Shown here in pieces: positions 1 to 64,000 of a stretch of DNA of 64,000 nt. Numbering within the stretch: the stretch's first letter is position 1; the number at the start of each line of letters is the position of its first letter. Under the pieces are notes generated by a model. The model did no database searches. It saw only the letters and a program-made list of their open reading frames with translations, and was not told the DNA's origin. The translations under genes and the position numbers were made by a program. The stretch is from Lachnospiraceae bacterium (GTDB lineage: Bacteria > Bacillota > Clostridia > Lachnospirales > Lachnospiraceae), in NCBI GenBank assembly GCA_024696005.1, contig JAILHF010000011.1, forward strand, positions 62,001 through 126,000, given 5' to 3'.

Positions 1-2064
1 TGTGAGGGGACGGTAGCGCCGACGGCGGCAGCAGCCGGGAAAGCGGCAGAGGAATCGCATTATGTGGAGTATTCCGAGGCGCCGAAGGAGGACGGCATCG
101 CCATGGATGTGACGCCGCAGATGAGCGCACAGCCGCAGATGCAGCCCGCGGGGCAGGTTCCGCCTGCCGGAATGCAGCAGCAGTCTTATGCCCAGCCGCA
201 GCAGCTGGGGCCGAGCCCGTCGCAGCAGAGCTATGGGATGCCGCAGCAGACAAATGTGATGCCGACTCAGACGTTCGGGGCGGTGGTGCCGCCTGTGGGC
301 GGACAGCAGCAGGCTTACGGGACAGCACCGCAGCAGCTGGGGCCGAGCCCGTCAAAGCAGAGCTATGGGATGCCCCCGCAGCAGGGAATGGGGATGCCGC
401 AGCAGGGCTACGGAATGCCGCAGCAGGGGTATGCGATGCCTCAGCAGCAAGCTTATGCGCAGCCCCAGCAGCCAAACGGCATGCAGATGGCTTACGGAGC
501 CGTGGAACCGCCCGCCGGCGTTGCGCCGCAGATGGCCGGAACGGCACCGCAGCAGCAGTCCTTTGAGGGACAGCAGGGGACGGCCGAAACACAGCCGGAT
601 GCTTTTGACGTGATCTCCTATACCTGCCCGCAGTGCGGAGGCAGCATCTATGCCACCGAGGAGTCGGTGAACGGCTTCTGCAGCTACTGCGGATCCAATC
701 TGATGCTGCAGTCGCGCATGGGAAAGATGCCCAGGCCGAAAAAGATCATTCCCTTCAGCATCGACAAGCAGAAATGCAAAGCGGCTTACCAGAACTATAC
801 GGCAAAAGCACTTTTTGCGCCGAAGGAATTCAAGGATCCGAATGCCCTGGAGCGTTTCCGCGGGATCTACATGCCCTATTGGGTATACGACTCGGGGCTG
901 AACCAGCAGGTAAACCTGAGGGGCAAAAAGAGCTACCGGCGGGGCAATTACGTTTATACCGAGCATTATAAGTGCAGCGCCTACGTGGACTGCTTTTACC
1001 GCGGGCTCACGTTTGACGCGTCCGCATCCTTTGACGATTATTTCAGCCGGGGGATCGCGCCTTTCGATGTCCGGGCCATGGTGGATTTTAACGAGAATTA
1101 CATGAGCGGATTCTACGCCGACATGCAGGATGTCGACTACCGTGTGTACATGGCGGATGCCATGAATTTCAGCCAGAAGCAGATCTTTGCGGGGATCAGT
1201 TCCGCACGCTGCTTCCCGGGCGTGACGATCAGTGACGATGAATCGAAAACGATCCACCCGATGCTGGAGGGAGGATCGGCATATCTTGCTTTCCAGCCGG
1301 TCTGGTTCCTTTCCTACCGGAAGAAGGACCGCGTGGCCTATGCGGTCGTCAACGGTCAGACCGGAAAGATCGTCAGCGACCTGCCGGTGGACAACAAGAA
1401 GGTGTTGCTCTCGGCCGGGCTGATCGCGCTGGTCCTTTACGCGATCATGGCATTTCTTCCGGCCATGACGCCGGTCGTGCTTCTGGGAACGACCCAGTTC
1501 ATTTCCCTGGTATCTGTGGGAATGCTTCTGGCCACGCTCTCCAAGGTGATCAAACGGGAAAAACGCCTGGACGATAAAGGTTATCTGAGCAAATACGATC
1601 TGAAAAATTACAAGGCGAAAGAGGTCAAGGACAACAGCGGTAAAAAGGCGACGGCCGGGGTGCTTTCGGCCATCGGTGTGGTTGCCGTTGTGGGTCTTCA
1701 GTTCGGCGTGCAGATCGCCGCGGTGATCATATCGCTCGTCGGAGCCAAGCTCCTGGCGCTCATAGCGGCAGCCACGATGGTCATAATGACCTTTATCGGC
1801 TTTTCCAAGGCGGGAGAGGGGCCGAAGGAGACCAAGACCGGTCTTCAGCTCGGACTGGCCGCCATCCTCGGAGCCACGGCTTTTGCAACGCTTTTGCACA
1901 TCTTCAGGCCGCCTTCGGACCTCCTGTTTTATGGCGGGACGTTCGTGATGATGGCAGGCACGATCATTTGCCAGCTGCTGTCGCTGAAGCAGTACAATCT
2001 GCTGACGACGCATCCGCTGCCGCAGCTGAACAGGAAAGGAGGGGATGACAGTGCGCCGGTATGA
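1..2064 (+). CDS. Zinc-ribbon, Gln/Pro-rich membrane protein (5' truncated by window edge)
   Basis: The frame is open from base 1, so the start lies outside the window; 687 residues are visible. The first ~195 residues are low-complexity and rich in Gln, Pro, Met, Gly and Tyr (repeats such as GYGMPQQ). A zinc ribbon follows at about residues 208-229 (CPQCGG then CSYCGS), then a soluble domain of ~230 residues and about five hydrophobic segments to the C-terminus. This matches the TFIIB-type zinc-ribbon membrane proteins of Clostridia that sit next to TPM-domain proteins, as here. Exact function is unknown to me. A start at ATG 102, preceded at some distance by AAGGAGG, is possible but the upstream codons look coding. 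Confidence 0.75.
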   Translation, partial: CEGTVAPTAAAAGKAAEESHYVEYSEAPKEDGIAMDVTPQMSAQPQMQPAGQVPPAGMQQQSYAQPQQLGPSPSQQSYGMPQQTNVMPTQTFGAVVPPVGGQQQAYGTAPQQLGPSPSKQSYGMPPQQGMGMPQQGYGMPQQGYAMPQQQAYAQPQQPNGMQMAYGAVEPPAGVAPQMAGTAPQQQSFEGQQGTAETQPDAFDVISYTCPQCGGSIYATEESVNGFCSYCGSNLMLQSRMGKMPRPKKIIPFSIDKQKCKAAYQNYTAKALFAPKEFKDPNALERFRGIYMPYWVYDSGLNQQVNLRGKKSYRRGNYVYTEHYKCSAYVDCFYRGLTFDASASFDDYFSRGIAPFDVRAMVDFNENYMSGFYADMQDVDYRVYMADAMNFSQKQIFAGISSARCFPGVTISDDESKTIHPMLEGGSAYLAFQPVWFLSYRKKDRVAYAVVNGQTGKIVSDLPVDNKKVLLSAGLIALVLYAIMAFLPAMTPVVLLGTTQFISLVSVGMLLATLSKVIKREKRLDDKGYLSKYDLKNYKAKEVKDNSGKKATAGVLSAIGVVAVVGLQFGVQIAAVIISLVGAKLLALIAAATMVIMTFIGFSKAGEGPKETKTGLQLGLAAILGATAFATLLHIFRPPSDLLFYGGTFVMMAGTIICQLLSLKQYNLLTTHPLPQLNRKGGDDSAPV

Positions 2065-2875
2065 GAGACTTAGGATGACAATTCTTCTTGCCGCCGTTTT
2101 GGCGGTGATCGCAGGCTTTTTCGGCAGTGCTCTCCCCGTAAGGGCGGAGGAATACTGGGAAAAGAACAAAGAAAGCGGCTACGAGGTCGTCATCGATGAC
2201 GGGGAAGAGCTTCTTGACCCGGACGAGCTCGAAGATCTCGCGGAGCTGATGTACAAGATCAGCGAATACGGCAACGTCGTGTTCTATACCTGCAGCGAAA
2301 GCGGACAGGCTCTGGAAAAGGAAGCGGACAGCAGGGCCGACGAATACTATTATTCCCTTTTCCGTGATGAGAACGGTGTGATCTTCATCATCGATTTCGA
2401 TTACGGGCACAACGCAGACGAGCATTGCATGCTCTGGACCAACACGTACGGGGAACTGGAGAAAAAACTGACGGCTTCCAAGCTGAACTCCATGCTGGAC
2501 AATACGTTCAACAACGCGGGTTACCATGACTGGAAGGGTTATGCGGATGAGACCTTCGGGCAGATCCTGGAGTATTTTGAGACCGGAAAACTCGCCGAGC
2601 CCATGAAATGGATCGTGAACATCTTTCTGGCCATCATCCTTTCCCTGATGCTGAATTTTGCTTTTGTGAGTTACAGCATCCGCTCGAAGGAGCCGAATGC
2701 GAAAGAGCTTTTGGCAGGAATGTATCAGAAGTTCCAGATGGGGGATCCGCACATGGTGCTGACCTCGACGACCAAGGTTTATGATCCGCCTTCATCCTCA
2801 TCCGGAGGAGGCGGCAGAAGCGGTGGCGGCGGTGGCGGCGGTCACTCCCACAGCGGAGGCGGCCACAGAGCCTGA
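2051..2875 (+). CDS. TPM-domain (YgcG/TPM_phosphatase-like) membrane protein with Gly/His-rich tail
   Basis: A hydrophobic signal segment ending near LPVRAEE leads into a TPM-type domain (about residues 35-165), then a transmembrane helix near residues 187-210 and a tail made almost only of Gly, Ser and His. This is the layout of YgcG-family TPM proteins, known as extracytoplasmic domains linked to phosphatase or photosystem-repair activities in other lineages; the bacterial role is poorly defined. It overlaps the end of the zinc-ribbon gene. An ATG at 2045 sits only 2 bases from the Shine-Dalgarno core (GGAGG, 2038-2042), while GTG 2051 has the ideal 8-base spacing, so I prefer GTG. Confidence 0.8.
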   Translation: MRRYERLRMTILLAAVLAVIAGFFGSALPVRAEEYWEKNKESGYEVVIDDGEELLDPDELEDLAELMYKISEYGNVVFYTCSESGQALEKEADSRADEYYYSLFRDENGVIFIIDFDYGHNADEHCMLWTNTYGELEKKLTASKLNSMLDNTFNNAGYHDWKGYADETFGQILEYFETGKLAEPMKWIVNIFLAIILSLMLNFAFVSYSIRSKEPNAKELLAGMYQKFQMGDPHMVLTSTTKVYDPPSSSSGGGGRSGGGGGGGHSHSGGGHRA

Positions 2876-2876
2876 T

Positions 2877-3263
2877 TCAATTCTTTTTGCAGTGGTTTTT
2901 GAAAGCTTCAAAGGTCTCGGCGCTGATCACGTGCTCGATGCGGCAGGCATCCCGCTCTGCCGTGACGGGGTCAACGCCCCAGGCCACCAGCATTTCGGAC
3001 ATAAAACGGTTCTTTTCGTATATGGATTCCGCGATCTGTTTTCCGCTTTCGGTAAGATAGATGAAGCCGGCGTCCGTGACCGTGATATGTCCTTTTGTAC
3101 GCAGATTTTTCATGCCGATCGACACGCTGGACTTTTTGAATCCCATTTCATTGGCAATATCCACGCTGCGCACCACCGGAAGGTGCTTGCTGAGGATCAG
3201 GATCGTTTTCAGGTAGTTTTCGGAGGATTCCGTTGATTTTACCGCCGTTTCATCTGTTGCCAT
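2877..3263 (-). CDS. DtxR/MntR-family metal-dependent transcriptional regulator
   Basis: The 128-residue protein has an N-terminal winged helix-turn-helix (about residues 12-75, with SSENYLKTI and the recognition region FKKSSVSIGMKNL) and a C-terminal dimerisation/metal region containing CRIEHVIS, the motif carrying metal ligands in MntR and DtxR. It should repress or activate metal transport genes in response to Mn(II) or Fe(II). The short length fits MntR/IdeR proteins without an SH3-like third domain. It ends one base from the TPM gene and is divergent from the MATE gene, so the shared 130-bp region may be its target. Which metal it senses cannot be told from sequence. Confidence 0.85.
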   Translation of the reverse strand: MATDETAVKSTESSENYLKTILILSKHLPVVRSVDIANEMGFKKSSVSIGMKNLRTKGHITVTDAGFIYLTESGKQIAESIYEKNRFMSEMLVAWGVDPVTAERDACRIEHVISAETFEAFKNHCKKN

Positions 3264-3291
3264 TTTTTGCAGCCTTCTTTCTAATTTCTGT

Positions 3292-3320
3292 TATATAAAA
3301 CTAACACGCATCGAATGCAA
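3292..3320 (-). promoter_or_regulatory. Promoter of the DtxR-like regulator
   Basis: On the - strand TTGCAT (3320-3315), a 17-base spacer and TATATA (3297-3292) precede the regulator by about 28 bases. The -10 lies in an AT-rich imperfect palindrome (GTTATATAAAACTAAC), a plausible operator for autoregulation, which is inference. Confidence 0.5.
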
Positions 3321-3357
3321 TATAGCATATTCTACCCAAAAAAGCAAATCGAAGCGT

Positions 3358-3386
3358 TTGCCCGTGCAGGGAAAATGTGTTATCAT
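3358..3386 (+). promoter_or_regulatory. Promoter of the MATE gene, predicted leaderless
   Basis: TTGCCC (3358-3363), 17-base spacer, TATCAT (3381-3386). The ATG at 3394 begins seven bases after the -10 box, so transcription should start at or next to the A of ATG. No Shine-Dalgarno sequence precedes it. Confidence 0.55.
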
Positions 3387-3393
3387 ATTGCTC

Positions 3394-4746
3394 ATGTCAG
3401 AAAACAGAGATGAAAAGAAAGATGAGGAACGCCGGGAGCGGATGACGAACACGCCGGTTCCACGCCTGATCACGGAGCTGGCTGTTCCGACGATCATCAG
3501 CATGCTGGTCACCGCGATCTATAACTCGGCAGACAAATACTTTGTAGGAAGAATATCAACGGAAGCATCGGCGGCGGTGGGGATCGCTTTTCCGATGATG
3601 GCGATCGTGCAGGCGCTCGGTTTCTTTTACGGCCACGGATCCGGCAATTTCCTGGCCAGGATGATGGGAGCCGGGAAGCACAAGGAAGCCTCGGAGATGG
3701 CATCCACCGGATTCGCGCTGGCTCTGTTGACGGGAACGGCGGTGGCGCTGCTGGGAAACGGCTTCATCAAGCCCCTGGCTTTCCTGCTCGGAGCGACACC
3801 CGGCAGCCTTCAGGATACCATGGATTACATGCGAATCATCCTGATCGGCGCCCCGTTCATGGCAGGGCAGTTTGTGATCAATAACCAGCTGCGTTTTCAG
3901 GGGAATGCCGTGGTGGCCATGGTGGGCCTGATGTGCGGCGCCGTGATGAACGTCGGGCTCGATCCCCTGCTGATCCTGGTCTTCAAGATGGGAGTGAGCG
4001 GTGCGGCCATCGCCACGATCGCGGGGCAGATCACCAGCTTCTGCATCCTGCTTCTGGGAAGCATGAAGAAGGGCAGCATACGCGTGAATCCCCGGAATGT
4101 GCGGATCAACGGCTATTATCTGCTGCAGATCATAAACGGCGGAAGCCCGTCCCTGTTCCGGCAAGGGCTGGCAGCCATTTCCTCCATGCTGCTCAACCAT
4201 GCGGCAGGAGACCTGGGAGGAGATGCGGCCATCGCGGCCATGTCGGTAGCCACGACGGTATCGATGACGCTGGGCTCGGCCCTGATCGGCTTCGGGCAGG
4301 GATACCAGCCCGTGTGTTCCTATAATTACGGCGCAGGTCTTACGGGACGCGTAAAGGAAGGGTACTGGTTCTGCGTGAAATGGGGAACCCTCTTCCTGAC
4401 GATTGTCGGGACGGCCTGCTTCATCTTTGCACCGCAGATCGTCCTGTTTTTCAGGGACGACCCGGCCGTTGCCGCGGTCGGGCAAGTGGCTTTGCGTTGT
4501 CAGGCGGTAGTGATGCCGCTTTCGGCACCGATCGTCATGGGGAACATGATGCTTCAGTCCATCGGAAAGGGCGTGAAGGCATCGATCACGGCCTCGGCCC
4601 GCAACGGGATCTTTTTCATCCCGCTGATCCTCGTTCTTCCGTTGTTCCTGGGAATTACGGGAGTGGAGATCACGCAGGCCGTTGCGGATGTGATGACTTT
4701 GTCCATCACGCTTCCCCTGACCTTTTCGGAATTAAAGAAAATGTAG
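3394..4746 (+). CDS. MATE-family multidrug/Na+-drug efflux transporter
   Basis: The 450-residue product has the MATE layout: a short charged N-terminus, then about twelve transmembrane helices in two similar halves, beginning with the typical ITELAVPTIISMLVTAIYN and containing GHGSGNFLARMMG, a common first-half loop in bacterial MATE proteins. It is expected to export cationic compounds in exchange for Na+ or H+. The start at 3394 lies immediately downstream of a promoter and lacks a ribosome binding site; an alternative ATG at 3442 has a weak GGGAG only 3 bases away. Neighbour to a metal regulator, but no evidence of metal transport in the protein itself. Confidence 0.88.
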   Translation: MSENRDEKKDEERRERMTNTPVPRLITELAVPTIISMLVTAIYNSADKYFVGRISTEASAAVGIAFPMMAIVQALGFFYGHGSGNFLARMMGAGKHKEASEMASTGFALALLTGTAVALLGNGFIKPLAFLLGATPGSLQDTMDYMRIILIGAPFMAGQFVINNQLRFQGNAVVAMVGLMCGAVMNVGLDPLLILVFKMGVSGAAIATIAGQITSFCILLLGSMKKGSIRVNPRNVRINGYYLLQIINGGSPSLFRQGLAAISSMLLNHAAGDLGGDAAIAAMSVATTVSMTLGSALIGFGQGYQPVCSYNYGAGLTGRVKEGYWFCVKWGTLFLTIVGTACFIFAPQIVLFFRDDPAVAAVGQVALRCQAVVMPLSAPIVMGNMMLQSIGKGVKASITASARNGIFFIPLILVLPLFLGITGVEITQAVADVMTLSITLPLTFSELKKM

Positions 4747-4777
4747 GTTCATATGATATCCAGAGGAGGAAAAGAAA

Positions 4778-5494
4778 ATGCAAAAGAATGACATCGGACA
4801 GCTGTTACAGAGCAATGCCTATCCGGGAAGAGGGATCATCCTGGGACGCACGCCGGATGGCACGAAAGCGGTATGTGCCTACTTCATCATGGGACGCAGC
4901 GTTAACAGCCGCAATCGCGTTTTTGTGGAAGACGGGGAAGGGATCCGCACCCAGGCGTTCGATCCTGCCAAGCTTTCCGATCCGAGCCTGATCATCTATG
5001 CGCCCGTGCGTGTGCTCGGGAACAAGACGATCGTGACGAACGGTGACCAGACGGATACCATCTATGAGGGGATGGACAAGCAGCTGACCTTTGAGCAATC
5101 CCTGCGCAGCCGGGAATTTGAGCCGGACGGGCCGAACTACACGCCCAGGATCAGCGGGATCATGCATATCGAGAACGGCAGATACAATTACGCCATGAGC
5201 ATCTTAAAGAGCGACAACGGCGATCCCGAATGCTGCGACCGTTTTACCTTTGCCTATGAAAATCCCAGAGCCGGAGAAGGGCGCTTCCTGCATACCTATC
5301 AGAGTGACGGGGATCCCCTGCCTTCGTTTGAGGGCGAGCCGGAATGGATCGGGATCACGAGCAACAATGTCGACGAATTCGCGAAAACTCTGTGGGAATC
5401 GCTCAACGAGGACAACAAAGTCTCCCTCTTCGTGCGCATGATCGATATTCAGAACGGGGAAAAGGTAAGCCGTATCATTAACAAAAATCAATAA
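4778..5494 (+). CDS. IMP cyclohydrolase, PurO-like
   Basis: The 238-residue protein resembles the stand-alone, archaeal-type IMP cyclohydrolase (PurO family), which closes FAICAR to IMP in the last step of purine synthesis. Visible hallmarks are the N-terminal YPGRGIILGRTPDG, the early Ser/Asn region MGRSVNSRNR, and a following beta-rich domain. A good ribosome binding site (GAGGAGG) precedes the ATG. The next gene encodes the partner activity, AICAR formyltransferase, 45 bases downstream. Together they replace the bifunctional PurH of most bacteria. Assignment of the reaction is from family resemblance and gene pairing. Confidence 0.85.
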   Translation: MQKNDIGQLLQSNAYPGRGIILGRTPDGTKAVCAYFIMGRSVNSRNRVFVEDGEGIRTQAFDPAKLSDPSLIIYAPVRVLGNKTIVTNGDQTDTIYEGMDKQLTFEQSLRSREFEPDGPNYTPRISGIMHIENGRYNYAMSILKSDNGDPECCDRFTFAYENPRAGEGRFLHTYQSDGDPLPSFEGEPEWIGITSNNVDEFAKTLWESLNEDNKVSLFVRMIDIQNGEKVSRIINKNQ

Positions 5495-5515
5495 ATATAT
5501 CAAGATATAACAAAG

Positions 5516-5524
5516 TTATCCACA
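5516..5524 (+). other. Isolated consensus DnaA box (TTATCCACA)
   Basis: A perfect TTATCCACA lies in the short gap between the two purine genes, just upstream of the second gene's ribosome binding site (AAAGGAGG). A single box can occur by chance. Confidence 0.3.
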
Positions 5525-5539
5525 CAAAGGAGGAAAACT

Positions 5540-6718
5540 ATGAAGGAATTGGAACTCAAATACGGCTGTAACCCCAACCAGGTGCCTGCCAAGATCTTTG
5601 TGAACGACGGAAGGGATCTTCCGATCGAGGTGCTGAACGGCAGACCCGGTTATATCAATTTCATGGATGCATTTAACGGCTGGCAGCTCGTAAAAGAGCT
5701 CAAGGCGGCCACGAAGCTTCCGGCTGCGGCTTCCTTTAAGCACGTTTCTCCTGCCGGCGCGGCAGTCGGGATCGAGCTGGACGATACCCTGAAGAAGATC
5801 TATTTTGTGGATCCGACGGCAGAGCTCTCACCCCTGGCCTGTGCTTATGCCCGTGCGAGAGGGGCGGACCGCATGTCCTCCTTCGGCGATTTTATCGCCC
5901 TTTCCGATGCCTGTGACCTGGCCACGGCCAAACTGATCAAGCCTGAAGTCTCGGACGGCATCATCGCGCCCGGCTATGAGCCCGAAGCGCTTGAGCTGCT
6001 GAAGGGAAAGAAGAAGGGCGCTTATAACGTGATCAAGATCGATCCGGACTACCGTCCCCAGCCGATCGAGCATAAGGACGTGTTCGGCATCAGCTTTGAG
6101 CAGGGCAGAAACGAACTGCCGATCGAAGGCAAGCTCCTGGAGAATATCGTGACCGCCAACAAGAACCTGCCGGAACAGGCGGCCATCGACCTTCTGATCG
6201 CACTGATCACTTTGAAGTACACGCAGTCCAATTCGGTCTGCTATGCAAAGGGCGGACAGGCCATCGGCATCGGCGCCGGGCAGCAGAGCCGCATTCACTG
6301 CACGCGTCTGGCAGGCTCCAAGGCCGATAACTGGCTGCTGCGCCAGTCACCGAAGGTTCTGGGGCTGGAGTTTGTGGACGGGATCAGCCGCGCTGACAGA
6401 GACAATTCCATCGATCTCTACATCGGCGAGGATTACATGGATGTGCTGGCTGAGGGAGCATGGCAGAAGGTGTTCAAGACCAAGCCTGAAGTCTTTACCA
6501 CGGAGGAGAAGAAAGCCTGGCTGGCTCAGGCCGGAGATGTGGCCCTTGGTTCGGATGCGTTCTTCCCCTTCAGTGACAATATCGAGCGCGCTGCCCGTTC
6601 GGGCGTGAAGTATGTGGCGCAGCCCGGAGGATCAAAAAGGGACCAGGACGTGATCGATGCCTGCGACAAGCTCGGAATGGTCATGGCCTTTACCGGGATC
6701 CGTTTGTTCCACCATTAA
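5540..6718 (+). CDS. Phosphoribosylaminoimidazolecarboxamide formyltransferase, stand-alone (PurH C-domain/PurV type)
   Basis: The 392-residue protein is the AICAR transformylase part of PurH without the N-terminal IMP cyclohydrolase domain. It begins ELKYGCNPNQ and has SFKHVSPAGAAVG, the Lys-His motif that binds substrate and acts in catalysis in this family, and QSNSVCYAKGGQAIGIGAGQQSR near residues 228-250, another family hallmark. It transfers a formyl group from 10-formyltetrahydrofolate to AICAR. The upstream PurO-like gene supplies ring closure. The start has an AAAGGAGG site at normal spacing. It is convergent with the ABC permease gene, only 7 bases apart, without an obvious terminator. 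Confidence 0.92.
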   Translation: MKELELKYGCNPNQVPAKIFVNDGRDLPIEVLNGRPGYINFMDAFNGWQLVKELKAATKLPAAASFKHVSPAGAAVGIELDDTLKKIYFVDPTAELSPLACAYARARGADRMSSFGDFIALSDACDLATAKLIKPEVSDGIIAPGYEPEALELLKGKKKGAYNVIKIDPDYRPQPIEHKDVFGISFEQGRNELPIEGKLLENIVTANKNLPEQAAIDLLIALITLKYTQSNSVCYAKGGQAIGIGAGQQSRIHCTRLAGSKADNWLLRQSPKVLGLEFVDGISRADRDNSIDLYIGEDYMDVLAEGAWQKVFKTKPEVFTTEEKKAWLAQAGDVALGSDAFFPFSDNIERAARSGVKYVAQPGGSKRDQDVIDACDKLGMVMAFTGIRLFHH

Positions 6719-6725
6719 AAAGAGC

Positions 6726-8405
6726 TTAAAACAGTTCGGACATATTGTTCTGAATGATGCGGCTGCCGAAAAACACGGCAGCCGCATCTGCGCAAAGGAG
6801 CAAAACGAGCAGGATGACGCGGACGGCCGCCAGGGGAAGGCCGAAGCCTTCATAGAGCAGGAAGGCCAGTCCGCAGAGCAGGATGGCACCTACCAGCATG
6901 ACAGCCATGTTGAAGAAGCTGTTTAGGTTGCCGCGCAGGGCGCTGTATTCATCATCCCAGAGAGTAAAAGGCGAGGCGCTGTCCATTCCCAGGCCGATGA
7001 CGATCACGATCAGAAGGATGGCGAGAGACAGGATGCTGAAATAAACGCCCTCACCGACGGAGAATTGCAGTTTCAGCCCGGCGATGATCACCGAAAGGAT
7101 CAGGATGGGGGCGGTGACAAAGAAGGCGATGGAACCTTTTGCGAGCATCTGCGTCCGGTAGGAGACAGGGATGAATTTGATCAGATCCACATGGGCGCCT
7201 TCCCTGGTAAAGGCGGTGGATGCAAGGGTGTTGAGGGCCGAGGCGATGAAAGCGATCACGATCACGGCCAGCAGCAGGATCAGGGAAGCGCGTTCATAAC
7301 CTTCGCCGTACATGCGGAAAAATGCCTGAATGGTCTCGTTTTCCCTGGTGATATGGAAAAAGACGAGCAGGCCCACGGGCCAGAGCAGGTTGATATAGAT
7401 GCAGTTGGAAGAATAGGCTCTGGTCCGGAGAAGGACGCGGAGCTCTTTTTTGACATAGGAAAAGAACAAGGGAGAGGGCTTCAGGTTCAGCGCCTTCTCA
7501 CGGGTGCGGCTGCGGCCGCTTCCGAGCGCGCCGGCTGTATAAAGGCCTTCCTGATAGAGGAAACGTCCTGCAAGGAGCATCAGGCCCAGGGCAGCGGCAT
7601 TTCCGACGATGTAGAAAAGCAGGCCGGGCACGTTCTGTTCGGCCACGGCCCGGCAGAGCATGGGGGTGGTGAAAAAGAGGACGTTGCAGACACGCAGGAA
7701 GAAGTTGCTGTCCGCGACCATCGAATCCACGTAATTGCTCATGCTGATCCCGCCCATGTCCCGGAACGAATACAGGAAGAGGGCGATGAAGAGTACCAGC
7801 AGGAAAGAGGAACAATGGTAAAAGGTCTTGCGGCTGCGCACCTTTCGAAGGCAGGCCATCAGGACCAGACTGAGCAGGGTGCAGTAGATCAGGGGGAGCA
7901 GGGGCAGGGTGGCTGTCCCGAGCAGCGCCGCCAGGATCCCGACGGGGCCGAGGGCCGGCCAGGGGCCGTCTGCCTCGATGGCTGCGACATAATAGCCGAT
8001 GAACATGGAGAAGAGTACCAGAAACTCCATGACGCTCTCGGCAAGGAAGGTATGGAAGAACTTGGCAGCCAGCAGAAGATGGCTGTTGATCGGCAGTGTA
8101 ACCACATGCTCCCTGTCTGAGGAAAAGAAGAGCACGTTGAAGACGACCGTTATGCCCAGGATCATCGAAAAGGCGGAGATGATGTGAAGCTCCGAGACAA
8201 GGCCGTTCACCCGGTTGCCTTCCATCATCATGGCCAGGGACAGGATATAGCTGATATAGCCGCAGATGATGCAGCAGGGCAGCATGATGCAGGTGACGGC
8301 AATGATGCCCAGGGAGGTATAAAGGCTTACTTTGACGCCTTCCTCGGGCATGGGCATCTCGAAGTTTTTTCGGTAAACACGGAAAAGACTGCGGGCAGGG
8401 TTCAT
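6726..8405 (-). CDS. ABC exporter permease, large membrane subunit
   Basis: A 559-residue, strongly hydrophobic protein with about twelve transmembrane segments. It starts four bases inside the end of the ATP-binding gene, so the two are translationally coupled and form one transporter. The arrangement (NatA/CcmA-like ATPase followed by a ~560-residue permease with VMEFLVLFSMFIGYY and SALNTLASTAFTREG segments) fits the ABC-2-like exporters of Firmicutes. The substrate is unknown. No solute-binding protein is nearby, which supports export over import. Confidence 0.78.
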   Translation of the reverse strand: MNPARSLFRVYRKNFEMPMPEEGVKVSLYTSLGIIAVTCIMLPCCIICGYISYILSLAMMMEGNRVNGLVSELHIISAFSMILGITVVFNVLFFSSDREHVVTLPINSHLLLAAKFFHTFLAESVMEFLVLFSMFIGYYVAAIEADGPWPALGPVGILAALLGTATLPLLPLIYCTLLSLVLMACLRKVRSRKTFYHCSSFLLVLFIALFLYSFRDMGGISMSNYVDSMVADSNFFLRVCNVLFFTTPMLCRAVAEQNVPGLLFYIVGNAAALGLMLLAGRFLYQEGLYTAGALGSGRSRTREKALNLKPSPLFFSYVKKELRVLLRTRAYSSNCIYINLLWPVGLLVFFHITRENETIQAFFRMYGEGYERASLILLLAVIVIAFIASALNTLASTAFTREGAHVDLIKFIPVSYRTQMLAKGSIAFFVTAPILILSVIIAGLKLQFSVGEGVYFSILSLAILLIVIVIGLGMDSASPFTLWDDEYSALRGNLNSFFNMAVMLVGAILLCGLAFLLYEGFGLPLAAVRVILLVLLLCADAAAVFFGSRIIQNNMSELF

Positions 8406-9151
8406 TTTATCTCCTCCCCGTCGTCGTCGCTGCGGTAGTTGATCATGTCGAGGAAGATCTCCTCCAGATCCTGCCCGGGATGTGCCGCGGAAAGATCCTC
8501 GACGGTGCCCTGGTACAGGGAATGGCCGTGATTCATGATGATGATGTGATCGCAGAGCTTTTCGGCGACCTCCAGCACATGCGTGGAAAACAGAACGCAG
8601 TTTCCGGCGTTCGCGTGCTCGCGCATCATCTGCTTCAGTTCGTAAGCCGCGGAAGGATCAAGTCCGGTCATGGGCTCATCCAGGATCCAGGCCGGGGGAT
8701 TGTGGACCAGGGCCGCAATGATCATGAGCTTCTGGCGCATTCCGTGGGAATACTCCCGCATGCGTGTCTTGAGGGAATCGAGGATGCCGAAGCGCTCCGC
8801 AAGCTCGGGTACACGGCGTTTACGATCTTCTTCGCTGACGTGGTAGATGTCGGCGACGAAATTGATATATTCCAGCCCCGTCAGCTGCAGGAGCAGATCG
8901 GGATTGTCGGAGACATAGGCGAAAGAAGCCTTGGCTTCCATGGGCTGCTTGACGATGTCGTAGCCGCCTATGACGGCGCTTCCGCCGGCAGGCTTGAGAA
9001 TGCCGGTCAGCATTCGGATCACGGTGGTCTTTCCGGCGCCATTGGGACCTGCAAAGCCGACGATCTCGCCTTTTCCGATCGAAAAAGACATGTCATCGAC
9101 TGCCTTGAAATCTTTGCCATATATCATGCTCAAATGGGATGCCTGTATCAT
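8402..9151 (-). CDS. ABC transporter ATP-binding protein
   Basis: The 249-residue protein carries all nucleotide-binding motifs: Walker A GPNGAGKTT, a Q-loop region, the signature segment YSHGMRQKL and Walker B AWILDEPMTGLD followed by the switch histidine in STHVLEV. It powers the permease encoded directly downstream with a 4-base overlap. The start has a strong GGGAGGTGG site. The signature SHGMRQ, in place of LSGGQ, is typical of CcmA/NatA-type export ATPases. It is divergently transcribed from the DUF2812 gene. Confidence 0.9.
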   Translation of the reverse strand: MIQASHLSMIYGKDFKAVDDMSFSIGKGEIVGFAGPNGAGKTTVIRMLTGILKPAGGSAVIGGYDIVKQPMEAKASFAYVSDNPDLLLQLTGLEYINFVADIYHVSEEDRKRRVPELAERFGILDSLKTRMREYSHGMRQKLMIIAALVHNPPAWILDEPMTGLDPSAAYELKQMMREHANAGNCVLFSTHVLEVAEKLCDHIIIMNHGHSLYQGTVEDLSAAHPGQDLEEIFLDMINYRSDDDGEEIK

Positions 9152-9179
9152 GATGCCACCTCCCGAAAGCTTTTCGCTA

Positions 9180-9208
9180 ATTGTAGCAGATATCCTGCAG
9201 AATGTCAG
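9180..9208 (-). promoter_or_regulatory. Promoter of the ABC exporter operon
   Basis: On the - strand CTGACA (9208-9203), 17-base spacer, TACAAT (9185-9180), about 28 bases upstream of the ATPase start. It lies back to back with the DUF2812 promoter, ten bases between the two -35 boxes. Confidence 0.6.
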
Positions 9209-9217
9209 CTTTTTTTC

Positions 9218-9246
9218 TTGTTACTCCGATAAAGATGTTGTATAAT
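9218..9246 (+). promoter_or_regulatory. Promoter of the DUF2812 gene
   Basis: TTGTTA (9218-9223), 17-base spacer, perfect TATAAT (9241-9246). The gene's ribosome binding site AAGGAGGTGG follows. Confidence 0.65.
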
Positions 9247-9282
9247 CAAAATGAAGTACGAGTTTTCAAAGGAGGTGGGTAT

Positions 9283-9870
9283 ATGGCTGTTCAGAGAAGT
9301 TTTTTGGCTGCGTTCAAGCATATTGTACCTGCGGACCTGGAATTTTATCTGGAAGAAAAGAATGCGGAAGGACTCATACTCGTACCGCTCAAGGGAACAT
9401 CCGTCTTTTCCCTGCTGTTTACGGAGGAGGCACCGAAGAGATATAAATACGCTGTGGATTGCCCTACCATTCCCAAGGCCATGTACATGAAGAAGCTTTC
9501 CGATGACGGCTGGGAATATCTCGGGCAGAGCATGAACCGCTATCTCTGGAGAAAAGAGTATGAGGAAGGGGAGCGGCCCGGCGATTTTTCGGACAAGCTG
9601 GGGCAGTACAGGCATTGCCTGCAGCTGGGGCTGATCCTGCTGGTCCTTGCCCTTGTTTTTGTAGGGCTCTTCGGGGCACTTTGCTATACGCTTTACCGGG
9701 AATATTCCCTGGGAGGGATGGATCCGAAGCGCTTCGCTGCATATCTGGTCGTCATCGCTTTCCAGCTGCCGTTTGTTTTCCTCTTTTTCGGCGGCTCCGT
9801 GAAGCTTCTGAAAGAGCTTCCCGTTCTGAAAGGAAAGATGGATTACCAAAGGGCTGTACGCAAAGTGTGA
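9283..9870 (+). CDS. DUF2812 domain membrane protein
   Basis: A 195-residue protein. The N-terminal ~110 residues resemble DUF2812, with the characteristic FTEEAPKRYKYAVD and DDGWEYLGQSMNRYLWRKEY segments; two transmembrane helices follow (near residues 118-140 and 158-178) and a short basic cytosolic tail. The family is common in Firmicutes, often next to PadR-type regulators, and has no assigned biochemical role. The start is set by an AAGGAGGTGG site; the frame runs further upstream but through the promoter, so earlier starts are rejected. It is followed by a terminator and appears monocistronic. Confidence 0.8.
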   Translation: MAVQRSFLAAFKHIVPADLEFYLEEKNAEGLILVPLKGTSVFSLLFTEEAPKRYKYAVDCPTIPKAMYMKKLSDDGWEYLGQSMNRYLWRKEYEEGERPGDFSDKLGQYRHCLQLGLILLVLALVFVGLFGALCYTLYREYSLGGMDPKRFAAYLVVIAFQLPFVFLFFGGSVKLLKELPVLKGKMDYQRAVRKV

Positions 9871-9893
9871 TCCGAAACATGATAAAGCAAAGC

Positions 9894-9922
9894 AGGCTCC
9901 CTGATCCGGGGAGTCTTTTTTT
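9894..9922 (+). terminator. Rho-independent terminator after the DUF2812 gene
   Basis: AGGCTCCC pairs with GGGGAGTCT (one G-T pair) around a short loop, followed by seven T. Confidence 0.65.
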
Positions 9923-9986
9923 GTGTCTTTTTTTCAACATTTTGTCTCCCCGCATGCAGATATAGTCCGTGGCGCTCGATTCCGTC

Positions 9987-10131
9987 GCTAAGCCACTCGA
10001 CGAAACTGCCTCTACATTATTCAACAGTACGAAACCGGTCGACATTCGGCATCCATGTCTCATGTCTTCCTTGCTCAGCCATCCGGGCTTCGCATTTCTG
10101 TCTTTTTATGCAGTTTCGAGAGTGGCTAAGC
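9987..10131. repeat. Long imperfect inverted repeat (MITE-like or structured RNA)
   Basis: The 23-base arm 9987-10009 (GCTAAGCCACTC..CGAAACTGC) is matched in inverse by the 22-base arm 10110-10131 (GCAGTTTCG..GAGTGGCTAAGC), with one substitution and a small length difference, around a ~100-base interior with no open frame. No clear target-site duplication is visible. Confidence 0.55.
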
Positions 10132-10177
10132 TCCTCCATAGGCTGCCACGTCCTATATCTGTCCTGCAGGGGCTGGG

Positions 10178-10297
10178 ATGCCACAGAGTTCCCCGGTCTG
10201 CCCCGTTTTTCCTAAGACTGCCACGTATTTCCCCGGTCTGCCCTGTTTTTCCCAAAACTGCCACAGACTTCCCCAATCTGCCCCGTTTTTCTACGAT
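10178..10297. repeat. Three tandem 40-bp repeats
   Basis: Units at 10178-10217, 10218-10257 and 10258-10297 are contiguous and about 80-85 % alike by eye; each contains TGCCAC, then TTCCCC, TCTGCCC and GTTTTTC. A partial copy of the start (CTGCCACG) lies at 10143. The unit length is not a multiple of three, so selection as protein is unlikely. Confidence 0.75.
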
Positions 10298-10408
10298 TTT
10301 CCTCTTTTTTACATTCTTTATGCCATGGTGCCGTGTATTATTCGGATCATTTTGCATTGGTTTGGATTTGGATAGTTTTGATCTATGCGGAGTAGAACAA
10401 AAACGAGG

Positions 10409-10800
10409 TTTACATAACAACAGAGCATTTCCTCGATTTTGTATACATAATCATATTATTTCATAAGAGATAGGAGTGGAAATAGTTTACATAAAGAGTT
10501 AACATAAATATATTATAGAACATACGTTTTGGCTTCCGGGTTACATAATGGTATAAAAATCAAAACACAACATATCAAATCTGAAATAAACATAAAAATA
10601 TAATAGAGCAGACATTATGACTGAAACGGTCTATTTACATAAAATCTTAAAAAAGTATAAAATCTATTTACATAACATCATTATTATGTTTATTAAAACT
10701 AAATATTAGTTAACATAACATTGTTCACATATGTTTCGTTGGTTTACATAATATTTGGTATACATGATAACGCATTGGTTTACATAAATAGATAACATAA
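10409..10800. repeat. AT-rich array of TTTACATAA-like 9-mers
   Basis: Six exact TTTACATAA copies start at 10409, 10486, 10634, 10667, 10743 and 10779. Variants TATACATAA (10442), TTAACATAA (10499, 10710), GTTACATAA (10540) and ATAACATAA (10792) lie between. All point the same way. Intervals of 33, 44, 13, 41, 94, 33, 43, 33, 36 and 13 bases cluster near three and four helical turns. The array ends about 20 bases before the -35 box of the nuclease-helicase gene. Confidence 0.8.
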
Positions 10801-10820
10801 GTAGACGATTTTATGCCATA

Positions 10821-10849
10821 TTGAAACATATGTTCTATTGTGGTATGAT
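10821..10849 (+). promoter_or_regulatory. Promoter of the nuclease-helicase gene, predicted leaderless
   Basis: TTGAAA (10821-10826), 17-base spacer, TATGAT (10844-10849). The ATG at 10857 starts seven bases after the -10 box and lacks a Shine-Dalgarno sequence. Confidence 0.6.
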
Positions 10850-10856
10850 ATCGACT

Positions 10857-13394
10857 ATGGGTGAGATCGCGAGCGAAACCGAAATACGTCTTTCCGTGCG
10901 GGAACTGGTCGAATTTATCCTGCGGAGCGGAGACATCGATAACAGGAGAGGGATCTCTCCGGAAAAAGCCATGCAGGAGGGGAGCAGGCTTCACCGCATG
11001 ATCCAGCGGAGCATGGGACCCGGATATACTCCGGAAGTGCCTCTGCGTTACTGTTACCGTACCGAACGCTACAGCATCGTGCTGGACGGAAGGGCGGACG
11101 GGATCATTGACGAAAGCCTTGCAGGCCCTGATGAACACAGCATTGGGGGCTCCCAGATCAGTCTGAATCAATATCTCCTTGGGGAAGAATTCCCGCAGAT
11201 CACCATCGACGAGATCAAGTGCATTCACCGCCGGCTGGACCGTCTGTCCGGCCCTGTTCCGGTGCATCTGGCGCAGGCAAAGGTCTACGCTTATATCTAT
11301 TCCGAGCAGAACGAGCTGCCGTTCATAAGGGTTCGCATGACCTACTGCAACCTCGAGACGGAGGAGCTGCGTTATTTCTTTGAGGAGTATTCCCGTGAGG
11401 ATCTGCAGGCCTGGTTTGAAGACCTGATGGGGCAATACCGGAAATGGGCCGATCTGTCGCTGGACTGGAAGCAGCTGCGGCAGGAGTCCCTTAAGGAACT
11501 GGAGTTTCCTTTCCCGTTCCGGAAGGGCCAGCAGGCGCTGGCGGCGCAGGTGTACAAGACGATCGGAGACCGGCAGAAGCTGTTCCTGGAAGCGCCGACG
11601 GGTGTCGGAAAAACGATCACAACCCTCTTTCCGGCGCTGAAAGCCATGGGGGAGGAGAGGCTGGAGAAGATCTTTTACCTGACGGCCAGGACCATCACGC
11701 GCACCGTGGCCTCGGATACGCTCGAGCTGCTGCGCAGCCGCGGGATGCGGCTCAAGAGCGTGGTGATCACCGCAAAGGAAAAGATCTGCCCGCTGGAAAA
11801 AGCAGAATGCAATCCCGAAGCCTGCCCCTATGCGAAGGGGCATTTCGACCGGATCAACGATGCGATCTACCACGGGATTACGGAAAACGACAGGCTCGAT
11901 CGTGAAATTATAGCATTGACTGCGCTCCAATATCAGGTCTGCCCGTTTGAATTAAGTCTTGATTTGAGTTTATTTGCCGATACGATCATCTGCGATTACA
12001 ATTATGTCTTCGATCCCCATGCCTCCCTGAAACGGTATTTTGCCGACGGGGTCAAGGGGGAATACGCGTTTTTGATCGACGAGGCTCACAATCTCGTGGA
12101 ACGCGGGCGGAACATGTACAGTGCCGAACTGTTCAAGGACGATTTTCTGGCCGTAAAGAAGCTGTGGAAGCAGGCAGCCGAAAAGATCGCCCTGACGGGC
12201 AGCGGGAGAGGAAAGAAGAAGATCAAGGGTAGCCGCCTGTTGGACCGGATGGTGCGCGGGGCGGATGCCTGCAACAGGGAGCTGTTGCGCCTGCGAAAAG
12301 AATGCGCGCCCTGCAGGGTGCTGGAAGGGATCGATACGCTGGCAGGCCACGCGGAATCGCTGAACAGCACACTCACCCAGTTCCTTGACGAGGAAGAGAA
12401 TACCGGGGTGAGGGAGGAAACGCTGGAGTTTTATTTCAAGCTTGGGCATTTCCTTCTGATCTACGAGCGCCTGGATGAGCACTACCGCATCTATGCGGAG
12501 GAAAGGGAGAAGCTGGGATTTGTTGTGAAGCTGCTCTGCGTGGATCCGTCACGCTGCCTCTCCGAGTGCATGGAAAAAGGCCGCAGCAGCATACTCTTTT
12601 CCGCTACATTGCTGCCGATCCGATATTATCGACAATTGCTTGGTGCAAAAGATGAGGATATCGCGGTATATGCTGAATCAGCATTTAACAAAGACAAATT
12701 GGGCGTTTTTGTCTGTCATGACGTCAGCAGCAGATATCGACAGCGGAATGAGGATACCTATTACCGCATCGCCCGTTACATTGCCGAAGTGACCGCGGCA
12801 AAGAGCGGAAATTACATGGTCTTTTTCCCTTCGTTCCTGTTCATGGAAAAGGTCCATGAATGCTTTGAAAGGCACTTCCTTCCGGGGATTTCGGGAGAAT
12901 GCCTGCGGCAGAAGGAAAAGATGAGCGAGGAGGAAAGAGAAGCCTTTCTCGCAAGGTTTGAAAAAAGATATCCACAACCTGTGGATAGTGTGGATAACGC
13001 CGGGGGCGGGGCTGAGCTGATCGGTTTCTGCGTTTTGGGCGGGATCTTTTCCGAAGGGATCGATCTGAAGGAGGATGCGCTGATCGGCAGCATCGTCATC
13101 GGTGTCGGCTTCCCCCAGATCTGCAACGAACGGGAGATCATCAAGGAATACTTTGAAGAACAGGGCTTTGATTACGCTTACCGTTATCCCGGAATGAACA
13201 AAGTGCTGCAGGCTGCCGGCCGCGTGATCCGGACGGAACGCGACCGCGGCGTTGTCGTGCTTCTGGATGAGCGTTTCCTGGACCGTTCCTACCAGAAGAT
13301 GTTCCCACGCGAGTGGAGCGGCTACCGGGTCATGACCTTCGGCCGGATCGGGGAAGCCCTCGAAAGCTTCTGGGAGGATGAAGGGGAATCCTGA
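10857..13394 (+). CDS. DinG/Rad3-family ATP-dependent helicase with N-terminal PD-(D/E)XK nuclease-like domain
   Basis: The 845-residue product has a superfamily 2 XPD/DinG helicase core: Walker A APTGVGKTIT near residue 244, DEAH box near 407, and C-terminal motifs ending in QAAGRVIRTERDRG. Cysteines at about 311-322 and 361 (KICPLEKAECNPEACP, QVCPF) fit the XPD-type 4Fe-4S cluster. The first ~190 residues look like a RecB/Cas4-type nuclease: GSRLHRMIQ, LDGRADG, DEIKCI and AQAKVYAYIY. It likely acts in DNA repair or processing of branched DNA. The start at 10857 follows a promoter; earlier in-frame starts lie inside that promoter. Parts near 11905-11985 and 12615-12745 are AT-richer than the rest. 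Confidence 0.85.
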   Translation: MGEIASETEIRLSVRELVEFILRSGDIDNRRGISPEKAMQEGSRLHRMIQRSMGPGYTPEVPLRYCYRTERYSIVLDGRADGIIDESLAGPDEHSIGGSQISLNQYLLGEEFPQITIDEIKCIHRRLDRLSGPVPVHLAQAKVYAYIYSEQNELPFIRVRMTYCNLETEELRYFFEEYSREDLQAWFEDLMGQYRKWADLSLDWKQLRQESLKELEFPFPFRKGQQALAAQVYKTIGDRQKLFLEAPTGVGKTITTLFPALKAMGEERLEKIFYLTARTITRTVASDTLELLRSRGMRLKSVVITAKEKICPLEKAECNPEACPYAKGHFDRINDAIYHGITENDRLDREIIALTALQYQVCPFELSLDLSLFADTIICDYNYVFDPHASLKRYFADGVKGEYAFLIDEAHNLVERGRNMYSAELFKDDFLAVKKLWKQAAEKIALTGSGRGKKKIKGSRLLDRMVRGADACNRELLRLRKECAPCRVLEGIDTLAGHAESLNSTLTQFLDEEENTGVREETLEFYFKLGHFLLIYERLDEHYRIYAEEREKLGFVVKLLCVDPSRCLSECMEKGRSSILFSATLLPIRYYRQLLGAKDEDIAVYAESAFNKDKLGVFVCHDVSSRYRQRNEDTYYRIARYIAEVTAAKSGNYMVFFPSFLFMEKVHECFERHFLPGISGECLRQKEKMSEEEREAFLARFEKRYPQPVDSVDNAGGGAELIGFCVLGGIFSEGIDLKEDALIGSIVIGVGFPQICNEREIIKEYFEEQGFDYAYRYPGMNKVLQAAGRVIRTERDRGVVVLLDERFLDRSYQKMFPREWSGYRVMTFGRIGEALESFWEDEGES
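12968..12997 (+). other. Cluster of three DnaA boxes inside the helicase gene
   Basis: ATATCCACA (12968-12976), TGTGGATAG (12980-12988) and the perfect reverse box TGTGGATAA (12989-12997) lie within 30 bases. The first two differ from TTATCCACA by one base. The stretch encodes PQPVDSVDN in the helicase. Confidence 0.45.
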
Positions 13395-13455
13395 ACGGCA
13401 ACAATATAATAACGAATTTTCTTATTGTAAAGAAAAAAGAATTATGTTACTCTAA

Positions 13456-13496
13456 ATGTTACGTTCAGTGGCTGGCAGGCCGCTGAACGGTAACAT
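13456..13496. promoter_or_regulatory. Large palindrome upstream of the GH13 gene, possible operator
   Basis: The arms 13456-13472 (ATGTTACGTTCAGTGGC) and 13479-13496 (GCCGCTGAACGGTAACAT) are inverse copies apart from one inserted base and one G-T pair, with a 6-base centre. It lies about 40 bases before the amylase start. It could be a LacI-type operator or an RNA hairpin in the leader; no T-run follows. Confidence 0.5.
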
Positions 13497-13534
13497 GGGT
13501 CGGATTTTATGTATCGCAAAAGGGAGGAACGATC

Positions 13535-14848
13535 ATGTGGGCTGAGGAAAGCGTATTCTATCAGATTTACCCCCTTGGTTTTTGCGGGGCGCCTTTTGAA
13601 AATGACGGGGTGGTGCAGTCGAGGATCCTGAAGGTACTGGACTGGATCCCTCATATCAAGAAGCTGGGCTGCAATGCCATCTATTTTTCGCCGGTTTTCG
13701 AATCGGACACCCATGGTTACAATACCAGGGATTACACGCGTCTGGATACCAGGCTCGGCAGCAACGAAGATTTCGCAAAGGTTTGCGACGCGCTTCATAA
13801 AGAAGGGATACGCGTGGTGCTGGACGGCGTGTTCAATCACGTCGGCCGCGGCTTCTGGGCATTCAGGGATGTATGCGAAAAGCGCGAAGCGTCCCCTTAT
13901 GTGAGCTGGTTCAACCGCATCGATTTCGGCGGGAATTCGAATTATAACGACGGCTTCTGGTATGAAGGCTGGGAAGGAAACTACGATCTGGTAAAGCTCA
14001 ATCTCCGCAACGAGGATGTGATACAGCACATCTTTTCGGCTGTGGACGGCTGGATCAGGGAGTTCGGGATCGACGGGATACGCCTGGATGTGGCCTATTG
14101 CCTGGATCATGAGTTCCTGCGCCGTCTGCGCGAGTTCACGGACGGAAAGAAGGAGGATTTCTTCCTGCTGGGAGAGGTGCTCCACGGGGAATACGGCCGC
14201 ATGCTCTCCGAGATGCACATTCATTCCCTGACGAACTATCAGTGTTATAAAGGGATTCATTCGGCCTTCAATTCGGCCAACATGTTCGAGATCATCCATT
14301 CGCTCCTGCGTCTTTTCGGGCCGGAGGACTGGACGGTCTGCAGGGGGGCGCATCTGTTGTCGTTTGCGGACAATCATGATGTCAGCCGCATCGCGAGCCT
14401 GATTCAGGATGAGAACTGCCTGCCTCTGGTTTACGCGATGGTATTCGGAATGCCCGGCATCCCCTGCGTATATTACGGAAGCGAGTGGGGAACGAAGGCG
14501 GACAAGTCCCAGGGGGATCCCGCACTGCGTCCCTGCTTTGATGCGCCGCAGTGGACGGCACTCACGGATTACATCTCCCGTCTGGCGGAGGCAAAGAAAA
14601 AGAGCAAGGCGCTGAATTACGGCGGAATGCGCAGCGTCGTCCTTCAGAACAGGCAGTGCATCTTCGAACGCAAATGCGATGACGAGCGGGTCCTGGTCGC
14701 GATCAACATGGACAGCAATCCGTATACGGCGCATTTTGACGCCGGCTGCGGGCAGGCGACGGATCTGATCAGCGGAAAGCTCCACGATTTCGGGGGCGGA
14801 AGCGAACTGCCGCCTTACAGCGCGGCATTCTGGCTGATGGAACGCTAA
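13535..14848 (+). CDS. GH13 alpha-amylase-family glycoside hydrolase (maltodextrin-degrading type)
   Basis: A 437-residue cytoplasmic enzyme with no signal peptide. GH13 regions are clear: DGVFNHVG (region I), [11 protein letters not shown] with the nucleophile Asp near residue 184 (II), LLGEVLHGE with the acid/base Glu near 213 (III) and FADNHDVSR (IV). The N-terminus [13 protein letters not shown] and the compact size resemble cytoplasmic cyclomaltodextrinase or maltogenic-type enzymes that trim short alpha-glucans. Start is supported by AGGGAGGAAC. It lies 31 bases before valS and probably shares its transcript. Substrate is inferred from the family and the absence of a signal peptide. Confidence 0.88.
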
Positions 14849-14879
14849 AGAGAGAGAAAGAGAAAAAGGAGAAAGAACA

Positions 14880-17549
14880 ATGGGCAGGGAATTGGCAAAG
14901 ACATATGATCCCAGCGGGATCGAGGACAGACTGTATCAGAAGTGGCTGGACAAGCATTATTTCCATGCCGAAGTGGATGAGAGCAAAAAACCGTTCACGA
15001 TCGTGATCCCGCCCCCCAACATCACGGGACAGCTTCACATGGGACACGCGCTGGACAATACGATGCAGGACATCCTGATCCGTTTTAAGCGCATGCAGGG
15101 CTTCAATGCCCTCTGGCAGCCCGGAACGGACCATGCCTCCATTGCCACCGAAGTAAGGATCATCCAGAAGCTGAAGGAAGAAGGGATCACCAAAGAGGAT
15201 CTGGGGCGTGAAGGCTTTCTTGAGCGCGCCTGGGACTGGAAGAAGGAGTACGGCGGACGTATCGTTTCCCAGCTGAAGAAGCTCGGTTCCTCCTGTGACT
15301 GGGAGAGAGAGCGCTTCACGATGGACGAGGGCTGCAACAAGGCCGTGAACGAGGTGTTTGTCAAGATGTATGACAAGGGCCTGATCTATAAGGGCTCGCG
15401 CATCATCAACTGGTGTCCGGTCTGCAATACCTCCATCTCCGACGCGGAAGTGGAATATGAGGAGCAGGCAGGACATTTCTGGCACATCAAGTACCCCATC
15501 CTGAACGATGACGGCAGCGAGAGCGGGGAATACCTGATCTTTGCGACGACCCGTCCCGAAACGATGCTCGGCGATACCGCCGTGGCAGTCCACCCCGAGG
15601 ACGAGCGTTACAAGCACCTGATCGGAAAGGAGCTGATGCTCCCGCTCATGAACCGCAAGATCCCCGTGGTCGCGGACGAATACGTGGACCGCGAGTTCGG
15701 TACCGGTGTGGTCAAGATCACCCCGGGCCATGACCCCAACGACTTTGAAGTGGGCAAGCGCCACGACCTGCCCATCATCAATATCATGAACGACAACGCG
15801 ACCATCAATGCCAACGGCGGAAAGTTCGAGGGCATGGACCGTTATGAAGCCCGCAAGGCCATCGTGAAAGAACTTGAGGAGATGGGGCTTCTGGTCAAGA
15901 TCGAGGATCACGCGCACAACGTGGGCACGCACGACCGCTGCAAGACCACCGTTGAGCCCCTGGTCAAGGCGCAGTGGTTCGTGAAGATGGACGAGCTGAT
16001 CAAGCCGGCCCGCAAGGCCGTTGCCGACGGCGAGATCCGCCTTGTGCCGGAAAGCCTGCAGAAGACCTACTTTAACTGGACGGACAATATCCGCGACTGG
16101 TGCATCTCCCGTCAGCTCTGGTGGGGGCATCGCATCCCTGCCTATTACTGCGATAAGTGCGGGGAGACCGTTGTGGCAAAGATGCGTCCCGAAAAGTGCC
16201 CGAAGTGCGGCTGCACGGACCTGACGCAGGATCCGGATACGCTGGATACCTGGTTTTCTTCCGCGCTGTGGCCCTTCTCGACCCTGGGATGGCCGGAAAA
16301 GACCAAAGAGCTCGAGTATTTCTATCCGACGGATGTGCTGGTGACCGGATACGACATCATCTTCTTCTGGGTCATCCGCATGATCTTTTCCGGATACGAG
16401 CACATGGGAGAGAAGCCTTTCCATACCGTGCTCTTCCACGGGCTGGTGCGCGATTCGCAGGGCCGGAAGATGAGCAAGAGCCTGGGCAACGGCATCGACC
16501 CGCTCGAGATCATCGCCCAGTACGGCGCGGATGCACTGCGCCTGACGCTGGTGACCGGAAACGCGCCCGGAAATGACATGCGCTTCTATTATGAAAAGGT
16601 AGAGGCAAACCGCAATTTCGCGAACAAGATCTGGAACGCTTCCCGCTTCATCATGATGAACATGGCGGATGAGCAGCCCGTAAAGCCGGCCGAAGAGGAT
16701 CTGAAGCCCGCCGACCGCTGGATCACCTCCCGTGTCAACAGCCTGATCCGGGATGTGACCGATAACATGGAAAGATACGAACTGGGCGTTGCCGTCCAGA
16801 AGATCTACGATTTCATCTGGGATGAGTTCTGCGACTGGTATATCGAGATGGTGAAGCCGAGGCTTTACCAGAAGGAGGGTGATGCGGCCGCGGACCGCAA
16901 TGCCGCTCTTTATACCCTGAAGACCGTGCTGATCGATGCACTCAAGCTGCTGCATCCCTACATGCCCTTCGTCACGGAAGAGATCTTCTGCACCCTTCAG
17001 GATGAGGAGGAATCCATCATGGTCTCCGATTGGCCGGTCTACCGTGAGGACAGGGCATATCCGAAGGAGGAGAACGAGATCGAGATCATCAAGGAGGCGA
17101 TCCGCGGGATCCGCAATGCCCGTACCGGGATGGAAGTGCCTCCTTCCAGAAAAGCCGAGGTCTATGTCGTCAGCGAACATGCGGACATGCGGGAGATCTT
17201 CCTCGGGAACGCGGATTTCTTCAAGCCGCTGGCTTACGCTTCCGAAGTACATGTCCGTGAGAACAGGGACGGCATCGGTGAAGACGCCGTTTCGGTCGTG
17301 ATCGCCCGTGCGAACATCTACATGCCGCTCGGAGATCTGGTGGACATCGCCAAGGAGCTGGAGCGCCTTCGCAAGGAGGAGGAGCGCCTCGAGAAGGAAC
17401 TGGCGCGCGTGGAGGGCATGCTCTCCAACGAAAAGTTCGTCTCCAAGGCTCCGGCAGCCAAGATCGAGGAAGAAAAGGGGAAGAAGGAGAAGTACAGCCG
17501 GATGATGGAACAGGTTCGCGAACAGATCAAAACCCTTTCCGGCAACTGA
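14880..17549 (+). CDS. valS: Valine--tRNA ligase
   Basis: The 889-residue protein is a complete class I valyl-tRNA synthetase: HIGH-type motif HMGHA near residue 52 after PPPNITGQL, the editing CP1 domain, KMSKS near 529, the [19 protein letters not shown] block, an anticodon-binding domain and the C-terminal coiled-coil arm (about residues 820-885). It charges tRNA-Val. A small zinc knuckle-like segment ([20 protein letters not shown]) is present after the catalytic block, as in many bacterial ValRS. A GGAGAAAG site precedes the ATG. No T-box leader fits in the 31 bases after the amylase gene, so its expression probably depends on the upstream promoter. Confidence 0.97.
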
Positions 17550-17551
17550 TA

Positions 17552-17580
17552 TTGATTTTTTCCCCGGCTTAAAGTATTAT
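17552..17580 (+). promoter_or_regulatory. Promoter downstream of valS
   Basis: TTGATT (17552-17557), 17-base spacer, TATTAT (17575-17580), followed by AAGGAG and a TTG start at 17605. Confidence 0.55.
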
Positions 17581-17604
17581 GCTGAAGTAGAAGGAGAAAG
17601 ACCT

Positions 17605-17799
17605 TTGATCAATTTCGAGGAAGAATTGAAAAAGTTTCATAAAAGTCCCGAGGTGGAGGATACGGAATCGACGATCTTCGGCGAAAAGGTGGTCGATGTG
17701 ATGGATATGTTCCTTGATCTGGCGAATGAGGACGGGGGCGCTTACATGGACATGGGGGCGCCGATGGATATGGATCCGAACCACCTGAACAACGGATGA
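17605..17799 (+). CDS. Small acidic hypothetical protein
   Basis: A 64-residue acidic protein beginning at TTG, with AAGGAG eight bases upstream and its own promoter. It has a predicted amphipathic middle (GEKVVDVMDMFLDLANEDG) and ends in a Met/Asp/Gly-rich tail with repeated MDM. I do not recognise a family. It is 21 bases upstream of the TPR gene, with which it likely forms an operon. A translated role is supported by the ribosome binding site and position rather than by similarity. Confidence 0.55.
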   Translation: MINFEEELKKFHKSPEVEDTESTIFGEKVVDVMDMFLDLANEDGGAYMDMGAPMDMDPNHLNNG

Positions 17800-17820
17800 C
17801 GAAAGGGGAGATAAGAGCGC

Positions 17821-19233
17821 ATGGAATGCTATAATTGCGGCTGCCCCTTATCGGAACTGGATTATTGTACGAACTGCGGTGCGGATGTAAAGCGATACAA
17901 GCGCATCATGTACACCGCAAATCGATTATATAATGAAGGACTGGACCGCGCGGGAGTGCGCGACCTGTCCGGAGCGATCAGGGCCCTTCGGGATGCCCTG
18001 CGCTGCAATAAAAATCATGTGGATGCGCGGAATCTGCTGGGGCTTGTCTATTACGAGACAGGCGAAGCCGTGGCGGCGCTGGCGGAATGGGTGATCAGCA
18101 AGAACATTCGCGGCGAGAAGAACCCGGCGGACGAATACATCGACATGATCCAGTCGGATAAGGGTCGTCTCGATACGATCAAGACCACTTTGAAAAAGTT
18201 TAACGTTGCGCTGATGCATTGCCGTCAGGGCAGCTATGATCTGGCGGTTCTGCAGCTGAAGAAGGTCCTGAGCCTGAACCCGAAGTTCACGAAGGCCAGA
18301 AGGCTTCTGGGACTGCTGTACATGCAGCAGGGAGACTGGAACAGGGCAAAGAAGGAACTGGCGTATTGCAGCCGGCTCGACATCGGCGATGTGGACTGCC
18401 TGCGTTATCTGCAGGAATGCGATGAGCAGCTGCACGCCGGAGAGGATGAGAAGAGCGGCCGGAAGAAGAAACGCAGAAAGGAAGCGCCTTCTTCGGTTTC
18501 CTGGAACAACGGCAACGAGATCATTATCCAGCCGGTCAGCAGCAGGGAGCCCCTCGGCCTGCATGTGTTTCTGCAGATCGGCCTCGGTATCCTGATCGGC
18601 GTGTGCGTTACCTTCTTTATCCTGGTACCCGTGCGCGAGGCCAAGGTCCGCTCCGAGGAAAAGGAAAAGATCAGCAGCTACGGGGAGCAGATCGATGCAA
18701 AAAACGGCGAGATCAACGACCTGAACGCCCGCATCCGTGAGCTGGAGCAGAAACTGAATGCCCAGACCGGACTGTTGGAAGAATATAACGGTTCGGACGG
18801 CATCCTTACGGCAAACGACAATCTTCACGCGGCGGCCTACGCCTACCTGAGCGGAGACCAGAATCAGATGCTCGTGGAGCAGTACCTGTCGCTGATCCCC
18901 GAGGAATACGTGGCGAACAATGCTTCGGCGGAGTATCTGGAGCTCTTCGATTTTCTGCAGGGAGCCATCGGCGGGAGCGTTGCCGGGAGCTATTACGAAT
19001 CCGGCAAGGAAGCGTATCGTCAGAAGGATTTCGCCGTGGCGATCGCGGATTTTGAGAAAGCATATCATTATGATCAGACCAACGATGATGCATTGTATTA
19101 TCTTGGGTTGAGCTATTATGAAAGCGGGGATTCCGACCATGCGGCGGAGCGCTTTCGCGAACTATTAAACGTATTTCCGGAGAGCGAGCTGGCGGAAAAA
19201 GCCAGACAGCGTCTCGAGGAGATCGGTGAATAA
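17821..19233 (+). CDS. Zinc-ribbon, TPR and coiled-coil membrane protein
   Basis: A 470-residue protein. It opens with a short zinc ribbon (CYNCGCPLSELDYCTNCG), then TPR-like helical repeats (about residues 30-200), a basic linker (SGRKKKRRKE), one transmembrane helix near residues 243-267, a coiled coil (about 273-322), and more TPR repeats to the end with LYYLGLSYYESGD. The order suggests a cytosolic N-terminal half and an external TPR half, tethering partner proteins on both sides. Function unknown; such architecture is frequent in Lachnospiraceae. Spacing to neighbours suggests one operon with the small upstream gene and the next membrane protein. Confidence 0.8.
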   Translation: MECYNCGCPLSELDYCTNCGADVKRYKRIMYTANRLYNEGLDRAGVRDLSGAIRALRDALRCNKNHVDARNLLGLVYYETGEAVAALAEWVISKNIRGEKNPADEYIDMIQSDKGRLDTIKTTLKKFNVALMHCRQGSYDLAVLQLKKVLSLNPKFTKARRLLGLLYMQQGDWNRAKKELAYCSRLDIGDVDCLRYLQECDEQLHAGEDEKSGRKKKRRKEAPSSVSWNNGNEIIIQPVSSREPLGLHVFLQIGLGILIGVCVTFFILVPVREAKVRSEEKEKISSYGEQIDAKNGEINDLNARIRELEQKLNAQTGLLEEYNGSDGILTANDNLHAAAYAYLSGDQNQMLVEQYLSLIPEEYVANNASAEYLELFDFLQGAIGGSVAGSYYESGKEAYRQKDFAVAIADFEKAYHYDQTNDDALYYLGLSYYESGDSDHAAERFRELLNVFPESELAEKARQRLEEIGE

Positions 19234-19254
19234 AATCATTACGGGGAGGAAGCT

Positions 19255-19740
19255 ATGAAAACAGTCAAGGTGAAGCAGAAAAAGACGGAGAAGAAGGACA
19301 TTGCCGGTATTATCATCGGTATCCTGTTCTTCACGATGCTGATCGCGGTCGTTTATTATGTGGCCGATATGCTGATCATTTCCAGAGAAGTCACCATGGA
19401 AAATATCTCGGGCGACTGGCACATCACCAGGAACGTGACGGACAAGGAAGTGGAGCACTGGGTATTCCTTGAGGACGGAACGGCCAGAACTTACACGCTC
19501 AACAAGGAAGACGGTACCCGTTCGAACGAAAAGACCTATGATTTCACGCTTCTCCCTCCGGAAGAGGGCAAGACCCATCCCATGATCCATCTGGTTCCTT
19601 CCAATGTGAGAAAGTCCGAGAAGGAAGACGGCACCATGAACGTGCGTGTATCCCATGTGACGAAGGCCGAGATGACGGTGGAATTCGTGTATGACCGTTT
19701 CACGACCGAGACGACTCGCATGACGAAGGATCTTTTCTGA
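19255..19740 (+). CDS. Membrane-anchored hypothetical protein with beta-rich (lipocalin-like) domain
   Basis: A 161-residue protein: a basic N-terminus, one transmembrane helix (about residues 15-40), then an extracytoplasmic domain starting MENISGDWHITRN with alternating strands and Gly turns, reminiscent of small lipocalin-like or META-like folds. I do not recognise a defined family. Start has GGGGAGG at normal spacing. It ends two bases before potA, so it may be cotranscribed with the polyamine transporter, but a functional link is only a possibility. Confidence 0.7.
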   Translation: MKTVKVKQKKTEKKDIAGIIIGILFFTMLIAVVYYVADMLIISREVTMENISGDWHITRNVTDKEVEHWVFLEDGTARTYTLNKEDGTRSNEKTYDFTLLPPEEGKTHPMIHLVPSNVRKSEKEDGTMNVRVSHVTKAEMTVEFVYDRFTTETTRMTKDLF

Positions 19741-19742
19741 GA

Positions 19743-20816
19743 ATGGAAAACATCATTGAGCTGAAGAACGTTACCAAGCGTTTTGAGGATGACGGCTCCG
19801 CTGCCGTAAAGGATTTTAATCTCAGCGTAAAGCGCGGGGAGTTTGTGACGTTTCTGGGACCCTCCGGATGCGGCAAGACCACCACATTGCGGATGATCGC
19901 CGGTTTTGATACCCCGACCTCCGGCAGCATCCTGCTGGACGGGAGGGACATCACCGCGCTTCCGCCCAACAAACGTCCGATCAATACGGTCTTTCAGCGC
20001 TATGCGCTTTTTCCCCATCTGAATATCTATGATAATATCGCCTTTGGCCTGAAGCTGAAAAAGATAAAGGAAGACGAGATCAGGAAAAAGGTGACGGAGG
20101 TGCTCGAGATCGTTGATCTGGCCGGCTTTGAGAAGAGGAGCACGTCCACCCTGTCCGGCGGCCAGCAGCAGCGGGTGGCCATTGCGCGCGCCATCGTGAA
20201 CGAACCGGAAGTGCTGCTTCTGGATGAGCCGCTGGGGGCGCTGGATCTGAAGCTGCGGCAGGTCATGCAGCGGGAACTGATGCGCATCAAGAAGGAAGTC
20301 AACATCACCTTCATCTATGTGACGCACGATCAGGGCGAGGCACTTACGATGTCGGACCGCATCGTGGTCATGAACAAAGGGATCATTCAGCAGACCGGCG
20401 ATCCGGTCAGCATTTATGACGAGCCGCAAAATGCTTTTGTGGCCGACTTTATCGGAGAGAGCAACATCATCGACGGCATCATGGTAAGGGACCGTCTGGT
20501 AAAGATACAGGGGGTGGATGTGCCCTGTGTCGATACCGGGTTTGCGGAAAACGAAGCCGTGGATGTGGTCATCCGCCCCGAAGACCTCGACATCGTGGAA
20601 GAGGGGGCCGGATTCATAGACGGACTGGTCACGGAGGTCATATACGAGGGAGCCTATTATGACATCCGTGTGATGGCGGGAGATTACGAATGGCACATCC
20701 AGAGCAACATGTCTGCGACGCCCGGAAAAAAAGCGGGGCTCGCCATTCTCCCGGACAACATACAGATCATGCACAAACCCAGATCTTCGGATGAGGAGAT
20801 CATCGAGAAGGACTGA
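19743..20816 (+). CDS. potA: Spermidine/putrescine ABC transporter ATP-binding protein PotA
   Basis: A 357-residue importer ATPase with Walker A GPSGCGKTT near residue 40, signature LSGGQQQRVAIARA, Walker B LLLDEPLGALD and a C-terminal TOBE-type regulatory domain (about residues 240-340). FQRYALFPHLN, which contains the Q-loop glutamine, is typical of PotA. It energises import of polyamines through PotB and PotC, which follow in order. The substrate assignment rests on the complete potABCD set. Confidence 0.93.
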   Translation: MENIIELKNVTKRFEDDGSAAVKDFNLSVKRGEFVTFLGPSGCGKTTTLRMIAGFDTPTSGSILLDGRDITALPPNKRPINTVFQRYALFPHLNIYDNIAFGLKLKKIKEDEIRKKVTEVLEIVDLAGFEKRSTSTLSGGQQQRVAIARAIVNEPEVLLLDEPLGALDLKLRQVMQRELMRIKKEVNITFIYVTHDQGEALTMSDRIVVMNKGIIQQTGDPVSIYDEPQNAFVADFIGESNIIDGIMVRDRLVKIQGVDVPCVDTGFAENEAVDVVIRPEDLDIVEEGAGFIDGLVTEVIYEGAYYDIRVMAGDYEWHIQSNMSATPGKKAGLAILPDNIQIMHKPRSSDEEIIEKD

Positions 20817-20883
20817 ATGAATAAGATGCGAAAGGACAAAACGAAAATGGCGAACGGCGATGCCATAAAGAAAGGGGCTGATA

Positions 20884-21774
20884 ATGGATAGGAACCGGAA
20901 GCAGCGGCAGCTGCTGGCGCTTCCCTATGTTCTCTGGTCCATAGCCTTTACGGTGATACCGCTGTTGGTGATCATCCGCTATGCGGTGACGGATAAGGAT
21001 GGTCATTTTTCCGTCAGCAATCTTCTTGCATTTTCGACTCCCGTGAATGCAAAAGCTTTTTTGATTTCTCTTGAGATCGCCCTGATCTGCACCGTGATCT
21101 GCGTGCTTCTGGCCTACCCTCTGGTGATGGTGGTCAGGCGTCTTCGGATCTCACGCATGACATTCATGCTCTTTTTCCTGATCATGCCCATGTGGATGAA
21201 TTTCATCCTGCGCATGCTCGCTCTGCAGATGATCCTGTCCAACAACGGCATATTGAACATGATCGTAACCGGGCTCGGTTTTCAGCCGCTCGCGCTGGCG
21301 AATACCAAGGCGGCGGTCATCATCGGGGTGGTCTATGACTATCTGCCCTTTATGATGCTGCCGATCTTCAATACCATTTCCGATATCGGCGAGGACGTCC
21401 TCGAGGCGGCTTCCGACCTGGGAGCCAGCCCCCTTAGCGTCTTTTTCCGCGTCATCCTTCCGATGTCGCTGCCGGGGCTCAAGAGCGGCATTACCATCGT
21501 GTTCGTGCCTTCGATGACCTCCTTCGTGATCGCGGACATCCTGGGCGGAGGCAAGATCCAGCTGATCGGAAACATCATAGAGCAGGAGTTCACGAGGTCC
21601 ACGAACTGGAACCTGGGTTCCGGGCTTTCGGCCGCGCTCATGCTCTTCATGCTGGTCGGAATGAGCTTTACGATCAAGGACGACATCCTTCCTTCCCATC
21701 CGGTCAAGGATGAAGAGGGAGAGAAGAAGGAGGCCCCCGGCGGAGAAGGGATCTCGAGGAGGGCAGTGCTGTGA
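20884..21774 (+). CDS. potB: Spermidine/putrescine ABC transporter permease PotB
   Basis: A 296-residue inner-membrane subunit with about six transmembrane helices and the EAA loop (EAASDLGASPLSVFFRVILPMSLPG, near residues 177-200) that contacts PotA. It begins with ALPYVLWSIAFTVIPLLVI, typical of PotB. Start has AAAGGGG. The 67 bases after potA hold an in-frame mini-ORF of 24 codons from ATG 20817 that overlaps the potB start; its role is unclear. The gene overlaps potC by four bases. Confidence 0.92.
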   Translation: MDRNRKQRQLLALPYVLWSIAFTVIPLLVIIRYAVTDKDGHFSVSNLLAFSTPVNAKAFLISLEIALICTVICVLLAYPLVMVVRRLRISRMTFMLFFLIMPMWMNFILRMLALQMILSNNGILNMIVTGLGFQPLALANTKAAVIIGVVYDYLPFMMLPIFNTISDIGEDVLEAASDLGASPLSVFFRVILPMSLPGLKSGITIVFVPSMTSFVIADILGGGKIQLIGNIIEQEFTRSTNWNLGSGLSAALMLFMLVGMSFTIKDDILPSHPVKDEEGEKKEAPGGEGISRRAVL

Positions 21775-22574
21775 AGAAAAAACTGCTCGATCTTGTCAGC
21801 CGCTTTTATTTCATCATCATCATGTTCTTCCTTTATGCGCCGATCCTGGTGATGATCGTGCTGTCCTTCAACAATTCGCGTTCGCGTGTGGTATGGGGTG
21901 GCTTCACGCTGCAATGGTACAAAACGCTTTTTTCCAACCGGCAGATCCGGGAAGCGTTCTTCTTTACCATCGGCCTGGCACTCCTTTCGGCGGTGATCGC
22001 GCTTTTGATCGGCACGGCGGCCGCTTTCGGGATCCATGCGATGCGGAGGCGCGGTTATGCCATCATGATGGGAGTGACCAACATCCCGCTCCTCAATGCC
22101 GATATCGTGACCGGCATCGCGCTGATGCTCTGGTTCATCCGTTTTCTGCCCCTGGGATCGGGCAGTGTGCTGATCGCCCACGTGACCTTCAACATCCCCT
22201 ATGTGATCCTGGCACTGCTTCCCAAGATCGAGCAGATGAACATGGCGATCTATGAGGCTAGCAGGGATCTGGGGGCAACGGCGGTGAGGGGCTTCTTTAC
22301 CATGATCCTTCCCCAGCTGACCGGCGGCCTGCTCTCCGGTTTCTTCATGGCGGTCACGATGTCGATGGATGACTTCATGATCACCTATTTTACCAGGGGT
22401 GCCGGCGTGAACACCCTGTCCACCATGATCTACGGAGAGATCCGCAAGGGGATCAAGCCCGAGATGTACGCTCTGTCCACGGTGATATTCGCGGCAGTGT
22501 TTCTGATATTGATCTGTGTTAATTTTTGGCCGTCCAACAGGAAGGCTGAAAAGAGAAGGGAGGGAATCATATGA
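21771..22574 (+). CDS. potC: Spermidine/putrescine ABC transporter permease PotC
   Basis: A 267-residue permease that starts at GTG in the GTGA overlap with the end of potB. Six helices and the EAA loop EASRDLGATAVRGFFTMILPQLTGG (about 163-187) are visible; MDDFMITYFTRG near 204 is a hallmark of PotC. It pairs with PotB to form the membrane channel. It overlaps potD by four bases (ATGA), so synthesis of the four subunits is coupled. Confidence 0.93.
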   Translation: MKKKLLDLVSRFYFIIIMFFLYAPILVMIVLSFNNSRSRVVWGGFTLQWYKTLFSNRQIREAFFFTIGLALLSAVIALLIGTAAAFGIHAMRRRGYAIMMGVTNIPLLNADIVTGIALMLWFIRFLPLGSGSVLIAHVTFNIPYVILALLPKIEQMNMAIYEASRDLGATAVRGFFTMILPQLTGGLLSGFFMAVTMSMDDFMITYFTRGAGVNTLSTMIYGEIRKGIKPEMYALSTVIFAAVFLILICVNFWPSNRKAEKRREGII

Positions 22575-23620
22575 AAAAAAGAATCTTGGCAGCGGCAGCG
22601 ATGCTGCTTTGTCTGCCGCTCGGTGCCTGCGAGGGCAAAAACCAGCCCGCAAGGGAACTGACGGTGTTCAACCTCTGTGAGTATATGGATCCGAAGGCCA
22701 TTGAGATGTTCACGCTGGAGACGGGGATCACGATCAAATACGAAGAGGCCCTGACCGCGGAAGACATGTACACGAAGTACAAGGCGGGCGGTATCGATTA
22801 CGACCTGCTGTGCACCTGCGATTACATGGTGCGCCGCCTGATCGCCGAAGGCGAAGTGCAGCCTGTGGATTTTTCCTCGTTCGAATACGGGAAGAACATC
22901 GGGCAGCGTTATTGGGATTACGCAACCGCGTACGATCCGGGGAACAAGTATTCCCTGCCGTATTTCTGGGGGACCGTGGGCATCCTGTACGATACCACGA
23001 AGGTTCACGGACCCATTGACAGCTGGGATGTGCTCTTCAACGGCGAGTACTCCGGCGAGATCATCATGCAGAACAGCATGATGGACACCTATATCGTGGC
23101 CCTGAAGTATCTGGGATATTCCCTGAACACCACGGACGAGGCCGAGATCCGTGCGGCGCAGGATCTGCTGGTCGCGCAGAAGCCCGATGTTTCGGCTTAT
23201 CTTGTGGATGAAGCGCGTGACGAGGTGGTGGCGGGAAATGCCACCATGGCTGTGGTCTATTCGGGCGAAGCCTATCTCGGGCGCGAATACAATCCGAATC
23301 TCGATTACGTGATCCCGAAGGAGGGGACGGAGCTGTGGATCGACAGCTGGCTGGTCACCAAGAACTGCAAGGATCCCGATGCGGCAAAGCAGTTTCTCGA
23401 TTTCCTCTGCCGTGAGGATGTCGCGCAGATGAACTTTGAGTACATTTACTATTCCACGCCCAATGAGGCGGTCCTGAACGGCTTAAGCGATGAGGAACGG
23501 GCAGATGAGGCGCTGGCGCCGGATCCCGATTCCTGCCAGAACAGTGAGATCTGCCTGCAGAGCGATGCGGCGACCACGGAGCTTCTGAACGAGCTTTGGA
23601 AGGAACTGAGAGGCAACTGA
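22571..23620 (+). CDS. potD: Polyamine-binding lipoprotein PotD
   Basis: A 349-residue substrate-binding protein with a lipoprotein signal peptide: MKKR, a hydrophobic stretch and lipobox LGAC with Cys20 as the lipid-attachment site. The mature part has PotD features such as YKAGGIDYDLLCTCDYMV and LPYFWGTVGILYDT, and the acidic/aromatic pocket residues expected for binding polyamines. It captures spermidine or putrescine outside the membrane and passes it to PotBC. It overlaps the next gene by one base (TGATG). Confidence 0.92.
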   Translation: MKKRILAAAAMLLCLPLGACEGKNQPARELTVFNLCEYMDPKAIEMFTLETGITIKYEEALTAEDMYTKYKAGGIDYDLLCTCDYMVRRLIAEGEVQPVDFSSFEYGKNIGQRYWDYATAYDPGNKYSLPYFWGTVGILYDTTKVHGPIDSWDVLFNGEYSGEIIMQNSMMDTYIVALKYLGYSLNTTDEAEIRAAQDLLVAQKPDVSAYLVDEARDEVVAGNATMAVVYSGEAYLGREYNPNLDYVIPKEGTELWIDSWLVTKNCKDPDAAKQFLDFLCREDVAQMNFEYIYYSTPNEAVLNGLSDEERADEALAPDPDSCQNSEICLQSDAATTELLNELWKELRGN

Positions 23621-26600
23621 TGGACGGAAGCGAAAAACAGTACCGGGTCGTATACGGTGACGAACTGTTAGCCAAAGACGGGAAGAGTAGCGAGGAGCTG
23701 TACCGGGTTTTCCTTGCCGACCAGGAGGTCTATTCCTGGGAACCCGATTATATCGGTCGTTTTTCGAATATGGAGGAGCGCCATAAGGCGTTTCCTAAGA
23801 GTTTTGTCTGCCTTTTTGACGGAGATGAGCTGGCCGCTTATATCTGTTTCTTTCCGGTGGATGATGAGATCTGGGCCCGGATCCAGGGGGATGAAGAGAA
23901 AGTCATATATGAATCCGGTCTGGAAGTGATCCCGGATGACGATATCACCGGGGAGCATATCGCGAAAGACCGAAACGCCGAGAAGGGATACACGATCGTT
24001 TCGGATGGGGAAGGCAAATGCCGTATCCGGGGGCTGGACGAGGAAAAGCAGGAAAAATGGCGGGACTTTGAGGCGAGAGGGGGGCTGAGGCTCTTTATCA
24101 TTTCCGTGGCGGCAAGGAAAAAATACCGCAACGAGGATCCGCAGATCACAACAAAGCTGATCGAAGCCTGGATCGCCTATCTGAATGCGATACAGAGGGC
24201 CTGCTCCGCTTCCATCGAATCGATAGCGGCGGTTACCGTATCCGACGGCGGCCGCTCCTTTATGCGTTCCTGCCTGTTTTCCTTAAAGAGGGTCTGTGCA
24301 GATCATAAAGAAAGGGAAGAATGCAGCCAGATCTATCAATGTGAAGGGGACAGACTGAGCCGTCTGCTGGAGGGGCAGTTTTACCGAAAGGAATACCGGG
24401 ACGATATCTTTGTCCTGCTTCCTTTTCAGGCACCCAAAAAAAGCAACCGTCTGGAACATATCCCGGAGGAATATGAGGAAAGAGGGGAGGAGCTCGGGGA
24501 TGAGAGCCTTCCGGATTATTTTACGATATTTGATGCCGGCCAGGGGGAGAAAAGGGGGCATTCCCTTTACAGCAGATTCCTTTTGCAGAAGCTCCGCTAC
24601 AGCCGGGATTTTGAATGCAGCAATGATGTGAGCCGTGAAGTGACGGAGCACTATCTGGGAAGCTTTCAGTTCCTGCATACCCTGGACGATTATTGTGATG
24701 AGACGGAGGCGGATTACGGAGAAGCACCTACCATCGTAGGCGAAGATACCGTGGAACTGAGTCTGCTTGTGCACAATCAGACCCACATGTATATCCTGCT
24801 CATGCTTTTCCCGAACTGTCGTTATTCCACATCCCAGCTTTTTGACCAGGTGAGCAAGAACTATCTGAAGATCCGTGCCGAGGGCTGGAATGTCAGCGAG
24901 GACGACGAGGGTGATATCCGTCTGGACAGCTGGGAGGAGCTGGGGATGTTCCGGGCAGATCCGCCGGAAGAGATCTCCGGCGAGATCGAAGAGAAGAAAA
25001 AAGAATACCGGAAACAGCTGATCCTGAAAGAGATCGATAAGCAGTTCCTGAAGGAGCTGGAGGAGGCGGAAGCTTTAGAGCTTGCCCGTATCCTTCAGAA
25101 GTTCGGGAAGGAATATGAAAAGCTGTATACCATGAGCCGCGAGGAGCGGAAAGCCTTTCTGGAAGGAAACGGCGAGAAGGACGAGAGTAAGAAGATCGTC
25201 GGGGAAAAAGGAAAATCCCGGGAAGAAGCGGCGGCTAAGCGTAAAGAGATCGAGGCGAAAAAGAAGGCTTATGACGAAGCCCTCAGGGCAGGACAGGCCC
25301 TTCTGGATCAGCAGAAGGCGGCGATCGGCGACTTTGCAAAAAGAGAAAAGCTCTGCCTCAAATACATAAAAGGTCTGGAAGAGACGAACCGGCGTAAGGA
25401 GGAGCTGCTCACAGCCCGCCGGGAATCCCGTGAGCTCTTCTGGCGTCAGACTTATCTGAAAAAACTCATCAGCATCAGCCGTCAGAACGATTCCGATGAG
25501 CTCTTTGAACGGGCGGTGAACTGCCGCAGACGTGCCGGGATACTCCGGAGGCTGGCGGAGCTGCCCGAAAGCGAGCTGAAAAAGGTCCTGAAAACAGGGC
25601 GTTTTGCGGACGGCGAAAAGCCGGACGAGGGTCAGACGGAATTTTTCCATCGGATTCTGGACAAGGTGGAGCATCTTGAAAAGGTAAGAAAGAAGGAGCT
25701 GTCCGATCTGCATAAGGAAGGCCGCCTTTCCTACGGCTGCCATCATTATATGCATATCAATGATTATCTGCATGCCATGTACGGACTGGAAAAAGCAGGG
25801 GAAGGAAAAGCCCTTACCTGCATGACCCAGGAGATCAGGCCGCAGCCGGGGGAGGAGTGGGTCTACGAAGGAACGAACCGGATCAGCCGTGAGCTGATGA
25901 ACATCCTTTCCGGGGAAACCTATTTTTCCCTGTTCCAGAATTTCCGTATCTGTAACAAGGAACTGATCGAAATGGCCACAAACGATGTTTCGGCCTATGA
26001 TTATTATACGGCTTATATGTCGGAGCATACCGTGGTATTTAAGCTGGAAGAATCCGTGCTGGATAAGATGCCGCCGGAGGAGGATTTCCTGTTCCGTTAC
26101 CGTGTGGATGATGACACGAAGGAGCATCTGGTCCTGACCAGGATGGGACTGGCGGCTACGGAACTCTTTATCATGCAGCTGGTGATGTTCCAGAATACCG
26201 CACTGGCCAAGATGACGGAGCGGGTCTCCAAAGCACTTGCGAAGGAAGGAAAGGTTCCCTGGGAATATATCAACCGCCTGTACGAGGAGTACGGCAAGAC
26301 CATCCATTTCTGGAAGACCGATAACTTCAAATATTACGGCACCTCCCTGGAAGCGAGGCATCTGCGGGAGGCCTTCAGCAATGATGAGCTGAAAGCGGTC
26401 TACGCGGAACAGCAGGAATATCTGCAGAAGCTGGTGGAGATCAATAACGCGGAGCAGGAGAGAAGGAACGGCCTGGTCATCAATATCGTCGGTATCATCC
26501 TTGCTGTTGTCCAGATCAAGGGGGATATCGTAGAGGGAATCCAGATGCTGTATAAAAAAATGCCGATGGAATGGCTGGTGCCCGGGACAGCGCAGAATAT

Positions 26601-26799
26601 GGAAGATGCGGTAGATGCGGCTGCGGAGGCGGCTGCCAAAAACAGCTTCAATGTGCTGGGGATCGGCATCATCATCCTGGTGGTCGTATTGATGCATCTC
26701 CTGAACCGTCGGAGCTTATATCACAGGATGAAGGATCTGAAGCGGATCGGCGCTACTGCGGATGAGCTGACGGATGATGCGGAGGCATGGAAAAAATGA
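23620..26799 (+). CDS. Large GNAT-like / coiled-coil / CorA-like membrane protein of unknown function
   Basis: A 1059-residue protein I cannot place in a known family. Residues ~1-220 look like a GNAT acyltransferase fold: FVCLFDGDELAAYICFFPVDDE, then IISVAARKKYR and a helix-strand ending in AVTVSDGGRSFMRSCLFSLKRV. Residues ~450-620 are a long charged coiled coil. From ~700 the pattern is helical and ends in a segment recalling the cytosolic domain of CorA-type transporters (QNTALAKMTERVSKAL, then FKYYGTSLEARHLREAF), followed by two transmembrane helices near 950-967 and 1010-1028. The start at 23620 overlaps the potD stop and has GAGAGG; an upstream start inside potD is less likely. It overlaps the next gene. 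Confidence 0.7.
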   Translation: MDGSEKQYRVVYGDELLAKDGKSSEELYRVFLADQEVYSWEPDYIGRFSNMEERHKAFPKSFVCLFDGDELAAYICFFPVDDEIWARIQGDEEKVIYESGLEVIPDDDITGEHIAKDRNAEKGYTIVSDGEGKCRIRGLDEEKQEKWRDFEARGGLRLFIISVAARKKYRNEDPQITTKLIEAWIAYLNAIQRACSASIESIAAVTVSDGGRSFMRSCLFSLKRVCADHKEREECSQIYQCEGDRLSRLLEGQFYRKEYRDDIFVLLPFQAPKKSNRLEHIPEEYEERGEELGDESLPDYFTIFDAGQGEKRGHSLYSRFLLQKLRYSRDFECSNDVSREVTEHYLGSFQFLHTLDDYCDETEADYGEAPTIVGEDTVELSLLVHNQTHMYILLMLFPNCRYSTSQLFDQVSKNYLKIRAEGWNVSEDDEGDIRLDSWEELGMFRADPPEEISGEIEEKKKEYRKQLILKEIDKQFLKELEEAEALELARILQKFGKEYEKLYTMSREERKAFLEGNGEKDESKKIVGEKGKSREEAAAKRKEIEAKKKAYDEALRAGQALLDQQKAAIGDFAKREKLCLKYIKGLEETNRRKEELLTARRESRELFWRQTYLKKLISISRQNDSDELFERAVNCRRRAGILRRLAELPESELKKVLKTGRFADGEKPDEGQTEFFHRILDKVEHLEKVRKKELSDLHKEGRLSYGCHHYMHINDYLHAMYGLEKAGEGKALTCMTQEIRPQPGEEWVYEGTNRISRELMNILSGETYFSLFQNFRICNKELIEMATNDVSAYDYYTAYMSEHTVVFKLEESVLDKMPPEEDFLFRYRVDDDTKEHLVLTRMGLAATELFIMQLVMFQNTALAKMTERVSKALAKEGKVPWEYINRLYEEYGKTIHFWKTDNFKYYGTSLEARHLREAFSNDELKAVYAEQQEYLQKLVEINNAEQERRNGLVINIVGIILAVVQIKGDIVEGIQMLYKKMPMEWLVPGTAQNMEDAVDAAAEAAAKNSFNVLGIGIIILVVVLMHLLNRRSLYHRMKDLKRIGATADELTDDAEAWKK

Positions 26800-27611
26800 G
26801 GATCTTTTTTACGAAAGATAAAGAGGACCGGGACGGAGGAACGGAGCAGCGGACGGCTCAGATGCGGGAGAACTTCCGTGATTTCTGGTGGGGGCATCCG
26901 AAACGCTGGTTTGCCCTTCTTCTGGCAGTAAGTCTCCTCTTATCCTATGTGCACGTGTTCCGTATGGGAGAAGGCGGAGAGGTCACCTTTTTAAGCATGA
27001 TGATGCTGGCGATGATCGGCTATATCCTGGGGCCGCGCTACGGGATCCTGGGGGCGCTGCTTTTTGCACTGATCAAATATACGATCGATTACATCTTTCC
27101 GGGGTATTTCCTGACGGTGCTTCAGGAGTATCTGGGACAGACACTGAAGATACGTCTTCTGGTATCGGAGCTGACGACAGAAGGATACCGCGCTCTCAAG
27201 CCCGATATGATGCTGGGAGGACATGTGGACCGTATCCAGGTAGCGGGGGATCTGTTTGATTATCTCTTCGGTTATGTTCTGGTAGGCTTATACGGCTGGC
27301 TGGAAGGGCTGCGATACAAGAAAAAAGGCAAAGTATACCGCGTGCTCCCGCATCCGCAATATGCCTTCCTGATCGTGATCGTGCTGCGTTTTATCGAAAG
27401 CGTGATCAATTACGGGATCTTTTATCCCGAACCCAAAATGCCGGGGATGGAATTTTTTGGGGAAGCGGTAAAATACAGCCTGTTTTATGTAGGGCTGGAT
27501 GGCCTGATCGCCTATATCGTCCTTACCCTGCCCCAGGTAACGAATGTAATGACTTATCTCAGAATGGTAGCAAACAACGCATATGACTACAGCATCTATG
27601 AAGACCTCTGA
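26796..27611 (+). CDS. Polytopic membrane protein, ThiT-like (ECF S-component-like)
   Basis: About 271 residues with six predicted transmembrane helices after a basic N-terminus. GYILGPRYGILGALLFALIKY, DYLFGYVLVGLYGW and the late block LRFIESVINYGIFYP...YSLFYVGLDGLIAYIVLTL follow the order of segments in ThiT, the thiamine-binding S component of ECF transporters, though several aromatic binding residues cannot be confirmed. Starts at ATG 26787 or 26796 are possible; 26796 gives an ATGA overlap with the large upstream gene and better spacing from GGAGG. The tight coupling suggests the two proteins act together. Substrate unknown. Confidence 0.6.
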   Translation: MRIFFTKDKEDRDGGTEQRTAQMRENFRDFWWGHPKRWFALLLAVSLLLSYVHVFRMGEGGEVTFLSMMMLAMIGYILGPRYGILGALLFALIKYTIDYIFPGYFLTVLQEYLGQTLKIRLLVSELTTEGYRALKPDMMLGGHVDRIQVAGDLFDYLFGYVLVGLYGWLEGLRYKKKGKVYRVLPHPQYAFLIVIVLRFIESVINYGIFYPEPKMPGMEFFGEAVKYSLFYVGLDGLIAYIVLTLPQVTNVMTYLRMVANNAYDYSIYEDL

Positions 27612-28323
27612 AGAATTTTTTGCCGGGCTTCGCGACGGCTTTCCCATAGGACTCGGCTATCTTGCCGTATCATTCACGCTCGGGATCCAGTGCAGGGATG
27701 CCGGGCTTTCTGTCGCAGAGGCGACCGTCATGTCCCTGGTGAACCTGACCAGCGCTGGTGAGTTTGCGGCACTGGCCATCATCAAGGCCTCATCCTCTTA
27801 TCTGGAGATGGTGATCTCGCAGTTCATCATCAATCTGCGCTACATGCTCATGAGCTTTGCCCTCTCGCAGAAGGTGGACCCCTCCCTTTCGGTGGGACAC
27901 CGCATGGGCATATCCTTTGGTGTGACGGACGAGATCTTCGGGATCTCCGTCGGGCGCAAGGGAAAGCTTTCGCCCTTTTATTCGTACGGGGCTATGGCGG
28001 TGGCTGTCCCGGGCTGGACCCTGGGAACGATGCTGGGCGTGATCATGGGGGATGTGCTGCCCGGTCGCATCGTTTCGGCCCTGAGTCTTGCGCTTTACGG
28101 GATGTTTCTTGCCATCATCGTGCCGCAGGCAAAGGAAGACCGGCATGTGGCACTGGCCTGCCTGATCGGGGCGGCAGCCAGCTTTGTTTTCACCTATCTG
28201 CCGGCGGCGGCGGCGATCTCGGCCGGAAGCCGCATCATCATCCTGACGGTGGCGGTCTCGCTGCTGGCGGCGCTGCTCTGGCCGATCAGGGAAGAGGGAA
28301 AGGAGGGGCACAATGAAGCATGA
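27598..28323 (+). CDS. azlC: AzlC-family branched-chain amino acid exporter subunit
   Basis: A ~241-residue membrane protein with the AzlC opening FFAGLRDGFPIGLGYLAVSFTLG and NLTSAGEFAALAI, expected to export branched-chain amino acids together with AzlD. Seven or so transmembrane segments. An upstream ATG at 27583 in the same frame is also possible; both lie inside the end of the ThiT-like gene and neither has a clear ribosome binding site, so translation is probably coupled to that gene. It overlaps azlD by 11 bases. Confidence 0.88.
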   Translation: MKTSEEFFAGLRDGFPIGLGYLAVSFTLGIQCRDAGLSVAEATVMSLVNLTSAGEFAALAIIKASSSYLEMVISQFIINLRYMLMSFALSQKVDPSLSVGHRMGISFGVTDEIFGISVGRKGKLSPFYSYGAMAVAVPGWTLGTMLGVIMGDVLPGRIVSALSLALYGMFLAIIVPQAKEDRHVALACLIGAAASFVFTYLPAAAAISAGSRIIILTVAVSLLAALLWPIREEGKEGHNEA

Positions 28324-28627
28324 TGCCTGGATCTACATTGCGATCATGGCGCTTGTGACCTACCTGATCCGCATGCTGCCGCTGACGCTTCTGCGCAAGG
28401 AGATCAAAAACAAAACCCTGCGTTCGTTTCTCTATTATGTGCCCTATGTGACACTCACGGTCATGACCATTCCGGCCATCTTTACGGCCACCGGGGACAT
28501 CCGGACCGGCATCGCGGGCTTTTTGTGCGCGTTTTTGCTGGCATGGAAAAAGCAGAGCCTGCCGGTGGTGGCTTTTGTATCCTGTGTTGTGGTATTTCTG
28601 ACGGATATCCTGCTGACATTTTTGTGA
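28313..28627 (+). CDS. azlD: AzlD-family branched-chain amino acid exporter subunit
   Basis: A 104-residue hydrophobic protein with the AzlD pattern: WIYIAIMALVTYLIRMLPLTLL, then LRSFLYYVPYVTLTVMTIPAI and a last helix. It forms the small subunit of the AzlCD exporter. The start lies 11 bases inside azlC and has GGAGGGG upstream, a typical coupled arrangement. The -35 box of the next gene's promoter falls inside its last codons. Confidence 0.87.
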   Translation: MKHDAWIYIAIMALVTYLIRMLPLTLLRKEIKNKTLRSFLYYVPYVTLTVMTIPAIFTATGDIRTGIAGFLCAFLLAWKKQSLPVVAFVSCVVVFLTDILLTFL

Positions 28628-28641
28628 AAAAGTGCTATAAT
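28613..28641 (+). promoter_or_regulatory. Promoter of the lipoprotein gene
   Basis: CTGACA (28613-28618), 17-base spacer, perfect TATAAT (28636-28641), then a short leader with AAAGGAGGAG before ATG 28675. Confidence 0.65.
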
Positions 28642-28674
28642 ACTCCGCGTTTCAAGATAAAGGAGGAGCTGATC

Positions 28675-30417
28675 ATGAAAAAGAAATGTTTTCTTGCGAT
28701 ATTTCTTGCTTCCGTGATGGCGCTGGCGGCTTGCGAATCTTCGAAGCCGGAGGATCCGCGCGGCAGTTTTGAAGGAGAAGATGAAAAAACCACGCCCACC
28801 GAAAAGCCGGCGGAGCCTGCGGTTCCGACCGTCGAAGACGACCGGCCGACGGATCCGGCCGGGGATACGTCGAACGGTTTTTTCGCGCCTTATTTTGCAA
28901 GAGGCGATGTGGAGAACAACGGCGATTATTTCGTGCGGGTCGGGGATCTGGTCTGGTACCGGGAGCTTCTTCCCGAGAACCTGGCAGCGGGAGCCACGTT
29001 TGGCGAATTCCTGTACACGGAGGAGGAACACCGGTCTTCGAAGCTCTGCTGTTACGATCTGAACAAAGGCTTCTGGGAAGAGGTCTGTGATGTCACGGGG
29101 CGCGGTGAGCTCTATGCCTGCCCGAAGGGCATCTATATCAATGCGGAAGGGATCGAGGAAACGGATCTGATCGATCCCGAGACCGGAGAGCAGACGAAAT
29201 ACTGTGACGGGATGCCGCTGGGGATCTCCCCCAGCGGAGAGCTCCTCGCCGTGGAACGCTGGGGGGGCCAGGTTGCCGAGACGGTCCTTGTAAAGGACGG
29301 AAAAGATGTGCTGGCGCTGAGCGGGGAGAATCTCTATTATGAGTGCTGCGGTTTCGCGGGCGAGACGATGATCGTGCTGGTCCATGACGAATCGGAAGAA
29401 CATGACTGGAGGATCCTTGCAGTCACGGAGGACGGAGAGCAGACCGAGCTCGGAACCACCGGCACGTCGGAGAGCACCAGCTGGCCGAAGGTGGAACAGT
29501 TTTTGACAAAGAGTGACGGCAGCATCGCGCTGAGCATCGCCTATTACGAAGGAACGGGTAACTTCCTGGCAGACTGGAAGCTGGTCGAGGCGGACCCCCG
29601 GGTGGCCGGGAGCGTGGAGGAGACGGCGGATCTTGCGGAATTTGAGGCAAGCCATTTTTCCGGAGAGGAAGCAGTCGAAGCCCCCAGGATCTGGGAGAAC
29701 GGGATCGGCGCCATAGAATACAATGAATACGTACCGGGTGATCTGCATGTTAACGAGGGAAACCTGTTGCGCGTAGACCAGACCTGGGGCGGCTGGCCCG
29801 TGCTCAATGGCTATTTCGGTCCGAAAGAGGACGGACACACGTCCATCCTTCAGAGGGGTGTGATCCTTCGGGATACGGCTTTCGTAATCTATGCGGATGT
29901 CGCGGAGGATGCGGATTACGATATCGGCTGGCGTCCGGGCTACCGCATGGAAAAGCTGGTGATGAATGCGATCCCCTTCGGGGAGGAGTTCCTGAACAAC
30001 GACGGTGAGCCGGAGAACGTCCACGTCCTGTTTTCGGCAGACGGGGATGTGTGGCACGGAACGAGCGAAGAACTGGAAGGAAAGTGGAAGCTCATCCGCT
30101 ATGAGAATGAAGGCTATGTGGGGGATGCGATCGCGGAAGGAATGGAAACCTTCTTTACCGTCTATTCCGACGGCAGTGCCACGATGGAGGAAAAGGGCTA
30201 TAACGATGCCGGCAGAGAGGAGCTCTTTACCACGACGCTCAGAAGGCTCGACGGCGGAAGGGCCGGAATGGTGGTCTGGGAAGGAACAAACCGCTTCGGC
30301 AGCATCTCTTATGAGGTGGTGGGCGTGGAGAACGGTGAGCTGGAGCTTTCCGCCACCTTCTACTACGACGACGGCACTCCGGCCGGGAACGAGACCTGGT
30401 ACAAGCGTGTTGACTGA
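28675..30417 (+). CDS. Extracytoplasmic lipoprotein of unknown function
   Basis: A 580-residue protein with a lipoprotein signal: MKKKC, hydrophobic core, lipobox LAAC. A low-complexity linker rich in Pro, Glu and Thr follows (about residues 22-60). The large middle is beta-rich with repeated aromatic and Asp/Gly turns, resembling a beta-propeller-like fold, and the last ~120 residues (from EELEGKWKLIRYENEG) look like a lipocalin-type barrel. I recognise no named family. The start is fixed by AAAGGAGGAG and an own promoter; the frame extends upstream through the promoter, so earlier starts are rejected. Confidence 0.75.
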   Translation: MKKKCFLAIFLASVMALAACESSKPEDPRGSFEGEDEKTTPTEKPAEPAVPTVEDDRPTDPAGDTSNGFFAPYFARGDVENNGDYFVRVGDLVWYRELLPENLAAGATFGEFLYTEEEHRSSKLCCYDLNKGFWEEVCDVTGRGELYACPKGIYINAEGIEETDLIDPETGEQTKYCDGMPLGISPSGELLAVERWGGQVAETVLVKDGKDVLALSGENLYYECCGFAGETMIVLVHDESEEHDWRILAVTEDGEQTELGTTGTSESTSWPKVEQFLTKSDGSIALSIAYYEGTGNFLADWKLVEADPRVAGSVEETADLAEFEASHFSGEEAVEAPRIWENGIGAIEYNEYVPGDLHVNEGNLLRVDQTWGGWPVLNGYFGPKEDGHTSILQRGVILRDTAFVIYADVAEDADYDIGWRPGYRMEKLVMNAIPFGEEFLNNDGEPENVHVLFSADGDVWHGTSEELEGKWKLIRYENEGYVGDAIAEGMETFFTVYSDGSATMEEKGYNDAGREELFTTTLRRLDGGRAGMVVWEGTNRFGSISYEVVGVENGELELSATFYYDDGTPAGNETWYKRVD

Positions 30418-30420
30418 TGC

Positions 30421-30449
30421 TTGTCTTTTTACAAAAGCGGTCTTATAAT
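30421..30449 (+). promoter_or_regulatory. Promoter of the ATP synthase operon
   Basis: TTGTCT (30421-30426), 17-base spacer, perfect TATAAT (30444-30449), 30 bases before the atpB start. Confidence 0.65.
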
Positions 30450-30478
30450 ATGCGGGTATCCGGAAAGGAGAACGTGAA

Positions 30479-31363
30479 GTGACAAAAAAACGTAAGATCC
30501 GCATCCTCGTGATCTCTTTGATCGTCCTGGGATTGATCGTGGCCGGAGTGATCCTTACCCCCGCCCCCGAAAAGCACGAGACCATCAAGGAAGCCATGAA
30601 GGACGCGGTGCTGCATAATGAGAATCAGATCGCATTTCTGGGCTTTGAGGTGGATCCTTCCCTGGTGAGCGGCTATATCGTGACAGGGATCCTGCTTTTG
30701 TTTGCCCTGATCCTGCGGATCTTTGTGATCCCTCATTTCCGGATGATACCCGGGAAATTCCAGCTCGTGATCGAGACCTGGGTCGGCTTTTTCGACGACC
30801 TTGCGAAGGGAAATTCCCCGCACAGGAACAAGGCTCTGGGAGGCTATCTCTTCGGAGCCGGTTCCTATATCTTTGTCGGGACCATGTTTGAGCTGTTTGG
30901 CGTGCAGGCCGTGACCACTGCGGGGCATTCCGTATCCCTGCCGGCGCCGCTGGCCAACATCAACGGGGCCATGTGCATGGGCCTGCTTTCGTATCTGTTT
31001 ATCATGTCCGGAGGGATCGCCGGCAACAAGCTGGGCGGCATCGGCAAGACGCTGAAGGAATTCTCCCTCCCGATCTCCATGACATTCCGACTTTTCGGTG
31101 CACTGCTCTCCGGCATGCTGACGACGGAGCTGGTGTATTACTATATCACCCTCAGTTTCGGACTGCCCGTGGTCGTGGGCGTGCTCTTCACGGTGCTGCA
31201 TGCCCTGATCCAGGCCTACGTGCTCACGATGCTCACAAGCTTCTACTATGGGGAAGTGAGCGAGGTGCATCCGAAGAAGAGCAAAGAGGAACGCGCAGCC
31301 GAAAAGGCGGCAAAGAAAGCTGCAAAAGAAGCGGAGAAAGCGGCAAAAGCCGCCGGATCATAA
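30479..31363 (+). CDS. atpB: ATP synthase F0 subunit a
   Basis: A 294-residue membrane subunit forming the ion half-channels next to the c ring. The essential arginine is present in the fourth-helix motif FRLFGALLSGMLTTEL, equivalent to E. coli Arg210 in LRLFGNMYAGEL, and the following helix has the usual Q (HALIQAYVLTML). The start is GTG with AAAGGAG eight bases upstream. An unusual Lys/Ala/Glu-rich tail of ~35 residues (KKSKEERAAEKAA...) extends into the cytosol. First gene of the operon B-E-F-A-G-D-C. Confidence 0.95.
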   Translation: MTKKRKIRILVISLIVLGLIVAGVILTPAPEKHETIKEAMKDAVLHNENQIAFLGFEVDPSLVSGYIVTGILLLFALILRIFVIPHFRMIPGKFQLVIETWVGFFDDLAKGNSPHRNKALGGYLFGAGSYIFVGTMFELFGVQAVTTAGHSVSLPAPLANINGAMCMGLLSYLFIMSGGIAGNKLGGIGKTLKEFSLPISMTFRLFGALLSGMLTTELVYYYITLSFGLPVVVGVLFTVLHALIQAYVLTMLTSFYYGEVSEVHPKKSKEERAAEKAAKKAAKEAEKAAKAAGS

Positions 31364-31386
31364 GGAAAAGACGGAGGAAAACGAAG

Positions 31387-31785
31387 ATGAAGAAACTGAA
31401 GAGCTTATCCATCGTACTGGCGGCCCTGATCCTGGTCATGGGAACCATTACCGCGGCGGAAGCCATCAAAGCGAAGGCAGCGGATGCATCCGCACCGGTT
31501 GCGATGCAGGCGCCGGAAGCGCCGGAAGGGGCAGAAGCTGTGGCAGCCGCAGGGGATACGACCACCGGCACCAAGGCCATCGCGGCAGCCATCGCGATCG
31601 GACTGGCAGCGATCGGCGGAACCTTCTCGATGGGCATGTCCATCGCGAAGTCCAACGAAGGCGTGGCGAGACAGCCGGAAGCGGCAGGCAAGATCCAGAC
31701 GCAGCTTATGCTGGGCCTGGTGTTCATCGAGACCGTCGTGATCTATGCCCTGATCGTGGCGATCCTGATCGTATTCGTATTGTAA
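31387..31785 (+). CDS. atpE: ATP synthase F0 subunit c with long N-terminal extension
   Basis: A 132-residue protein, against 70-90 usual for subunit c. The last ~75 residues are the normal hairpin: first helix IAAAIAIGLAAIGGTFSMGMS, polar loop with the conserved ARQPEA, second helix with the ion-carrying Glu in LVFIETVVIYALIV. By hand alignment the position of the Na+-binding Gln32 of Ilyobacter is Met here, which favours H+ coupling. The first ~55 residues are a signal-peptide-like helix (LSIVLAALILVMGTITAAEA) and an Ala/Pro/Glu-rich linker. The ATG is set by GGAGGAAAACGAAG. Longer frames upstream are shadows of atpB. Confidence 0.92.
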   Translation: MKKLKSLSIVLAALILVMGTITAAEAIKAKAADASAPVAMQAPEAPEGAEAVAAAGDTTTGTKAIAAAIAIGLAAIGGTFSMGMSIAKSNEGVARQPEAAGKIQTQLMLGLVFIETVVIYALIVAILIVFVL

Positions 31786-31803
31786 TCAGACGGAGGAGAC
31801 AAA

Positions 31804-32310
31804 ATGCTCTTAGCAACGGATTTGCCTCTTGGCATCGATTTTGTACAGGTCCTGCTGCATCTCTTTAATGTGGTGATCCTTTTTGCGGGATTGTATGTGC
31901 TCCTTTATGCCCCGGTAAAGGCCTTCATGGACAAGAGGCAGGAGTACTTCCGCTCGCTGCAGGAAGAGGCGGAAAAAGCAAAGCAGGAAGCGGAAGAACA
32001 GAAGGCTGCATGCGAGAAAAAATTCCGGGAAGCGGAAGACGAGATCAACGCAAACAGAAAAGCAGCCGAGAAGGAGCTTGAGGAGATCAGAAAGCAGACC
32101 AGGGACGCCGCAAAGGCGGAGGCCAGGGAGCTGCTGGAAGAGACGCGCCGTCAGGCCGAGCGGGAGCGCAGGGCCATCATCGGCGGTGCCAGGGAGGACA
32201 TCTCCCGCATGATCGAAGACGCGGCGCGCAAGATCATGCAGGGGGAAGACGCGGGAGATCCCTACGAGGAATTCCTGAAAGACGTGGAGAGGAATCAGCA
32301 CAATGGCTGA
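31804..32310 (+). CDS. atpF: ATP synthase F0 subunit b
   Basis: A 168-residue peripheral-stalk subunit: one N-terminal membrane helix (VLLHLFNVVILFAGLYVLLYAPV) and a long charged coiled coil rich in Glu, Lys and Arg. Length is ordinary, and no delta-like domain is fused at its C-terminus. The stop lies eight bases inside atpA. In normal operons atpH would come between these two genes; here there is no room for it. Confidence 0.93.
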   Translation: MLLATDLPLGIDFVQVLLHLFNVVILFAGLYVLLYAPVKAFMDKRQEYFRSLQEEAEKAKQEAEEQKAACEKKFREAEDEINANRKAAEKELEEIRKQTRDAAKAEARELLEETRRQAERERRAIIGGAREDISRMIEDAARKIMQGEDAGDPYEEFLKDVERNQHNG

Positions 32311-34032
32311 GAAAAAGCCTGAAAAAGCATATCTTTATGCGGCGAAAAAGCCGAATGTCGTACAGCAGAAGCGCCTGGAAGATTTCCTGAAGGAGCATTA
32401 CGGAAGGGAATATGAACTGGTCTGGCGTGAAGAGGAGGAAGCCGGAGCGGGTTTCCGTCTGGTGGTCGGAGACGATGTCTATGACCGCACGAAGGAAGGG
32501 CGCTTCCACCAGCTGCAGGAACGCCTGGAGCAGCTCAGGCAGCAGGAAGCGGAAGCATCCGACCTGATCACGCTCTTTAAGAGCAGCATCGACAGCTGGA
32601 ACGTGGAGGCTTCGGCCAGTGAGGAAGGTACCGTGCTCACGGTCGGAGACGGGATCGTGGTCGTGGAGGGCCTTTCGAGGGCCGTTTACGGCGAGATCCT
32701 TGTTTTTGAGAGCGGTGTCAAGGGAATGGTCCAGGATATCCGGCGGGATTCCCTGGGCGTCATTCTTTTCGGCAGCGATGACGGCGTGCTGGAAGGCAGC
32801 CGTGTCCGCCGCAGCCACAAGACCGCAGGCATCCCTGTGGGAGAGGCGTATCTGGGGCGTGTCGTGAATGCCCTGGGAGAGCCGGTCGACGGCGGCGGAG
32901 CGATTCCCGCGGACGGATACCGGCCCGTGGAATCACCGGCGCCGGGCATCATCGAGCGGCAGGCGGTGGATACGCCCATGTATACCGGCATCCTTACCAT
33001 CGATTCGATGTTCCCGATCGGCCGCGGACAGCGTGAGCTGATCATCGGCGACCGTCAGACCGGAAAGACCGCCATCGCGACCGATGCGATCCTGAACCAG
33101 GACGACGTGATCTGCATCTATGTGGCGATCGGCCAGAAGGCCAGCAGTGTGGCCAGACTGGTGGGAAGCCTGAAGAAAAAAGGAGCGATGAAGCATACCA
33201 TCGTCGTGAGCGCCACGGCGAGCGACACAGCTCCGATCCAGTATATCGCGCCATACGCGGGCACCGCGCTGGCGGAGTATTTCATGCACAAGGGCAGGGA
33301 TGTCCTGATCATCTATGACGATCTGAGCAAACATGCCATCGCGTACCGTGCACTCTCGCTTTTGCTGGAGCGGTCCCCGGGACGTGAGGCTTATCCCGGC
33401 GACGTGTTTTACCTGCATTCCCGTCTTTTGGAGCGCTCGGCCCATCTTTCGGACGAGCTGGGAGGCGGAAGCATCACGGCGCTGCCCATCGTCGAGACCC
33501 AGGCCGGTGATGTTTCGGCCTATATCCCGACCAATATCATATCGATCACCGACGGACAGATCTTCCTGGAGAGCGATCTCTTCTTCTCGGGACAGAGACC
33601 GGCCGTGAACGTGGGCCTTTCCGTATCCCGTGTGGGCGGAGCCGCGCAGACGAAAGCCATGAAAAAGGCGGCGGGCACGATACGTCTGGATCTGGCGCAG
33701 TACCGCGAGATGGAGATCTTTACCCAGTTTTCCAGCGATCTGGATGAAACAACGAGACGGCAGCTGCAGTACGGCGAGGGCCTGATGCAGATCCTGCGGC
33801 AGCCCCAGGGCAGCCCTTACAAGCTTCACGAGATGGTCATCCTTCTGCTCGCGGCTACGGGGCATGTGATGCAGGAACTGGAGATCGAGCAGATCCGCCC
33901 GTTTTCGGAAGATCTTCTGCGCTTTTTCTCGGCCATGCATTCCGCGCTCTGCCGAGAGATCGATGAAACGGGGAAGCTCAGTGACGAGCAGAAAGAAGAG
34001 ATCCGCAGCCTTTCGGAGGAATATCTGGATAA

Positions 34033-34054
<22 letters not shown>
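32303..34054 (+). CDS. atpA: ATP synthase F1 subunit alpha with N-terminal delta-like domain
   Basis: A 583-residue alpha subunit, about 75-80 longer than usual. From residue ~85 it is a standard alpha: beta-barrel ([16 protein letters not shown]), Walker [12 protein letters not shown] near 249, conserved [17 protein letters not shown] near the end. Residues ~1-80 do not belong to alpha. They follow the C-terminal domain of subunit delta: [22 protein letters not shown], then [29 protein letters not shown], matching the E. coli delta pattern G-x5-AGDMVIDGSVRGRLERL. The operon lacks atpH. Thus the b-binding part of delta may be carried by alpha itself. It overlaps atpF by 8 and atpG by 22 bases. 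Confidence 0.93.
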
Positions 34055-36796
<2,742 letters not shown>

Positions 36797-36799
<3 letters not shown>

Positions 36800-36826
36800 A
36801 CAAAGTTTACCGGATTATGATAAAAT
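36797..36826 (+). promoter_or_regulatory. Possible promoter of the small gene after atpC
   Basis: TAGACA (36797-36802), 18-base spacer, TAAAAT (36821-36826). The spacing is one base longer than usual. Confidence 0.4.
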
Positions 36827-36855
36827 GAACAAAAATTTTGCAGGGGAGGTGCAGG

Positions 36856-37065
36856 ATGGAACAGCAGGGTGATGAACTGAAGAATTTGATGGACTCCCTT
36901 TCCATCGGAGACGAAGGAACTTCCGGGCTCAAAAGCTCGGCGAGCAGTGTGATGCGTCAGAAGGACGTGGATTTCCTGGTATCTCTTTTGCAGGAGCTGC
37001 AGACCTATCGTGAGATCGGTACTCCCGAAGAGTGCAGGGAGTACAAGAAAAAGGCCCTCGGTTGA
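36856..37065 (+). CDS. Small hypothetical protein
   Basis: A 69-residue hydrophilic protein (MEQQGDELKNLMDSLSIGDEG...). It has a Ser-rich middle and a C-terminal helical part QKDVDFLVSLLQELQTYREIG. The ATG follows a strong GGGGAGG at six bases. I recognise no family. It is flanked by its own promoter and a terminator, so it appears to be a monocistronic gene or an optional extension of the atp operon. Confidence 0.6.
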   Translation: MEQQGDELKNLMDSLSIGDEGTSGLKSSASSVMRQKDVDFLVSLLQELQTYREIGTPEECREYKKKALG

Positions 37066-37088
37066 ATCGTGTGGGGATGAGTGTTTGC

Positions 37089-37116
37089 GGGCGGGGCATA
37101 CCTGCCCTTTTTCTTT
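37089..37116 (+). terminator. Rho-independent terminator
   Basis: GGGCGGG (37089-37095) pairs with CCTGCCC (37101-37107) through one G-T pair, 5-base loop, followed by TTTTTCTTT. It would separate the small gene from the flippase gene. Confidence 0.65.
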
Positions 37117-37127
37117 GAGGAAAGCGG

Positions 37128-38732
37128 ATGTCCGACGGGATGAAAAAAAACCTGATGCTTCAGGGAAGCATACTGGCTTTTGCGGGGCTGATCAGCAAAG
37201 TGATCGGCTTTCTTTACCGCATCCCGATGGCAAACGTCATCGGCAACAACGGAAACGGCCTGTATTCGGTGGCTTTCGGCATCTATAACATCGCGTTGAC
37301 GCTTTCGTCCTACAGCATGCCGCTGGCAGTATCCAAGCTGATGAGCGCCCGTCTGGCCCGCGGGGAATACAAGAACGCGCACCGCCTGTTCAGGGATGCC
37401 CTTACGCTGGCCGCCCTGTCGGGGCTGATCGCGGCCATGGTTTTGTATTTCGGGGCAGATCTTCTGGCAAAGGTGTACCGGAAAGAGGGGCTCGAACGCC
37501 CGCTCCGTATCCTGGCACCGACGGTATTCGTCGTCGCGCTTCTGGGAACCTGCCGCGGTTATTTCCAGGGGCATCGCAACATGGTGCCTACGGCGGTCTC
37601 GCAGGTCATCGAACAGATCGTGAACGCGATCGTGAGCATCACGGCGGCAGTATTCCTTGTGCGCAAAGCGATCTTCAAGGGCGAGTCGGAAGCGGCGTAC
37701 GGCGCCATGGGAGGCACCATGGGAACCCTTGCCGGCGCGACGGTGGCCCTGCTCCTTTTCGGCCTGATCTTCTGCCTGATACGCGGGGACATGAAGAAGG
37801 AGAAATCACACGATGATGCGGAGGATGAGGAGCACAGGCTGATCGTGAAAGCGATCGCCCTGACTGTTTTCCCGGTCATATTAAGCCAGAGCATTTACCA
37901 GCTGGGCTATACCCTTGATGACCTGGTCTTCGGGAATCTTATGAGCCTGAAAGGGCATGATGACACCCTGGTGACCGAGCTGCAGGGTGTGTTCAATACC
38001 CAGTACAACCAGATGATCAACCTGCCTGCGGCGATCGCCACGGCGATGGCATCGGCCACACTGCCGAGCATCGTGGCATCGCTTGCCCGGGGAGACCGGG
38101 CAGAGGCAAGAAAAAAGACCGATACGGTGCTGAAGTTCAACATGATGATCGCGATCCCCTCCGCGGTGGGACTGGCGGTTCTGGCAGAACCGGTCATGCA
38201 CGTCCTGTTCCCGGGCCTCGGGGAGCACATGGACGTTGCGGTGATGCTGCTGCGGACCGGCTCATCGGCGGTCATCTTTTACGCATTCTCGACGATATCG
38301 ACCTCCATTCTGCAGGCCGGTGATCACATGCGCATCCCGGTGATCCATTCGGGCATCTCGCTTGCGATCCACGTGATCCTGGTGGCAGTCTGCGTGCGAT
38401 TTACCTCTCTGGGCGTGTATGCCCTGATCATCGGAAACGTGAGCTTTCCGCTGCTGGTCTGCATCCTGAACGGCCGCAGCATGAAAAAGCTCTTCGATTA
38501 CCGTTTCCGCGTTTCGGAGAGTTTCGTAAAGCCCGCGCTGGCATCCCTCATCATGGGCGGAGCCGTGCTCGCGATCTATCTGCTGCTGAAGGGGCCGACC
38601 GGCATCCTGTGCGCGATGGTCGTATCCATCGTGCTGGGGATCCTGATCTATTTTCAGATGCTCTATTATCTGAAACTGCTTAGGAGGGAGGACATGGCGG
38701 CGATCCCTCTGATCGGGAAGTTTTTCCGCTGA
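37128..38732 (+). CDS. SpoVB/MurJ-like MOP-superfamily flippase
   Basis: A 534-residue integral membrane protein with about fourteen helices. The start GSILAFAGLISKVIGFLYRIPMANVIGNNGNGLYSVAF and the block TCRGYFQGHRNMVPTAVSQVIEQIVNAIV are characteristic of the SpoVB/PST group in spore-forming and related Firmicutes. It should flip a lipid-linked cell-wall or polysaccharide precursor across the membrane; which one cannot be told here. ATG 37128 follows GAGGAAAG; ATG 37140 is an in-frame alternative. The gene lies behind a terminator and its own promoter was not identified. Confidence 0.87.
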   Translation: MSDGMKKNLMLQGSILAFAGLISKVIGFLYRIPMANVIGNNGNGLYSVAFGIYNIALTLSSYSMPLAVSKLMSARLARGEYKNAHRLFRDALTLAALSGLIAAMVLYFGADLLAKVYRKEGLERPLRILAPTVFVVALLGTCRGYFQGHRNMVPTAVSQVIEQIVNAIVSITAAVFLVRKAIFKGESEAAYGAMGGTMGTLAGATVALLLFGLIFCLIRGDMKKEKSHDDAEDEEHRLIVKAIALTVFPVILSQSIYQLGYTLDDLVFGNLMSLKGHDDTLVTELQGVFNTQYNQMINLPAAIATAMASATLPSIVASLARGDRAEARKKTDTVLKFNMMIAIPSAVGLAVLAEPVMHVLFPGLGEHMDVAVMLLRTGSSAVIFYAFSTISTSILQAGDHMRIPVIHSGISLAIHVILVAVCVRFTSLGVYALIIGNVSFPLLVCILNGRSMKKLFDYRFRVSESFVKPALASLIMGGAVLAIYLLLKGPTGILCAMVVSIVLGILIYFQMLYYLKLLRREDMAAIPLIGKFFR

Positions 38733-38752
38733 CGGGAAAAGGCCGGGCGGTA

Positions 38753-38781
38753 TTGCATTAACGGGAGCAAAAGCCTATAAT
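38753..38781 (+). promoter_or_regulatory. Promoter of the EAL-domain gene, predicted leaderless
   Basis: TTGCAT (38753-38758), 17-base spacer, perfect TATAAT (38776-38781). The ATG at 38789 begins seven bases after the -10 box and no Shine-Dalgarno sequence is present. Confidence 0.65.
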
Positions 38782-38788
38782 CAAAGAC

Positions 38789-40444
38789 ATGAGAGAAGAC
38801 GCGCAGAAATTGTTAATGGATTTTATCGGCAGGCTTACGGAGAAGGCGGCGTCGTTGGAACAGCTCAAGCGTGCCCTGAAACCGGTGGCGGACCGTTACC
38901 GGATCTATTCGATCGACCTGGAACGCAATTCAAAGGACGGGGGATCGGAAAACGTCAGTCTCTTTCTCTACAAGAAGGGAAAGCCCAGGGAGCTGGGCAT
39001 GCTCATCTTCCCCTTCGAGGCAGACCCGATCTATCCCATGGTGCTCTGCTTTATCCCGGATGACAGAAATTTTGATGATAACGAAAAAGCGGAACTGGAG
39101 ATCTATGCCGCTTTCTGCTATTTTTACCTGCAGGGCGTGCAGGCGGCCGAGATGGCGGGAAAGGTGCAGACGCACCAGATCCTGACCGGGCTTCTGAACG
39201 CGCAGGGCTATATCAAGAGGATCGCGGAGCTGGTCAATGAGGGCATCCCGCTGACCTTCTATGATGCTTATTATTTCAATATCAGCGGCTTCGGCAATTT
39301 CAACCGGCGCCTTGGCTATGAAGGGGCGAACCGCCTGCTGATCGTTTATGCGCAGGCCATCAAGAAGAACCTCAAGGAGGATGAGCTGGCGGCCCACCAG
39401 GGCGGCGACAACTTCCTTGCCCTGATCCGGCGGGACCGCCGCGAAGAGTTCCTGAAATGGCTTCAGGATGTGAAGGTTCATGTTCCCGGCTGTAAAGAGC
39501 CGCTCAGTGTCAAGGCCAGGGCAGGAGTATGGGAGATCCCCTCCGGAAATCCGGATCCCGGGGATCTGATCGGCCATCCGGCCATCGCACTCAGCCAGGC
39601 CAAGCATGTGCTGCATCAGGACCATGCTTTTGTCTCGGACAGCATGGTGGACAGGGTAACACACATCAAAAACGTGATGGAAGCGTATGAAACCGCGCTG
39701 GAACAGGAAGAGTTCCTGGTCTATTACCAGCCGAAGGTGGATTCGCGAAACAATACGCTTGTGGGCGCAGAGGGACTGGTGCGCTGGAAGCGGGACGGAC
39801 GCACGATCTCGCCGGGCAGCTTCATCCCGCCTCTGGAAGAGAACGGGCAGATCCTGCAGCTGGACTGCTACGTGCTGCGCCGTGCATGCGCAGACATCCG
39901 GCGCTGGCTGGATGAGGGAAAGGCGCCCGTTACCATTTCGGTGAATTTCTCCAGAAAGGATCTGGAAGACAAGAAGCTTGCCAGACGGATCAAACAGATC
40001 ATCGACGAGGCGGGGATCGACAAGAAGTGGATCGAAGTCGAGGTGACGGAGACCGTGGATACGACCGAGCACGGTGAACTGGCGGCTTTCATCCGGGAGC
40101 TTTATGACTACGGCATCATGACCGCGATCGATGATTTCGGTTCGGGCTATTCCTCCCTGGCAACCCTCCGGGAATACCAGGTGCATACGCTGAAGATCGA
40201 CCGTTCCTTTGTGAACAATAACGACTTTTCCTGGAAGGACGAGATCATCCTGCGTGATATCGTTCACATGGCGCAGGAGCTCGGGATCGAAACGCTGACC
40301 GAGGGCGTGGAGCGGGATGACCAGCTCATGTTCGTGAAGTCGGTCGGCTGCCACGTGATCCAGGGTTATTACTATGACAAGCCCCTCCCCTGTGAGGAGT
40401 TCGAGGAGAGGCTTGTAAAGAGAGTCTACGCACCCAGGGGCTGA
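38789..40444 (+). CDS. Cyclic-di-GMP phosphodiesterase with degenerate GGDEF and EAL domains
   Basis: A 551-residue cytoplasmic protein. Residues ~1-130 are an unrecognised sensory region. The GGDEF domain (about 131-290) has HQGGDNF in place of GGDEF, so cyclase activity is unlikely. The EAL domain (about 300-545) has EGL at the signature (VGAEGLVRWK) but retains metal and substrate residues: ISVNFS, EVTETV, DDFGSGYSSL, LKIDRSF and TEGVE. It is therefore a probable active phosphodiesterase that hydrolyses c-di-GMP, perhaps controlled by the GGDNF domain. Its 3' end overlaps the convergent cellulase gene by 19 bases. Confidence 0.88.
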   Translation: MREDAQKLLMDFIGRLTEKAASLEQLKRALKPVADRYRIYSIDLERNSKDGGSENVSLFLYKKGKPRELGMLIFPFEADPIYPMVLCFIPDDRNFDDNEKAELEIYAAFCYFYLQGVQAAEMAGKVQTHQILTGLLNAQGYIKRIAELVNEGIPLTFYDAYYFNISGFGNFNRRLGYEGANRLLIVYAQAIKKNLKEDELAAHQGGDNFLALIRRDRREEFLKWLQDVKVHVPGCKEPLSVKARAGVWEIPSGNPDPGDLIGHPAIALSQAKHVLHQDHAFVSDSMVDRVTHIKNVMEAYETALEQEEFLVYYQPKVDSRNNTLVGAEGLVRWKRDGRTISPGSFIPPLEENGQILQLDCYVLRRACADIRRWLDEGKAPVTISVNFSRKDLEDKKLARRIKQIIDEAGIDKKWIEVEVTETVDTTEHGELAAFIRELYDYGIMTAIDDFGSGYSSLATLREYQVHTLKIDRSFVNNNDFSWKDEIILRDIVHMAQELGIETLTEGVERDDQLMFVKSVGCHVIQGYYYDKPLPCEEFEERLVKRVYAPRG

Positions 40445-43173
40445 TCCGGCCCTTTGTTTTTGGGATCTGCGCCACTCAGCGCTTTCAGTTTCGCCATTTT
40501 ATAGACAAAGATCATGACGGCCACCGCGAGCAGCAGAACGCTTGCGGCGATCACGATGACGATGAGCAGCACATTGCTTTCGGAGCCTTCTTCCCGCTCC
40601 GAATCCCTGTCATTTTCCCTGTCACGGCTGCTCTTTTTCCCGGAGGCGGTCACACTTCCCCTGTCCGTCTTTTCAGCAGTATAGCTTTCACGCTCTTCGG
40701 AGGAAGTCTGCAGGCTCACGCCGCTTCCGAAGCTTCCGGCACCGGGTGTGATCCCGCCCGGGGAGTATTCGGTGAGGAAGCCGCTCAGCCAGGCCAGAGG
40801 AGCATTCCAGTTGATCGTGCATTCGTTCACGGACCAGGCTTCGATATGGTCGAGATAGCATTTTGCGGGAGGGATCGTTCCCTTTTTCCAGCCCATGCCC
40901 CTTACCCAGGGGTCCTGCATGCCGGAATTGGGGCCGCCCGAAAGCACGCCCGCAGGGGCCATCGGGAAGCTGTCGTCGATCTGCTTTGCCCAGAAACGGT
41001 GATGGGGATAGGTGACGGCGTGGCTGCCGTAACCCGTCACATAGGAATAATCCATCGGATTGCGTCCCAGCAGATAGTCCATGCCGGAAACGGCACCGTC
41101 AAAGTAGGCGCTGTCGCCGCTGATCAGATAGGCATAGGCCAGGATCACGGCATTGTCCGCGACGACCGAGTTGGAACCCCAGATGTAGCCGTTGTCGGGA
41201 TCGTTATAGGCGATGCTTGAGGCGGCATACGGCTGGCCGTAGCCCTGCTCGTCGCAAAGGGAGAGATAGTGCTCGGCGGTTTCCAGAAGATTATCCTTCG
41301 TCTTTTTGTATTCACTGCTGTCGCAGGCGTCTTCGTTCAGGCAGATGCTCATCGAAGCAAGAGCGGCGGTATGTCCCCAGTCAAAACTGCCGCAGGCCCC
41401 GACACTCTCCCCGCCGTCCATGGTCTCCGGCACGGCGAGATACCAGGGGGAGCTCTTCATGTCCTTGTGATAGTTCTCTTCACCGGTAGTCAGCCAGAGC
41501 TCGGTGGCGGCCCAGTAGAATTCATCGCTCACGTCATCATCGCCATAAGCGCCTCCGCCGACGGATTCGTCCAGCGGCGCGTACATGTCCGGATGATCAC
41601 AGGCTGCGTCATAGCAGCGCACGGCGACATCCAGGCATTCTTCGGCAAAGGCTTTGTCGATGCCTGCCCAGAGCCGGGAAGCCTGTGCCGCGCAAGCCGC
41701 GACATTCAGGGTTGCGGCGGTCGTGGGGGGCTTTAAGATGCGTTCCTGCGGATCGTCCGCGGGGGCAACGCCGAGCCCGGTCCACTTGATGTCGTGGACT
41801 TTGTGATAGACCATGTCCCTGCAGCTGCCGTCGGGCACGAGCATCGTAAACATCCATTCCATTTCCCAGCGGGCTTCATCGAGCAGATCGGGGAAGGAGT
41901 TGCCGTTCTCGGGTATGCTCATCGTCCCGTCCGCGTAAGCGGCCTCGGTGCCGCAATACAGCGCGGCTTCATACATGTTTTGCAAAAGCCAGAGGGAGAT
42001 GCCGCCGTTTACCACATATTTGCCGTGGTCGCCGGCATCGTACCAGCCGCCGCTCACATCCTGTGTGCCGGACGAGGCCGAATAGCCCCAGCACTGGTCG
42101 ACGCTTGCGAGGTCGGGCGTGTGTCCGGCCGCGCGGCTGAGCTCGGAACCGTCGCCGGAACAGATCAGGCTGCTCTCGATCTCGATGCCGGAGCGGTTCT
42201 GGTAGAAATAGTTCAGGGAATCGTAGAGCAGCGAGGAGTAGACAGAGCTGACCCCGATGGAAAAGCTTCGGGAGCGGGCACCGTCTTCGGCCTCGATACA
42301 GTATTCTCCGGGCGCGTCTGCTTCGGAAAAATCCAGCACGTGCACCATGTCTCCGGAATCGGCATCGTATCCGTAAGGGATGGATTTGCCTTCGTAGGCG
42401 ACGCGGCCGTTTTCATCGATCAGGGAAAAGCTCACGGGCTTGTCACTGTCGTTTAAGAGCGTTGCTTTCTTGGCGGCGTCTTCGATATAGCCGAGCTGGT
42501 TGGTCAGGATGAGGGCGCGGGCCCAGGGTTCTTCCTCGACATAGTCGTTCTCATCGGAGCTCAGATCCTCCAGGGACATGTTGTCGAAGCGGATCACGGT
42601 GCCGGCCGGGAAGCAGCCGCCGGGCGTATACTGGCCGTCTCCGCCCAGATGGAAGGCCCATTCCGCGACCTCCATGCCCTGCGCGGCCGTGAAGGTCAGG
42701 TCGACGCGCTTGGTCTCTCCGGCATTCACGGGGATGGGATCCCAGGTGGCGTCCAGATCATAGCCGTTGCTCATGTTGTGCCAGATCTCCGTGTCGCCGG
42801 CGAGATTTCCGATCTTGGTATAGTACTTCCCGCTGTTGGAAGCGGTGAGCTCATAGCGGACGCGGTACTGGTGGCCGCTCACGATCGTCAGGCCGCGGTG
42901 GCGGAACTGGCAGTCCCAGCGGTCTTCGCCGCCCTGCGACGCGCCGCCCGGATTGATGATGGTGATGATGTACTGCCCGTCGCTGAGCTCGAAATCCATT
43001 TTGGCGGGTTCCGATTCCACGATGTGCCAGGGAAGTCCCTTTCCGTCGTCAAAATCGGTCTCTCCGAGCTGCTCGCCCGCAAGGACGGTCAGAGCCGGCC
43101 ACGGACGGGACAGGCAGAATAAAGCAAGAAAGAGCAGAGCGACCGCTCTGCGGATCGTTGAACGTGTTTTCAT
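40426..43173 (-). CDS. GH9 cellulase, membrane-anchored, with CBM4-like N-terminal domain
   Basis: A 915-residue secreted enzyme: signal peptide (about 1-32), a beta-sandwich carbohydrate-binding-like domain (about 36-205), an Ig-like domain with the usual NQLGY start (about 222-310), then a GH9 (alpha/alpha)6 barrel with GGWYDAGDHGKY near residue 375, GYGSHAVTYPHHRFW near 712 and the general-acid Glu in VNECTINWNAPLAWL near 783. A Ser/Arg/Asp/Glu-rich linker and one transmembrane helix (about 870-895) with a short basic tail follow, so the enzyme is probably tethered to the cell. It cuts beta-1,4-glucans such as cellulose. No dockerin is present. Confidence 0.92.
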   Translation of the reverse strand: MKTRSTIRRAVALLFLALFCLSRPWPALTVLAGEQLGETDFDDGKGLPWHIVESEPAKMDFELSDGQYIITIINPGGASQGGEDRWDCQFRHRGLTIVSGHQYRVRYELTASNSGKYYTKIGNLAGDTEIWHNMSNGYDLDATWDPIPVNAGETKRVDLTFTAAQGMEVAEWAFHLGGDGQYTPGGCFPAGTVIRFDNMSLEDLSSDENDYVEEEPWARALILTNQLGYIEDAAKKATLLNDSDKPVSFSLIDENGRVAYEGKSIPYGYDADSGDMVHVLDFSEADAPGEYCIEAEDGARSRSFSIGVSSVYSSLLYDSLNYFYQNRSGIEIESSLICSGDGSELSRAAGHTPDLASVDQCWGYSASSGTQDVSGGWYDAGDHGKYVVNGGISLWLLQNMYEAALYCGTEAAYADGTMSIPENGNSFPDLLDEARWEMEWMFTMLVPDGSCRDMVYHKVHDIKWTGLGVAPADDPQERILKPPTTAATLNVAACAAQASRLWAGIDKAFAEECLDVAVRCYDAACDHPDMYAPLDESVGGGAYGDDDVSDEFYWAATELWLTTGEENYHKDMKSSPWYLAVPETMDGGESVGACGSFDWGHTAALASMSICLNEDACDSSEYKKTKDNLLETAEHYLSLCDEQGYGQPYAASSIAYNDPDNGYIWGSNSVVADNAVILAYAYLISGDSAYFDGAVSGMDYLLGRNPMDYSYVTGYGSHAVTYPHHRFWAKQIDDSFPMAPAGVLSGGPNSGMQDPWVRGMGWKKGTIPPAKCYLDHIEAWSVNECTINWNAPLAWLSGFLTEYSPGGITPGAGSFGSGVSLQTSSEERESYTAEKTDRGSVTASGKKSSRDRENDRDSEREEGSESNVLLIVIVIAASVLLLAVAVMIFVYKMAKLKALSGADPKNKGPDQPLGA

Positions 43174-43210
43174 ATCCGGTCAAAACCTCCGGGGGCAGAT
43201 TATTACTTGC

Positions 43211-43236
43211 GTTCCGGCGGCCGGCGGCCGCGGAAC
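43211..43236. promoter_or_regulatory. GC-rich palindrome in the leader of the cellulase gene
   Basis: GTTCCGGCGGCC (43211-43222) and GGCCGCGGAAC (43226-43236) are inverse copies except for one extra base, separated by three bases. The element sits between the promoter and the ribosome binding site of the cellulase gene: an operator or a leader hairpin. Confidence 0.5.
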
Positions 43237-43248
43237 ACAGCAGTACTT

Positions 43249-43276
43249 ATTTTAGCAAATGAGGGATTTTTTGCAA
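43249..43276 (-). promoter_or_regulatory. Promoter of the GH9 cellulase gene
   Basis: On the - strand TTGCAA (43276-43271), 16-base spacer, TAAAAT (43254-43249), about 75 bases before the start codon, which has GGAGG. Confidence 0.5.
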
Positions 43277-43283
43277 TAGAGGC

Positions 43284-43622
43284 TCAGCGGTGAATTTTCG
43301 AGTAGAGAACGAGATATTCGCAAAGGGTCTTCTTTTCCGCTTCATCGTCCGAGCGGAGGACATCGATCACGGAGGCGGGGATGTAGGCTTCGGTGCCGGC
43401 CGCGTTTTTGCCGAAGACGAGATAATCGAGGCTCGTGTCCAGAAGCTCGCAGATATCGATCAGGCGGTCGAGGGAAAAAGAGGACAGGCCGCGCTCCACT
43501 TCACTGATGTGCTTGGTGCTCAGCGACAGCTTTTCGGCAAGATCTTCCTGGGTGATGTGATGCAATTCACGCAGATCGCGGATACGATTTCCGATGTCGG
43601 TATTCAGGCTTTTCCAGATCAT
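43284..43622 (-). CDS. XRE-family transcriptional regulator
   Basis: A 112-residue protein with an N-terminal Cro/C1-type helix-turn-helix (about residues 10-65: RIRDLRELHHITQEDLAEKLSLSTKHISEVERG, then LDRLIDICELLDTSLDYLV) and a short C-terminal helix. It lies upstream of the GH9 gene on the same strand and may regulate it or itself. The start ATG at 43622 has a GGGAGAGGG site. The frame stays open far upstream through the ridA region on the opposite strand, which I reject as an artefact. The ligand, if any, is unknown. Confidence 0.88.
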   Translation of the reverse strand: MIWKSLNTDIGNRIRDLRELHHITQEDLAEKLSLSTKHISEVERGLSSFSLDRLIDICELLDTSLDYLVFGKNAAGTEAYIPASVIDVLRSDDEAEKKTLCEYLVLYSKIHR

Positions 43623-43758
43623 ATTCCCTCTCCCTTTGGTGTGACTGCAGTTGCGTGGTGTTTGTCTATCTGAATTATATGGAATAAAGGGAAAAAGAAA
43701 AAAGAACGGAGGGGTGCTGCTTTGTGAACCTGTAAGGTTGTGTGACGATAACATGGTA

Positions 43759-43787
43759 TTCCCCTTTCGGACAAGCTGTGTTATGAT
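43759..43787 (+). promoter_or_regulatory. Possible promoter of the small gene before ridA
   Basis: Weak TTCCCC (43759-43764), 17-base spacer, good TATGAT (43782-43787). Confidence 0.4.
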
Positions 43788-43844
43788 AGGCGGGTAAAGA
43801 AGATCTGCCATGCGGCGGATCCCTGAAGCGGAGGCAGACTGATC

Positions 43845-44075
43845 ATGCGTACGATGGATTTTAAGATGGAACGGCCGGGACTGCTGGAAGAAGGGCAGGA
43901 GGTGACGGTGACGGAAGGCTTGCTGCCGGGTAGTTACTATTACACCATCGATCCGTCCCTGGCGATGTCGGCCAACTTCAAGCTGCGTGACCGCCTGCAT
44001 GTGAACAAGGGGCGGGTCATCAAAGTGGAGGAGACTGCCCGGGGGTTTTATGTCACTGTAGAATTTGATGAATAG
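43845..44075 (+). CDS. Small hypothetical protein
   Basis: A 76-residue protein with strands and Gly turns (EGQEVTVTEGLLPGSYYYTIDP...) ending in VEETARGFYVTVEFDE, suggesting a small beta-barrel. I recognise no family. GGAGG lies 12 bases before ATG 43845; ATG 43854 is an alternative. It is 51 bases upstream of ridA on the same strand, with a stable hairpin in the gap. Confidence 0.6.
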   Translation: MRTMDFKMERPGLLEEGQEVTVTEGLLPGSYYYTIDPSLAMSANFKLRDRLHVNKGRVIKVEETARGFYVTVEFDE

Positions 44076-44081
44076 AAAACG

Positions 44082-44101
44082 GTCCGGGAACTGTCCCGGG
44101 C
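44082..44101 (+). other. Hairpin between the small gene and ridA
   Basis: GTCCGGGA (44082-44089) pairs with TCCCGGGC (44094-44101) around the loop ACTG; eight pairs with one G-T. No T-run follows, so it is more likely a processing or stability element than a terminator. Confidence 0.5.
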
Positions 44102-44126
44102 AGGCACGGAAAGGAAGGAGAAGAAA

Positions 44127-44501
44127 ATGAAAAAGATCAGCACGGAACAGGCACCGGCGGCCATTGGCCCTTATTCCCAGGCGATCGTTGCAGGGGATTT
44201 TCTGTTTGCATCGGGGCAGATCCCGATCAACCCTGCCACGGGAAGCGTGGAGGCGGAGGGGATCGAGGCGCAGGCCGACCAGGCGATCCGCAATGCCGGT
44301 GAGATCCTGAAGGCGGCCGGAACGGATTTTGCCCATGTGGTAAAGACCACCTGCTTTCTGGCGGACATGAACGATTTCGCCGCATTTAACGCGGTCTATG
44401 AGAAATACTTTACCGAAAAGCCAGCCCGGAGCTGCGTTGCGGTCAAGACACTGCCGAAAGACGTGCTCTGCGAGGTGGAGGTAACGGCTTATCTCGGTTA
44501 A
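44127..44501 (+). CDS. ridA: RidA family reactive intermediate deaminase
   Basis: A 124-residue YjgF/RidA protein with GPYSQAIVAGDFLFASGQIP, the Arg-containing PARSCVAVKTLPKDVLCEVE region and conserved Cys and Glu. RidA hydrolyses enamine/imine intermediates such as 2-aminoacrylate released by PLP enzymes. It forms trimers with an active site between subunits; the key arginine (R in ARSCV) is present. A GGAAGGAG site precedes the ATG. The gene is followed by the argG promoter. Confidence 0.95.
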   Translation: MKKISTEQAPAAIGPYSQAIVAGDFLFASGQIPINPATGSVEAEGIEAQADQAIRNAGEILKAAGTDFAHVVKTTCFLADMNDFAAFNAVYEKYFTEKPARSCVAVKTLPKDVLCEVEVTAYLG

Positions 44502-44503
44502 AC

Positions 44504-44532
44504 TTGCCAAGAGTAAACTTTTGCGCTATATT
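44504..44532 (+). promoter_or_regulatory. Promoter of argG with overlapping palindrome
   Basis: TTGCCA (44504-44509), 17-base spacer, TATATT (44527-44532). GCGCTATA (44523-44530) and TATAGTGC (44532-44539) form an inverted repeat with one mismatch that covers the -10 box, a possible repressor site. Confidence 0.55.
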
Positions 44533-44574
44533 ATAGTGCGATTCAAAACCCAAGCATGAACGGAGGATAAAGAG

Positions 44575-45795
44575 ATGGCAAAGGAAAAAGTGATCCTGGC
44601 TTATTCGGGTGGTCTCGATACCACGGCGATCATTCCCTGGCTGAAGGAGAATTTTGATTATGAAGTGGTCTGCGTGTGCGTGGACTGCGGACAGGCGGAA
44701 GAGCTGGACGGGCTTGAGGAGCGCGCGAAGAGCTGCGGCGCCGAAAAGCTCTATATCCTTGATGTGACCGACGAGTTTGCTGACGAATACATCGTTCCCT
44801 GCGTGCAGGCGCATGCGGTGTACGAGAACAAATATCTGCTGGGCACCTCCATGGCGCGTCCCCTGATCGCGAAGAAGCTGGTGGAGATCGCCAGAAAGGA
44901 AGGCGCGGCGGCGATCTGCCACGGCGCTACGGGCAAGGGCAACGACCAGATCCGTTTTGAACTCGGGATCAAGGCGCTGGCGCCGGATCTCAAGATCATC
45001 GCGGCCTGGAGAAACGATAAGTGGACCATGGATTCCCGTGAGTCCGAGATCGAATACTGCAAGGCACACGGCATCCATCTGCCTTTCTCGGCCGATTCGA
45101 GCTACAGCCGTGACCGCAACCTCTGGCACATCAGCCATGAAGGCCTGGAGCTGGAGGATCCCGCCAACATGCCGAATTATGATCATCTGCTCGTTCTCGG
45201 CGTTACGCCCGAGAAGGCTCCGGATGAAGGGGAGTTTGTGACGATCAGCTTTGAAAAGGGCGTGCCTGTGGCGATCAACGGCGAGAAGATGAAGGTTTCG
45301 GATATCATCCGCAAGCTGAATGCCCTTGGCGGAAAGCACGGCATCGGCATCGTGGATATCGTGGAGAACCGTGTTGTCGGCATGAAGAGCCGCGGCGTTT
45401 ACGAGACTCCGGGCGGAACCATCCTTTACGAGGCGCACCAGCAGCTGGAAGAGCTGATCCTCGACCGCGAGACGACCAAGACCAAGCTGGACATGGGCAA
45501 TCTGTTCGCGCAGATCGTATACGAAGGCAAGTGGTTCACACCGCTCAGAGAGGCTGTGCAGGCCTTCATCGAGAGCACGCAGAAGTACGTGACCGGCGAA
45601 GTGAAGTTCAAGCTCTACAAAGGAAACATCATCAAAGCCGGAGAGACTTCACCGTATTCGCTGTATAACGAGAGCATCGCTTCCTTCACGACCGGTGATC
45701 TTTACGATCATCACGACGCCGAGGGCTTTATCAACCTCTTCGGCCTGGCCAGCAAGGTAAGGGGCATGAAGCAGCAGGAGCTGAACAGGAAATAA
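44575..45795 (+). CDS. argG: Argininosuccinate synthase
   Basis: A 406-residue enzyme joining citrulline and aspartate with ATP to form argininosuccinate. The ATP pyrophosphatase P-loop is AYSGGLDTTAIIPWL near residues 9-22; GATGKGNDQIRFE and SRESEIEYCKAHG are strong family hallmarks. It supplies the penultimate step of arginine synthesis; argJ, argB and argD lie 8-15 kb downstream. It has its own promoter with a palindrome over the -10 box. Length is normal. Confidence 0.97.
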   Translation: MAKEKVILAYSGGLDTTAIIPWLKENFDYEVVCVCVDCGQAEELDGLEERAKSCGAEKLYILDVTDEFADEYIVPCVQAHAVYENKYLLGTSMARPLIAKKLVEIARKEGAAAICHGATGKGNDQIRFELGIKALAPDLKIIAAWRNDKWTMDSRESEIEYCKAHGIHLPFSADSSYSRDRNLWHISHEGLELEDPANMPNYDHLLVLGVTPEKAPDEGEFVTISFEKGVPVAINGEKMKVSDIIRKLNALGGKHGIGIVDIVENRVVGMKSRGVYETPGGTILYEAHQQLEELILDRETTKTKLDMGNLFAQIVYEGKWFTPLREAVQAFIESTQKYVTGEVKFKLYKGNIIKAGETSPYSLYNESIASFTTGDLYDHHDAEGFINLFGLASKVRGMKQQELNRK

Positions 45796-45849
45796 GAAAA
45801 TGTGATACCGGGCGGGGAGCTTTCCCCGCTCGCTTTTGAGAGAAGAACC

Positions 45850-46140
45850 ATGGATGTGATCCGGATCATCATTGTGTATCTGGGTGTCATGAACGTGCTG
45901 GGCCTGGGGATGATGGGGCTGGATAAATGGAAAGCGGCCAATCATCGCTGGCGCATCCCGGAGATACACCTGTTTCTGCTGGCGTTTCTGGGCGGCAGCC
46001 TGGGGACGTTTTTGGGAATGCACCTGTTCAGGCACAAGACGAAACACTGGTATTTCCGCTACGGAATGCCGCTGATCCTGGCAGCACATCTGATCTTCGG
46101 AGCCTGGCTGATCGGTTCGGGCCGGGTAATCATCATGTGA
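45850..46140 (+). CDS. DUF1294 membrane protein
   Basis: A 96-residue protein with three predicted transmembrane helices. The motif GLDKWKAANHRWRIPEIHLFLLAFLGGSLGTFLGMHLFRHKTKH is diagnostic for the DUF1294 family: DK.A, RIPE, and GG..G...GM..FRHKT. No biochemical role is established. Earlier in-frame GTG at 45802 is possible but ATG 45850 matches the usual start. The ribosome binding site is weak (AGAGAAG). It lies eight bases before trkA. Confidence 0.85.
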   Translation: MDVIRIIIVYLGVMNVLGLGMMGLDKWKAANHRWRIPEIHLFLLAFLGGSLGTFLGMHLFRHKTKHWYFRYGMPLILAAHLIFGAWLIGSGRVIIM

Positions 46141-46148
46141 GGTAGCGA

Positions 46149-47504
46149 ATGAAGGTCATCATTGTGGGCTGCGGCCGCATGGGCTATGCCCTTGCCAAAC
46201 AGCTTTCGGAAGAAAACCATGACGTGACCGTGATCGACACGAGAGCGGATAAACTCGAAAGGACCCTGGCCGTTCTGGATATCCAGGGCGTGGAAGGAAA
46301 CGGGACTTCTTTTCGCGTGCAGCAGGAAGCAGGCGTAAAGGAATGCGACATGATGGTCGCGGTGACGGGGCAGGACGAGGTGAACCTGCTCTGCTGCCTG
46401 ATCGCGCGCCGCAGCGGCATCCAGCATGCCATTGCCCGTGTGCAGAACCCGATCTACAACGAGGAGATCCAGTATCTGTCCGATGAACTGGGGCTTTCGA
46501 TGACGATCAATCCGCAGCTTGCCTGTGCCCGCAACATCGCCAAGCTGATCGAGGTGCCCGGCGCACTCGAAATCACGACTTTTGCGAAGGGGCGCATCGA
46601 CATGGTGCGGCTTCCCATTCCCAAGGATTCACCGGTGGACGGCATGACCATCGTGGATTTCGCGAACAAGATCAGCAACGATACCCTGGTAACGGCCATC
46701 GAGAGGGACGGCGACGTGATCATCCCCAACGGACGCACGAAGCTGCTCTCGGGCGACTACATGTACGTGATCCTGCGCCCTGCGCAGATCGTGGAGCTGC
46801 TCAGAAAGCTGGGGATCAAGACCAAGCCGATCCGTTCGGTCCTGATCGCGGGCGGCGGTTCCACGGCCTATTATCTGGCGGCGCAGCTTTCCAATCTTCC
46901 CATTGACGTAAAGATCATCGAGCAGGACCATGCGCGCTGCGAACAGCTCAGCGGGCTGCTTCCCAAAGCGATGATCATCGAAGGAAACGCCTCGGACCGT
47001 CAGGTCCTGATGGAAGAGGGGATCACCGAGAAAGATGCCATGGTCGCGCTTACCAACATGGACGAGGAAAACCTGATCCTGTCCATGTTCACGAGCAAGG
47101 TGAGCAAGGCCAAGACCATAACCAAGCTTAATACCATCTCGTTTGACGAGGTGCTTTCCGATCTGCCGGTCGGCGTGGTGGTAAGCCCCAAGCAGATCGC
47201 GGCAAAATCGATCCTGCAATATGTGCGTGCTCTGGAAAATACGCACGGCAGCAATGTGGAAACCCTGCACCGCATCCTGAACGAGCGTGTGGAGGTTTTG
47301 GAATTCAAGGTCAGGGGAGATTCGAAGGTGACGAACACGCCTCTGATGGAACTGAAATTAAAGAAGAATCTTCTGGTCTGCGGGATCCTGCGCAACGGTC
47401 GTCTGATCACCCCCGGCGGCAAGGACGAGATCCTTCCCGGCGATAACGTGATCATCGTGACGACGGTCCTCGGTCTCAAGGACATCGGAAACATTCTGGA
47501 GTGA
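46149..47504 (+). CDS. trkA: Trk-type potassium transporter regulatory subunit TrkA
   Basis: A 451-residue cytosolic protein made of two RCK_N/RCK_C units. Both NAD-binding Rossmann starts are visible, IIVGCGRMGYALAKQL (residue 3) and VLIAGGGSTAYYLAAQL (about 231), each followed by an acidic residue after the second strand, and each half closes with a RCK_C domain. It gates the TrkH channel encoded seven bases downstream in response to nucleotides. The double-length form is typical of TrkA. Confidence 0.94.
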   Translation: MKVIIVGCGRMGYALAKQLSEENHDVTVIDTRADKLERTLAVLDIQGVEGNGTSFRVQQEAGVKECDMMVAVTGQDEVNLLCCLIARRSGIQHAIARVQNPIYNEEIQYLSDELGLSMTINPQLACARNIAKLIEVPGALEITTFAKGRIDMVRLPIPKDSPVDGMTIVDFANKISNDTLVTAIERDGDVIIPNGRTKLLSGDYMYVILRPAQIVELLRKLGIKTKPIRSVLIAGGGSTAYYLAAQLSNLPIDVKIIEQDHARCEQLSGLLPKAMIIEGNASDRQVLMEEGITEKDAMVALTNMDEENLILSMFTSKVSKAKTITKLNTISFDEVLSDLPVGVVVSPKQIAAKSILQYVRALENTHGSNVETLHRILNERVEVLEFKVRGDSKVTNTPLMELKLKKNLLVCGILRNGRLITPGGKDEILPGDNVIIVTTVLGLKDIGNILE

Positions 47505-47511
47505 GCGGCAT

Positions 47512-48957
47512 ATGAACGTCGGCATGATCGTATATCTTTTGGGAAAGATCCTCGAGATCATCGGCACCATGATGGCGTGTCCTTTTATTGTTTCCCTGAT
47601 CTATCATGAACGCAGCGGCATCTATTTCCTGGCCTGCGGCGCGGCTACCCTTGCGGTCGGAAGTCTGGTCTGCCGCTTCAGCCGCCCGAAGAACAAGTCG
47701 TTCTACGCCAGGGAAGGCTTTGTCGTGACGGCTTTCAGCTGGCTTCTGCTTTCGGTTGCCGGCTGCCTGCCCATCTATTTCAGCCGCGAGATCCCCAGCT
47801 TTACGGATGCGCTCTTTGAATGCATCTCGGGCTTTACCACTACAGGCGCTTCGGTGGTCCCGGAGGTGGAGAGGCTTTCCCATTGCATGAATTTCTGGCG
47901 CTGTTTCATACAGCTGATCGGCGGCATGGGCGTTCTGGTCTTCATGCTGGCCCTGCTTCCTTCCACCGGAGGGCAGGATCTGTATCTGATGAAAGCCGAG
48001 AGCCCGGGGCCCAGCGTATCCAAGCTCGCGCCGCGGGTGCGTCAGACCGCGTATTCCCTTTACATCATCTATTTTATCCTGACCGGTCTGGAGATCATCG
48101 CACTGGTGATCGCCGGAGCGCCGCTGTACGACAGCATCTGCACGGCCTTTACCACGACCAGCACGGGAGGTTTCGGTGTGCGGAACACCTCTCTTGCGGC
48201 ATACGGGGTGCCGGTGCAGTATGTGGTATCGGTCTTTCTGTTCCTGGCGGGATTTAATTACAACTTTTTTTTCTGCCTGTGGCTGAAGAAGTGGAAAGAG
48301 GCCTTCGGCTCGGAGGAGATCCGCTGGTACACGGTGATCTTTTTCGGCGCGGTGGGCGTGATCACCACCACCCTGATCTTTCAGTCGGGAGAGGGCCTGG
48401 AGGAGGGATTCCGCCACGCCTTCCTGCAGGTGGGCTCCATCATGACGACGGCCGGTTATTCCTCGGTGGACTTTGACGTCTGGCCCGCGCTGGCGAGGGA
48501 GATCCTGATCCTTCTGATGCTGGTCGGCGGCTGTGCGGGATCGACCTGTGGCGGGATCAAGGTATCCCGTGTCCTGATCTATTTAAAGACCGTGGGCAAA
48601 GAGATCTCGCAGCTCTGCCATCCCAGGAGCGTGAAGGTGCTGAAGGTGGAAGGCAAGCCGCTGCCCCATGCGGTGCTGCGCTCGGCCAATATCTTTCTGA
48701 TCACCTATGCGGCGGTCTTTGTGATCTCGATGCTTCTGGTGGCGTTGGACGGCTATGACCACACGACGAACTTTACCGCCGTGGCTTCGGCGCTGGGCAA
48801 CATCGGCCCCGGCTTTTCCCTGGTGGGACCGACGCAGAATTTCGCTCATTTTTCCGTATTGTCCAAATACGTGCTGATGTTTGACATGCTGGCAGGACGA
48901 CTGGAACTGTTCCCGCTGTTGGTGCTCCTTAGCCCGGCAACCTGGAGCAGGCGATAA
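47512..48957 (+). CDS. trkH: TrkH-family potassium uptake channel
   Basis: A 481-residue membrane protein with four repeated M1-P-M2 units. The selectivity filter loops are visible as SGFTTTGASV, TTTSTGGFGV, MTTAGYSSVDF and SALGNIGPGFSLVG; the first three keep a Gly in the position used to coordinate K+. The end MLAGRLELFPLLVLLSPATW is a family hallmark. With TrkA it takes up potassium. Probable cotranscription with DUF1294 and trkA. Confidence 0.95.
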   Translation: MNVGMIVYLLGKILEIIGTMMACPFIVSLIYHERSGIYFLACGAATLAVGSLVCRFSRPKNKSFYAREGFVVTAFSWLLLSVAGCLPIYFSREIPSFTDALFECISGFTTTGASVVPEVERLSHCMNFWRCFIQLIGGMGVLVFMLALLPSTGGQDLYLMKAESPGPSVSKLAPRVRQTAYSLYIIYFILTGLEIIALVIAGAPLYDSICTAFTTTSTGGFGVRNTSLAAYGVPVQYVVSVFLFLAGFNYNFFFCLWLKKWKEAFGSEEIRWYTVIFFGAVGVITTTLIFQSGEGLEEGFRHAFLQVGSIMTTAGYSSVDFDVWPALAREILILLMLVGGCAGSTCGGIKVSRVLIYLKTVGKEISQLCHPRSVKVLKVEGKPLPHAVLRSANIFLITYAAVFVISMLLVALDGYDHTTNFTAVASALGNIGPGFSLVGPTQNFAHFSVLSKYVLMFDMLAGRLELFPLLVLLSPATWSRR

Positions 48958-49036
48958 GGGGGAGAGACCCGCCGCGTGGCGGAGTTCTCATCCTTTGTTC
49001 AAAACGACGCCGGCATGGGGAATTGACAAAAAAGGA

Positions 49037-49064
49037 ACGGCGTCGATGAGGGCGCTGTTTTTTT
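49037..49064 (+). terminator. Terminator after trkH
   Basis: ACGGCG (49037-49042) pairs with CGCTGT (49053-49058) with one G-T pair, followed by seven T. CGGCGTCG (49038-49045) can instead pair fully with CGACGCCG (49005-49012), so the region can adopt two exclusive folds. Confidence 0.5.
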
Positions 49065-49088
49065 GTTTCGATTTGCGGCTTAAAATGC

Positions 49089-49117
49089 TTGACAGACCAC
49101 TCGAGCGATGATACAAT
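49089..49117 (+). promoter_or_regulatory. Strong promoter of the NatA/NatB-type exporter operon
   Basis: Consensus TTGACA (49089-49094), 17-base spacer, TACAAT (49112-49117). Confidence 0.75.
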
Positions 49118-49125
49118 TGCAGACG

Positions 49126-49146
49126 ATATATCAGTCGGCGATATAT
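49126..49146. promoter_or_regulatory. Palindromic operator at the transcription start of the exporter operon
   Basis: ATATATC (49126-49132) and GATATAT (49140-49146) form a perfect inverted repeat around seven bases. It covers the expected first ~25 transcribed bases, where a repressor would block initiation. The regulator is not in the window. Confidence 0.6.
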
Positions 49147-49171
49147 AAAAAATTTACGGGAGGATAAAAAG

Positions 49172-50125
49172 ATGGGCTTGGAAGTGAAGGACCTGTCAAA
49201 AAAGTACGGCGACAAGGTTGTAGTGGATCATGTGAGCTTCTCCATGGAAAACCCCGGGGTATACGCGCTGCTGGGTACCAACGGAGCAGGCAAGACCACC
49301 ACGATCCGCATGATCCTTGACATGCTGGACAAGGACAGCGGAGAAGTGCTCTGGAACGGGCAGCCGCTTTCTTTTGATAATTGCAATATCGGATATCTGG
49401 CGGAGGAGCGCGGACTTTACCAGAAATACAGCCTGATGGACCAGATCATGTATTTCGGACGCCTCCGGGGCGTCAAGGATGACGTGCTCAAGGAAAAGAT
49501 CCGCTACTGGTCGGGCAGACTGAAGCTGGATGAGTACCTTTACCCGCAGGCGGTGAAGGATGCGCGGGGACGCAGCAAAAAGGGTAAACCCAAGAGCCCC
49601 GACCAGCTGTCCAAGGGTAATCAGCAGAAGATACAGTTTCTGATCGCCATGCTCTCCGAACCGGAGCTTTTGGTACTGGACGAGCCCTTCTCCGGTCTGG
49701 ATCCGGTCAATACCGATATCCTGAAGGATGTGGTCCGTGAGCAGATCGATGCAGGGAAGTACATCATCATGAGCAGCCACCAGATGGCAGCCGTGGAGGA
49801 ATTCTGTACCGACATCACCATCATGTCCCGCTCGCGTGCCCTGGTGCAGGGTAACTTGAACGAGATCAAAAAGGGATACGGAAGGGTGAAACTGGCGCTC
49901 AAATGTGAGCAGGATGTAAAGGAATATATCGACAAGCTCGGGATCACGATCCTTTCCGAGAAGGAAAACGAATATGAGCTTCGCGTGACGGGAGAACAGC
50001 AGGCCAATGCGCTGCTCTGGGAACTCGTCAATGCCACGATCCCGGTGATACGCTTTGATCTTTCGGAGCTGTCGCTTCACGAGATCTTTGTGAAAGAGGT
50101 GGGTGCGGATGAAGAAAAGCAATAA
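49172..50125 (+). CDS. NatA-like ABC exporter ATP-binding protein
   Basis: A 317-residue ATPase with Walker A GTNGAGKTTT, signature LSKGNQQKIQF, Walker B LLVLDEPFSGLD and the switch His in SSHQM. LSKGNQQK together with the C-terminal ~80-residue extension is typical of NatA-type (DUF4162-bearing) exporters. It serves the two permeases that follow. GGGAGG precedes the ATG. It overlaps the next gene. Confidence 0.92.
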   Translation: MGLEVKDLSKKYGDKVVVDHVSFSMENPGVYALLGTNGAGKTTTIRMILDMLDKDSGEVLWNGQPLSFDNCNIGYLAEERGLYQKYSLMDQIMYFGRLRGVKDDVLKEKIRYWSGRLKLDEYLYPQAVKDARGRSKKGKPKSPDQLSKGNQQKIQFLIAMLSEPELLVLDEPFSGLDPVNTDILKDVVREQIDAGKYIIMSSHQMAAVEEFCTDITIMSRSRALVQGNLNEIKKGYGRVKLALKCEQDVKEYIDKLGITILSEKENEYELRVTGEQQANALLWELVNATIPVIRFDLSELSLHEIFVKEVGADEEKQ

Positions 50126-51536
50126 CATATACAGCATGGACGGTCTGGGGCAGGTCTTTTCCTTTACCATAGGCCAGACCTTCAAAAACCAGGCTTACCG
50201 CGTCAGCTTCATCATTTTTGTCCTGATGCTCATCCTGATGGGGCCGATCAATTATCTGGGAGCAGGAGCCGGCGTAAACGCCGCGAAGAAAGCGGACGGC
50301 CTGTACGGGGAAGACGCGGGGATCAGCAGCATCTATGTGGTCAATGAAACGCGTGTTCCGTTCGCGGCCGCGGAAATGGACCTGGAGGAAACGGCTTTTG
50401 CTTCGGCTGCGGTCAAACAGGCCGATGAGTTTCCCGCTCTTGCGGCGGATGAACTGGGAATAAAGCTTTCCCGGCAGACCGTCGATGACGAGACCTGCTT
50501 CATGATCGATCTGGTCACCGGGAAGGACGCGGAGATCACGGAAGGCGTTGTCTCGGCACTCGGGGACTACCTGACGGAACGCCTGGCCCTGGCCAGAAGA
50601 GCGGACGCCGAGCTTACGGACGAGCAGATCGAGATCCTCAGTAAAGGGATGGAGAGCGGGGACGTGATGAGTGACGCGGATTACATCACGAAGATCGACA
50701 GCAGCTATACGAACAGCCAGGTTATGAGCATCAGCATGCTCTACAGCATCATCGTGATGATCCTGGGATCCCTGACCGCAAGTTATGTGATCTCGTCGGT
50801 CATGGAGGAAAAGACATCCAAGCTGGTCGAGAACCTTTTGGTAAGCGTGCGCCCCCTGGCGCTGGTCTTCGGAAAGATCCTTGCCGTCATGACCTATGTG
50901 GGACTGATGATCGTGCTCGGCATCGGCGGTTCGTTCATCTCCAACAAGATCGCCGCTGCCATGAGCGGTTCGGAGATCGTCCAGCATGTGGGCGGGATGC
51001 TGGACTTCTCGAGGCTGTTTTCCATGGGACCTGCAAAGAGCATCCTGATCATCGTCTGCATGCTCCTGACCTATCTGCAGTTCTCCATCCTGGCAGGCGT
51101 GCTGGGAAGTGCCTGCGTCAAGCCCGAGGACGCGCAGTCGGCGATCGGCACCGTGACCATGATCAACATGACGTGCTACATGCTCGGGATCGTCCTCCCG
51201 AATGTGGAAAATCCGATGGTTTATACGGTGGCATCCATGATCCCGGTGGTATCGGGCTATCTTGCGCCGGTCGGCCTGATCGTGGGAAGGGTACCCCTGT
51301 GGGCTTTCCTGATCGGAATGGCTTTGAACATCGTGGTGATCATGCTGCTGTTCAGGCTTTGCGCAAAGACCTATCGCAAGCTGATCGTCAACGACAGCAA
51401 GCGTCTGAAGCTCTTTGAGATCATCAGGCTTTCGGCCGGAAAGGAAGATTTGCCTGGCGGCAAATCTTTGAAGCGCCTCAAAGCCGGCGCGGGCTCCCCC
51501 GAGCTTCGCTCGGGGGCTGGAAGGGAGGAGAAGTGA
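50109..51536 (+). CDS. ABC-2 exporter permease 1 (NatB-like)
   Basis: About 475 residues: N-terminal membrane helix (SFIIFVLMLILMGPINYLG), a large extracytoplasmic domain, then five or six C-terminal helices with the ABC-2 signature SSVMEEKTSKLVENLLVSVRPLALVFGKILA. ATG 50109 is placed 8-9 bases from AGAGGTGG; GTG 50103 is closer than ideal. The last ~30 codons (KEDLPGGKSLKRLKAGAG...) coincide with a cluster of strong palindromes, unlike the rest of the gene. It ends in a one-base overlap with permease 2. Confidence 0.88.
   Translation: MKKSNNIYSMDGLGQVFSFTIGQTFKNQAYRVSFIIFVLMLILMGPINYLGAGAGVNAAKKADGLYGEDAGISSIYVVNETRVPFAAAEMDLEETAFASAAVKQADEFPALAADELGIKLSRQTVDDETCFMIDLVTGKDAEITEGVVSALGDYLTERLALARRADAELTDEQIEILSKGMESGDVMSDADYITKIDSSYTNSQVMSISMLYSIIVMILGSLTASYVISSVMEEKTSKLVENLLVSVRPLALVFGKILAVMTYVGLMIVLGIGGSFISNKIAAAMSGSEIVQHVGGMLDFSRLFSMGPAKSILIIVCMLLTYLQFSILAGVLGSACVKPEDAQSAIGTVTMINMTCYMLGIVLPNVENPMVYTVASMIPVVSGYLAPVGLIVGRVPLWAFLIGMALNIVVIMLLFRLCAKTYRKLIVNDSKRLKLFEIIRLSAGKEDLPGGKSLKRLKAGAGSPELRSGAGREEK
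51446..51516. repeat. Cluster of palindromes inside the 3' end of permease 1
   Basis: AAGATTTGCC (51446-51455) pairs perfectly with GGCAAATCTT (51460-51469); CTTTGA/TCAAAG follow as a second short palindrome; CCCCCGAGC (51496-51504) pairs with GCTCGGGGG (51508-51516) across a 3-base loop. The segment lies between the two permease genes but is within the reading frame of the first. Confidence 0.65.
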
Positions 51537-52897
51537 TGTTTCGGAATTTCGGAAAAGTTTTTTCGTTCTCGTTTCATAACCAGGCAGGAACGAAATCCTA
51601 TAAAATGCTGACCGTGATCGTTGCGCTGATCCTGTTTCTGGTACCGTTCGCGATCCTCTTCTTCATGGCAAAGGGGTCGGAAGACGAGGAAAAAGAGCTG
51701 GAAAGCTGCGGTGCGGAGCGCATTTACATCGTCAGTGACTTTGAGGCGGAGCCCGTCAATTTCATGGCTCTGCTGAGCACGGAAGAAAACTACAAGGGCA
51801 TCCGTTATGCCGCTGCGGACAGCGTGGAGGATGCCATGGAAAAGACAAAGGAAGGGGAAGCATCCTTCATCCTGTATTTCTATCCGGAAGAGGACTACAT
51901 CCGGGCGGACATCATCGTCCCGGCGAAAAGCAGCCTGAGCACGGAAGAGGCCGGGAACTATTTTGACTTCCTTTCGCAGAACCAGACAGGTTTCAGCCTG
52001 CTGCTTTCGGGCATCTCCCAGGGAAAGCTGGAGAGCCTGACGCCGCCCAATGCCTTCCGCACCTATACGGCCGAGGGATATGAAAAAGGCATTTCCACGG
52101 ACGAGGACACGGCGGGAACGGAAGCACTTCTGCGTGACCAGGTAATGTCGGCCTTCCAGATGATCATACCGTATTTTACAATGATGCTGCTGTACTTCAT
52201 GATCATGTCTTACGGTAATTCACTGGCTCAGTCGGTGGTCATGGAAAAGGAATCGAAGCTGATGGATACGATGCTGATCAGTCTGCATCCGGAGGCACTG
52301 GTCTTCGGAAAGCTGCTGGCGGCGATCCTGGCAGGACTGATCCAGATCTTTCTCTGGGTGGGCTGCGTGGTGGCCGGCCTGATCGTGGGAACAAAGGTGA
52401 CCGAAAGCCTCTACCCGGATTACGTTTCCCCGATGAAAGCGTTTTTCGGCTTCCTGGAGGAACTGAACGTGTTCCGCCCGGAAAATGTGGCACTCGGCGT
52501 CCTGTTCCTGATCTTCGGCTTTGTGATGTATGAGGCGCTTGCGTCGATCGCCGGCGCGATCTCGGCCAACCGTGAAGAGGTGGCCAGCCAGAGCTTTCTG
52601 TTCGTGATGCCGCTTCTGGCAGCGTTTCTGCTCGCGATGATGGGCGGCGGACTGACTGCCGGCGGAGCGCCCGAATGGCTTCTGTACATACCGTTCAGCG
52701 CAACGCTTCTGATGCCGTCCACCCTGGCACTCGGACAGGTGTCGCTCGTGACGGCCGGCATCTCCCTGGCGCTTTTGATCGTGTTCACGCTGCTCTTTGT
52801 CATCGGGGCCGGGAGGATCTACAAGATGATGTCGCTTTACAAAGGAAACAAGGTAAGTATCGGACAGGTGCTGAAGCGCCTGGCAGGGAAGGAATGA
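51536..52897 (+). CDS. ABC-2 exporter permease 2 (NatB-like)
   Basis: A 453-residue permease of the same plan as permease 1: first helix (MLTVIVALILFLVPFAILFFM), extracytoplasmic domain, then helices with VVMEKESKLMDTMLISLHPEALVFGKLLAAILAG, the ABC-2 family signature. The presence of two related permeases suggests a heterodimeric exporter. Start is ATG 51536, one base overlapping the stop of permease 1, with GGGAGGAG upstream. It is followed after four bases by a GNAT gene. Confidence 0.88.
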   Translation: MFRNFGKVFSFSFHNQAGTKSYKMLTVIVALILFLVPFAILFFMAKGSEDEEKELESCGAERIYIVSDFEAEPVNFMALLSTEENYKGIRYAAADSVEDAMEKTKEGEASFILYFYPEEDYIRADIIVPAKSSLSTEEAGNYFDFLSQNQTGFSLLLSGISQGKLESLTPPNAFRTYTAEGYEKGISTDEDTAGTEALLRDQVMSAFQMIIPYFTMMLLYFMIMSYGNSLAQSVVMEKESKLMDTMLISLHPEALVFGKLLAAILAGLIQIFLWVGCVVAGLIVGTKVTESLYPDYVSPMKAFFGFLEELNVFRPENVALGVLFLIFGFVMYEALASIAGAISANREEVASQSFLFVMPLLAAFLLAMMGGGLTAGGAPEWLLYIPFSATLLMPSTLALGQVSLVTAGISLALLIVFTLLFVIGAGRIYKMMSLYKGNKVSIGQVLKRLAGKE

Positions 52898-52901
52898 GAA
52901 T

Positions 52902-53351
52902 ATGAATATCAGAGCAATGACGGCAGAGGATTATGACGGTGTGCGGGCGTTGTGGATGACGATCCACGGTTTCGGTATCCGCAGCGTGGACGATTCGCGG
53001 GAGGGAGTGGAACGCTTCCTTCAGCGGAACCCCGGGCTCAGCGTGGTCGCGGAAGAGGAAGGCGGCCGCATCGTGGGAGCCATACTCTGCGGTCATGACG
53101 GAAGGCGGGGCTGCCTGTATCATGTGTGCGTGGCGGAGGAATTCCGCCTGCACGGGATCGGAAAGGAAATGGTGATCCATTGCATGAACGCGCTCAAAAA
53201 AGAGCGGATCAACAAGGTATCCCTGATCGCCTTCACGAAAAATGACATCGGAAATGCATTTTGGAAACAGATAGGCTGGACAAAACGTGAGGATCTGAAT
53301 TATTATGATTTTACCTTGAACGAGGAAAACATCACGGCGTTTAACAGCTAG
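52902..53351 (+). CDS. GNAT-family N-acetyltransferase
   Basis: A 149-residue single-domain GNAT enzyme. The acetyl-CoA-binding motif is clear (VCVAEEFRLHGIGKEMV, residues ~77-93), with the usual beta-bulge before it and a C-terminal FWKQIGWTKREDLNYYDF. Substrate unknown; such GNATs act on amines, peptides or antibiotics. It stands between the exporter operon and argJ, 11 bases before argJ; a role in acetylation of glutamate for arginine synthesis is possible but ArgJ already provides it. Confidence 0.88.
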   Translation: MNIRAMTAEDYDGVRALWMTIHGFGIRSVDDSREGVERFLQRNPGLSVVAEEEGGRIVGAILCGHDGRRGCLYHVCVAEEFRLHGIGKEMVIHCMNALKKERINKVSLIAFTKNDIGNAFWKQIGWTKREDLNYYDFTLNEENITAFNS

Positions 53352-53362
53352 GGAGGAAAGTC

Positions 53363-54601
53363 ATGGAAGCTTATATGAAAGAGATCGAAGGCGGGATCGC
53401 GGCGGCAAAAGGGTTTTCGGCCGCGTCGCATGCGGCGGGCATCAAGTATCAGGGGCGTGAGGACATGGCTCTGATCTACAGCGAAGAGCCCTGCATAACG
53501 GCAGGGACCTTTACGACCAACAATGTGAAGGCCGCGCCGGTGATCTGGGACATGCGCATCGTATACGGAAGCGGAAAGGCACGTGCCGTCGTGATCAATT
53601 CAGGGATCGCGAATGCCGCCACCGGAAAGGAAGGCATGGCGATCTGCGAAAAGACAGCCGAAGCCCTGAGCGCCGAGTACGGCGGAAGCCGCGAAGAAGT
53701 GCTGGTGGCTTCGACCGGTGTGATCGGGATGCAGATCGATGCGGACAGGATCACGGCAGGCTGCCGGGAGCTGTTCTCGAAAAAAGCGTCGACCACGGAA
53801 GCGGCTACGGGAGCGGCCAGGGCGATCATGACCACGGATACGCACAAAAAGGAGATCTCCGTGGAAGTGACGCTGACGGACGAGAGCAAGGTACGCATCG
53901 GCGCCATGACCAAGGGCTCGGGCATGATCCATCCCAATATGTGCACGATGCTGGGCTTTGTGACAACGGATGCGGCGATCGACAAAAAGCTTTTGCAGCA
54001 CGCCCTGACGACCATTGTGGACGAAACCTTCAACATGATCAGCGTGGACGGGGATACCTCCACCAACGACACCTATGTGGTGCTGGCAAACGGCATGGCG
54101 AAGAACACGCCCATAACGGAAAAGGGCGAAGATTACATGCGCTTCAAGACCGCGCTGCACTATGTGAGTGAATACCTGGCGAAGCAGATGGCTGCGGACG
54201 GAGAGGGGGCAACCTCGCTGTTTGAATGCCATGTGGCAGGGGCGCGTTCGGTTTCGGATGCCAGGACGCTCGCCAAATCCGTGATCGGCTCGAGCCTGTG
54301 CAAGGCGGCCATCTTCGGACACGACTCCAATTTCGGGCGCTTTTTGTGCGCGCTGGGGTATTCGGGTGTATCCTTTGATCCGGAGCAGGTGGATATCTGG
54401 TACGAGAGCGCTGCCGGAAAGATGCAGATCGTAAAGAACGGCATGGGCAGCGGCTATGATGAGGCAGAGGCGACAAAGCTTCTGTCCGAAGATGCCGTGA
54501 CGGTGCTCGTGGACATGCACATGGGATCGGCCGAGGCTACGGCCTGGGGCTGTGACCTGAGTTACGATTATGTAAAGATCAACGCGGATTACCGCTCGTA
54601 A
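53363..54601 (+). CDS. argJ: Bifunctional ornithine acetyltransferase/N-acetylglutamate synthase
   Basis: A 412-residue ArgJ. It transfers the acetyl group from N-acetylornithine to glutamate. The precursor self-cleaves in KGSGMIHPNMCTMLGF: the catalytic Thr is present but the residue before it is Cys where most relatives have Ala. Other signs are TTNNVKAAPV near the N-terminus, STGVIG (oxyanion hole region) and the C-terminal GHDSNFGRFLCALG and end near the usual place. GGGAGGAAAG precedes the ATG. argB and argD follow, but only after 3.7 kb. Confidence 0.96.
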   Translation: MEAYMKEIEGGIAAAKGFSAASHAAGIKYQGREDMALIYSEEPCITAGTFTTNNVKAAPVIWDMRIVYGSGKARAVVINSGIANAATGKEGMAICEKTAEALSAEYGGSREEVLVASTGVIGMQIDADRITAGCRELFSKKASTTEAATGAARAIMTTDTHKKEISVEVTLTDESKVRIGAMTKGSGMIHPNMCTMLGFVTTDAAIDKKLLQHALTTIVDETFNMISVDGDTSTNDTYVVLANGMAKNTPITEKGEDYMRFKTALHYVSEYLAKQMAADGEGATSLFECHVAGARSVSDARTLAKSVIGSSLCKAAIFGHDSNFGRFLCALGYSGVSFDPEQVDIWYESAAGKMQIVKNGMGSGYDEAEATKLLSEDAVTVLVDMHMGSAEATAWGCDLSYDYVKINADYRS

Positions 54602-54609
54602 AGGCGGAA

Positions 54610-54645
54610 AGCGTGTAGCGGTTTGGCGTCAGCTGAACCGACGCT
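54610..54645. other. Nested hairpin between argJ and the convergent GT39-like gene
   Basis: AGCG/CGCT (54610-54613 with 54642-54645) encloses CGGTT/AACCG (54619-54623 with 54636-54640). No T-run on either side, so it is at best a weak bidirectional terminator. Confidence 0.35.
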
Positions 54646-56414
54646 CATTCAACGGAATAAGAGATCAGGATGCGGCCGCGGCTTTGCTCGCGGCTGTTTT
54701 CTTTGAGCCGGAGCTTATAACCGTCCTCGGGCAGGAGCTTGATCAGCCCGGCAACATCCGCATCGGCATCCAGGCCTTCCCGCACGATAAAGAGCAGCGT
54801 GCTGCCGGCTACGGGCCGGTAGGTTCCCGCCAGGCTCTCAAAATCGCCTTCCCTGACCACGGCGCTTTTGCGACATTTTGACAAAAGCAGCGTGTCCTCG
54901 GCGCTCTGGTTCCACCAGTCGGCGGGAAGCACATAGACGCAGTCGGTGTTTGCGGCCACGCGGTCGTTTTCCTGCCCGCCCTCGAACAGATAGTCATTCC
55001 CGACGCGGAAGCTGTCGGAGCTGATCATGAGCAGCAGGAAGAAGCCGCAGAGCAGTACCGTCTGAAGCTTTTCCGAAAGCCCGCATTTATGCAAGAGCAG
55101 GGCGAAAGCGCCGAAGCTTAAGATGAAGCACCAGGGAAAGAGGCACATGATGTAACGGTCCACCAGATAGGGGATCATCTTGGAGACGGTCACGAAGTAC
55201 AGGATGAACGGAACGGCGCAGATCGCGCCCTTTTCCAGGGAGATCCTGTTTTCTTCGCCTTTCTTCACAAGCATCAGGATCAGGAGCGCGATCCCGCAGA
55301 GCAGCAGAAAGCCCAGGAATACAAGCCCGGGAACGCCGACGGTGTTTTCCGAAAGGACATTGAGCATCACGGACAGGCGGGAAAGCGTGCCATCCGGGCT
55401 GAAGAGCCCGCTGATGGATTCGTCCCCGCGGCTTCCCGCAAACACGGCCTTCAGGGAGAAGGGCCAGAGTACGATCCCGAGGACGGCGCTGCGGACCAGC
55501 ACCAGGAGATAGCGGGAAAGTGTCCGCCTGTTGCGGTGCGCGATCAGGATGATGATGCTCGTCAGGGCAAGCCCGAAGGCAAAGAAGACGAAATAGTACT
55601 GCGTGAGATAGCCGAAGAGCGTGAAGAAGCCCAGAATGCGGCTGTTCTCACGGCTAAGCTCCCAGTCGGCACCCTGCAGGCGCAGATGGGAATAGACGAA
55701 ACCGACGACCATCAGCGTGAGCAGGCCGTACATGCGGATGAACGAGCCGGTATGCGCCGCCGCGGTGCTCAGCCCGTAGCAGGCGGCAACCATCAGGGCA
55801 AGCCGTTCGCCGCCCAGGTAATCACGCACGGTGACATAGATGAGCAGGATGGTCAAAAGAACGATCACTGCGTTCAGACCCAGGCCGGTCCATTTGGAGA
55901 ACTGCCCCGGGAAGAAGGAGCAGACCGTATGAAGCAGCAGGGCATAGAGGGGCGGATGGTTGTCTCCGCGGAAATTATAGAGCACGGAGACATAGTTGAA
56001 GCGGCTTTCCGTGGTCGCGCAAAGATAATCCCGGTAGGCCTGCCCGTCCATCCAGGTGGTGGTGTACATCTCGTTGCTGCAGGCCTGCGCGCGGCGGTAA
56101 TCCTTGTAGATCTTTGACTCTTTGATCTTCCAGTTGCTGTCCTTGAGGATGCCGATGTCCTTCTTCAGATTGGAAAACAGTTCGGGAAGACTGCTCCCCG
56201 CACCGTATTCGTGCATCCAGTCCTTTACGGAGTATTCCTGTTCCCCCAGGTGCATGAAGGGAAGGTACTCGCTGTTGGCGGTGCCGTACATGTACATTTC
56301 GTCCACATGGTAGCCTTCCTTTTGGGTGCCCCAGTAGAACAGGGCGGCGAGGGAGGCGGCCAGGATCAGAAACAGAAGGATGGTGCCGTGTATTGTAGTA
56401 TTCTTCGTTTTCAT
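54645..56414 (-). CDS. GT39/ArnT-like membrane glycosyltransferase (GT-C superfamily)
   Basis: A 589-residue protein with an N-terminal helix, the first extracytoplasmic loop containing the DE motif (YHVDEMYMYG, a hallmark of GT-C enzymes), a later NHPPLYALL motif, and about ten further helices, then a soluble C-terminal domain. It should transfer a sugar from a polyprenyl-phosphate donor to an acceptor outside the membrane. The start at 56414 lies seven bases after a -10 box and has no Shine-Dalgarno sequence. It is convergent with argJ and divergent from the RNA methyltransferase. Confidence 0.85.
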   Translation of the reverse strand: MKTKNTTIHGTILLFLILAASLAALFYWGTQKEGYHVDEMYMYGTANSEYLPFMHLGEQEYSVKDWMHEYGAGSSLPELFSNLKKDIGILKDSNWKIKESKIYKDYRRAQACSNEMYTTTWMDGQAYRDYLCATTESRFNYVSVLYNFRGDNHPPLYALLLHTVCSFFPGQFSKWTGLGLNAVIVLLTILLIYVTVRDYLGGERLALMVAACYGLSTAAAHTGSFIRMYGLLTLMVVGFVYSHLRLQGADWELSRENSRILGFFTLFGYLTQYYFVFFAFGLALTSIIILIAHRNRRTLSRYLLVLVRSAVLGIVLWPFSLKAVFAGSRGDESISGLFSPDGTLSRLSVMLNVLSENTVGVPGLVFLGFLLLCGIALLILMLVKKGEENRISLEKGAICAVPFILYFVTVSKMIPYLVDRYIMCLFPWCFILSFGAFALLLHKCGLSEKLQTVLLCGFFLLLMISSDSFRVGNDYLFEGGQENDRVAANTDCVYVLPADWWNQSAEDTLLLSKCRKSAVVREGDFESLAGTYRPVAGSTLLFIVREGLDADADVAGLIKLLPEDGYKLRLKENSREQSRGRILISYSVE

Positions 56415-56421
56415 AAGGGGT

Positions 56422-56450
56422 ATTTTACCATAGTTTTGCCCTTTTGTGGA
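56422..56450 (-). promoter_or_regulatory. Promoter of the GT39-like gene, predicted leaderless
   Basis: On the - strand TCCACA (56450-56445), 17-base spacer, TAAAAT (56427-56422). The start codon begins seven bases after the -10 box. It overlaps the divergent promoter on the + strand. Confidence 0.5.
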
Positions 56451-56464
56451 TACTGTGTTAGAAT
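56436..56464 (+). promoter_or_regulatory. Promoter of the TrmH-like gene
   Basis: TTGCCC (56436-56441), 17-base spacer, TAGAAT (56459-56464), giving a leader of about 115 bases. Confidence 0.5.
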
Positions 56465-56515
56465 GACGCCGGAAAACATGATGCCCTCCCGCTGGGAAGG
56501 GATTCGGGGAGCGGC

Positions 56516-56552
56516 GGCTGTAATTCGAGGGAAGAAGGCCGGAATTACAGCC
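56516..56552 (+). promoter_or_regulatory. Perfect 11-bp hairpin in the leader of the TrmH-like gene
   Basis: GGCTGTAATTC (56516-56526) pairs fully with GAATTACAGCC (56542-56552) around a 15-base loop; AAGGAGG follows 15 bases later. There is no T-run. It could be an autoregulatory RNA site or a DNA operator. Confidence 0.55.
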
Positions 56553-56584
56553 AAGCCGGCGGAAACAAGGAGGATTCCAGGAAG

Positions 56585-57391
56585 ATGGAGATGGTACGGA
56601 TCGGACCGGAAGATATGAAAAGGCAGGAGCTTTTGCTGTATAACGAGTCTTCGGAGGTACAGCTGCGGCGCTATTACGAGCCGGAGGAGGGCCTTTTCAT
56701 TGCGGAGAGCCTGCGGGTGCTGGAGAGGGCGCTGGATGCCGGCTATGAGCCGGTCTCCCTTCTGATCGAGGACCGTCATGTGCAGGATCCGCTGGTGAAG
56801 CGCATCGGGGACATTCCGGTCTATGTCGGCAGCGCGGAAACACTGGGAAGCCTGGCCGGCTACAAGCTGACAGGCGGAGCGCTTAGCCTGATGCGCAGGC
56901 GCAAGCTTCCGAAGGCAGCGGAGCTATTGAAAGATGCAAAGCGCGTTGTCGTGCTTGAGAGCATCAACAATCCGACGAATGTCGGCGCGATCTTCCGCAG
57001 CGCCGCGGCGCTGGGAGCCGATGCCATCCTGCTGACGCCGGACTGCAGCGATCCGCTCTACCGCAGGGCGGCCAGAGTATCCATGGGAACGGTCTTCGCG
57101 CTGCCCTGGTGCTATTTCGGAGCGAACGAGGCGGCGGATCTGTCCCTTTTGCGGGAATGCGGTTTTACGAGCTTGGCCATGGCCCTCCGGGAAGGGGCCG
57201 AAGCGCTGGGCAGTATTGAGCTGAGCCGCAGCGACAAGCGCGCGGTGCTTCTCGGAAACGAGAATAACGGACTGGCGGAGGCTACGGTTGCTGCCAGCGA
57301 CCACTGTGTCGTGATCCCGATGCAAAACGGCGTGGATTCCCTGAATGTGGCAGCAGCCTCGGCGGTGGCATTCTGGGAACTGTTCCGCTGA
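56585..57391 (+). CDS. TrmH/SpoU-family RNA 2'-O-methyltransferase
   Basis: A 268-residue SPOUT methyltransferase. An N-terminal substrate-binding domain (about 1-95) leads into the knotted catalytic domain with its three motifs: NNPTNVGAIFRSAAALG, LLGNENNGLAEATV and VIPMQNGVDSLNVAAASAVAFWEL. It methylates ribose 2'-OH in tRNA or rRNA using S-adenosylmethionine; which nucleotide is unknown. Start has AAGGAGG and a leader with a perfect hairpin. It is possibly followed by a weak terminator (GTTC/GAAC with a T-run). Confidence 0.92.
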   Translation: MEMVRIGPEDMKRQELLLYNESSEVQLRRYYEPEEGLFIAESLRVLERALDAGYEPVSLLIEDRHVQDPLVKRIGDIPVYVGSAETLGSLAGYKLTGGALSLMRRRKLPKAAELLKDAKRVVVLESINNPTNVGAIFRSAAALGADAILLTPDCSDPLYRRAARVSMGTVFALPWCYFGANEAADLSLLRECGFTSLAMALREGAEALGSIELSRSDKRAVLLGNENNGLAEATVAASDHCVVIPMQNGVDSLNVAAASAVAFWELFR

Positions 57392-57404
57392 ACGAGCGCT
57401 TTTT

Positions 57405-57433
57405 TTGCTTTTTTCGAAAGAGTGTGTTAAAAT
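57405..57433 (+). promoter_or_regulatory. Promoter before the decayed AT-rich region
   Basis: TTGCTT (57405-57410), 17-base spacer, TAAAAT (57428-57433). Confidence 0.5.
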
Positions 57434-57774
57434 GTGCGAATTGGGAATTTTAATGACGTGAGTGAAATATTTATAATAAGACTTGCGATACGGGCTGATC
57501 TGAATCTTGATCAGGAAAAGATACCAGTTGTTGCGGAACCATACAAAGAAAATTTCTGGTTTTGGGTTTGGTGTTATTCTTTGCTTTTCATTCGGATTAT
57601 ATTAAAAGCCGAAAAAGAGTGGATCAGGACTGGATGATAGGAAAGAACATTGGACACTGTCAGGTGGAGATATTCTTATCAGCGGAGCAGGGAGAAGTAT
57701 AGTGAGACGGAAATCATTGACAATAAGGAGTGGGAGAGTTATCAAGAGATGAAAAACCAGAAAAGGATGATTAT
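57434..57774 (+). pseudogene. AT-rich, frame-disrupted remnant of one or more genes
   Basis: No intact gene spans this stretch, yet coding-like protein fragments appear in all three + frames. One frame (from GTG 57458 to a stop at 57637) reads AIRADLNLDQEKIPVVAEP and FWFWVWCYSLLF. A second reads KFLVLGLVLFFAFHSDYIKS then RVDQDWMIGKNIGHCQ. The third reads RWRYSYQRSREKYSETE then IIDNKEWESYQEMKN. Base composition is much more AT-rich than the neighbours. This fits a small secreted or immunity-type gene cluster decayed by frameshifts. No family can be named. Confidence 0.5.
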
Positions 57775-58227
57775 ATGGAAAAGAAGGGGATTGGTATTTT
57801 TTTTCATATAGTGCTTTTTCTGCTGTTCGCTGTTTTGATCTATACGCTAGTAATGCGAATGGTTGTAGATCGAGACGTGCAATATTGGGTATATTGTATT
57901 CTTATGATGCTTATAGGGGTAAATACCTTTATTGGAGCAAGTTATGTAAAAAACAAATGGGGGATATTTCTTTCTGATTTATCCGTGGACTATGTTATTT
58001 CTATACCGTATCTTTTCTTGATTTGGGCGGGAAATTGGTGGTTGCTTTTTGGGGGACCTATTATAATGCTTTTGCTGTATAGAGGCAGGTACGTTTTGTT
58101 TCATCAGGGGAGAGAGAGGTGTAACGTGGCTGAGGTGATAGAAGCTGTTATCAATATGATAATCATGATACCGTTTGCCTTTTGCAACACCTACATAGTC
58201 TGTGCCTTGACGGGTATGTGGCCATAA
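57775..58227 (+). CDS. AT-rich small polytopic membrane protein, unknown
   Basis: A 150-residue protein with about four transmembrane helices (IGIFFHIVLFLLFAVLIYTLVMRM, VYCILMMLIGVNTFIGASYV, SIPYLFLIWAGNWWLLFGGPIIMLLLY, VINMIIMIPFAFCNTYIVCAL). I recognise no family. AAAGGAT lies at a suitable distance before ATG 57775. Codon use is strongly AT-rich (many ATA, TTA, TAT), unlike the flanking arg genes, which points to recent acquisition. It follows a decayed region of the same composition. Confidence 0.6.
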   Translation: MEKKGIGIFFHIVLFLLFAVLIYTLVMRMVVDRDVQYWVYCILMMLIGVNTFIGASYVKNKWGIFLSDLSVDYVISIPYLFLIWAGNWWLLFGGPIIMLLLYRGRYVLFHQGRERCNVAEVIEAVINMIIMIPFAFCNTYIVCALTGMWP

Positions 58228-58299
58228 GGAGATTTGCGAAAAAGGATTGAGTAAGAAAGAGAGCATATAGGGAAATTCAGATAGAAAGGGAAAGGAAAG

Positions 58300-59193
58300 A
58301 TGGAAACCAAGGATATCGACAAGCTGATCTCAAAGGCGGAGGTGCTGATCGAAGCGCTTCCTTACATACAGAAGTTCAACCGACGCATCATCGTGGTGAA
58401 GTACGGCGGAAGCGCCATGGCGGATCCCGAGCTGCAGCGCAACGTGATCAAGGACGTAACGCTTCTGAAGCTGGTTGGCTTCAAGCCCGTGATCGTGCAC
58501 GGCGGCGGCAAGGAGATCTCGGCCTGGCTGAAAAAGATCGGCAAGGAGTCGGAGTTCGTGAACGGACTGCGCGTGACGGATGCCGAGACCATGGAAGTGG
58601 CCGAGATGGTGCTCAACAAGGTGAACAAGCGCCTGGTATCCATGGTGGAGGAGCTGGGTGTACACGCCGCAGGCGTTTCCGGCAAGGACGGCGGCCTGCT
58701 CAAGGTGCAGAAGCGCCTCTCCGACGGGAAGGACATCGGTTATGTGGGACAGATCACGGAAGTGAACCCCAAGATCCTCTTCGATCTGATCGAGCAGGAT
58801 TTCCTGCCCATAGTGGCACCGATCGGCATGGACGACAATTACGAAAGCTATAACATCAACGCGGACGACGCGGCCTGCGCCGTGGCCAAGGCGGTGGGAG
58901 CCGAGAAGCTGGCTTTCCTTACGGACATCGAGGGCCTTTACCGCGACATCAACGACAAGAGCAGCTTCATCTCGCGCATCCACACCGGCGAGGCAAAACA
59001 GCTGATCGACAGCGGCATCATCGGCGGCGGGATGCTCCCGAAGCTCGGGAACTGCATCGATGCCATCGAGAGCGGCGTGCAGCGCGTGCATATCCTGGAC
59101 GGACGCCTGGCGCACTGCCTGCTTCTGGAGATCTTTACCAGAAGCGGTATCGGAACGATGATCGCACCGGACGGGATCGAACTGGAGGCCTGA
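58300..59193 (+). CDS. argB: N-acetylglutamate kinase
   Basis: A 297-residue amino acid kinase for the second step of arginine synthesis. It has [12 protein letters not shown] near residue 31, [15 protein letters not shown] (substrate and nucleotide loop), and [10 protein letters not shown] and GGGMLPKL near the C-terminus, where the Lys closes the ATP site. Strong purine-rich ribosome binding site. Start and length are normal. It is 63 bases before argD and probably forms an operon with it and the following binding-protein gene. Confidence 0.97.
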
Positions 59194-59256
59194 GATCCGC
59201 GGACGGATCCTGATAAGGAAGGAAAGCGGACCGGGGCAGAAAAGGAGGAAACAAAA

Positions 59257-60444
59257 ATGGGAATGATGCAGCAGTATATCGAAGAAGCGGAGAGCGCTCT
59301 CCTTCACACCTATAACCGTTATCAGGTGGTCTTTGACCATGGCGAGGGCGTGCGTCTTTATGACATCGAAGGAAAGGAGTACCTGGATTTTGTCTCCGGG
59401 ATCGGCGTGTTCGCGCTGGGCTACGGCGTGAAGCGATACAACGATGCCGTGAAGGCACAGGTGGACAAGCTGCTTCATACCTCGAATTATTATTATAACG
59501 TGCCGGCCATCGAAGCGGCCAAGGCGATCAAGAAAGCCAGCGGCATGGACCGCGTGTTCTTTACCAACAGCGGTGCCGAGGCGGTGGAGGGCGCACTGAA
59601 GACAGCCCGGAAATATGCATTTCTGAAAGATGGGCGGACCGATCACGAGATCATCGCCATGGAGCATTCCTTCCACGGCAGGACCTTCGGCGCCCTTTCG
59701 GTGACCGGGACCCGGAAATACCGCGATCCCTTTGAACCGATGATCGGCAACATCCGTTTTGCGCAGCTCAACGACATCGAGAGCGTGAAAGCCTGCATTA
59801 CGGACAAGACCTGCGCGATCATCATGGAAACGGTGCAGGGCGAGGGCGGCATACACCCGGCGACCGAAGAATTTCTGAAGGAAGTGCGCGCGATCTGCGA
59901 CGAGAAGGACATCCTGCTGATCCTGGACGAGATCCAGTGCGGAATGGGCCGCACCGGTTCGTATTACGCCTGGCAGCGCTACGGCGTGAAGCCCGATGTG
60001 ATGACGACGGCGAAGGCTCTGGGCTGCGGTGTGCCCGTTGGCGCATTCCTGATGACGGAAAAGGTCGGACAGGCATCCCTGGTCGCGGGCGATCACGGCA
60101 CGACCTACGGCGGCAATCCCCTGGGCGGGGCGGCGATCTGCGAGGTCTTCAAGATCTTCGAAGAGGAAAAGATTCCCGAGCATGCCGCGGAAGTGGGAAG
60201 CTATCTGTATGAGAAACTGGAGGAGATCAGTGCCTCCCGTGACGATATCGTCGAACACCGCGGGATCGGCCTGATGCAGGGACTGGAGTTTGACCATCCG
60301 GTGGCGGACATCATCAACAAAGCGCTTGATAAGGGACTGGTCCTGATCAATGCGGGAACGAACATCATACGTTTCCTGCCGCCTCTGGTGATCGAAAAAG
60401 AGCATGTGGACGAGATGATCAAGGTCCTGAAGGAGTGTCTGTAA
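59257..60444 (+). CDS. argD: Acetylornithine aminotransferase
   Basis: A 395-residue class III PLP transaminase. YEKEY-type N-terminus is followed by FTNSGAEAVEGALKTARKYA, the PLP-phosphate contact region, ILDEIQCGMGRTG with the pyridoxal-ring Asp, and TTAKALGCGVP with the Schiff-base Lys near residue 251. It makes N-acetylornithine from N-acetylglutamate semialdehyde. GGAGGAAAC precedes the ATG. The stop is only three bases from the next start. Confidence 0.96.
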   Translation: MGMMQQYIEEAESALLHTYNRYQVVFDHGEGVRLYDIEGKEYLDFVSGIGVFALGYGVKRYNDAVKAQVDKLLHTSNYYYNVPAIEAAKAIKKASGMDRVFFTNSGAEAVEGALKTARKYAFLKDGRTDHEIIAMEHSFHGRTFGALSVTGTRKYRDPFEPMIGNIRFAQLNDIESVKACITDKTCAIIMETVQGEGGIHPATEEFLKEVRAICDEKDILLILDEIQCGMGRTGSYYAWQRYGVKPDVMTTAKALGCGVPVGAFLMTEKVGQASLVAGDHGTTYGGNPLGGAAICEVFKIFEEEKIPEHAAEVGSYLYEKLEEISASRDDIVEHRGIGLMQGLEFDHPVADIINKALDKGLVLINAGTNIIRFLPPLVIEKEHVDEMIKVLKECL

Positions 60445-60447
60445 AGC

Positions 60448-61848
60448 ATGAGGGCAAAAACCTGGATCACCATCCTGGCGGTCTCGGTCATTTTCGGAGT
60501 CCTCTGCTATGTGTTTTGGCCCGAGAAAGACGGAGAGGAAAAGGGAACAGGCAAGCAGACGGATCGCACGCTGATCCTCTGGTATACCGATGAGAGTCTT
60601 ACGGATTATCTGAACAGCGCCTGCATCGCCTTTCAGGATGAGAACGGAGTGAGAGTGGAGCCGGTATTGAAAACCGGCCTGGAATATATCGAAGAGATCT
60701 ATCAGGCGTCGCTTTCGGGAGAAGGGATGCCGGATCTTTACATCACGGGCAGTGACACGCTGGAAAAGGCGGCACTGGCCGGTCTTGCGGTACCCATCGA
60801 GGATCCCGAGCATGTGGTGAACAGCTTCAATTTCCCGCCGATCGCCTTTCAGGCAGTGACCTATCAGGGAAAGCAGATCGCCTATCCGTTTTATTACGAA
60901 ACGGCTTTTTTGCTGTACAACCAGACCTATCTGTCCCAGATGGCGGATGCCGAGCTGCGCAGCAATCCCGATGAAGAACTGGACGAGGAAGGCGAAGGCC
61001 GGGTGTATGTCCCGAATGCGGGGATCCCGGAGGGATATACCGAGGAAACCTGGGCGGAGGCTGTGGACAAGCGCACCCAGGAGCTGATCCCTTCCACGAT
61101 CGAAGAGATCCGGCAGCTGGCGGCGACGCACGGCGCGCCCGAAGGCATGGAGAACTTCTTCCTCTGGGATGTTTCGGACATCTTTTACAATTACTTCTTT
61201 ACCGGCGCCTACATGAACGTGGGCGGGGAATGCGGCGACGATCCCACGCAGCTCGATATCTGCAACGAGGATACGATACGCTGCATGACGACATACCAGG
61301 GCCTGCATGAATATTTCTCCATCGAATCCAAGGAGAGCAGTTACGAAAAGGTCGTGCAGGATTTTCTGGACGGGAAGTCGCTCTTTACGATCGTGACGAC
61401 GGACGGCCTGGCTATGGTCGAAAAGGCCTGCCATGACGAAGAGTTCCATTACGGATACGGCGTGGCGCCTCTCCCTGGGCTGGATGACGAGCACGGGGCG
61501 AGAGGGCTGTCCACGACGAGCTGTGTGGTGGTGAACGGCTATTCGGCCTATCCTTCCGAGGCAAATCTTTTTGCGGAATACGTGATGTATGAAGATGCGG
61601 ACTCGCTCTATGACCGCACGGGCAAGATGCCCTGCGTGGGCGGCGCGCAGGATGAATCGGTCGGTGCGCACACCGTGGTGCGCCGGATCTACATGGAGAG
61701 CGCGTCTCTTCCGAAGCTGATCACGTTGAGCAATTTCTGGCTGGAGCTGGAGCTGGTCTATACAAGGATCTGGGACGGTGCGGATCCGGAAGAGACGCTG
61801 CGTTCTTTCTCGGAGCAGATGGAAGAGCAGATGAAGAAACAGCTTTAA
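60448..61848 (+). CDS. Membrane-tethered extracellular solute-binding protein
   Basis: A 466-residue family 1-type solute-binding protein. A single N-terminal transmembrane helix (TWITILAVSVIFGVLCYVFW) acts as an anchor; there is no lipobox Cys. The mature domain reads as a typical sugar-type binding protein: LILWYTDESLTDYLNSAC, GMPDLYITGSDTLEKAALAGLAVPI and IAYPFYYETAFLLYNQTYL. No permease or ATPase gene is near. It starts three bases after argD, so it is likely expressed with the arginine genes, but a role there is not established. Confidence 0.85.
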   Translation: MRAKTWITILAVSVIFGVLCYVFWPEKDGEEKGTGKQTDRTLILWYTDESLTDYLNSACIAFQDENGVRVEPVLKTGLEYIEEIYQASLSGEGMPDLYITGSDTLEKAALAGLAVPIEDPEHVVNSFNFPPIAFQAVTYQGKQIAYPFYYETAFLLYNQTYLSQMADAELRSNPDEELDEEGEGRVYVPNAGIPEGYTEETWAEAVDKRTQELIPSTIEEIRQLAATHGAPEGMENFFLWDVSDIFYNYFFTGAYMNVGGECGDDPTQLDICNEDTIRCMTTYQGLHEYFSIESKESSYEKVVQDFLDGKSLFTIVTTDGLAMVEKACHDEEFHYGYGVAPLPGLDDEHGARGLSTTSCVVVNGYSAYPSEANLFAEYVMYEDADSLYDRTGKMPCVGGAQDESVGAHTVVRRIYMESASLPKLITLSNFWLELELVYTRIWDGADPEETLRSFSEQMEEQMKKQL

Positions 61849-61864
61849 CAGCGGGAAAATCTTC

Positions 61865-61893
61865 TTGAAACTTATTTCCAAATGGCATAAAAT
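61865..61893 (+). promoter_or_regulatory. Promoter of the ComEA-like gene
   Basis: TTGAAA (61865-61870), 17-base spacer, TAAAAT (61888-61893). Confidence 0.6.
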
Positions 61894-61955
61894 ATCTAAC
61901 AGGTGATCTCTGAGAAGGCCTTTGCCGCGTTTTATTCGCGATAAAGGAGCAGATC

Positions 61956-62546
61956 ATGAAAAAACAAATAGTACGAGTTCTCGTTTTATGGGCTGTGAGC
62001 CTGTTTCTGCTGATGGGGTGCGGATCCGCACAGGCTTATCTGGACCAACAGATCGAAAAGGCAGGGGAATCGGATGCTTTGCCGACTTTGGGGGAGACAA
62101 ATGGCGGGGCGCCCGAAGATGCCGATGCATGCTGCGTTCATGTCAGCGGAGCGGTAGCCGTTCCCGGTGTTTATGTGCTCGGTCCGGGAAGCAGGCTGAT
62201 CGATGCGGTGAACATGGCCGGCGGTTTTACGGAAGAGGCGGATGAGGATTATCTGAATCTGGCCGCCGTGGTCGCGGACGGACAACAGTATCATGTCCCG
62301 ACGAAAGAGGAAACGGAAGGCCTTGCGGAGCAGTCCGGGGTAACGGCGGACGGACTGGTGGACATCAACCGGGCCGGAGCGGAGGAGCTCATGAGCCTGA
62401 CCGGGATAGGGCCGGGGAAGGCGCAGGCGATCCTCGAGTATCGTGAGGAACACGGGTCTTTTGCTTCGACGGAAGAGCTCATGAATGTTTCCGGCATCGG
62501 GGAATCCAGCTTTAACAAGCTCAGGGACGAGATCGTGGTGAGATAG
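61956..62546 (+). CDS. comEA: ComEA-like DNA-binding lipoprotein
   Basis: A 196-residue protein: signal peptide with a lipobox-like LLMGC, an SLBB-type domain (about residues 62-112, CCVHVSGAVAVPGVYVLGPG), and a C-terminal helix-hairpin-helix DNA-binding domain (VDINRAGAEELMSLTGIGPGKAQAILEYREEHG and LMNVSGIGESSFNKLRDEI). This is the ComEA layout; ComEA binds incoming double-stranded DNA in transformation. Most relatives use an N-terminal membrane helix, while here a lipid anchor is likely. AAAGGAG precedes the ATG. Confidence 0.88.
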   Translation: MKKQIVRVLVLWAVSLFLLMGCGSAQAYLDQQIEKAGESDALPTLGETNGGAPEDADACCVHVSGAVAVPGVYVLGPGSRLIDAVNMAGGFTEEADEDYLNLAAVVADGQQYHVPTKEETEGLAEQSGVTADGLVDINRAGAEELMSLTGIGPGKAQAILEYREEHGSFASTEELMNVSGIGESSFNKLRDEIVVR

Positions 62547-62610
62547 TTACCGCTTGACGATAACGCAAGTCGGGGGCGGCAGGAAGCCGCAAGAGTGACC
62601 GGAGGGAAAG

Positions 62611-63303
62611 ATGGCAGAACGGATTTTGATCGTGGATGACGAAAAAGCGATCGTTAAAGGTTTGCGATACAGCATCGAGCAGGACGGCATGGAAACGGAT
62701 GAGGCGTATGACGGCGAGGAAGCGCTTGCGCTGGCAAGGAGCAATCATTACGACCTGGTGCTTCTGGATCTGATGCTTCCGAAGATAGACGGCATGGAGG
62801 TGTGCAGGCAGATCCGCGAGTTTTCGGATGTGCCGATCATCTTCCTGACAGCGAAGGATACGGACATGGACAAGATCATGGGCTTTGAATCCGGAGCCGA
62901 TGATTATATCACCAAGCCCTTCAACATCCTGGAGGTCAAGGCGAGGATCCGCGTGTTCGTGCGCCGTTCGCGCAAAAAGGAAAGCCCGGCGGCCGTAAAG
63001 AGCAGCGTGATCGAGAACGGGGAATTCCGTTTCGACATCGAGAACCGCCGCCTGTTCATCCGCGGAGAAGAGATCAACCTCACCTCCAAGGAATTTGACA
63101 TTCTGGAACTCCTGGTCACCCATCCCGGCAAGGTATACAGCAGGGAGAACTTAAAGGAGCTGGTCTGGGGAAAAGAGTACAGCGGGGATGCCCGCACGGT
63201 CGATGTGCACGTGCGGCGTCTGCGCGAAAAGATCGAGGAAACTCCCGGAGCACCGAAATATGTGCAGACAAAATGGGGAGTGGGATATTTCTATAAGGGA
63301 TGA
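62611..63303 (+). CDS. OmpR/PhoB-family response regulator
   Basis: A 230-residue two-domain regulator. The receiver domain has the acidic pair DD at 10-11 (LIVDDEKA), phospho-acceptor Asp in LLDLMLPKIDG near residue 53, Thr in LTAKD and Lys in TKPFN. The C-terminal winged helix (about 130-228) ends with YVQTKWGVGYFYKG, typical of the PhoB/WalR group. The cognate sensor kinase gene overlaps its stop by four bases. Target genes unknown. GGAGGG precedes the ATG. Confidence 0.93.
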   Translation: MAERILIVDDEKAIVKGLRYSIEQDGMETDEAYDGEEALALARSNHYDLVLLDLMLPKIDGMEVCRQIREFSDVPIIFLTAKDTDMDKIMGFESGADDYITKPFNILEVKARIRVFVRRSRKKESPAAVKSSVIENGEFRFDIENRRLFIRGEEINLTSKEFDILELLVTHPGKVYSRENLKELVWGKEYSGDARTVDVHVRRLREKIEETPGAPKYVQTKWGVGYFYKG

Positions 63304-64000
63304 AAAGATTTCCGTTTTTAAAGAGCTTCCGGCTCAGGGTATTTCTTCTCATTCTGTTGAGCGGACTGGTCCTGGTGAACGTGATGCGTTACGGCATGGT
63401 GTCCAATCTGTACGGACGCCTGATCGAGTCGCAGACCATGGATATGACCGAACAGGTCCGGATCTGCGCCAACAGCATGAAGAACTACGACTTCTTTCGT
63501 GACGCTTCTTCCGAAGCGATCAATGTGCAGCTTGCACAGCTTTCCCGGATCTACGAAGGGCGCATCCTGGTCATGGACCGGGGTTTTAGCGTGATCGCCG
63601 ACACCTATGACATCAGTCTGGGCAAGATCATGATCGGTGAAGAGGTGATCCGCGCCTATCGGAGTGAGACGGTCGTCTCGAATCACGACAAAGGGACACG
63701 CTATATCGAGGTCGCCATCCCTGTGACCGAAAATGATGTGCAGACCGGAGAGACCGAGGTGCTTGGCGTGATCCTTGCGAGCGCTTCGACGGACGAGATC
63801 CGGCGCAACATGAGCGACATCCAGCGGCGCGGGTGGATCATCGAGATCGTGCTCGTGGTGCTTCTGATCGGGGCGGCGGCTCTGAGCGCCTCGCTTTCGG
63901 TGCGGCCTTTCGAGCGCGTTACCAAAGCGATCGCCGGTGTGGTGAGTTTTGAGGAGGACGTTCCGCTGGTCTCGGACTACAAGGAGACGACAGAGATCGT
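63300..64000 (+). CDS. Sensor histidine kinase, N-terminal part (cut by window edge)
   Basis: The frame starts at ATG 63300, overlapping the response regulator stop, and remains open to the end of the window (233 residues visible). It shows an N-terminal membrane helix (FRLRVFLLILLSGLVLVNVM), an extracytoplasmic sensor domain of ~145 residues, a second helix (WIIEIVLVVLLIGAAALSASL) and the start of a HAMP-like region (SVRPFERVTKAIAGV). The catalytic HisKA/HATPase domains lie beyond the edge. The pairing with the upstream regulator and the WalK/PhoR-like topology support the call. Confidence 0.88.
   Translation, partial: MKRFPFLKSFRLRVFLLILLSGLVLVNVMRYGMVSNLYGRLIESQTMDMTEQVRICANSMKNYDFFRDASSEAINVQLAQLSRIYEGRILVMDRGFSVIADTYDISLGKIMIGEEVIRAYRSETVVSNHDKGTRYIEVAIPVTENDVQTGETEVLGVILASASTDEIRRNMSDIQRRGWIIEIVLVVLLIGAAALSASLSVRPFERVTKAIAGVVSFEEDVPLVSDYKETTEI

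Follow-up and report, generated by a model that had tools for sequence, protein, structure and literature searches.

Based on profile searches, structure prediction and a survey of related genomes, the ATP synthase α subunit encoded in the window, the whole 64,000-nucleotide stretch of Lachnospiraceae DNA that was analysed, was found to carry the C-terminal domain of subunit δ in front of its α sequence. The fusion is encoded in an intact operon, a second F-ATPase operon is present in the same genome, and a separate δ is dispensable in related genomes. It is proposed, with a probability of about 0.6 for the explanation as a whole, that the window enzyme is a multi-stalk fused F-ATPase.

The fused α subunit and its operon

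The operon (30479-36799) holds a complete second F-ATPase set in the order a-c-b-α-γ-β-ε, and all seven genes, which lie on the plus strand, are full-length open frames. Subunit a of Fo is encoded by atpB (30479-31363, listed GTG start), an open frame with a homologues at the same place in related operons, and subunit c of Fo by atpE (31387-31785), which lies within a 297-codon open frame and the start codon of which was picked by eye. The stalk subunit b of Fo is encoded by atpF (31804-32310; Pfam ATP-synt_B, E 9.5e-15), the fused α by atpA (32303-34054), and subunits γ, β and ε by atpG (34033-34953), atpD (34968-36386) and atpC (36383-36799), each an open frame with corresponding homologues in related operons. 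A sigma-70-like promoter may be placed directly 5' of the operon at 30421-30449 (+; consensus match 10/12), for which the three sites in the region against 2.6 expected by chance constitute weak evidence, and a terminator-like hairpin was located 3' of the operon at 37089-37107 (+) by a consensus scan. At its N-terminus, the atpE product is extended by about 55 signal-like residues; among 57 related fused operons, the c frame comprises 117-159 codons in 19 and at most 99 codons in 38. The P-loops, the α arginine in SVSRVGG, the a-subunit arginine in FRLFG and the c-subunit glutamate are all present in the translations.

As to class, the seven-gene set of the F-type (F1Fo) enzymes is present, with the δ C-terminal domain located in α in place of a separate δ in the operon. 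Assignment to the N-type (alternate) F-ATPases was rejected, since the alternate-α model TIGR03324 scored 575.9 bits, below its cut-off of 750.5, and the standard model TIGR00962 scored 721.9 bits. The gene order B-E-F-A-G-D-C, the overlap of eight bases between atpF and atpA (32303-32310) and the lack of atpH in the operon, all given in a preliminary description made from the DNA letters, agree with the open frames and the sequence; no atpH was detected inside 30479-36799.

AtpA consists of 583 amino acids, and the TIGR00962 match covers residues 85-577, leaving about 84 extra residues at the N-terminus. On the whole protein, the OSCP family profile PF00213 matched residues 6-75 (32318-32527, +) through profile positions 102-172 with 23.5 bits, just over the cut-off of 22.3, and on residues 1-90 alone with 27.4 bits (E 4.2e-6); this profile span comprises the C-terminal δ domain only. 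The δ domain is followed by the α N-terminal helix region and the linker to the α β-barrel (residues 84-105; 32552-32617, +), where phmmer alignments to α chains start and the model confidence falls to a pLDDT of about 41. A family profile, designated A1, was assembled from the relatives of about 85 residues found in other genomes (46 of 57 stretches aligned). Against the PDB it matched 21 sequences at E ≤0.01, every one of them a δ, OSCP, b-δ or engineered δ-α chain, with E. coli δ as the best match, and the HMMER alignment of this profile with chain 5t4o_L reproduced the alignment to E. coli δ (AGDMVIDGSVRGRLERL) that had been drawn by hand. Furthermore, HHalign aligned the extension to the C-terminal part of 19 separate δ subunits of related genomes (99.7%, E 3.9e-27).

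The fold of the extension leads to the same identification. The predicted model of AtpA residues 1-98 (mean pLDDT 75.1) shows the order strand-helix-strand-strand-strand-helix, and a Foldseek comparison with the PDB gave 848 matches at E ≤10, six of them at E ≤0.001 and the best at 1.5e-4. Ranks 1-43 were ATP synthase δ/OSCP, b-δ or engineered-fusion chains (in a few cases identified by chain letter alone), with TM-scores normalized by query length of up to 0.63, and rank 44 was a chain of the FliH-FliI complex. The AlphaFold model of the whole AtpA was weak in the α core (mean pLDDT 68.2). A chance Pfam match was ruled out by the agreement of the profile, HHalign, PDB and fold searches, and a frameshift or annotation artefact by the recurrence of the fusion across many genomes, including, for the full-length type described below, those of cultured isolates. 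Residues 6-75 of AtpA are thus almost certainly the δ (OSCP) C-terminal domain fused in front of α. The N-terminal domain of δ has no counterpart at the locus, where atpF is of ordinary length and ends eight bases inside atpA, and its absence, for which the covalent linkage is plausibly a substitute, had been recognized in the preliminary description together with the δ-like pattern of the first 80 or so residues.

The second operon and the spread of fused α subunits

The window genome (completeness 99.94%) contains a second complete F-ATPase operon on another contig (C57, locus L005), with a canonical α and a full-length δ (171.9 bits). The preliminary description had named two observations that together would speak against a δ domain in AtpA: a separate full-length atpH, which does exist in this C57 operon, and a lack of δ similarity in AtpA residues 1-80, where such similarity was in fact found. 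The profile search and the genome survey that it proposed, together with a fold prediction of the domain, agree with the δ C-domain reading. Over the eight columns compared, numbered on a reference sequence, the c subunit of the window reads GMVFETVY, without the glutamine of the Na+ site, vs PQAVETTY, of Na+ type, in the C57 operon. A rnfC gene is also present in the window genome.

A comparable pair of operons occurs in Pseudobutyrivibrio ruminis, in the membranes of which both Na+-dependent and H+-dependent ATP synthase activities were reported (PMC11026938, after Schoelmerich et al. 2020). In P. ruminis DSM 9787, the c subunit is of H+ type in the fused operon (L138, full-length type) and of Na+ type in the canonical one (L225); because both activities were reported and the two types of c are divided in this way, the active H+-dependent enzyme is probably the fused one. 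The operon pair of the window genome is probably the same as that of P. ruminis, in which the fusion is of the full-length grade. Complete F-ATPase subunit sets were described for 62 of 62 rumen butyrivibrio genomes, fusions being unmentioned in the part of that report considered here (PMC4478896). One further genome (G141) contains three α genes (L067, L101 and L219), of which one is canonical with a separate δ, one divergent with a separate δ and one a δ C-domain fusion.

With AtpA residues 1-90 as the query, matches at E ≤0.01 were obtained in 96 of 299 Lachnospiraceae genomes, and inspection of the open frames and operons established a fused α for no fewer than 58 of all 299 genomes, that of the window among them; this count is a lower bound, as one genome of the same family (G207) was missed by the residue query and picked up by the profile. 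In 54 of the 57 related fused operons, all six other subunits are encoded by separate frames, the exceptions being L056 (b in the α frame), L087 (a past the contig end) and L089 (β split across two frames), and phmmer found a separate δ in 0/57. Sixty genomes were searched for α and δ, namely the 58 with a fused α, one with an operon that contains a separate δ (G149, L099) and one in which the operon is cut by a contig end (G147). In 22 of these 60, the sole α found (E up to 1e-120) is fused and no other OSCP match exceeds the cut-off (in G236, another match of 16 bits lies below it); 15 of the 22 have the δ C-domain only, six a full-length δ and one a doubtful b-δ-α frame. Twelve of the 15 C-domain-only genomes without another δ are at least 90% complete, although draft assemblies might still conceal a gene. 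The fused α very probably replaces the separate δ, and a need of the fused enzyme for the canonical δ was ruled out by the 22 genomes without another δ over the cut-off.

Beyond the family, a class-wide draw of 341 genomes gave frames of at least 500 codons with the domain; by a hand count among the matches listed, these belong to 44 or more genomes, which fall under 18 family codes. Twenty of these loci, covering all 18 family codes, were examined, and the extension lies on α in 20/20; in five of them at least one other subunit was not found, partly through contig ends. In a phylum-wide draw of 249 genomes, frames of more than 600 codons occurred in seven genomes that belong to three out-of-class families and, apart from these, only in G000, G180 and G207. 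All seven out-of-class loci (L238-L244) are C-domain-only fusions, and no separate δ was found within the stretches around them; in three of the seven genomes, all of family f130, the δ domain is matched a second time at another place. Side-by-side δ C-domain matches were also encountered, in one 270-codon frame (G546:C84:41085-41528) and in separate frames (G669:C7:41140-41951 and G749:C30:51643-52440), which may represent tandem δ genes or domains.

The extension before α is mostly either about 100-130 residues long, corresponding to the C-domain only, or about 200 residues long, corresponding to the whole δ, with four loci in between. Among 80 named loci, the full-length type accounts for 66 and the C-domain-only type for 14, and the latter are metagenome-assembled or uncultured records in all 14 cases. 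Fifteen of the 80 whose names denote isolates were searched, and each combines a full-length fusion with a separate δ; these include P. ruminis DSM 9787, P. xylanivorans DSM 14809, Eubacterium uniforme ATCC 35992 and Agathobacter ruminis JK623. Several loci are irregular in other respects. The 787-codon frame at L056:4656-5564 (G068) encodes subunit b, the δ C-domain and α, with an out-of-frame ATG at the usual α start; a one-base sequencing error would account for this apparent triple fusion with equal likelihood, a single genome of the genus was compared, and the locus was kept out of the evidence. PF00213 alignments that cross stop codons into the b gene (G062 and G137) were regarded as spurious on inspection. 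In E. uniforme (L100/L164), the fused α frame has 758 codons, about 80 more than its relatives, with the surplus at the C-terminal end; in L182, a repeat of about 21 residues is present in three nearly identical copies in the extension ahead of the δ C-domain; and in L191, the γ frame was not found and the β frame has 802 codons, for which a joining of γ and β or a sequencing error may be responsible.

The history of these fusions was examined in a tree of the α core, from which the fused part was excluded (99 rows, 477 columns). The tree does not contain L222 (the L056 locus), L220 (the L052 locus), L217 (partial) or L086 (at a contig end); the loci with intermediate extensions (L182, L189, L191 and L195) were treated in it as a separate class and were pooled with the C-domain-only rows for the clade test; and L082, L047 and L189 have long branches and an unsure placement. 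The doubtful L056 is among the 21 of 99 rows labelled as full. On this tree, 18 changes are needed for the C-domain-only state (at least five forced by strong branches), 11 for full fusions (at least four) and six for the separate δ (at least three). A single clade of all C-domain-only rows was rejected (AU p 7.6e-7), and a single clade of all fused rows was rejected less strongly (AU p 0.0039), p-values that are to be taken with care because both tests followed inspection of the tree. Many of its forks are weakly supported. The window clusters with C-domain-only rows of several families (32 rows, SH-aLRT 83, in the first tree; 33 rows, SH-aLRT 95, in the larger one), and the out-of-class fusions L238-L244 lie nearer to canonical α subunits, parted from the window clade by strongly supported branches. 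Judged from these α sequences, the window fusion is probably independent in origin from at least L238-L244. Because the one-clade trees are rejected and the out-of-class fusions sit apart, repeated fusion and repeated loss of the δ N-domain appear to be the most likely course of events.

Number of stalks

In the proposed mechanism, δ would have been cut down to its b-binding C-terminal domain and joined to the N-terminus of α. Ueno et al. 2025 (PMC12229609) argue that the δ N-terminal domain, by its position on the threefold axis of F1, restricts the number of stalks to one. Because α is present in three copies and this limiting domain is missing, each α may offer its own dock for a b2 stalk, giving three docks per F1. 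An assembly in which peripheral stalks and a subunits each number more than one (two or three) would then probably be formed, as in the engineered δΔN-α enzyme of Bacillus PS3, and the additional stalks would raise the H+/ATP ratio, so that ATP might be made at a low proton-motive force in a division of labour with the canonical Na+-type F-ATPase of the same cell.

The engineered enzyme provides the physical precedent. When the δ N-domain of Bacillus PS3 was deleted and the δ C-domain was fused to α, up to three stalks were bound; relative to the wild type, subunit a was increased 2.2-fold and subunit b 1.8-fold, the H+/ATP ratio was 5.8 vs 3.0, and ATP was synthesized at an unusually low driving force (PMC12229609). 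The stoichiometric puzzle raised in the preliminary description, three copies of the domain against one δ per enzyme, thereby receives an answer. On the other hand, cryo-EM particles with 0, 1, 2 and 3 stalks made up 15, 51, 26 and 8%, and ATP-driven pumping was below that of the wild type (PMC12229609); both the predominance of one-stalk particles and the reduced pumping count against the multi-stalk reading. Furthermore, a multi-stalk assembly does not follow automatically from fusion, because three full-length δ N-domains, as in the full-length δ-α relatives, presumably do not fit on one axis. The separate δ of the window genome could in principle also interact with the fused enzyme.

In the best-placed alternative, the fusion is real and replaces δ, yet a single stalk is formed, one C-domain binding b2 and the other two being empty or blocked, so that only gene saving and a fixed subunit supply are gained. 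It is regarded as a possible outcome, though a rather doubtful one. The full-length δ-α fusions, expected to retain the asymmetric seat of a single δ N-domain, are in keeping with it, as is the fact that half of the engineered particles were one-stalked. In addition, a single a subunit has been present in all ATP synthases so far according to Ueno et al. 2025 (PMC12229609), a statement against which, taken as a strict rule, the entries for Chloroflexus aurantiacus count. The six PDB entries of this enzyme (9itj, 9itk, 9itl, 9its, 9itt and 9itu) contain 12 δ and 18 α chains, that is, two δ per three α, and because of this a strict rule of one a subunit and one stalk is doubtful. A 2025 paper reportedly describes paired stalks, along with two a subunits, in this ATP synthase. 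Against a single stalk stand the repeated loss of the δ N-domain, the named stalk limiter, in the fused lineages and the behaviour of the engineered fusion, which, unadapted as it was, bound about two stalks on average as judged by SDS-PAGE and the H+/ATP ratio.

A mixed α pool is an improbable alternative. Proteolysis or an internal start would provide one fused and two plain α subunits per F1, by which the usual 1:3 ratio would be restored, and the low model confidence between the δ domain and α (residues 82-104) would permit cleavage. In 100 of 158 fused loci, the interdomain stretch does contain a start codon (ATG in 56), mostly one that lacks a ribosome site, an observation that also tells somewhat against the multi-stalk reading; the 158 loci contain some genomes twice (e.g. 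L058 and L102). However, a start codon in the right place after a Shine-Dalgarno match of at least four bases was found in only 14 of the 158 and after one of at least five bases in one, vs 18 of 21 unfused α subunits that have at least five bases, and the interdomain stretch of the window contains zero start codons at the internal-start position. From these sequences, the production of plain α through an internal start appears unlikely. A reading of the operon as a copy that is redundant or in decay, with the fusion as an accident of that decay, is hardly credible, even with a second canonical operon in the genome and a β in two frames in one of the 57 related fused operons (L089), given that the seven window genes are open over their full length, that at least 58 of 299 family genomes have a fused α, which is the sole F-type α found in 22 of 60, and that Na+- and H+-dependent activities were reported for P. 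ruminis (PMC11026938), the fused operon of which has an H+-type c.

Returning to the multi-stalk reading, the presence of more than one stalk in the window enzyme is assessed as moderately probable. How small a gradient can still drive ATP synthesis is determined by the H+/ATP ratio, and the size of the c-ring is the textbook source of variation in this ratio among species. Should the fused enzymes contain several stalks and a subunits, a further means of varying it, shown to be physically possible by the engineered enzyme, would have been used many times in fermenting Clostridia. With a ten-c ring and three a subunits, 30 H+ would be translocated per three ATP, and about 50 mV would pay for ATP at 50 kJ/mol (assumed values). 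Cultured species with the fusion are at hand, such as P. ruminis DSM 9787 with its full-length type, in addition to genomes in which the fused α is the only F-type α found. In annotation, searches for a separate atpH will misread fused operons as incomplete.

Comparison with known systems

The preliminary description knew of no α-δ fusion of this kind, but Ueno et al. 2025 (PMC12229609) both built one and name natural cases. Natural δ-α fusions without the δ N-domain are given there for Acidaminococcus fermentans and for the UniProt entries G4Q3K6 and A0A1I2C5T3, and a multi-stalk structure in A. fermentans was deemed highly likely by the same authors (PMC12229609). Compared by description, AtpA of the window agrees with their account of a natural fusion, in which δ is placed on the N-terminus of α and its N-domain is missing. 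The engineered δΔN-α enzyme of PS3 (PDB 9jc1) likewise has the δ C-domain on the α N-terminus and no δ N-domain, and the two proteins are collinear over 555 window residues, residues 8-562 of the window α aligning with 5-562 of chain 9jc1_I in a single stretch (587 bits). The PS3 enzyme is laboratory-made and has its ε C-domain removed, whereas the window enzyme is natural.

Other known systems share only parts of the arrangement. The F1Fo of C. aurantiacus resembles the proposed window enzyme in having more than one δ per F1, and differs from it in that its δ, of 157 amino acids, is separate; this δ matches the δ profile only from position 61. In mycobacterial b-δ, which was matched by the same profile (7jg5_d), the δ domain is also fused to a stator subunit, the partner being b and not α. 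The Clostridia operons in PMC5709465 have the same gene set and order as the window, read from the opposite end, without δ; they were reported as chimeric units, and a δ domain inside α is unmentioned in the part of that paper considered here. The N-type (alternate) F-ATPases are similar in forming a second F-type operon per genome, and their gene order is unlike that of the window.

In searches of the open-licence literature, no paper on natural α-δ fusions was listed besides that of Ueno et al. 2025. The present analysis adds the wide occurrence of the fusions within Clostridia, Lachnospiraceae included, the full-length type, the recurrent loss of the N-domain, the apparent dependence of some genomes on the fused enzyme only, and its co-occurrence with Na+-type enzymes. 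More broadly, and more tentatively, with chances put at slightly under even, δ-α fusion and shedding of the δ N-domain may repeatedly have given rise, within Bacillota, to ATP synthases that bear two or three stalks together with several a subunits. Such enzymes would have H+/ATP ratios of about 6-10 and would serve fermenting anaerobes as low-gradient, H+-driven enzymes beside or instead of the one-stalk Na+-type enzyme. If this is true, they would represent a second, convergent natural route to multiple stalks, unlike the unfused two-δ arrangement of Chloroflexus, and the first with threefold symmetric docking.
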